DNA from: a virus
Reading direction: 5' to 3' (one strand)
Length of the DNA stretch: 29,368 bases
Virus record (IMG/VR): IMGVR_UViG_3300025645_000329
Coordinates: 1-29,368 of that record
Under the pieces are notes generated by a model, which was not told the DNA's origin, ran no database searches, and saw only the letters and a program-made list of their open reading frames with translations. A program made the position numbers and the translations under genes. Shown here in pieces: positions 1-29,368 of this stretch (the stretch's first letter is position 1; each line of letters opens with the position of its first letter).

Positions 1-2
1 TA

Positions 3-2465
3 CAACAACAAAACGCAGGAGCAGACGTCTTTAACGTGGGTGTTGGCTACAGAGCTGGTGATTCTATTACAACAGGTGCAAATAACACTATAGTTGGTGG
101 TAAAGCAGGTGGTGCACTTACAACAGGTGCTAGTAACACAGCTATAGGCTATCAAGCTTTAATGACAGAAGATGGTCATAGCTTTAACACAGCTGTAGGT
201 TGTGAAGCTTTAAAAGTTCAAAACACTGGTAACAATGCGGTTAACGCTGCTTTTGGTCACAACGCAGGAGTTGCAGTTACAACAGGTTATCAAAATACTT
301 TAATTGGAGGTTATGCTGGTAGAACTATAACAGAAGGTCACAGCAATACTTTACTAGGAACTGGTTATAGCGGTGGTGGTATTACAACAGGTGATAACAA
401 TATTATTATAGGTCATAACGCTGCGCCGTCTTCTGCTACTGTTAATAACGAAATAACTTTAGGTGACACAAATGTTGATTTACTTAGAATACCAGGCCTA
501 GGCAGTACTGATGGTCATGTTCTAACATATAGTTCAAGTGACGGTGGTATTGTTTTAGCTGCTGCCGGTGGTGGTGGTGTTGCTGGTAAAGTAGAAGGAA
601 CTAATTTTACTGGTTCTATTATAGTAGGTCACAGCACAACAGGTAGTTTAAGCAGTGCTTCAAATAACACAGCTTTAGGTTTAGCAGCTATGGACTCTAT
701 AACTAGTGGAACAAGTAATACAGCTATTGGTGGTTCAGCGCTCACGGCGTTAACAGAAGGAGTGAAAAACACTGTTGTTGGCCATCTTGCAGGTGATGCA
801 ATTACTGTTGGTGGAGATAATGTGGCTATTGGCCATCAAGCTTTAAGCAATGAAGATACTGGATCTAGAAGTATAGCCGTAGGTAATGATGCTTTACTTC
901 TTCAAAATAATGATGCTCAAAATAACAATATTGCAATAGGTTATTGGGCAGCAAGAGTTTTAACTACAGGGCAAAAAAATGTTTTAATAGGTAATAACGC
1001 TGGTGACTCTCTTACTACAGGTGCTGAAAACGTAGCAATAGGACACGAGGCTTTATCAACAGAAGATGCACGCGGCGGTAATGTAGCAGTAGGCTATCAA
1101 GCTTTAAAAGTGTTAAATGCTGGAAGCGATGCTTACAACACTTGTATTGGATATCAATCTGGTGTAGCTATGACAACAGGTGTAAAAAATGTTTTAATAG
1201 GACATGATGCTGGTAAAAGTATAACAGGTGGAAACTTTAACGTGTGTATCGGTGAAGGCACTGGTGATGCTTTAACTAGTGGCTCCACTAATATAGCTAT
1301 AGGAGCATATGCTTTAAGCTCTGAAGATGGTGGTAGCACTAATATAGCTATGGGTTATAATGCTTTATATAATTTAAATACTGGAGACGCGTATAATATA
1401 GCTATTGGTTGGGGCGCTGGTCTTTCTGCTACTACAGGGCATGAAAATGTTTTTATAGGTAGAGGTGCTGGTCAATCTATCACAACAGGTTCAGACAGTG
1501 TAGCATTAGGTCACTTCGCTTTAAAAACTGAAGACGCACATGGAAAAAATGTTGCGGTTGGTTATGAAGCTTTAACAACGCAAAACGCTGGAACAGATGG
1601 AGAAAACGTTGCAATAGGTTATAGAGCTGGTAAAGCGGTTACTACTGCTACTGAAAGTGTTTTTGTTGGATCTCAAGCTGGTTTATCAGTGACTTCAGGT
1701 ACTGGTGTTTTTATTGGTAGAAGAGCTGGTCAAGCTATTACAACAGGGTATAGAAATATTGCTATTGGTCCTGATGCTTTAGGTTTTAACAACACTGTAG
1801 GTCAAGATAATATAGCTATAGGTAGCAACGCGTTGAGAGGTAATAATTCTTCGGAAGTTCATCAATGTGTTGCTATAGGTAGTGATGTTTTTAACAACTT
1901 AACAGCGTCCAGTGCAACTACTATGTTTAATACAGGTGTAGGTCATCAAGTTGGTTATAATCTTACAACTGGTGTTAAAAACACTATTATTGGTCATCAA
2001 GCAGGTAATGCACAAACAACTGGTAGTAACTGTACAACTTTAGGTTTTAACGCTGAGTCTTCAGCTGTAGATGCAGATAATGAATTTACACTAGGTGATG
2101 CAAACATTACAGCGTTAAGATGTGCTGACACAAGTATTGCTAGTTTATCTGATGGTAGAGATAAATCAAACGTTAAAGACAGTGAGTTTGGTTTAGAATT
2201 TATTGATTCAATAAGACCAGTAGAGTTTACTTGGGATTTTAGACCTGAGAACGCGGCAGATGCAAAACAAGGTAAAAAACGTGTAGGTTTTATAGCTCAA
2301 GAATTACAAGCAGCTATGCCTAACGGTGAAAATGAAATATTAGATTTAGTATATGATATTAATGAAAATCGTATAGAAGCAAAATATGGTAACTTAGTGC
2401 CAATATTAGTAAAAGCAGTTCAAGATCTTTCTGCTAAAGTAAAAGAACTAGAAAGTAAACAATAA
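3..2465 (+). CDS. Tail fibre with YadA/Hia-type beta-roll repeats and C-terminal S74 chaperone domain (5' partial)
   Basis: Likely receptor-binding tail fibre, a trimeric adhesin-like shaft. The frame is open from base 3 and already reads repeat sequence (NAGADVFNVGVGYRAG) before the first possible start, a GTG at 36, so the true start lies upstream of the window. Nearly the whole protein is degenerate short repeats of the form TTGxxNTxIGxxAG, as in left-handed beta-roll heads of trimeric adhesins. The C-terminus carries an intramolecular chaperone (peptidase S74, endosialidase type): SDGRDKSNV at 2148-2174, with Ser and Lys five residues apart as in the self-cleaving family, then RPVEFTWDF, KRVGFIAQELQ, a LVPILVKAVQDL helix and a short coiled coil. 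In this family the chaperone trimerises the fibre and is then released by cleavage before the Ser. A second, S74-less copy of the junction motif lies at 441-492. The stop is followed by an A/T-rich gap. Confidence 0.88.
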   Translation, partial: QQQNAGADVFNVGVGYRAGDSITTGANNTIVGGKAGGALTTGASNTAIGYQALMTEDGHSFNTAVGCEALKVQNTGNNAVNAAFGHNAGVAVTTGYQNTLIGGYAGRTITEGHSNTLLGTGYSGGGITTGDNNIIIGHNAAPSSATVNNEITLGDTNVDLLRIPGLGSTDGHVLTYSSSDGGIVLAAAGGGGVAGKVEGTNFTGSIIVGHSTTGSLSSASNNTALGLAAMDSITSGTSNTAIGGSALTALTEGVKNTVVGHLAGDAITVGGDNVAIGHQALSNEDTGSRSIAVGNDALLLQNNDAQNNNIAIGYWAARVLTTGQKNVLIGNNAGDSLTTGAENVAIGHEALSTEDARGGNVAVGYQALKVLNAGSDAYNTCIGYQSGVAMTTGVKNVLIGHDAGKSITGGNFNVCIGEGTGDALTSGSTNIAIGAYALSSEDGGSTNIAMGYNALYNLNTGDAYNIAIGWGAGLSATTGHENVFIGRGAGQSITTGSDSVALGHFALKTEDAHGKNVAVGYEALTTQNAGTDGENVAIGYRAGKAVTTATESVFVGSQAGLSVTSGTGVFIGRRAGQAITTGYRNIAIGPDALGFNNTVGQDNIAIGSNALRGNNSSEVHQCVAIGSDVFNNLTASSATTMFNTGVGHQVGYNLTTGVKNTIIGHQAGNAQTTGSNCTTLGFNAESSAVDADNEFTLGDANITALRCADTSIASLSDGRDKSNVKDSEFGLEFIDSIRPVEFTWDFRPENAADAKQGKKRVGFIAQELQAAMPNGENEILDLVYDINENRIEAKYGNLVPILVKAVQDLSAKVKELESKQ

Positions 2466-2493
2466 TTAATAATTTTTTTTTAAAAAAAACAAA

Positions 2494-2718
2494 ATGGAAT
2501 ACACACAAGACCAAGCAACAATTGATGTAGCAGCATCAGTAGATAATATTGTAATCTGCGAAACTATTCAAGCTATTGCTGAAAACGACAGAACTGAAGA
2601 TCAAGTTGATGATTTATTTAGAAGTGAAGGGCATTTAAGATTAAAAATGGCTAAAGATTTATTTGTATCTACTTTATCTACGTCTCAAGCAAGTCGTATT
2701 GCTGCTTTAAATTTGTAA
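2494..2718 (+). CDS. Small acidic hypothetical protein (74 aa)
   Basis: I do not recognise this protein. It is short, acidic and predicted mostly helical, with no signal peptide, membrane segment or cysteine cluster (one Cys). The start ATG follows an A-rich leader (AAAAAAAACAAA) like those before the capsid genes, which supports it as a real translated gene. It sits between the fibre gene and a small basic protein, with only 6 bases before the next start, so the two are probably co-transcribed. Its place directly after the fibre could suggest a fibre-associated or chaperone role, but nothing in the sequence shows that. Confidence 0.7.
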   Translation: MEYTQDQATIDVAASVDNIVICETIQAIAENDRTEDQVDDLFRSEGHLRLKMAKDLFVSTLSTSQASRIAALNL

Positions 2719-2724
2719 CATAAA

Positions 2725-2997
2725 ATGGCTAAATTAAATAAAAAATCTATGGCTTGTAATAAGCCTAGACGAACTCCTAAGCACCGAACTAAATCTCACG
2801 TAGTGAAAGCTTGTTCTGGTGGAACAGAGAAAATTATAAGGTTTGGTCAACAAGGTGTTACAACAGCTGGTAAACCTAAAAAAGGTGAATCAGCTAAACA
2901 AAAAGCAAGGCGTAAAAGCTTTAAAGCTAGACATAGAAAAAACATAGCAAAAGGTAAACTAAGTGCAGCTTACTGGGCTAATAAAGTTAAGTGGTAA
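2725..2997 (+). CDS. Small basic DUF6321-like phage protein (90 aa)
   Basis: Very basic protein with the features of a small family common in phage and some bacterial genomes that I recall as DUF6321: an N-terminal SMACNKPRRTPKHRTKSH, a central EKIIRFGQQG, then TAGKPKKGES, RRKSFKARHRKNIAKGK and a C-terminal AAYWANKVKW. Its function is not established; the density of Lys and Arg suggests contact with nucleic acid or with an acidic partner, which is inference. Two cysteines (near residues 11 and 30) are too few to call a zinc finger. The stop TAA overlaps the next gene's ATG by one base (TAATG), implying translational coupling to the holin-like gene. Confidence 0.75.
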   Translation: MAKLNKKSMACNKPRRTPKHRTKSHVVKACSGGTEKIIRFGQQGVTTAGKPKKGESAKQKARRKSFKARHRKNIAKGKLSAAYWANKVKW

Positions 2998-3458
2998 TGA
3001 GTAAACCAAAAAAGAAATTTAAAGAAACAAAAGTTGGTAAGTTTTTAATAGACAAAGTGCCAAGTATATTAGGTGTAGCGGGTGATTTATTGCCTGACGC
3101 TGGCGTATTAGGTATGGTTAAGGGTCTTATTGAAAAAGAAGATCCAGCCGTATTACCACCAGAAGACAAAGAAAAAGCTTTAAAGTTGTTAGAGCAAGAT
3201 ATGGTGGAAATGCAAGAGATATCAAAGCGCTGGGATAGTGACATGAAAAGTGATTCATGGCTTAGTAAAAACACACGCCCACTTACTTTAATATTTTTAA
3301 CAGTATCTATGGTGCTATTAATATTTTCAGATAGTATAGGTGAAAGCTTTGATGTTGACTCAGGTTGGGTTGATCTTTTGAAGTCTTTACTTATAACAGT
3401 GTACGTGGCGTACTTTGGATCTAGAGGCGCTGAGAAGTTTAAATCAATAAGTAAATAA
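2997..3458 (+). CDS. Holin-like membrane protein (3-TM GTA/phage holin type)
   Basis: Probable holin, which would open the inner membrane at the end of infection. I take the ATG at 2997 (153 aa), which shares one base with the preceding stop, over a GTG two codons upstream. The N-terminal third is basic then contains a weakly hydrophobic stretch (SILGVAGDLLPDAGVLGMV); two clear membrane segments follow in the C-terminal half, around RPLTLIFLTVSMVLLIF and LLKSLLITVYVAYFGS. The motif TRPLTLI before the first strong segment and the ending YFGSRGAEKF match what I know of the holin of 3 TMs family (Pfam GTA_holin_3TM). No endolysin is adjacent in this window, so the lysis role rests on family resemblance. 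A 57-bp AT-rich gap follows, containing a small inverted repeat (ACTAAT...ATTAGT). Confidence 0.68.
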   Translation: MSKPKKKFKETKVGKFLIDKVPSILGVAGDLLPDAGVLGMVKGLIEKEDPAVLPPEDKEKALKLLEQDMVEMQEISKRWDSDMKSDSWLSKNTRPLTLIFLTVSMVLLIFSDSIGESFDVDSGWVDLLKSLLITVYVAYFGSRGAEKFKSISK

Positions 3459-3481
3459 ACACTAATATAAGTGATTAGTAT

Positions 3482-3493
3482 ATAGTAAATTAA
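3482..3493 (+). promoter_or_regulatory. Shared 12-mer upstream element, copy 1 (ATAGTAAATTAA)
   Basis: The 12 bases ATAGTAAATTAA lie 34 bases upstream of the ATG at 3516. The same 12-mer occurs 32 bases upstream of the ATG at 9483. Both copies are in the few true gaps between genes, so this may be part of a promoter or leader. It does not match a sigma-70 or a Bacteroidota TAnnTTTG -7 box that I can see. In AT-rich DNA a chance match is quite possible. Confidence 0.3.
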
Positions 3494-3515
3494 ATAATAA
3501 TTAAATCAAATTAAC

Positions 3516-3776
3516 ATGAGTGAAAAAATAGAAAAAAAAGAATTAGAACAATTAACAGCACAGCAAACAACTAAAGTTAGACTGCTGTCAGATATTGGTG
3601 CTATTGAAGCACAAAAACACGAGCTGCTTCACGCGTTCGCGGAAGTTGTAGGTAAATCTAGAGAGTTAAATGAAACTCTAGAAGAAAAGTACGGTAAAAT
3701 CAAAGTAAACCTTGAAGACGGATCTTACGAAGAAATCGTAGAAGAAGAAGTTGAAGAAGATGGCCAAGCTAATTAG
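3516..3776 (+). CDS. Small coiled-coil protein with acidic tail (86 aa)
   Basis: Unrecognised small protein. It is almost entirely helical: heptad-like residues from about 5 to 65 (KKELEQLTAQQTTKVRLL, ...IEAQKHELLHAFAEVVGK...) suggest a two-helix hairpin coiled coil, followed by a strongly acidic tail (EEIVEEEVEEDG). Proteins of this shape are common as small unknowns in late regions of marine phages; no function is known to me. The start ATG has no Shine-Dalgarno but an AT-rich leader. Its last 17 bases overlap the next gene in another frame. Confidence 0.7.
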   Translation: MSEKIEKKELEQLTAQQTTKVRLLSDIGAIEAQKHELLHAFAEVVGKSRELNETLEEKYGKIKVNLEDGSYEEIVEEEVEEDGQAN

Positions 3777-3987
3777 AAAAATAAGTATAGGCGCAGATTA
3801 CAAAAATGAAGCAATGCATTACTCCGTAGGTCAACAGGTTTACGGAGGTCATTGCATTTCTGATATATTGCACGATCAAAAAGATGGATCATATAATATA
3901 TATATAGAAAAAAACAATGAAGTTATACCATGGAAAAAGTTTAATTCTAATATGGCTATATCAATTGAATATAATTTAGAGTACTAA
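3760..3987 (+). CDS. Small hypothetical protein (75 aa)
   Basis: Unrecognised. I choose the ATG at 3760 (MAKLIRKISIGADYKN) over a TTG three codons earlier. It overlaps the end of the coiled-coil gene by 17 bases and its stop shares one base with the ATG of the GroES-like gene (TAATG at 3985-3989), so the trio looks translationally coupled. The composition suggests a small all-beta domain (VGQQVYGGHCISDILHDQ, GSYNIYIEKNNEVIPWKKF), with no membrane segment. The tight linkage suggests it works with, or is at least expressed with, the co-chaperonin-like product. Confidence 0.65.
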   Translation: MAKLIRKISIGADYKNEAMHYSVGQQVYGGHCISDILHDQKDGSYNIYIEKNNEVIPWKKFNSNMAISIEYNLEY

Positions 3988-4610
3988 TGCAAAGTTTATA
4001 TAGCTTCATTATACAACCAAAAAACGGTAGATATACAAATGAAGTAGAAGTTGGTGATAAAAAACTAATTGTAAACACAACAATGGACGATCACAAGTTT
4101 GTTAATCGAGTTGGCGTTGTAATGTCATTGCCTTTAATAGGTGATACAGATCTTAGTGTTGGCGACGAGGTTATAGTTCATCACAATGTGTTTAGGAGGT
4201 TTTATGACGTAAGAGGTGTTGAAAAAAACAGTGGATCGTATTTTAAAGAAGATATGTATTTTTGTTATTACGATCAAATATTTCTTTACAAACATAATAA
4301 TCAGTGGAAAGCACCTGGTAATTTTTGTTTTGTTAAACCTATACTTAAAAAAGAAAAACAAATTATAAGCGACGAAAAAGAGCAAAAACGTATTGGTATA
4401 CTAAAATACGGTAATAGCTCGTTAGAAGCGTTTAAAATACACGAGGGGGATCTAGTTGGATTTAGCCCTAGCAGCGAGTATGAGTTTATCATAGACGAAA
4501 ACAGATTATACCGCATGCGCACTAATGATATTACAATTAAATATGAACACAAAGGAGACGAAGTTGAATATAATCCAAGCTGGGCAAAAGGCTGTGGACG
4601 AACTTATTAA
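3987..4610 (+). CDS. Tandem GroES-like (Cpn10) co-chaperonin candidate
   Basis: This 207-aa protein reads as two consecutive GroES-type beta barrels. The first spans about residues 4-101: RVGVVMSLP (41-49), then VGDEVIVHHN (58-67). The second spans about 112-188: FCFVKPI, RIGILKYGN (135-143), HEGDLVGFS (152-160), EFIIDENRLYRMRTNDI (166-182). The order in each half, a strand after a variable loop, G-x-V/I-x-x-x-G, GD-x-V, an I-D-x-x-x-Y hairpin and MR-x-x-DI, is the Cpn10 pattern. Family knowledge: phage GroES analogues such as T4 gp31 cap the host GroEL so that the major capsid protein can fold. Here the loop of the first half is short, so whether both can bind GroEL is unclear. The gene overlaps both neighbours and lies just upstream of TerL. 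Confidence 0.62.
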   Translation: MQSLYSFIIQPKNGRYTNEVEVGDKKLIVNTTMDDHKFVNRVGVVMSLPLIGDTDLSVGDEVIVHHNVFRRFYDVRGVEKNSGSYFKEDMYFCYYDQIFLYKHNNQWKAPGNFCFVKPILKKEKQIISDEKEQKRIGILKYGNSSLEAFKIHEGDLVGFSPSSEYEFIIDENRLYRMRTNDITIKYEHKGDEVEYNPSWAKGCGRTY

Positions 4611-4818
4611 GGTAGCTAAGGAACCTATTGTAGACTCAGGAGATGACATAACAGCTGATAGACTTAAAAACGCTGCGGCTACTAAAAAGCTAGCTATATT
4701 CGATGCGTTTGAAATACTAACTAGAATACAGCTTGAAGAAGAAATGTTAAACGAAAAGCCTAAAAAAGAAACTAAAGAAAAAACTTTTAAGGGCTTTGCT
4801 GAAGGTAGGTCAACATGA
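4543..4818 (+). CDS. Small helical protein before TerL; possible small terminase subunit
   Basis: A 91-aa helical protein: NIIQAGQKAVDELIKVAKEP, then DITADRLKNAAATKKLAIFD, FEILTRIQLEEEM and a basic Lys-rich tail. Similar small proteins sit before TerL in uncultured marine phages, and position makes a small terminase role plausible, but there is no visible helix-turn-helix, so this is inference. Three starts are possible: ATG 4525, ATG 4543 (chosen) and TTG 4564; the last has a rare Shine-Dalgarno-like AAAGGAG at 4551-4557 just upstream and would give a start right at NIIQAGQ. With ATG 4543 it overlaps the GroES-like gene by 68 bases. The stop overlaps the TerL start (ATGA at 4815-4818), indicating coupling. 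Confidence 0.6.
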   Translation: MNTKETKLNIIQAGQKAVDELIKVAKEPIVDSGDDITADRLKNAAATKKLAIFDAFEILTRIQLEEEMLNEKPKKETKEKTFKGFAEGRST

Positions 4819-7025
4819 GTTACAAACAAACTCTAGTAAAAATACTAAAAGACCACGTAAAAGCCAAGGTATTAAAAAATAAAAATAAATACAAAAAGTG
4901 GGATTACGGATATAACAAAGAATACGATATGGTTGTTATATCTAAAACAGGTGAGATAGGTGAGGTATATGAAATACAAAACCTTAAAATAGCTTTACCA
5001 AAACCCGTAGATATAAAAAAATTTAAATCTAACGCTTGGCAGCATACCGAATATCCTAAAGATCTTCAAAGAATAAAATCTGTATTTGATTGGGAAGAAT
5101 ATCCTGAAGAATTTAAAGAACAATGGTATGATTACATCGATAATGAATTTACTTACAGAGAAAAAGGTTTTTGGTTTTACAATAAAAATGTTGCTACTTA
5201 CCTTACTGGTACTCACTACATGTACTTGCAGTGGAGTAAAATTGATGTCGGTCAACCAGACTTTCGCGAGTCAAACAGATTATTCTACATCTTTTGGGAG
5301 GCATGTAAGGCCGATGTACGATCCTATGGATTGTGCTACCTTAAGAATAGACGATCTGGCTTTTCCTTTATGGCATCAGGCGAGGTGGTTAACTTGGCAA
5401 CCATATCTAGCGATTCCCGATATGGCATTTTATCAAAGAGTGGACCTGATGCGAAAAAGATGTTCACAGATAAGGTGGTACCGATATCAGTTAATTACCC
5501 CTTCTTTTTTAAGCCAATACAGGACGGTATGGACAGGCCTAAGACCGAGCTTGCGTACAGAGTACCCGCGACGAAATACACGCGTAAAAAACTCGAGAAC
5601 AATGAGACTCTTAAAGAACTCGATGGGCTCGACACCACGATCGACTGGAAGAATACAGGCGACAACTCGTATGACGGTGAGAAACTCAAACTACTCGTCC
5701 ACGACGAAAGCGGTAAATGGGAAAAGCCAACGAACATACTCAACAACTGGCGTGTCACGAAAACCACGCTAAGATTAGGTAGTAGGATTATTGGAAAGTG
5801 TATGATGGGTTCAACAAGTAACTCATTAGATAAAGGTGGAGACAATTTTAAAAAGCTTTATTATGACTCAGATATTACACGAAGAAACCGCAATGGACAG
5901 ACTAGCTCAGGATTATATTCTTTGTTCATACCTATGGAATGGAACTACGAAGGATATATTGATATGTATGGAGCACCTGTCTTCGACACTCCGAACAAAC
6001 CGGTACTCAATGCATATGGCGACGAGATCGAGCAAGGAGTAATAGAGTACTGGGATAACGAAGTAGAAGGTTTAAAAAACGATCAAGATGGTTTAAACGA
6101 ATTTTACAGACAGTTTCCACGTACAGAAAGTCATGCATTTAGAGACGAAGCAAAACAATCGCTTTTTAATCTAACTAAAATATACGAACAAATAGATTAC
6201 AACGATGATATAACTAGGTCATCACTTGTTACGTTGGGTTCGTTTCAATGGAAAAACGGCGTTAAAGATACTACTGTAGAGTTTATGCCTAACAAGAACG
6301 GCAGGTTTAAAGTTAGTTGGGTACCTAAGCTAGAAATGCAAAACAGAATAAGACTTAAAAATGGTATTAAGTTTCCTGGTAATGAACACGTTGGAGCATT
6401 TGGTTGCGACAGCTACGATATATCAGGAACAGTTGACGGTATAGGATCTAACGGAGCATTACACGGACTTACTAAATATTCAATGGAAGAAGCACCTGCT
6501 AATAGCTTTTTTTTAGAATATGTTGCTAGACCACAAACCGCTGAAATATTTTTTGAAGATGTACTTATGGCTTGTGTTTTTTACGGAATGCCAATACTAG
6601 CAGAAAATAATAAACCAAGACTATTATACCATTTTAAAAGAAGAGGTTATAGAGGCTTTTCAATGAACAGGCCCGACAAAGTTTACAGTAAGTTATCTGT
6701 AACAGAAAAAGAAATAGGTGGTATACCTAACTCTTCACAAGACATGAAGCAGTCACACGCTGCGGCTATAGAATCTTATATAGAAAAACACGTAGGGTTT
6801 AATAGTAATGGCTGTGGTGATATGTATTTTAATAGAACATTAGAAGACTGGGCAAGGTTTGATATAAACAACCGAACTAAGTTTGATGCGTCAATAAGTT
6901 CAGGGCTTGCTGTAATGGCTTGCAACAAAAACCTTTATACCCCAATCCAAGAAAGACAAGTTAAAAGTATAAACCTTGGAATTAAAAGGTACGATAATAA
7001 AGGATCAAGATCTAAAATAATTTAA
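4815..7025 (+). CDS. terL: Terminase large subunit (TerL)
   Basis: DNA-packaging motor ATPase and headful/genome-end nuclease that docks on the portal. At 736 aa it has the two expected domains. ATPase: an atypical Walker A-like loop NRRSGFS (residues 178-184), Walker B LLVHDE (D297, E298) and a coupling motif GSTSN (332-336). Nuclease: FGCDSYDISG with Asp532 and Asp535, an acidic region around E581/D582 (FFEDVL) and Asp643 in SSQDMKQSH, a layout like RNase H-fold TerL nucleases. The long insert and overall length resemble crAss-like and related marine phages. The stretch 5280-5770 has distinctly higher GC and unusual codons compared with the flanks. The start overlaps the preceding stop (ATGA). 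Portal follows after 5 bases. Confidence 0.9.
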   Translation: MSYKQTLVKILKDHVKAKVLKNKNKYKKWDYGYNKEYDMVVISKTGEIGEVYEIQNLKIALPKPVDIKKFKSNAWQHTEYPKDLQRIKSVFDWEEYPEEFKEQWYDYIDNEFTYREKGFWFYNKNVATYLTGTHYMYLQWSKIDVGQPDFRESNRLFYIFWEACKADVRSYGLCYLKNRRSGFSFMASGEVVNLATISSDSRYGILSKSGPDAKKMFTDKVVPISVNYPFFFKPIQDGMDRPKTELAYRVPATKYTRKKLENNETLKELDGLDTTIDWKNTGDNSYDGEKLKLLVHDESGKWEKPTNILNNWRVTKTTLRLGSRIIGKCMMGSTSNSLDKGGDNFKKLYYDSDITRRNRNGQTSSGLYSLFIPMEWNYEGYIDMYGAPVFDTPNKPVLNAYGDEIEQGVIEYWDNEVEGLKNDQDGLNEFYRQFPRTESHAFRDEAKQSLFNLTKIYEQIDYNDDITRSSLVTLGSFQWKNGVKDTTVEFMPNKNGRFKVSWVPKLEMQNRIRLKNGIKFPGNEHVGAFGCDSYDISGTVDGIGSNGALHGLTKYSMEEAPANSFFLEYVARPQTAEIFFEDVLMACVFYGMPILAENNKPRLLYHFKRRGYRGFSMNRPDKVYSKLSVTEKEIGGIPNSSQDMKQSHAAAIESYIEKHVGFNSNGCGDMYFNRTLEDWARFDINNRTKFDASISSGLAVMACNKNLYTPIQERQVKSINLGIKRYDNKGSRSKII

Positions 7026-7030
7026 AATAA

Positions 7031-9451
7031 ATGATTAATAAAGCTATAAAGAGTTCTTTTCCCAGCCAAGCGGTTAGTGATTTAGAGAAGATGAGTGCAG
7101 AGTACGGCGCTAAGGTTGGTAGAGCTATAGAGCATGAGTGGTTTAATACTAAAGATGGTTACGACGGTAAAAATGGATCAGGTAGATATTCAACGTCAAA
7201 ACAATCATTTCACTCATTAAGACTATACGCTAGAGGAGAACAGTCTGTTAGAAAATATAAAGATGAATTATCTATTAATGGTGATTTATCTTATTTAAAC
7301 TTAGACTGGAAACCAGTACCTATTATACCAAAGTTTGTTGACATTGTTGTTAACGGTATGGCAGATAGATCGTATAACATAAAAGCTTATTCGCAAGATC
7401 CAGCATCAATAAAAGAGCGTACAGACTATGTTACTAAGATAGCTGAAGACATGCAAGCAAAGCCATTTAATGATGCAGTGGCTGGTCAATTAGGTATAGA
7501 TATATATCAAACAGATCAAAGCAAACTACCTGAGTCTACAGAAGAATTAGAGCTACACATGCAGTTAGACTATAAGCAGTCTGTAGAAATAGCAGAAGAA
7601 GAAGCTATTAATAGTATTTTTGATAAAAACAAATACGAACTTGTATCTAGGCGTATAAACAATGATTTAACTGTTATAGGTATTGGTGCCGCTAAAAGTT
7701 CTTTTAATAAAGCAGAAGGTATTAAAGTGGAATATGTAGATCCAGCTGATCTTGTATATTCTAACACAGACTCACCTTACTTTGATGACATATATTATGT
7801 AGGTGAAGTAAAAGAAATATATTTAAACGAACTTAAAAAAGAGTTTCCAAACCTTACAGACGAACAGCTAGAGTCTTATAAAGGCTACAACTCTTCTTAT
7901 AGTAATACTGCTTATAACTCTAAAGCTGACGAAGACAATACAGCGACAGTATTATACTTTGAGTATAAAACATATGCTAATCAAGTTCACAAAATTAAAA
8001 AGACTTCTACAGGCGGCAGTAAAGCTATAGAGAAAAACGATACGTTTAATCCTCCGGCATCAGATGACTTTGAAAAAGTAGACAGAGCTATTGAGGTTAT
8101 TTATGAAGGTGCTAAAGTAATTGGTAGTAAAGAGCTTTTAAAGTGGGAACTTAAAAAGAATATGATACGACCAAAAGCAGATACAACAAAAGCTCAAATG
8201 AGTTATGCTATCTGTGCACCGCGTATGTATGAAGGTCGTATTGAAAGTCTAGTAAGTCGTATGACTAACTTTGCTGATATGATTCAGCTTACGCATTTAA
8301 AGCTACAGCAAGTGTTGTCTAGAGTAGTACCTGATGGTGTTTACTTAGACGCAGATGCTTTAGCCGAAATAGATTTAGGTAACGGTACTAATTATAATCC
8401 ACAAGAAGCACTTAATATGTACTTTCAAACTGGTAGTGTAATTGGTAGATCTATGACACAAGATGGTGACATGAATCGTGGTCGTTTACCTATTACGGAA
8501 CTTAATTCAAACGGAGGTAATAATAAGATCAGTGCGCTCATAAGCACTTATAATTATTACTTACAAATGATGCGTGATGTTACTGGCTTAAACGAGGCTA
8601 GAGACGGAGGCGTACCAGATAAAAATGCTTTAGTAGGACTGCAAAAATTAGCTGCAGCAAACTCTAATACAGCAACAAGACACTTATTGCAATCAAGCTT
8701 GTATATAACCCTAACAATGGCAGAGTGTATTGCAATGCGAGTGTCTGATGTTATAGAGTATTCACCGACTAAAGAATCATTTGTTAAAACGCTAGGAAAG
8801 TTTAACGTTTCTACACTAGAAGAAATGGCTAACTTACACTTGCATGATTTTGGTATATTTTTAGAGCTTGCGCCAGATGAAGAAGAAAAAGCTAAACTAG
8901 AAAACAATATTCAAGTAGCTTTACAATCTGGACAGATATATCTTGAAGATGCTATTGATATTAGAGAAGTACGTAACATTAAGCTAGCTAATCAGCTTCT
9001 TAAGATACGTAGAAAAAAGAAACAAGAGCTAGATCAACAACAACAACAGCAAAATATACAAGCGCAAAGTCAAGCAAACGCGCAGGCTGCACAAGCTGCT
9101 GCACAAGCGGACATGCAAAAACAGCAAGCTCTTACCGAGTCAAAAGCTCAGTTAGAGCAAATGAAGTCGCAGCTTGAAATAGCTAAAATGGAAAGAGAAG
9201 CTCAGATTAAAAAAGAGCTAATGCAGTACGAGTTTGAAATTAACAAACAACTACAACAAGGTCAACTTTCTATTGTAAAAGAAAAAGATAAGTTCAAAGA
9301 AGATCGTAAAGACGAAAGAACTAAAATACAAGCATCACAACAAAGTGAGCTTATAGATCAAAGAAAAAACAATGCACCACCAAAAAGCTTTGAGTCCTCA
9401 GGACAAGATAATTTAGGTGGGTTTGGACTTGAACAGTTTGAGCCGCGTTGA
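7031..9451 (+). CDS. Portal protein
   Basis: Dodecameric ring at the capsid vertex through which DNA enters and leaves; partner of TerL and the ring proteins. Evidence: position between TerL and the scaffold/capsid genes, 806 aa length as in large podovirus portals, an alpha-rich C-terminal half, and a conserved-looking crown/stem region with DVTGLNEARDGG (about 516-527) followed by LVGLQKLAAANS. The last about 160 residues are a Gln/Ala-rich, charged coiled coil (a Q run from base 9036, then QAQSQANAQAAQAAAQ and long EK-rich heptads), likely the barrel/crown extension into the head. Start ATG at 7031 is preceded by AT-rich sequence only. Stop TGA at 9449-9451, followed by a 31-bp gap. Confidence 0.88.
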   Translation: MINKAIKSSFPSQAVSDLEKMSAEYGAKVGRAIEHEWFNTKDGYDGKNGSGRYSTSKQSFHSLRLYARGEQSVRKYKDELSINGDLSYLNLDWKPVPIIPKFVDIVVNGMADRSYNIKAYSQDPASIKERTDYVTKIAEDMQAKPFNDAVAGQLGIDIYQTDQSKLPESTEELELHMQLDYKQSVEIAEEEAINSIFDKNKYELVSRRINNDLTVIGIGAAKSSFNKAEGIKVEYVDPADLVYSNTDSPYFDDIYYVGEVKEIYLNELKKEFPNLTDEQLESYKGYNSSYSNTAYNSKADEDNTATVLYFEYKTYANQVHKIKKTSTGGSKAIEKNDTFNPPASDDFEKVDRAIEVIYEGAKVIGSKELLKWELKKNMIRPKADTTKAQMSYAICAPRMYEGRIESLVSRMTNFADMIQLTHLKLQQVLSRVVPDGVYLDADALAEIDLGNGTNYNPQEALNMYFQTGSVIGRSMTQDGDMNRGRLPITELNSNGGNNKISALISTYNYYLQMMRDVTGLNEARDGGVPDKNALVGLQKLAAANSNTATRHLLQSSLYITLTMAECIAMRVSDVIEYSPTKESFVKTLGKFNVSTLEEMANLHLHDFGIFLELAPDEEEKAKLENNIQVALQSGQIYLEDAIDIREVRNIKLANQLLKIRRKKKQELDQQQQQQNIQAQSQANAQAAQAAAQADMQKQQALTESKAQLEQMKSQLEIAKMEREAQIKKELMQYEFEINKQLQQGQLSIVKEKDKFKEDRKDERTKIQASQQSELIDQRKNNAPPKSFESSGQDNLGGFGLEQFEPR

Positions 9452-9462
9452 TAGTAAATTAA
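9451..9462 (+). promoter_or_regulatory. Shared 12-mer upstream element, copy 2 (ATAGTAAATTAA)
   Basis: Second copy of the 12-mer seen at 3482-3493, here starting on the last base of the portal stop and 32 bases before the ATG of the scaffold-like gene. The bases after it are a run of A/T (ATTATATAATATTTTATC) that could hold a -10-like element. Weak evidence; recorded because the distance to the start is nearly the same in both copies. Confidence 0.3.
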
Positions 9463-9482
9463 CAATTATATAATATTTTATC

Positions 9483-10655
9483 ATGTCAGAACAAACACAA
9501 CCAATAGAAGAGGTCGTAGAAGAAACAGTTCAAGAAACTAAAACTGTAGAAGAAACACCTCAAGAAGAGGCTTCATACAAAGAAGTTAAAAAAGATGGTA
9601 CTATTAAATTAGACCTAGGAAAATTAAAAAAATTTCAAACTCAAAACAAAGAAGAAAATGTACGGAAAGAAGAAAGTATCAAAGAAGACAAGCAAGAAGA
9701 AAGTAGCGAAGAAAAAGTCAACGAAGAAGTCTTACAAGAAGTAACAGATGAACCAGAGCAAACTGTAGCTCAAGTAGCGCAGAAGCAAGAGGTTACTGAA
9801 GAAAAAATTACACCACAGCCAGAAGTAAAGTTACCAGAAAACATTGAAAGTTTGGTAAAGTTTATGGAAGAAACAGGTGGTACTATTGAGGAGTATGTAA
9901 GGCTTAATGCTGATTACTCTAATGTAGATAATAATACATTATTAAAAGAATATTACAAGTCAACCAAGTCTCACCTAGATACAGGTGAAATTGATTTTTT
10001 AATTGAAGACAACTTTTCATTTGACGAAGATTTAGATGAACAGCGCGATATTAGAAAAAAGAAGTTGGCTTTAAAAGAAGAAGTTGCGAAAGCTAAAAAG
10101 TTTCTTAACGGAATGAAAGACGAATACTACAAAGAAGTCAAGTTGGGTTCTAAGTTGTCTAAAGATCAGCAAGATGCTATTAACTTTTATAACGAATACA
10201 ACCAAAAACAATCTGCCGCTAGTGAAGTCCAGCAGAAGCAGTACAAGCAATTTGAGCAAAGTACCAATAATGTTTTCAATGAAAATTTCAAAGGTTTTGA
10301 TTTTAAAGTTGGTGACAAGAAATATAGGTACAATGTAAAAGATGCTGCTGCTACTAAGGATTACCAGAGCGACATATCTAACTTTGTGAGGGAGTTCCTC
10401 GACGAAAAAGATATGATGAAAGACGCTGCAGGTTATCACAAAGCTTTATATGCAGGTAGAAATATAGATAAAATTGTATCTCATTTCTATGAGCAAGGTA
10501 GAGCTGATGCTATAAAAAACACCGCTATTAAGTCAAAAAATATTGACATGGGTCCTAGAACTGCTAAGCCAGTTGTAGATGCAGGCGGCATGAAAGTTAG
10601 AGTATTAGGTGGTGAAGATAGTTCAAGGTTGAAATTTAAAATTAGAAAAAAATAA
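9483..10655 (+). CDS. Putative scaffold / capsid assembly protein
   Basis: A 390-aa protein between portal and major capsid, the usual place for a scaffold. The first about 110 residues are low-complexity and very acidic (Glu, Gln, Val, Thr rich, e.g. EEVVEETVQETKTVEETPQ), with a small basic insert (KDGTIKLDLGKLKKF). Residues about 110-260 are helical and charged (EEVAKAKKFLNGMKDEYYKE, then a Gln-rich stretch), and the C-terminus is basic (SSRLKFKIRKK). This charge layout with a basic helical tail resembles scaffolding proteins that bind the inner capsid surface, but I see no protease motif and no diagnostic domain. A virion inner-head role is the alternative. Confidence 0.6.
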   Translation: MSEQTQPIEEVVEETVQETKTVEETPQEEASYKEVKKDGTIKLDLGKLKKFQTQNKEENVRKEESIKEDKQEESSEEKVNEEVLQEVTDEPEQTVAQVAQKQEVTEEKITPQPEVKLPENIESLVKFMEETGGTIEEYVRLNADYSNVDNNTLLKEYYKSTKSHLDTGEIDFLIEDNFSFDEDLDEQRDIRKKKLALKEEVAKAKKFLNGMKDEYYKEVKLGSKLSKDQQDAINFYNEYNQKQSAASEVQQKQYKQFEQSTNNVFNENFKGFDFKVGDKKYRYNVKDAAATKDYQSDISNFVREFLDEKDMMKDAAGYHKALYAGRNIDKIVSHFYEQGRADAIKNTAIKSKNIDMGPRTAKPVVDAGGMKVRVLGGEDSSRLKFKIRKK

Positions 10656-10662
10656 AAACAAC

Positions 10663-10678
10663 TTAAAAACTAAAAAAA
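10663..10678 (+). promoter_or_regulatory. A-rich translational leader of the capsid gene
   Basis: TTAAAAACTAAA followed by AAAA immediately before the ATG at 10679. The identical 12-mer occurs at the same 16-base distance before the ATG at 12135. There is no Shine-Dalgarno in either. A-rich sequence just before the start is how strongly translated Bacteroidota genes are known to initiate, so I read this as an initiation enhancer of a highly expressed virion gene. Confidence 0.5.
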
Positions 10679-12109
10679 ATGGGATTTAACACATCTTTAG
10701 GGTTAGGTGGAAGCTACAGTTTAACTGGCTCACCTACTCAAGTAGTAAGTGCCAACACTTATTTTGATTTAGCTAACACAGCTAATCAAGGTTGGGCACA
10801 ACAATATCTACCTGAATTATACGAACAAGAAGTAGAACGCTACGGAAATCGTACAATTGGTGGATTTTTACAAATGGTAGGCGCTGAAATGCCTATGAGT
10901 TCTGATCAAGTAGTTTGGTCTGAGCAAAACAGATTACACTTAGCTTACAAAAATAAGTCTGGAAACGAAACATCTGTTCTTACAACTGTTTCTTCTGGTC
11001 TTATTACTTTAGGATCTGATTACACAAACTCCGTAAGAATAGGCGCAACTGTAATTGTTACAGATTCTGCTACAGGATTAAAAACTAATTATTGTAGAGT
11101 ATATGCTACTAGTGGTCAAACTTTTAGCGTAAAACCTTACAAAACTGCTACATTGTCTGGAGACTTTGGAAGTGATGGATTAGGCGTTAATGTATTTGTT
11201 GTAGGTTCTGAATTTGCAAAAGGTTCTGCTTCTATGGTTGGAGAGCTTAAGCCAACTTTTACAAAATTTGACAACAGACCTGTTATTATTAAAGATCACT
11301 TTAAGATTTCTGGTTCTGATACTGCTCAAATTGGCTGGGTTGAAACAACTGACGAAGCTGGACAAACTGGATTTTCTTGGTATTTAAAATCAGCTGGCGA
11401 AACTCGCTTGCGTTTTGAAGATTATCTAGAAACTACAATGATAGAAGCTCAAAAAGGTGTACCTGGAAGCTCTGGAGTAGATACTGATTTAGGTATTGCT
11501 TCTGAGAATTTTGGTACAGAAGGTCTTTTTGAAGCTGTAGAAAGTCGTGGTAATGTATTTGAAGATTTAGCTTCGCTTGGAGATTTTGACTTATTGTTAA
11601 AAAATCTTGATAAGCAAGGTGCTATTGAAGAAAACATGTTATACATCAATCGTTCATTAGCTCTTACTCTTGATGATATGGTAGCTGGATTAAACGCTAA
11701 CTATCAAGGTGGTGCTTCTTTTGGAGTATTTAACAACGACGCTGACATGGCATTAAACTTAGGTTTTTCTGCTTTCCGTAGAGGATCTTACGATTTCTAC
11801 AAGTCAGACTGGAAATACTTAAACGATGCTGCTGCACGTGGTGGATTTGGAGATGTATCTGGAATTTTAATTCCTGCTGGAACTTCAACTGTTTACGATC
11901 AGTCATTAGGTAAAAACATGACTCGTCCTTTCCTACATGTAAGATACAGAAGCTCAGAAACTGACGACCGAAGAATGAAATCTTGGGTTACTGGTTCTGT
12001 AGGATCTGCTTCATACACTGGAGATGACGTTATGGAAGTACACTATTTGTCTGAAAGATGTTTAGTAGTTCAAGGAGCTAATAACTTCGTGATGCTAAAA
12101 GAATCATAA
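10679..12109 (+). CDS. Major capsid protein (HK97-fold expected)
   Basis: Main shell protein. Support is mostly context and composition: 476 aa, placed after portal and scaffold-like genes, followed by a terminator-closed small gene, low in charge clusters, rich in Gly, Ser, Thr and Asn, with an optimised A-rich leader. The N-terminus has the segment WAQQYLPELYEQEVERYGNR (about 38-57) followed by GGFLQMVGAEMPMSSDQVVW, which I associate with capsid proteins of crAss-like and uncultured marine Bacteroidota phages. Later come a helix FEDYLETTMIEAQKG (spine-helix candidate) and, near the C-terminus, FLHVRYRSSETDDRRMKSW and GDDVMEVHYLSERCLV typical of a P-domain beta sheet. No cleavage site or prohead protease is visible in the window. 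Confidence 0.85.
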   Translation: MGFNTSLGLGGSYSLTGSPTQVVSANTYFDLANTANQGWAQQYLPELYEQEVERYGNRTIGGFLQMVGAEMPMSSDQVVWSEQNRLHLAYKNKSGNETSVLTTVSSGLITLGSDYTNSVRIGATVIVTDSATGLKTNYCRVYATSGQTFSVKPYKTATLSGDFGSDGLGVNVFVVGSEFAKGSASMVGELKPTFTKFDNRPVIIKDHFKISGSDTAQIGWVETTDEAGQTGFSWYLKSAGETRLRFEDYLETTMIEAQKGVPGSSGVDTDLGIASENFGTEGLFEAVESRGNVFEDLASLGDFDLLLKNLDKQGAIEENMLYINRSLALTLDDMVAGLNANYQGGASFGVFNNDADMALNLGFSAFRRGSYDFYKSDWKYLNDAAARGGFGDVSGILIPAGTSTVYDQSLGKNMTRPFLHVRYRSSETDDRRMKSWVTGSVGSASYTGDDVMEVHYLSERCLVVQGANNFVMLKES

Positions 12110-12118
12110 TATTAACCT

Positions 12119-12134
12119 TTAAAAACTAAACAAA
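12119..12134 (+). promoter_or_regulatory. A-rich translational leader identical to the capsid leader
   Basis: TTAAAAACTAAA then CAAA before the ATG at 12135, matching the capsid leader at 10663 in sequence and in distance to the start. The leader at 2482-2493 before the 74-aa gene is a looser relative (ends in ACAAAATGG as here). This suggests equal, strong translation of the capsid protein and its neighbour. Confidence 0.5.
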
Positions 12135-12467
12135 ATGGACAAATTTTTAATTTTTACAAGTGCTGGAGATGATATGTCTGCATATCCTCTTCAAAATTTA
12201 CTTGCTATTGACTGTGTAGCTGACGGTGTTTTAAATTTTAGATTTAAATCATCTGTTGGAGGCGGAGTTGGTGCTGAGCACGATCTTGTTGCTTGTACTA
12301 TTACTGCTGATACTGAAGTAGCTGTAACAAAACAAGTTATCGATAAAATAGCTGCTTTTGCTAACAATACTTTTAGTAAAGCTAATTTTTTAGAAGTTGC
12401 TAATGACGTAACTGGTGAGTACTTAGTTTCTGGAATTACTGCAATTGCAATAACTCAAGACACATAG
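12135..12467 (+). CDS. Small post-capsid virion protein (possible head decoration)
   Basis: A 110-aa protein directly after the major capsid gene, sharing its leader and ending at a strong terminator. The sequence looks like a small beta-rich fold (DKFLIFTSAGDDMSAYPL, AIDCVADGVLNFRFKSSVGG, DLVACTITA) followed by a helix (TKQVIDKIAAFANN) and a final beta segment. Proteins of this size and place in other phages are often decoration or cement proteins, so that is the best guess; equally it could be a small structural unknown. No membrane segment. Confidence 0.68.
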   Translation: MDKFLIFTSAGDDMSAYPLQNLLAIDCVADGVLNFRFKSSVGGGVGAEHDLVACTITADTEVAVTKQVIDKIAAFANNTFSKANFLEVANDVTGEYLVSGITAIAITQDT

Positions 12468-12483
12468 GTCAATTAATTAATAG

Positions 12484-12517
12484 AAGCAAAGGGGCTTCGG
12501 CCCCTACGCTTTTATTT
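12484..12517 (+). terminator. Rho-independent terminator closing the capsid block
   Basis: Perfect GGGGC-TTCG-GCCCC hairpin (12491-12504) with a stable UUCG-type tetraloop, an outer AAGC/GCTT pairing (12484-12487 with 12508-12511) across a 3-base internal loop, and a T-rich tail (TTTTATTTTT). It begins 17 bases after the stop of the 110-aa gene. It is by far the most GC-rich hairpin in the window, so termination here is well supported. Confidence 0.9.
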
Positions 12518-12544
12518 TTACAAACTATTTAATTATATTATATC

Positions 12545-13333
12545 ATGGAAACAAAAACAAAAAAACAACCTAAACAGGTTGAAGTAAAAAATATTCCAGG
12601 CTGGGAAATAAAAGACAGGCAGTATTATTTAAGAGGAAACAAAAACCCCTTAAGCTATGTTTTAACCTCTAAGTCTTCACCTAGAAAACCTTTATTATGG
12701 TTTGACGAAGAAAAGGGTTACAACAGAGAAATAAGATATGCAAGTAATCAAAGATCTTGTTTTATAGATGAGCAAGACGGAAATGCTATTTTATCTCATA
12801 TTATTTTTGAAGATGGAATACTATATGTTTCAAAAGCTAATCAACCTCTACAAAAGCTTTTAAGTTTATATCACCCTAAAAAAGGTTATGTATACGAAGA
12901 AAAAGACGAAATTGCAGAAGCAAAAGACGATTTAGTAAGCATTGAAGTTGAAATGGAAGCTTTAAACACGGCTATGTCAATTGATGTTAATCAAGCTGAA
13001 GCAATACTTAGAGTTGAACTAGGATCATCTGTAGATAAAATGAGTTCTTCTGAGCTTAAAAGAGATTTATATATGTTTGCTAGAGAAAACCCAGTGTTGT
13101 TTTTAGAACTAGTAAATGATGATAACGTTCAGTTAAGAAACTTAGCTATTAAAGCTAGTGAAATGGGTGTTATTAAACTATCACAAGACCAAAGAACTTT
13201 TGCATGGGGTTCAAACGGTAAAAAATTAATGACTGTGCCTTTTGATGAAAACCCATACTCTGCTTTTGCTGCATACTTAAAAACAGACGAAGGCGTAGAA
13301 GTTTTTAAATCAATAGAAAAAAAGCTAAAATAG
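12545..13333 (+). CDS. Conserved-type phage protein of unknown function (262 aa)
   Basis: Not recognised by function. The N-terminal half looks beta-rich with aromatic residues (GWEIKDRQYYLRGNKNPLSY, KPLLWFDEEKGYNREIRY, ILSHIIFEDGILYVSK); a charged helical linker follows (EAKDDLVSIEVEMEALNTAM), then a helical C-terminal half with SSELKRDLYMFARENPVLFL and DDNVQLRNLAIKASEMGVI, and an ending in FAAYLKTDEGVEVFKSIEKKL. I believe proteins with this C-terminal half recur in Bacteroidota phages, without known role. It is the first gene after the capsid terminator, so it needs its own promoter, but the 27 bases between are only A/T-rich. Stop TAG at 13331. Confidence 0.72.
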   Translation: METKTKKQPKQVEVKNIPGWEIKDRQYYLRGNKNPLSYVLTSKSSPRKPLLWFDEEKGYNREIRYASNQRSCFIDEQDGNAILSHIIFEDGILYVSKANQPLQKLLSLYHPKKGYVYEEKDEIAEAKDDLVSIEVEMEALNTAMSIDVNQAEAILRVELGSSVDKMSSSELKRDLYMFARENPVLFLELVNDDNVQLRNLAIKASEMGVIKLSQDQRTFAWGSNGKKLMTVPFDENPYSAFAAYLKTDEGVEVFKSIEKKLK

Positions 13334-13346
13334 CGTAACTATTATA

Positions 13347-13382
13347 AGTGGTGTAGCCATCTATAACGGTGGCTATACTACT
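13347..13382 (+). other. Long RNA hairpin in the gap before the first ring-protein gene
   Basis: AGTGGTGTAGCCA (13347-13359) pairs with TGGCTATACTACT (13370-13382): 13 base pairs including two G-U wobbles, with a 10-base loop. It lies between the 262-aa gene and the ring protein gene. The downstream sequence is A-rich (ATAATAAAAATAAAAAT) rather than T-rich, so it is not a standard terminator on the + strand. It could be a transcript-stabilising or processing hairpin, or a partial terminator. Confidence 0.6.
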
Positions 13383-13399
13383 ATAATAAAAATAAAAAT

Positions 13400-14137
13400 A
13401 TGGCGATTGACGTAAATAAAGTATATACTACAGTATTATCTATACTAAATAAAAAAGGTAGCGGCTATATGACGCCAGACAACTTTAATAAAATAGCTAA
13501 AGTTGTACAACTAGAGTTACTTGATAGAGCGTTTTACGAATACAATCAAGCTGTTACAAAGCAAACTAGAGGTAGAGGCTCTCAAGGATATGGTGACATA
13601 CCTAGAAAAATAATGGACAAGCTTGATCCGTTTTGTAGCGTTATAACTTTAAACTCTGCAACTGGTTTTTTTGAGCCACCAGGTTTCGATAGTAACTCTA
13701 CATACGCTGGCAATGATTTATATGCCACTTTAAGCTTAAAAGTAAGCGAAAAATTTGTAGACATAGAACGTATAGATAAATCTAAATTACCGTTTTTATT
13801 TTCTTCAAAACTAACGGCTCCATCAAACATTTTTCCAGTTTATTATTACTCTGCAGATTTAATATATGTTTTTCCTAGTACAATAACTAGTGTTGATTTA
13901 TATTATGTCAGCAAGCCATTAGATCCAACGTGGAGCTCTTCGGTAGACACTTCTAGTTTTGGTACGCCTATATACACGTATAGTAGCTCAGACAGCATTG
14001 ATTTTACGCTACACGCCTCAGACGAATCTGATTTAATATTAGGAATACTTAAATACTTTGGCGTTACAATAAAAGATCCACTTGTAATACAAGCTGCACA
14101 ACAAGAAGAGCAATCAATAACACAACAAGAACAATAA
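13400..14137 (+). CDS. Head-tail connector / ring protein (crAss-like type)
   Basis: Probable first neck ring that attaches to the portal. It is 245 aa, helical at the N-terminus (VYTTVLSILNKKGSGYMTPD, FNKIAKVVQLELLDRAFYEY), then beta-rich, and ends with FTLHASDESDLILGILKYFG and VTIKDPLVIQAAQQEEQS. That C-terminal pattern, an acidic-residue helix followed by G-V-x-I-K-D-P and a Gln/Glu tail, matches what I recall of ring proteins in crAss-like phages. It is followed after one base by the next connector gene (ATG at 14139), and both precede the muzzle gene, the expected order for neck assembly. Confidence 0.7.
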   Translation: MAIDVNKVYTTVLSILNKKGSGYMTPDNFNKIAKVVQLELLDRAFYEYNQAVTKQTRGRGSQGYGDIPRKIMDKLDPFCSVITLNSATGFFEPPGFDSNSTYAGNDLYATLSLKVSEKFVDIERIDKSKLPFLFSSKLTAPSNIFPVYYYSADLIYVFPSTITSVDLYYVSKPLDPTWSSSVDTSSFGTPIYTYSSSDSIDFTLHASDESDLILGILKYFGVTIKDPLVIQAAQQEEQSITQQEQ

Positions 14138-14138
14138 T

Positions 14139-15272
14139 ATGAGTTTAATAGGAACAGTTACAGAAGAAAACTACTACAATGGATCTCAAACTTTTATTGC
14201 TACGGCTGTATCTGCCGTAAACGCTGGTAATGCTGATTTTACATTAACGTTTGATCCTTTGCCCGCTACTAATCAAGTTAGAGTTTTTCAAAACAATGTA
14301 GAGATATCGTGGGACGGCGCTTTACCTCAAGTAAATGGCTTCGCTATTAGTGGCAATATAATTAGAATATATGGGGATGTAGCTATAGGTGATACTATAG
14401 AAGTTCAATTGCTAGATTTTACTTTTGGTAATTATCAGTATACTTCTATTAAAGACATTGTTGATAATTTTATGATAGCATATGTAGGTGACGGAAAGCT
14501 AATAGATCATGTTGCTAAATCAGATGTTGTATTCCACGCTAAACGAGGTTTACAAGAATTTAGCTATGACGTGCTAAAAACAGTTAAGTCGCAAGAAATA
14601 GAACTAGGACCATCGCTGTCTATGCCAATGCCTCAAGACTATGTTAACTACGTAAAAGTGTGTTATATTGACAACTCAGGCGTGCGTAGAATTATATATC
14701 CTACTAGACTTACTACAAACCCAACAGAGCCAATGCTTCAAGATAATAATTACAATTATGTATTTGACTCCGATGGTAATGCTGTTGAAGGTAGTTCTGT
14801 TACAGAAGCTCGCTGGAAAGCATTTGACACTAAAAATATATCAGGTGATTTATCTTCTGAAGACAGCTTGTATTTAACTACAGCTGATTACCTTAGAAGT
14901 GATTATGGCCAAAGATACGGTGCCACACCAGAAACTACACAAGTAAATGGATTTTTTACAATTAATGAAAGAACAGGTAGCTTTAGCTTTAGTAGCGACT
15001 TAGCGGGTAAAGTTATTGTGCTTGAATATATTTCAGACGGCTTAGGCACTGATGCTGAAATGAAAGTAAATAAGCTAGCTGAAGAAGCTTTATATAAACA
15101 CATCGCATACAACGTTTTAGCGGTCAAAAGAAACATATCTGAGTATATAGTACAAAGATATAAAAAAGAACGCAGAGCAGCGCTTAGAAACGCTAAGATT
15201 AGGTTATCTAACCTAAAACTCTCAGAGCTTACACAGGTTATGAGAAATAAATCCAAACAAATTAAACACTAG
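14139..15272 (+). CDS. Second ring / tail-tube-like connector protein
   Basis: A 377-aa neck protein. Residues about 1-100 form a beta domain (TFIATAVSAVNAGNADFTLT, VRVFQNNVEISWDG, GDTIEVQLLDF) that looks like an added Ig-like or fibre-like insert. The core starts at YTSIKDIVDNFMIAYVGDGK and runs through AKRGLQEFSYDVLKTVKSQE, LPMPQDYV-type sequence (MPMPQDYVNYVKVCYID) and a C-terminal helical bundle (AEEALYKHIAYNVLAVKRN, then RRAALRNAKIRLSNLKLSEL). The pattern QEFSYDVLKT, then P-x-P-x-D-Y-V, then a helical end, is characteristic of ring/tail tubular proteins in podoviruses of the crAss-like kind. Three bases separate its stop from the muzzle start. Confidence 0.7.
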   Translation: MSLIGTVTEENYYNGSQTFIATAVSAVNAGNADFTLTFDPLPATNQVRVFQNNVEISWDGALPQVNGFAISGNIIRIYGDVAIGDTIEVQLLDFTFGNYQYTSIKDIVDNFMIAYVGDGKLIDHVAKSDVVFHAKRGLQEFSYDVLKTVKSQEIELGPSLSMPMPQDYVNYVKVCYIDNSGVRRIIYPTRLTTNPTEPMLQDNNYNYVFDSDGNAVEGSSVTEARWKAFDTKNISGDLSSEDSLYLTTADYLRSDYGQRYGATPETTQVNGFFTINERTGSFSFSSDLAGKVIVLEYISDGLGTDAEMKVNKLAEEALYKHIAYNVLAVKRNISEYIVQRYKKERRAALRNAKIRLSNLKLSELTQVMRNKSKQIKH

Positions 15273-15275
15273 TAC

Positions 15276-18200
15276 ATGGCTGAAGATAAAAAAACTTTTC
15301 TCCAGGGTAAAATGAACAAAGATATTGACTCTAGGCTTTTACCAAACGGAGAGTATCGCAGCGCGCAGAACATACAAGTAACAACTTCAGATCAAAAAGA
15401 CGTAGGAGCTATTACAAACTTAAAAGGCAATACTAAAATTGTGAATCAAAGTTCTACTTTTATAAATGATTTTTTTGTCAATGATTTAAGTTATTTTAAT
15501 GGTCTAGAAACAATAGGATGTTTTTTTGATGAAAAAAATAACAGAATATTTTATTTTGTTACAAACTACACGTGTCCAAATACGTTTAGACAGGGACTAG
15601 TTGGCGACAGCGATGGTCCTACTATGGCTATTGACTCTGGATTAAGCAATTTACACTGCGCAATATACATGCATGACATAGTTAGTATTTCTAACTCTTC
15701 TATTGTAAAGCTAGTAGATGGTTTATTTTTAAATTTTAGTAAAAATAAAATTATAACGGGTGTTAATTTATTAGACAACTTATTGTTTTTTACAGATAAT
15801 TTAAATCAACCTAGAAAAATAAATATAGAAAAAGCTATTCAAGATTCTAATTTTTACAATTCTGAAGACAAAATAAGTGTGGCTAAGTTTGCTCCTTTTA
15901 TGCCGCCATTACTTCTTGACTACAATACAACTACTTTTAATAGTAACGTGCCTACTACTACAGAGCCAACTTCTTCAATGCAAGACTCTTCTCAAAACAA
16001 TTTTCCTACAGATTATTTAAAAGAAAAGTTTGTTAGATTTTCTTACAGATTTAAATATAATGATGGCGAATATTCTACAATAGCGCCATTTACTCAAATA
16101 TGCTTTATACCTAGAACAACCAGCTATAGTGTAACAAACACTCAAAAAATATTTAAAACAGGAGCTGTTTACTATCAAGATGATAACGGAGATGGCGATG
16201 GTATGGTTAATAATGTTACTGGTGTTAATTTAAATATTATACTTCCTTCACATACTCCTAATAAAGATTTTGAAATATCTACAGTTGAAATATTGTATAA
16301 AGAATCTGACAACAGCTTAGTTAGATCTGTTGAAGAAATAATTATTGAAGACTCTAGTATTACAGACGGTGTTTTACAATATTTATATAAATCAACACTA
16401 CCTTATAAAACACTTCCAAAGGGTCAACTAGTAAGAGTGTATGACAATGTACCATTAGCTGCACTAGCTCAAGAAGTTGTTGGCAATAGGATAGTTTATG
16501 GTAATTTTATTCAAGACAGGGCTTTGCCAGCCAAAAAAAACAAAGTTGCAGGTTTAGATTTTAGCGTTGGATTAAGCGCTAAATATGATATTACAAACGA
16601 TGTGGGTAATGCGGATTTTAATAATTACTACTTACATAAAGAATATCCATTTCACTCTGTAAAACAAAGAAGAACATATGAGGTAGGTGTAGTGTTGTCT
16701 GATAAGTTTGGAAGACAATCACCTGTTTTAACTTCTAACACAAGTTCTAGTTCTGTAGAAGTGCGAGCTAAATCAGCTAGCTTTCATAGCAGCTCTTGGT
16801 CTTCTACTGAAAACTTTATACACGACGCTTCTCCAGGTAACAAAGATTATTGCGGTGATGCTTTAACTATAACTTTTAACAGCGAAATACCAAACCCATA
16901 TTCTAAAAGAACTTTAATACCAATTAATCAAGCAGGTACTTCAACTTATCAGTTTCAGCTATTTAAGGCTAATTTTGGGACTGAAGTATTATTAACTGAT
17001 GGTAGTCCAGGAAACACTGGTGGCGTTATGATTAACAACTTGTATTTTTATGATGAGTTTTCATCAGCTCAAGGTGTTATTGGTGATTATTTTTATACTA
17101 GCTCTACACTAAGCGAAAGCTCTATAGTTACAGGATATAGCGCTTTATACTTAAATACTGGAGCTACTGATTTATATACTAATTCTTATGCTATTAATAA
17201 GTTTAATTTAAATTCAGAAACTGGAGAGATATTAAGTCATGAATATGTTTCTCAAAGTTTTTTATTTATTGATAATGTTGTACATATAAATCAACCTATT
17301 TTAATTGCTAATCAAGGCGAAGAATTTTATCTTGCAGGTGTTCAAGTTGTTACGCCTGAGCAAACAATTTTTAACCACCCTCAGCTAGGTGAAGTTTTTA
17401 AGTTAACTATAACAAACTTTACCCAACCAGACTTATTTTCCGTGGGTGACTATTTAAAAGGTCAAACAAAAGATTTTGTTAAGATACTAGAAGTAACAAC
17501 TGAAAATGGAATTTTTATTATATTTTGTGATGACAAACCAAGTTTAGAGTATTTAAACAGTGGCGTAGATAATTATAACTTTAATAAATACAAAATAGTA
17601 CCACATGGATGGTATTCTTATAGAGTTGTAGTAAAACAAGTAGAGCAAGAATATCATAACGTTTACGTGCCTAGTGTTATAACTATAGACAAAGATGATG
17701 AAGGTCACAAAAGTTATATTCCTATTGTTGCTGATAATATAAATAAAATTACAAGAGATATTGAGTTTTCTAATATACAAGAAACTGGATTAAGTACAAG
17801 TAAAGCTCAAATATATCCTAAAATACTTCCTTTAACATCTGCAACTACAATAGCTGGATTAACAGCTAATTTATCAAGATCTATACAAAGCGATAAAGAT
17901 TTAATAGATGTTATTAGTATTGGTACAGCTAGAGAGCAAGATTTAAAAGATGAAGAAAATAATGTTTTAGCCTTTATATATGAAACAAATAAAAACCCTT
18001 TAGTTGCGCAAATACCATACGGTAATAGCTCTTTAAATATAGGTCAAGATATTACTTCTGACTTTGAAGGTATTGAATATACTTTTACAGGCGTTGGCGA
18101 TGGACAAAACGCGTCTGAAGGTCTTAGTGGAAATACTAAATTAAATTTACCAGGAACAGATATTGCTGTTTTTACAGGAGGTACTAATGTTGTTACTATT

Positions 18201-20393
18201 GGTGATTACTTGTCTGGTAAAAACACTAATTTAGTTAAAATAGAATCTATTAGTGGAGATGGCACTCAAACTTTAATTTCATGTGATGGCGAAATAAGTG
18301 ATATATACTTTGACGCAGAAGGTACAACTGGAAATAAAATATACAAAAATAAATACGGTTTGCAAAACAGAATATCTGTTTTTGAAACAAAACCATTTGA
18401 GTCTGCTTTAGATATATACTACGAAACTTCAACTGCTGGCTATATACATGAGTTAAACGAAGCCGTTACAATAATAACGGACATTTCAGAAGAAGACGTT
18501 ACTTTTATAGACACACAAGATTTTTCAGAAGACACTGTTTTTTATGATGAATTTGGAAACTTTCAAAATGTATTTGCGGGAACTCTTAATATATTAGACG
18601 AAAACGGAAACAACTTAACTCTTGGGAGTGAGCTTGGACAAGTAAATTCTGGAGGTGTAGAAATTATACAACAAGACGCAGTTGGACCTAATGAAACTAG
18701 CTCTTTATCATCAAACTTTGCTCAGGCTATAGGAGTAACGTCAAGTTCTGATTTTAGATTTATTATATTTGAAGATGAAAACACATCTACATTTAAACTA
18801 AAGCCAAAACCAGGTTTAGGTAATTTTGCTTATAGCCCTACTTTAGAACCTACTAAGTATATATTTAAAATAAGAATTACAGTTAATGGAGACGGCAATA
18901 ACGTGCCTGATGAAATTTTTATTATTGACAATGTTGAAATAAATTTACAAAACGTAGCGCCTGTAGTTTTAAGCTCCGGCAATATAGAAGCTCAACAAAA
19001 TAATGATGATATATTAGGAACTCCAATACATCAAATTATAGCAACTAATGGATCTGCAAACCAAGAAAATAATAGTTCAGGGCTTAGATTTAGATGTAAA
19101 GACTTACAAAGTCAATTTATTACTACTACAAATGGTTTAGAAGGTTCTGAAGCTATATTTGACTTAGACGGCGATTTAATTGAAGAATTAAGAATAGATA
19201 CTTCTACAGGTGAAATATTTTTAACAGATGCTTTTAATGAAGAAAGTTTAAACGTAAGCTTTGCTATAAGAATTACTGATGGTTCAGATTTTTTAAGCGA
19301 TGAAGATTTTCAAAGTGGAATAGACGAACACGGTGGTATTTTTGTTGATCACCAAATAGATTTAATAGTTAGTGACGGTCTTATTGTTTTATCCGCTCCG
19401 TCTAGTCATTCAGTCCCTTCAGCTGCGCCAGAAGATCTACCAGGAGGAATAAATATTTTTCAAAACGAAGGCGCAACTGATATTCTTACTTCTGATTCTA
19501 TGGAAACGGACAATCAAAGCAGAGGTGTTTCATACGGATCTTATTGGACAACCACGCCAAATGGACTGCAACAGACAAACTTAATAAACAATGAGAATAT
19601 ACTAAACAGTGCGCCCGAAGGATCAGGTTTAGCTTATGGGCCTATTGGAATATTTTTATGTAGTGAAACAGGTCGTATAGGAACATATGCTCCAGGTGGA
19701 AATAATACATTAGGAACAAAAATTTGGGCCTTAAGAGTTATAAACAACATCCCAGTTGTTGTTGTGTACTATAAAGAAGTAGGTATTGGCAACACCGGAA
19801 TGGTCACTAGACAATGGTTTAATCACCATCTTTATGACGGTTGGGGTTATATACGTTGTTCGGCAGGTACTGTGCAAATTAAAGGCACTGGTTCCAGCAG
19901 CCTTCCGTATACTAGTTCTTTTGGAGATATAGACGGCACTTTGTCGCCAAACCCAAGTTGTCCTGCTCACCCTGAACATGAAAACGTGTCGCAATTATAT
20001 GGAAACACCTCTACTTATGAACACGTAAACATGGAGCTTTTAAACGACAGCGGTTGGAGATTTAATGAGCCAGGCACGCATCCTATATACGGCTCAGCTA
20101 ACAGTAATGAATATGAAGGATCTTTTCCTTATTACAATAACGAAAATGAAATTGTAAACACAATATCTAAACCCGAAGATTCATTGAATTATTACCAAGG
20201 CTCACCAGCTCCACCTTTTTATCACTCAGGAGGTTTCTTAGGTAAATGCAATGATAATGTTGTAATAAACTCCGTAGAATATAAAATACTATATACATAC
20301 ACTACTGGCGGTAATTATATAGGTAATAGCAGTGGTTTCAACGAAACACGTTTATCTGTGCAGAAAGTCTTTTTGTGTAGAAAACAACAATAA
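15276..20393 (+). CDS. Muzzle / tail stabilisation protein, N-terminal part, with cadherin-like and unknown C-terminal domains
   Basis: A 1705-aa tail protein. The N-terminus (GKMNKDIDSRLLPNGEYRSA, then QNIQVTTSDQKDVGAITNL) and HGWYSYRVVVKQVEQEY with NVYVP (residues 777-797) are hallmarks of the muzzle/stabilisation protein of crAss-like and related phages, which forms the distal short-tail structure. Two similar beta inserts occur near 716-755 (VGDYLKGQTKDFVKI) and 974-1010 (IGDYLSGKNTNLVKI). Residues about 1090-1370 look like two cadherin-type domains (VEINLQNVAPVVLSS at 1219-1233, then STGEIFLT and FAIRITDGSDF). A Ser/Pro linker (about 1370-1390) leads to an unrecognised Gly/Asn/Tyr-rich C-terminal domain ending in LCRKQQ. 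The motifs expected in the second half of the muzzle are missing here and are found in the next gene. Confidence 0.78.
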   Translation: MAEDKKTFLQGKMNKDIDSRLLPNGEYRSAQNIQVTTSDQKDVGAITNLKGNTKIVNQSSTFINDFFVNDLSYFNGLETIGCFFDEKNNRIFYFVTNYTCPNTFRQGLVGDSDGPTMAIDSGLSNLHCAIYMHDIVSISNSSIVKLVDGLFLNFSKNKIITGVNLLDNLLFFTDNLNQPRKINIEKAIQDSNFYNSEDKISVAKFAPFMPPLLLDYNTTTFNSNVPTTTEPTSSMQDSSQNNFPTDYLKEKFVRFSYRFKYNDGEYSTIAPFTQICFIPRTTSYSVTNTQKIFKTGAVYYQDDNGDGDGMVNNVTGVNLNIILPSHTPNKDFEISTVEILYKESDNSLVRSVEEIIIEDSSITDGVLQYLYKSTLPYKTLPKGQLVRVYDNVPLAALAQEVVGNRIVYGNFIQDRALPAKKNKVAGLDFSVGLSAKYDITNDVGNADFNNYYLHKEYPFHSVKQRRTYEVGVVLSDKFGRQSPVLTSNTSSSSVEVRAKSASFHSSSWSSTENFIHDASPGNKDYCGDALTITFNSEIPNPYSKRTLIPINQAGTSTYQFQLFKANFGTEVLLTDGSPGNTGGVMINNLYFYDEFSSAQGVIGDYFYTSSTLSESSIVTGYSALYLNTGATDLYTNSYAINKFNLNSETGEILSHEYVSQSFLFIDNVVHINQPILIANQGEEFYLAGVQVVTPEQTIFNHPQLGEVFKLTITNFTQPDLFSVGDYLKGQTKDFVKILEVTTENGIFIIFCDDKPSLEYLNSGVDNYNFNKYKIVPHGWYSYRVVVKQVEQEYHNVYVPSVITIDKDDEGHKSYIPIVADNINKITRDIEFSNIQETGLSTSKAQIYPKILPLTSATTIAGLTANLSRSIQSDKDLIDVISIGTAREQDLKDEENNVLAFIYETNKNPLVAQIPYGNSSLNIGQDITSDFEGIEYTFTGVGDGQNASEGLSGNTKLNLPGTDIAVFTGGTNVVTIGDYLSGKNTNLVKIESISGDGTQTLISCDGEISDIYFDAEGTTGNKIYKNKYGLQNRISVFETKPFESALDIYYETSTAGYIHELNEAVTIITDISEEDVTFIDTQDFSEDTVFYDEFGNFQNVFAGTLNILDENGNNLTLGSELGQVNSGGVEIIQQDAVGPNETSSLSSNFAQAIGVTSSSDFRFIIFEDENTSTFKLKPKPGLGNFAYSPTLEPTKYIFKIRITVNGDGNNVPDEIFIIDNVEINLQNVAPVVLSSGNIEAQQNNDDILGTPIHQIIATNGSANQENNSSGLRFRCKDLQSQFITTTNGLEGSEAIFDLDGDLIEELRIDTSTGEIFLTDAFNEESLNVSFAIRITDGSDFLSDEDFQSGIDEHGGIFVDHQIDLIVSDGLIVLSAPSSHSVPSAAPEDLPGGINIFQNEGATDILTSDSMETDNQSRGVSYGSYWTTTPNGLQQTNLINNENILNSAPEGSGLAYGPIGIFLCSETGRIGTYAPGGNNTLGTKIWALRVINNIPVVVVYYKEVGIGNTGMVTRQWFNHHLYDGWGYIRCSAGTVQIKGTGSSSLPYTSSFGDIDGTLSPNPSCPAHPEHENVSQLYGNTSTYEHVNMELLNDSGWRFNEPGTHPIYGSANSNEYEGSFPYYNNENEIVNTISKPEDSLNYYQGSPAPPFYHSGGFLGKCNDNVVINSVEYKILYTYTTGGNYIGNSSGFNETRLSVQKVFLCRKQQ

Positions 20394-20411
20394 CAAGTAA
20401 TATATAAATAA

Positions 20412-22223
20412 ATGCCTTTAAGCTTAAAAATAAAATACTTTAACACCTTTATATTAAGAGAAGAGCCTTTTGTTACTACAAGCATAACAAGCTCAGTTTC
20501 GTCTACAGGCACACCACCTGTTTTAGGTGAAAGTAGTCAAATAGATTTAACAGATTCAAATCCTAATATATCTTTTGGTCAAAAAGTAAGTGGTCCTGGA
20601 ATACTTGACGATGTTACTGTTACCGCCGTTTCAGGTACTACAGTAACTATAAGTAAAGCTCAAAAAATAGAAAAAGGTTCAACTTTAACTTTTTCATCAG
20701 CTTCACCTTACCCAGACACTGGCGCTACTCAATTAGCTAACAATGAGTGGCATATAGAAGAGTCTAGAATAAAAGGCGAGTTTAATGGTAAAACAGTAGA
20801 CTTTGGAGCTAAAGCCTATGCCGTAGATAAAGAATACAATAGAAATCATAGAGAAAACGCTATGATATATTCTGGTATATATAACTCAAGAACAAGAGTA
20901 AATAATACTAATCAGTTTTCTATAGGAGAAAGTATTACAAAAGCTGTAGATAGAAACTATGGATCTATACAAAAACTTTATGCTGAAGATACAAATTTAA
21001 TTATATTTCAAGAAAATAAAGTTAACGGCGCTTTAATAGATAAAGACGCTATATTTACAGCAGAGGGTAGTGGTCTTAGCACTACAGCTAAAGTTGTAAT
21101 TGGTCAAATAACACCTTACGTAGGTGAATATGGTATTGGAACAAACCCTGAAAGCTTTGCTGTGTTTGGTTTTAGAAAATACTTTGTAGACAAAGATCAA
21201 GGATGTGTTTTAAGACTTTCTAGAGACGGTATTACTGATATATCATCATATGGTATGAGAACGTTTTTTAGAGAAAATTTAAAAAATACAACAAAAGCTT
21301 ATGGCATGTTTGACATACATTCAAAGTCTTACGTGTTAAGCTTAGATTTAGACAAACCTATACAGCAAAACAAACAAACTTTTATTAAATCTACAACAGC
21401 TGTAGCTAGTTCTAGCTCTAAAGGCAAAGAAATAAAAATAAAAGCTTTTAATCAAGAAATACAAAAAGGACAATATATAAATTGTAACGCAGTTAAAAAT
21501 AACTCTTTAAGAGTTGTTTCTGTTAAAAACAAAACAATAACAGTCAGCAAAAACGTTGGGATTTCTGAAGGTGAATCACTTAGTTTTATTGCTGTAAATG
21601 ATTTTGGTTTACAACCTATAGAAAGACTAACTAACTTTGTAACCATAGGCTTTGACGACAAAGTAAATGGTTGGACTAGTTTTTACACTTTTAATCCTAC
21701 TTTTGGAGGCAGTGTTCAAGGTGGTTTTTACACATTTAATAAAGGTAATTTATACAAGCATCATTCAAATATTTTAAAAAATACTTTTTATGAAGAGTTT
21801 GAGCCAAGTACAATTACACTAGTAAGTAATCAAAACCCTTCGTTGGTTAAACACTATAAAACAATAAACTACGAGGGCACAAACAACTGGAAAGTTATAG
21901 ACATGTTTTCACCTGCAGAAGATAATGAAAACTATAATGCGTATCAAATACCAGGTAATATAACTGGAAGATATTTTGACGAAACAAATTATGTTAAATA
22001 TGCTGGGTTTTGTCCTTTAGAAAAGAAATATTTTGCACATATTAAAATAAACGATACAAGCACTATAACAGGTATACAAGGTTTAACTACAACTGGTATT
22101 AAAGGGTTTTTTGCAGAAACAACTTTAGAACATGAACCTGTAACAAACGACGGAAGAACAGACAAAACTAAACATGCTGAATTATTTTCAGTAGGTTTTA
22201 ATTACGAACAATCTTTATATTAA
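20412..22223 (+). CDS. Muzzle / tail stabilisation protein, C-terminal part (separate gene)
   Basis: A 603-aa protein that carries the second half of the muzzle fold: KYFNTFILREE (about 8-18), HIEESRIKGEFNGKTVDFGA (114-133), MIYSGIYNSRTRVN, GSIQKLYAEDTNLIIFQENK, VIGQITPYVGEYGIGTNPES, FGFRKYFVDKDQGCVLRLSR, all typical propeller-blade motifs of that family. In relatives I know, these belong to the same polypeptide as the preceding N-terminal part. Here they start at a new ATG 18 bases after the previous stop, in the same reading frame and after a second in-frame TAA. Two paralogous small beta inserts interrupt it, near residues 50-97 (VSGTTVTISKAQKIEKGSTL) and 325-400 (VKNKTITVSKNVGISEGESL). 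The two proteins probably assemble together. Confidence 0.75.
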   Translation: MPLSLKIKYFNTFILREEPFVTTSITSSVSSTGTPPVLGESSQIDLTDSNPNISFGQKVSGPGILDDVTVTAVSGTTVTISKAQKIEKGSTLTFSSASPYPDTGATQLANNEWHIEESRIKGEFNGKTVDFGAKAYAVDKEYNRNHRENAMIYSGIYNSRTRVNNTNQFSIGESITKAVDRNYGSIQKLYAEDTNLIIFQENKVNGALIDKDAIFTAEGSGLSTTAKVVIGQITPYVGEYGIGTNPESFAVFGFRKYFVDKDQGCVLRLSRDGITDISSYGMRTFFRENLKNTTKAYGMFDIHSKSYVLSLDLDKPIQQNKQTFIKSTTAVASSSSKGKEIKIKAFNQEIQKGQYINCNAVKNNSLRVVSVKNKTITVSKNVGISEGESLSFIAVNDFGLQPIERLTNFVTIGFDDKVNGWTSFYTFNPTFGGSVQGGFYTFNKGNLYKHHSNILKNTFYEEFEPSTITLVSNQNPSLVKHYKTINYEGTNNWKVIDMFSPAEDNENYNAYQIPGNITGRYFDETNYVKYAGFCPLEKKYFAHIKINDTSTITGIQGLTTTGIKGFFAETTLEHEPVTNDGRTDKTKHAELFSVGFNYEQSLY

Positions 22224-22229
22224 TAAATT

Positions 22230-22985
22230 ATGGCAATAGGAGCAATAATAGGTATAGGAAGCAGTCTTATTGGCGGCATTGGAGCAGGTAGAGCTGCTAG
22301 AAAAGCCAGAAGAAGACAAAGAGCTTTAGAAAAACAAATAGAAAAACTAGAAGCTAATAGACAAGAAATAATAAATCCTTACGCCGGTGTTGAAGGTATG
22401 CTTAGTAATCCTTTTGCTAATTTAACAGTAGCTACACAGGCTGCTGAAATGCAGGCACAGCAAACAGATCTTTCATTAGCTAGCACACTAGATACATTAA
22501 GAGCTACAGGTTCTGGTGCTGGTGGAGCTACTGCTCTTGCTCAAGCAGCTTTAAGCTCCAAACAAGGTGTATCTGCTAGTATAGCTCAGCAAGAAGCTAA
22601 AAACGAACAGCTTAGAGCGCAAGGCGAAGCTAATTTACAAAGACAATTAGCAGACGCTGAAGTTAAAGGTAAAACATTTGTTTTTGGTGCTACAGAACGT
22701 AGAGAGATGCAGAAATTAAATAGATTATCTTCGTTGGCTGGTGCTGCATCACAACAAGCCGCGGCGGCAGGAACTGCTGCTAATCAGATGTTTGGACAAG
22801 CGCTTGGAGGCGTGGCTGGTATGGCTTTAACTGGAGGTTTTAATAATTTAAACTTAGGTGGCGCAGCTCCATCGCCTGGTCTCACGGGAACTTTACCAGG
22901 TACTGGTAATATAGGAAGCTCTTTTAATTTTCAAGGATCTATAGATCAAAATTTAATTCCTAGTATACTAGGTGGAAACAACTAA
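22230..22985 (+). CDS. Internal virion protein, Ala/Gln-rich (T7 gp14-like type)
   Basis: A 251-aa protein with a glycine-rich hydrophobic N-terminus (GAIIGIGSSLIGGIGAG), a basic helix (RAARKARRRQRALEKQIEKL), NPYAGVEGMLSNPFANLTVA, then a long Ala/Gln-rich helical region (TLDTLRATGSGAGGATALAQ, AALSSKQGVSASIAQQEAKN) and a Gly/Asn/Pro-rich disordered tail. Proteins with exactly this architecture in marine podoviruses are annotated as internal virion or ejection proteins, expected to cross the outer membrane or periplasm with the genome. The function is inferred from that resemblance and from location after the tail genes. Confidence 0.7.
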   Translation: MAIGAIIGIGSSLIGGIGAGRAARKARRRQRALEKQIEKLEANRQEIINPYAGVEGMLSNPFANLTVATQAAEMQAQQTDLSLASTLDTLRATGSGAGGATALAQAALSSKQGVSASIAQQEAKNEQLRAQGEANLQRQLADAEVKGKTFVFGATERREMQKLNRLSSLAGAASQQAAAAGTAANQMFGQALGGVAGMALTGGFNNLNLGGAAPSPGLTGTLPGTGNIGSSFNFQGSIDQNLIPSILGGNN

Positions 22986-22994
22986 TTAAACAAT

Positions 22995-24860
22995 ATGGCA
23001 ACATTAGATGAATTATTTGCAGAAGCTGGTTTATCAGTACCGCAAAGAACAAATAGAAATAGAACAGTTACCACACCTGGAAGCTATGAAGCACCAGTTG
23101 AAGGTATACAAGACTATGGAGCTTTTCAAAGAGGTTTTACAGCAGGTATTACACCTGGTTTAATTGAAAAGAAAAAACAAGATGTTAGAACTGATGCCGC
23201 AGCAAAAGAATTTGATGCTTTAAAATTAAATGAGTTAATAGAAACTTCTGATACAGATCCTATTGAGTTTAAGAAAAATGCTGCTCTTAGAGGTCAAACA
23301 TTAAGCTTGCTTAAAGGTGAGTTAAGAGGTGATTATTTAAAAGCCGCTAGAAATAACGACACTCAGTCTATGAATGACATATTGGGTCAGCTAAATAATC
23401 TTTCAGAGGGTATAGGTAATTTTAATACTTTTTTAACTGAGTCTCAAAAAACAGATCAGTATGACATGGAGGCAAGTAATTATAGAATAGGTAATAACAC
23501 TTATACCGATAAAGAAGGTAAAGAACAACCTCTTACTTTTAATCAACTTGCCGATGTAAACAACACTAATCCAAGAGCCCTTAGCTATGTACAGAGAAAA
23601 GATGAATATGGCGCAATAGATACTTTTTTAACAGTTAAAAACAGTAAATACGGTAGTTTTGAGGTTAATATATCTGATTTAAATACAGCTCAAATACAAA
23701 ATAAATTAGCTTTAAAAGCTGATTATGGCACAGAAACAGCTAGTCACATTAAAGAAAACCCTGTTGTAGAACAAATTACTACCGGTTCTATTGGTCCAAA
23801 TAATACCTCTTCTTATACTAGAACTCAAGTTATTAATGGTAAAAGTGTAAAAACTACAGTAACTGGTAAAAAAATAACAGATAAAACAGATGGCTTAAAT
23901 AGAGATAACGCTAGAGCTTTTGCTTTAAAATCAATGGGTGAAGATGATTTTAACGAGTTAATGCCTTCTTTCTTAAATGGAGCATTGAAAAGAACTGATA
24001 TGTTTTCTAGCAAAGAACAAAAAGATAATTATAAAGCTATGTTAACGGCGTTACAGACCGAGCAAGGTATGAAAAATTATGCAGAAACTAACGGATTAAG
24101 TTTAGACGAAGCAAAACAAAGCGTAAAAGACAACGTTAATAGTGTTATAGAAAAATCTTTAGAAAACGAATATTTAAAAAGAACTGGTAGTTATGAGTGG
24201 GATAGTGAAAAAAAAGAATATGTTCCCGCAATATTAGATGCTAAAAGAAGTGTTTCTGAAGCTCCTGTTGAAGAAGATATTGACATTGACGATGAAGGAG
24301 ATGATTCTGTAACAAGCTTTATGGAAGATATATTTAGTAGATTTAACGCCGCTACTTCTGGCGCTTCAAACGCTTTAAAAGACTCGGAAGATGGTGTTTT
24401 AGAAGGTGAAGATGCTCAAAATACTTTAACATTATTAAGAGGTAAAAAGTATAACGGTAAGTTAATAACAGACGTGAAATACACTAAAGTAGGTGAAAAA
24501 CCTAACGGTGAACCTGACCTAAGGCTTCAAGTGTTTACGCAAACAGGTGATGACGAAATACCTCAAAAGTCATTAGTTAATATTACAGATGCTGGAAGTA
24601 GAAGAGAGTTTTTAGAAGACATAGCTAGATCTAAATTTGGATCAGGAACAGAAGTATCAAAAGAAATAGCAAAAGCATATACAGATATACAAACTACTAG
24701 ATCAGACGTTCAAAGAGTTTTTAAAATATATAGTGATAGATTAAGAAAAACTTTAGAAACCGGCCAGTGGGACGATAGTATTCCTGCAAAATATAAAGCT
24801 GCTTTTGATGCTGAAATGAAAAAAAGAAAAGAAAACTCAGTAAATAACGATTATAACTAA
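22995..24860 (+). CDS. Virion-associated protein of unknown function (621 aa)
   Basis: Not recognised. The N-terminal about 130 residues include YGAFQRGFTAGITPGLIEKK and helical charged segments; the middle has beta-like stretches with conserved-looking turns (YRIGNNTYTDKEGKEQPLTF, TRTQVINGKSVKTTVTGKKI); a helical region (FNELMPSFLNGALKRTDMFS) is followed by a very acidic linker (EEDIDIDDEGDD, about 426-437) and a helical C-terminus (VQRVFKIYSDRLRKTLETGQ). No signal peptide or membrane segment. Placed between the internal virion protein and the giant cargo-like protein with 9 and 12 bases spacing, it is most likely a virion interior or ejected protein. Confidence 0.72.
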   Translation: MATLDELFAEAGLSVPQRTNRNRTVTTPGSYEAPVEGIQDYGAFQRGFTAGITPGLIEKKKQDVRTDAAAKEFDALKLNELIETSDTDPIEFKKNAALRGQTLSLLKGELRGDYLKAARNNDTQSMNDILGQLNNLSEGIGNFNTFLTESQKTDQYDMEASNYRIGNNTYTDKEGKEQPLTFNQLADVNNTNPRALSYVQRKDEYGAIDTFLTVKNSKYGSFEVNISDLNTAQIQNKLALKADYGTETASHIKENPVVEQITTGSIGPNNTSSYTRTQVINGKSVKTTVTGKKITDKTDGLNRDNARAFALKSMGEDDFNELMPSFLNGALKRTDMFSSKEQKDNYKAMLTALQTEQGMKNYAETNGLSLDEAKQSVKDNVNSVIEKSLENEYLKRTGSYEWDSEKKEYVPAILDAKRSVSEAPVEEDIDIDDEGDDSVTSFMEDIFSRFNAATSGASNALKDSEDGVLEGEDAQNTLTLLRGKKYNGKLITDVKYTKVGEKPNGEPDLRLQVFTQTGDDEIPQKSLVNITDAGSRREFLEDIARSKFGSGTEVSKEIAKAYTDIQTTRSDVQRVFKIYSDRLRKTLETGQWDDSIPAKYKAAFDAEMKKRKENSVNNDYN

Positions 24861-24872
24861 AAATTAAATTAA

Positions 24873-27800
24873 ATGGCTGTTAAGCAATACGAAATAGAAG
24901 GACAACTTTACAATGTTTCTGAAGAGCGCGAAGCTGACTTTTTAAACGATTTTAAAGACAAAAAAATAACTCTTGTAAGTAGTGGTGAACAAGAAGATGA
25001 TATTGACCCACCAGTAAAGACAACAGACGGTGTAGCGGGTGCGGATGCGCCGTCGGAAATAGCAGCACCAGAGAGTATGGACTTAAGTTCGGAAAATATT
25101 TCTTTGGATTTACAAGATGTTCAAAGTGACACGGATGTTCAAATTGACACGGGTGGTGGTGATCCTGAAATGATATTTAAAGAAAAGTATAATACACCAC
25201 TTACTAAAGAAGAAAAAATTAAATATGATGCTTGGGTAGCTTCTGAATCTAAAAGACAAGGTAGAGATATTACGTGGGATCTTGGAACATATGATATTCA
25301 AGGTTTTTGGAAGTCTGGTGACCATATGAAAATGGATGAGGATAATCATGGAAGTGATAAATGGAAAAAACCAAATCATCCAACATTTAGTAATCAGTCT
25401 AACTACCATAATGTAGACGGGTATATAGGTGGTACATGGGCAGAAGATGGAGGATACACTCCATCAGATTATACTACAAAACTTTATGATAAAAACTATT
25501 ATGATAGACTGTTTGGAAGAGAACCAAACCGCCCTGAATATTTAAAACCACTAAAAAAACAATCAGATACTTCTTTGGATTCTCTATTAAATGATATAGA
25601 CGAAAAAATAAAAGCAAAGCCTGTTTCTGAACAACAAATTGCTGATTTTAAAAGTATACAATCTAGAACTGAAGCTCCAAAGCCTGAGATTAAAATAAAA
25701 CAAATTGATAAACAAAAACCTTTAATACAAAATTTTAGATCAACTGTAAAAGGCGTTTTGGCTAATGATGGCATATATAGATTAGGTGTTGAAGGAAGAA
25801 CTGTTGAAGATCTTGTTAATAATGGAGTTGAAGATGAGCTTATAAAAAAAGTAAAAGAAAACTACAAAGACGTTTATGCGTTACAAGACTTGCCGTTTGA
25901 TTTTACTATGGATAATATACTAGAAAAAGAACTTGGTAAAGTAATAAAAAAAGAAAGAGATTTTTTTAATACAGAAAAAAATAAACAAGTAAATACAGCT
26001 AGAAAAGAAGGCATATATCAACCAACAATAGATCAAGGTTTTGAAGACTTTGCGCAAGATTTAAATAAAGATCAAAAAACATATGCTTTATTAGTGCAAG
26101 AAGCTAGAAAATACCAAAAACAATTAAAATACGGAGACGCAAAAGCTGCTCAAAATAATTTAATAAGGTTAAAACCTTTAATAAATGATGCTTTTGAAAA
26201 AATGCAACAAAATAAATACGGTAAAAATGTAAAACAATACTCGTATTTATTTGATCCGACAACAGGCGCTAAGTTAGATTTAACAGAGGCTGTTGAGTCT
26301 TCTGATGTTAACGACCAGAGACAAAAAGTTGAAAGATTAGAACAAGAATACAACTCACTTGGTTTAGAGCTTTTAGAAAGAGAGTTTTTTAGACATAACT
26401 TAGATTCTAGAGATATTCAAGAAGACTTATTAAAAACTATAAATTTAAAACCAACTGATGGATCTTTTGCTATTGCTTTAGGTCAAATGGGTTATAAAGC
26501 GCAAGACGGCTTATTTAAAGATGTTAGATATCAAGATTTATTAAACTATCAAGATCAAAAAGAGTTATTACAAAGTTCTATATATAATCCAGAAGGCGGT
26601 ATTGTGCCTGTGTTGGGTGATGAATTAAAGTCAATAGCAAAAGAAAGATTACAATTAGGTTTAGAAAAAGAAGCTTTAATAAGCTCTTACATGCTTAACG
26701 TTGATCCTGCTTCAATAAAAATAAAAGCAGATGATTATATAGAAAGATTTGGAGAAACTGTCTTAGAAGCAACTTTTGGTGAAGATGTAATATCTAAAAT
26801 AGGTACAACAAAGCGTAAAGAACTTGATCAATTACAAAATCTTTTTAGCAACGCTAATATAGAACTTACTAAAGAGCAAGAAGAAAACTTTGAAAGAGGT
26901 TTTGGTATGAAAGTTACTGAAGGTGTAGGTTATTTTGTGCCTGAGCTTGCTAAGTTTGCTATTGCTAATAAAGTAGCTGGAGCTGCTGGAATTACTAGGT
27001 ACATAGCTCAATTAGCAAAATCTGGATCAGGGGCAATAAAAAGCGGAAAGCTTATAAGTGCAGCGGAAGCTGGAGTAGCTTCAAGAAGAGACAAGATAAT
27101 GGCTAACGTTTTTGGAGCTCTATTGGAAGAAGCTAAATTTGAAGCCGTTACGGCAGGTGAAGCTAAAACTTTAGGTGGTGCTGGATTTTTTTTAGGTGGT
27201 AAATTAGCTGGTAAGTTTATACCTAAGTTTACAGGTAAAGCTGCTGTTGTTAATAATGTTGTAGAAAAATACGCTGGTGGTGCTATAGGTGGTGTAGGTG
27301 GTGCTGAGACTGCTAAAATAACAGAAGCTTTATTTGAAGATTTAATCGGTAGTAAAGACTTTAAGAAGTCAATGCAGGAGCTCTATGGCGACATGGATGA
27401 AGCTACAGAACAAATGTTAGTTGATGGTGTTGTTTTTGGCTTGCTAGGAGTTCAAAGAGCTAAGGCAAAAGACTTTTATAGCATAAGAAGAAGAAGACAG
27501 CTTCTTGAAAATATTGAGTCTAATATTATAGCTGGGGAATACAAAGGTGCTGAGCTTGATAAAAAAATAGCTTTAGCACAAGATTTACAAAGAGATTTAT
27601 CTTATGCCGATAGACCTTTTAATGATTTAAATATTGGAGAGCAACAACAGCAAGTTAATACTTTTAGAAGAATAATACAAAATCCAGAGTCAACACCTGG
27701 CGATATAAAACAAGCTGGAAGATTTATAAATAGATACGAAGCTAACGTAGCTGCTGCAAAAAGAACTATAAACAAGTCTTTTGATAATTTAATGCAAGCT

Positions 27801-29368
27801 GGGGTTATGAAAAACCTAAAGCTAAACATACAACAAGGTGGTTTATCTGAAGGTAATAAAGCTGAGTTTGACCCTGTGAATAGAACTATTAGAGTAGATA
27901 TAAATCAATATAAGCCTGGTGTTTTAGCACAAGAGGTTGGTCATGTATTTATGAAAGCTGCTTTTAACAGTAACACAAAAGCTGCTAGTATTTTTAAAGA
28001 AAGAATACAAGAAGATGTTAATAATGCTTTAAAAGATCAGACTTTTAATATAGGTGATAAAACAGGTTTAAGTTTTGAGCAAGCTATAAAAGAAGCTTAT
28101 AAAGAAAAACCTGCTACAACACCTGAAGAATACGTTATGAACGTTGTTGAGTTTTTATCTCAACCTAAATATAGAGAATTATTACTAGAAAAAGGTCTTA
28201 TTAACAACTTAAAAAGATCTACTTTAAATATAGCTAATAGAGTAGGATTAGATTATACTAATAAAAATAATTTTAGAACTGGAGCAGAGCTTTTAGAATT
28301 TTTATATAGTGTAAATAAGGTGGCAGAAGGCGGATCAAGCACTGCTATTAAAAACAAATTTAAAGCTTTCGAAGAGATAATTATAGATGGCACAAAATTA
28401 AAAGATCTTGCTAATTCTGGAGAAGTTATAGACGTAATTAAAGCATCTTCTAAAATAAAAAGTAGAAAAGAACCATTAGAGGAAATAAAATCACTTATTC
28501 CAGATAATATAAAAACAAAAGCAGATTTTAATTCTTTTATAAGAAACGAAAGTTCTGCAGTTTCTATAGCCAATGCTTTAGCTGAAAATGGTGTTATAAA
28601 TAATTACATAAGAAGTAAGCAAACTAGTCAAAAACAAGGTGATTTAGCTCTTGATGAAATTACTTTTAGAGTTTTTAATTTTAATCCTGAAGCTAAAAGA
28701 AAAGATGGTACTACTGTAGGTCCTTCTGGTTTTGGTGAATTTATTTTTGCTAATGCTAATTTTGCTAAATTAGAAGCTAAAAAAGATTTAGCTATAGAGG
28801 CAGAAAAAATAAAAAAAGAAACAAGCTTAGACTCTGATCAAGCTAAAGATTTAGCAGTTGCAGAAAGCATGGGCGAGCCTAAAGAACTTTCATCACAGCC
28901 AAAAGATGCGCCTTTGATTGATCCCACTAAATTTACAGGTGTTCCTAAAAATATATCTATTAAGTCTGAAATAACTGAAGATTTAAGCATGAAAAAAGTT
29001 AGCTCTAAATATGCTAACGAAGTTGCTGAGCAAATATGGGGAGCTGATTTAGCAGGTAAAATTATGAAAGGTAAATATTTAGACGCTGTTGAATCTGCTA
29101 CTAATATTCAACAATTTTTTATAAAAGACAATAATAGATTAAGTTTTTTAAAAATATTACCTGAATTTAATGTTGCACCAAAAAAAGTAAGTGTAGATGG
29201 TAAAAAATTAGAAGTTTCAGCTAATATTCAAGGCACCGCAATAACACCTAGAGCTTCACAAATACTTTTAGATTATTTCTACGAGCCTTTTAAAAACGTT
29301 AAAGGTGAACCAGGTTTTAGAGAAAATTTAATTGTTACTAGTCCAGGAGGTAGAAGTACAGGTAAAAC
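24873..29368 (+). CDS. Giant internal/cargo virion protein with zincin-like segment (3' partial)
   Basis: Open reading frame of 1498 full codons running off the window end without a stop (I read the frame through). N-terminus YEIEGQLYNVSEEREADFLN, then an acidic low-complexity linker to about residue 95, then WD-like aromatic segments (GRDITWDLGTYDIQGFWKSG). Long helical, Lys/Glu-rich stretches follow. Residues about 680-830 are Gly/Ala-rich and weakly hydrophobic (YFVPELAKFAIANKVAGAAG, GGAIGGVGGAETAK), as in membrane-penetrating ejection proteins. Residues 1000-1030 resemble a metallopeptidase helix: AEFDPVNRTIRVD, then PGVLAQEVGHVFMKAAF, where the first zinc His is replaced by Gln (Q1020 E1021, H1024). 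Best guess is an ejected internal protein, like T7 gp16 or crAss cargo proteins. The last residues before the cut (TSPGGRSTGK) do not identify a domain. Confidence 0.75.
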   Translation, partial: MAVKQYEIEGQLYNVSEEREADFLNDFKDKKITLVSSGEQEDDIDPPVKTTDGVAGADAPSEIAAPESMDLSSENISLDLQDVQSDTDVQIDTGGGDPEMIFKEKYNTPLTKEEKIKYDAWVASESKRQGRDITWDLGTYDIQGFWKSGDHMKMDEDNHGSDKWKKPNHPTFSNQSNYHNVDGYIGGTWAEDGGYTPSDYTTKLYDKNYYDRLFGREPNRPEYLKPLKKQSDTSLDSLLNDIDEKIKAKPVSEQQIADFKSIQSRTEAPKPEIKIKQIDKQKPLIQNFRSTVKGVLANDGIYRLGVEGRTVEDLVNNGVEDELIKKVKENYKDVYALQDLPFDFTMDNILEKELGKVIKKERDFFNTEKNKQVNTARKEGIYQPTIDQGFEDFAQDLNKDQKTYALLVQEARKYQKQLKYGDAKAAQNNLIRLKPLINDAFEKMQQNKYGKNVKQYSYLFDPTTGAKLDLTEAVESSDVNDQRQKVERLEQEYNSLGLELLEREFFRHNLDSRDIQEDLLKTINLKPTDGSFAIALGQMGYKAQDGLFKDVRYQDLLNYQDQKELLQSSIYNPEGGIVPVLGDELKSIAKERLQLGLEKEALISSYMLNVDPASIKIKADDYIERFGETVLEATFGEDVISKIGTTKRKELDQLQNLFSNANIELTKEQEENFERGFGMKVTEGVGYFVPELAKFAIANKVAGAAGITRYIAQLAKSGSGAIKSGKLISAAEAGVASRRDKIMANVFGALLEEAKFEAVTAGEAKTLGGAGFFLGGKLAGKFIPKFTGKAAVVNNVVEKYAGGAIGGVGGAETAKITEALFEDLIGSKDFKKSMQELYGDMDEATEQMLVDGVVFGLLGVQRAKAKDFYSIRRRRQLLENIESNIIAGEYKGAELDKKIALAQDLQRDLSYADRPFNDLNIGEQQQQVNTFRRIIQNPESTPGDIKQAGRFINRYEANVAAAKRTINKSFDNLMQAGVMKNLKLNIQQGGLSEGNKAEFDPVNRTIRVDINQYKPGVLAQEVGHVFMKAAFNSNTKAASIFKERIQEDVNNALKDQTFNIGDKTGLSFEQAIKEAYKEKPATTPEEYVMNVVEFLSQPKYRELLLEKGLINNLKRSTLNIANRVGLDYTNKNNFRTGAELLEFLYSVNKVAEGGSSTAIKNKFKAFEEIIIDGTKLKDLANSGEVIDVIKASSKIKSRKEPLEEIKSLIPDNIKTKADFNSFIRNESSAVSIANALAENGVINNYIRSKQTSQKQGDLALDEITFRVFNFNPEAKRKDGTTVGPSGFGEFIFANANFAKLEAKKDLAIEAEKIKKETSLDSDQAKDLAVAESMGEPKELSSQPKDAPLIDPTKFTGVPKNISIKSEITEDLSMKKVSSKYANEVAEQIWGADLAGKIMKGKYLDAVESATNIQQFFIKDNNRLSFLKILPEFNVAPKKVSVDGKKLEVSANIQGTAITPRASQILLDYFYEPFKNVKGEPGFRENLIVTSPGGRSTGK

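Follow-up and report, generated by a model that had tools for sequence, protein, structure and literature searches.

The muzzle, a conserved core tail protein of crassviruses with a presumed role in gating ejection, is very probably made in this phage from two separately translated genes, MUZ-N and MUZ-C, which would have arisen by one or very few old fissions of a single-chain gene. The freed end of MUZ-N may serve as an adhesin, and MUZ-C appears to have a start and a leader of its own. The analyzed stretch, referred to as the window, is a linear IMG/VR virus record of 29,368 bases. Its tail module is similar to the one in crAss-like phages and comprises terminase, portal, and structural genes, MUZ-N, and MUZ-C. 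The following features, all on the plus strand, were delimited:

15276..20393, +: MUZ-N, an ORF of 1705 aa with stop codon TAA; matched to phrog_14478 (profile positions 2-357) and, by HHalign, to gp44
18435..20390, +: C-terminal extension of MUZ-N, 652 aa, after the IYYETST-AGYIHELNEA motif; delimited by length and identity distributions
20391..20411, +: junction, consisting of the MUZ-N stop TAA (20391-20393) and 18 nt that end with an in-frame TAA (20409-20411)
20395..20411, +: putative MUZ-C leader AAGTAATATATAAATAA (consensus AAGTRATWATAAAAT-ATG), from comparison of MUZ-C upstream regions
20412..22223, +: MUZ-C, an ORF of 603 aa; assigned by Pfam PF25729, HHalign to gp44, and Foldseek
20412..20459, +: N-terminal signature strand of MUZ-C, MPLSLKIKYFNTFILR, from alignments; equivalent of KEIAYFNTFIL in the fused chains

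Two halves of a crAss-type muzzle

The first-pass annotation had placed the N-terminal muzzle motifs in the 1705-aa gene and the C-terminal motifs in the 603-aa gene, and profile searches bore this out. Residues 5-435 of MUZ-N matched positions 2-357 of the phrog_14478 profile, while residues 115-335 of MUZ-C matched positions 919-1139. MUZ-C also contains the Pfam domain crAss_MUZ_C (PF25729, 32.4 bits at a cut-off of 27). Using HHalign, the two products aligned with opposite ends of the crAss001 muzzle protein gp44: MUZ-N residues 1-204 with gp44 residues 1-175 (E 1.3e-6), and MUZ-C residues 170-503 with gp44 residues 1039-1292 (E 8.4e-9). MUZ-N thus corresponds to the N-terminal half (the ring-joining part and the first part of the propeller, with a putative Ig/crass-like middle region) plus a C-terminal extension, and MUZ-C to the C-terminal half (the remaining propeller and the crAss_MUZ_C domain). 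PDB sequence searches with profiles gave no useful match.

An AlphaFold model of MUZ-C (63 sequences, pLDDT 72.6, low confidence at residues 130-186) was compared to known structures with Foldseek. The top PDB matches were 7QOL and 7QOK, the crAss001 muzzle (E approximately 1e-9; 1.1e-9 for 7QOL), and other podovirus nozzles ranked after them. A model of a fused relative (L109, approximately residues 216-1414) also matched 7QOK/7QOL (E 8.6e-12), but its confidence was low (pLDDT 58.5, pTM 0.36), too low for placing the break in three dimensions. Judged by these profile alignments and the predicted MUZ-C fold, MUZ-N and MUZ-C each represent one half of a muzzle of the crAss type, as had been proposed from the window sequence. 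Two similar-looking small inserts are present in MUZ-C (approximately residues 25-100 and 325-395; window positions 20472-20710 and 21380-21600). Both are absent from L010 and L011, and similar sequence is present in one fused chain.

The junction and its two in-frame stops

Re-reading of the sequence matched the junction exactly as first described: positions 20391-20414 read TAA CAA GTA ATA TAT AAA TAA ATG in a single frame, with the MUZ-C ATG (20412) immediately after the second TAA, so that both ORFs share one frame. This arrangement had suggested, as one of two options, that the two stops are occasionally read through or bypassed, with a suppressor tRNA or recoding giving a minor fused product of 2.3k residues. 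Apart from the shared frame, the giant single-chain muzzles of approximately 2.75k aa in some relatives (see below) would suit such a product. However, among 134 nonredundant split loci, MUZ-C was in frame 0, 1, or 2 relative to MUZ-N in 40, 41, and 53 cases, respectively. MUZ-C is thus in another frame at 94 loci, and the 40 in-frame junctions do not differ from the one-third expected (binomial p = 0.41). The same-frame junction in the window is no more than chance. The gap between the genes had a median of 29 nt and, once two loci with a broken MUZ-N are set aside, ranged from -1 to 855 nt; the genes overlap in three loci, and some gaps contain extra ORFs (see below). In L002 the junction contains three in-frame stops, and in L010 it reads TAA T ATG.

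A check for codon reassignment or a suppressor tRNA had also been suggested. TAA behaves as a normal stop, ending 525 of 589 neighboring genes (89%), and no tRNA genes were detected in the window or in the loci of 20 relatives, all of which are partial records. Moreover, MUZ-C starts at its own conserved position and occurs as a stand-alone family across the clade, an outcome that the first-pass annotation had named as refuting and that here applies to its read-through branch. We therefore regard read-through as very unlikely.

An assembly or sequencing error within one intact gene would likewise produce such stops, and private breaks inside conserved sequence do occur in L142, L196, L053, L082, and Maribacter phage Panino. 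For the window, this explanation is refuted by the relatives and carries almost no weight. The junction, including the intergenic sequence, recurs in L002, L003, and L008 from independent metagenomes, and the split is present in 134 nonredundant loci; a MUZ-N extension and a MUZ-C leader lie on either side of it.

Several further breaks were inspected. Panino, a candidate for a second split, turned out to have a muzzle gene in which the frame shifts by one base within a T5 run (CDS0075/0074; L012 around 6230), probably through error or decay, or possibly as a site of frameshifting. Internal MUZ-N breaks in L142, L196, L053, L082, L137, and L151 look private and are probably errors or decay; the sister loci that were checked (L183/L184, L044/L185, L203, and L172/L174/L150) are without such breaks.

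Split and fused muzzles among relatives, and a candidate adhesin

Among 215 sequences (the window and the collected loci, duplicates included), the muzzle was split in 167, fused in 37, and incomplete in 11. The searches were seeded with the window group, a single fused relative, phi38:1, and L087, so that these proportions are biased as estimates of frequency. When the loci were clustered at 90% identity of three upstream neighbors, the 134 split loci (Panino excluded) and 18 fused loci were left. In phi38:1, phi18:3, phi13:2, Gundel_1, the elemo phages, and the metagenomic genome ctfjg026, the chain is joined at the split site of the window. The expectation that crAss-like relatives have a single muzzle chain held for gp44 and for the Cellulophaga, Tenacibaculum, and Flavobacterium phages.

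In a tree of the three neighboring genes, the window fell inside a clade of 146 rows (134 split, 12 fused) that adjoins the isolates. The split state was at the base of this clade and fused lineages were nested in it at least two times; L087, a split row, sits among fused ones. Five changes were needed in total, one of them being the Panino frame change. The tree was a quick one, built without a mixture model and with long, poorly placed deep outgroup branches, and more weight was given to the nesting within the clade than to the root. This nesting could also mean that the split state is ancestral and that one-chain forms arose by repeated fusion. We consider this improbable: the outgroup isolates and crAss001 have one chain, which makes fission at the base of the clade simpler, and the uncertain placement of the deep branches also weighs against it. 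An old fission with few reversals is favored because gp44, the named Bacteroidota phages, and the 12 nested marine lineages all have one chain. By this comparison of gene sequences, the two-gene muzzle is old and has been stably maintained in a large group of marine phages. No description of it was found in the open-access literature searched, with most subscription papers outside this scope.

Other loci showed further variation. In L036, L044, L185, and L188, MUZ-N and MUZ-C are separated by one more ORF, 176-279 aa long. The IMG/VR contigs L204, L205, L206, L210, L212, and L213 encode single-chain muzzle proteins of approximately 2.75k residues; in L210 and L213 approximately 1000 residues are inserted inside the MUZ-C part, and in L204 approximately 1100 residues follow it. 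Related loci in MAG and genome contigs (L217-L232) mostly carry the label Flavobacteriales or that of another Bacteroidota group, which is consistent with hosts among the Bacteroidota.

Alignments located the cut. Fused relatives read ...DIYYESSTSGLIRDL-(10-20 residues)-KEIAYFNTFIL...VEESRIKG. Split MUZ-N proteins end with ...DIYYETSTAGYIHELNEA followed by the extension and the stop, and split MUZ-C proteins begin with M..SLKIKYFNTFIL...IEESRIKG. The MUZ-C start is conserved ("MAxxxEIKYFNSF"), and the same strand directly follows the 10-20 residue linker in the fused relatives. A Met is located exactly 8 residues before the YFN motif in 110 of 127 split MUZ-C genes. That the cut falls at one shared position suggests a single old event, or else selection for this position. 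In the alignment with gp44, the cut appears to fall at the tail tip, among the distal inserts, and its assignment to an exact domain is tentative.

A conserved leader, AAGTRATWATAAAAT-ATG, precedes many MUZ-C genes, mostly 15-16 nt upstream where present. Its strong form was found at 39% of 127 MUZ-C starts and at none of approximately 130 starts for each of five neighboring genes. When the collection was scanned, 50 of 53 ORF-preceding matches belonged to MUZ-C, among the matches listed, and the leader occurred 0-2 times per genome in 22 records. It initially seemed unique to MUZ-C, but it also precedes a holin gene in two genomes (L365 and L368). A role as a Shine-Dalgarno sequence was rejected, since SD-like 4-mers precede only 1.6% of MUZ-C starts. 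The leader is possibly a promoter-like or translation-start element, used as a phage expression signal.

A fibre-like domain set added at the split had been offered as one of two readings, and is seen as the 652-aa MUZ-N extension, which fused chains do not have. Across loci, the length of the extension had a median of approximately 430 aa and was 228-1120 aa in 130 of 132 measured loci. The other two, L068 and L092, are split with extensions of only 15-16 aa, so that the association between split and extension is not strict. Divergence is much faster in the extension than in the structural core: compared to most close relatives, the window was 57-90% identical at residues 1-485 and 11-33% at residues 1401-1690. 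L002 was 90% identical at residues 1-485 and 87% in MUZ-C but 29-33% at residues 1401-1690; the corresponding values for L003 were 78%, 79%, and 55-60%. Differences of this kind between regions suggest that the extension changes rapidly or is exchanged. Among the closest relatives, the VFLCRK motif at its end is kept.

We infer that the extension is a tail-tip receptor-binding adhesin, which may grip the host. It could instead have a structural role (in fibre docking, as a chaperone-like part, or as a segment that is cleaved) and vary simply through lack of constraint, a reading to which we give a smaller but appreciable chance. The extension of the window itself had no Pfam, PHROG, or PDB sequence match and thus no recognized receptor-binding domain, and two split relatives manage without an extension. 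On the other hand, its retention in 130 of 132 loci, its divergence relative to the core, and the held end motif do not fit a purely structural role well, and Pfam searches of 75 extensions detected Fib_succ_major in two and cadherin in one.

In the favored explanation, one old fission, or very few, would have cut the gene within the short linker that joins the IYYETST-HELN segment to the YFNSF strand. MUZ-N and MUZ-C would assemble into the hexameric propeller gate again with no covalent bond between them, MUZ-N would bear the variable putative adhesin on its freed C-terminus, and MUZ-C would be translated from its own start with the conserved leader. More speculatively, and in our view doubtfully, splitting may have let phages mount a hypervariable six-copy adhesin on the tail gate, with receptor binding and gate opening mechanically joined and the leader tuning MUZ-C expression to that of MUZ-N. 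The stable occurrence of a two-chain muzzle throughout a large marine group suggests that two polypeptides are able to form the propeller. The split would mark a tolerated cut site, and the extension is a candidate host-binding module on the gate itself. Close fused and split relatives (e.g., L104 and L087) offer a natural comparison.

Comparison with known systems

In crAss001, a single chain forms the muzzle, and its propeller contains inserted Ig and crass domains (PMC10172136). gp44 (7QOK/7QOL; PMC10172136) shares with the window homologous N- and C-terminal parts, probably a propeller with distal inserts, and a location of its gene next to a tail ring-protein gene. It differs in being one chain of 1371 aa, whereas in the window the muzzle is divided over two genes and an extension of 652 aa is present at the cut. 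T7-type nozzles (T7, P22, and SU10 tails in the PDB) resemble the MUZ-C propeller in fold according to Foldseek but, unlike the muzzle of the window, are, as is known for the family, smaller single chains without the crass fold (see also PMC10172136). Cellulophaga phage phi38:1, Tenacibaculum phage Gundel_1, and the Flavobacterium elemo phages (phrog_14478) have the gene order and both muzzle parts of the window, but as a single chain of 1324-1493 aa that lacks the MUZ-N extension.

The Baltivirus phages phi18:3 (gp114/gp115) and phi13:2 (gp120/gp121) resemble the window in that their muzzle is spread over two adjacent genes. Their cut is located elsewhere, after MUZ-C profile position ~383, and the site that is split in the window is still joined. 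Together with ctfjg026, in which another gene lies in between, they represent an independent second muzzle split (L013 3262-8829, L016 3262-8832, and L017 3022-9042). In phi18:3, gp114 and gp115 are both annotated from MS/MS, which provides a precedent for two muzzle chains per virion.
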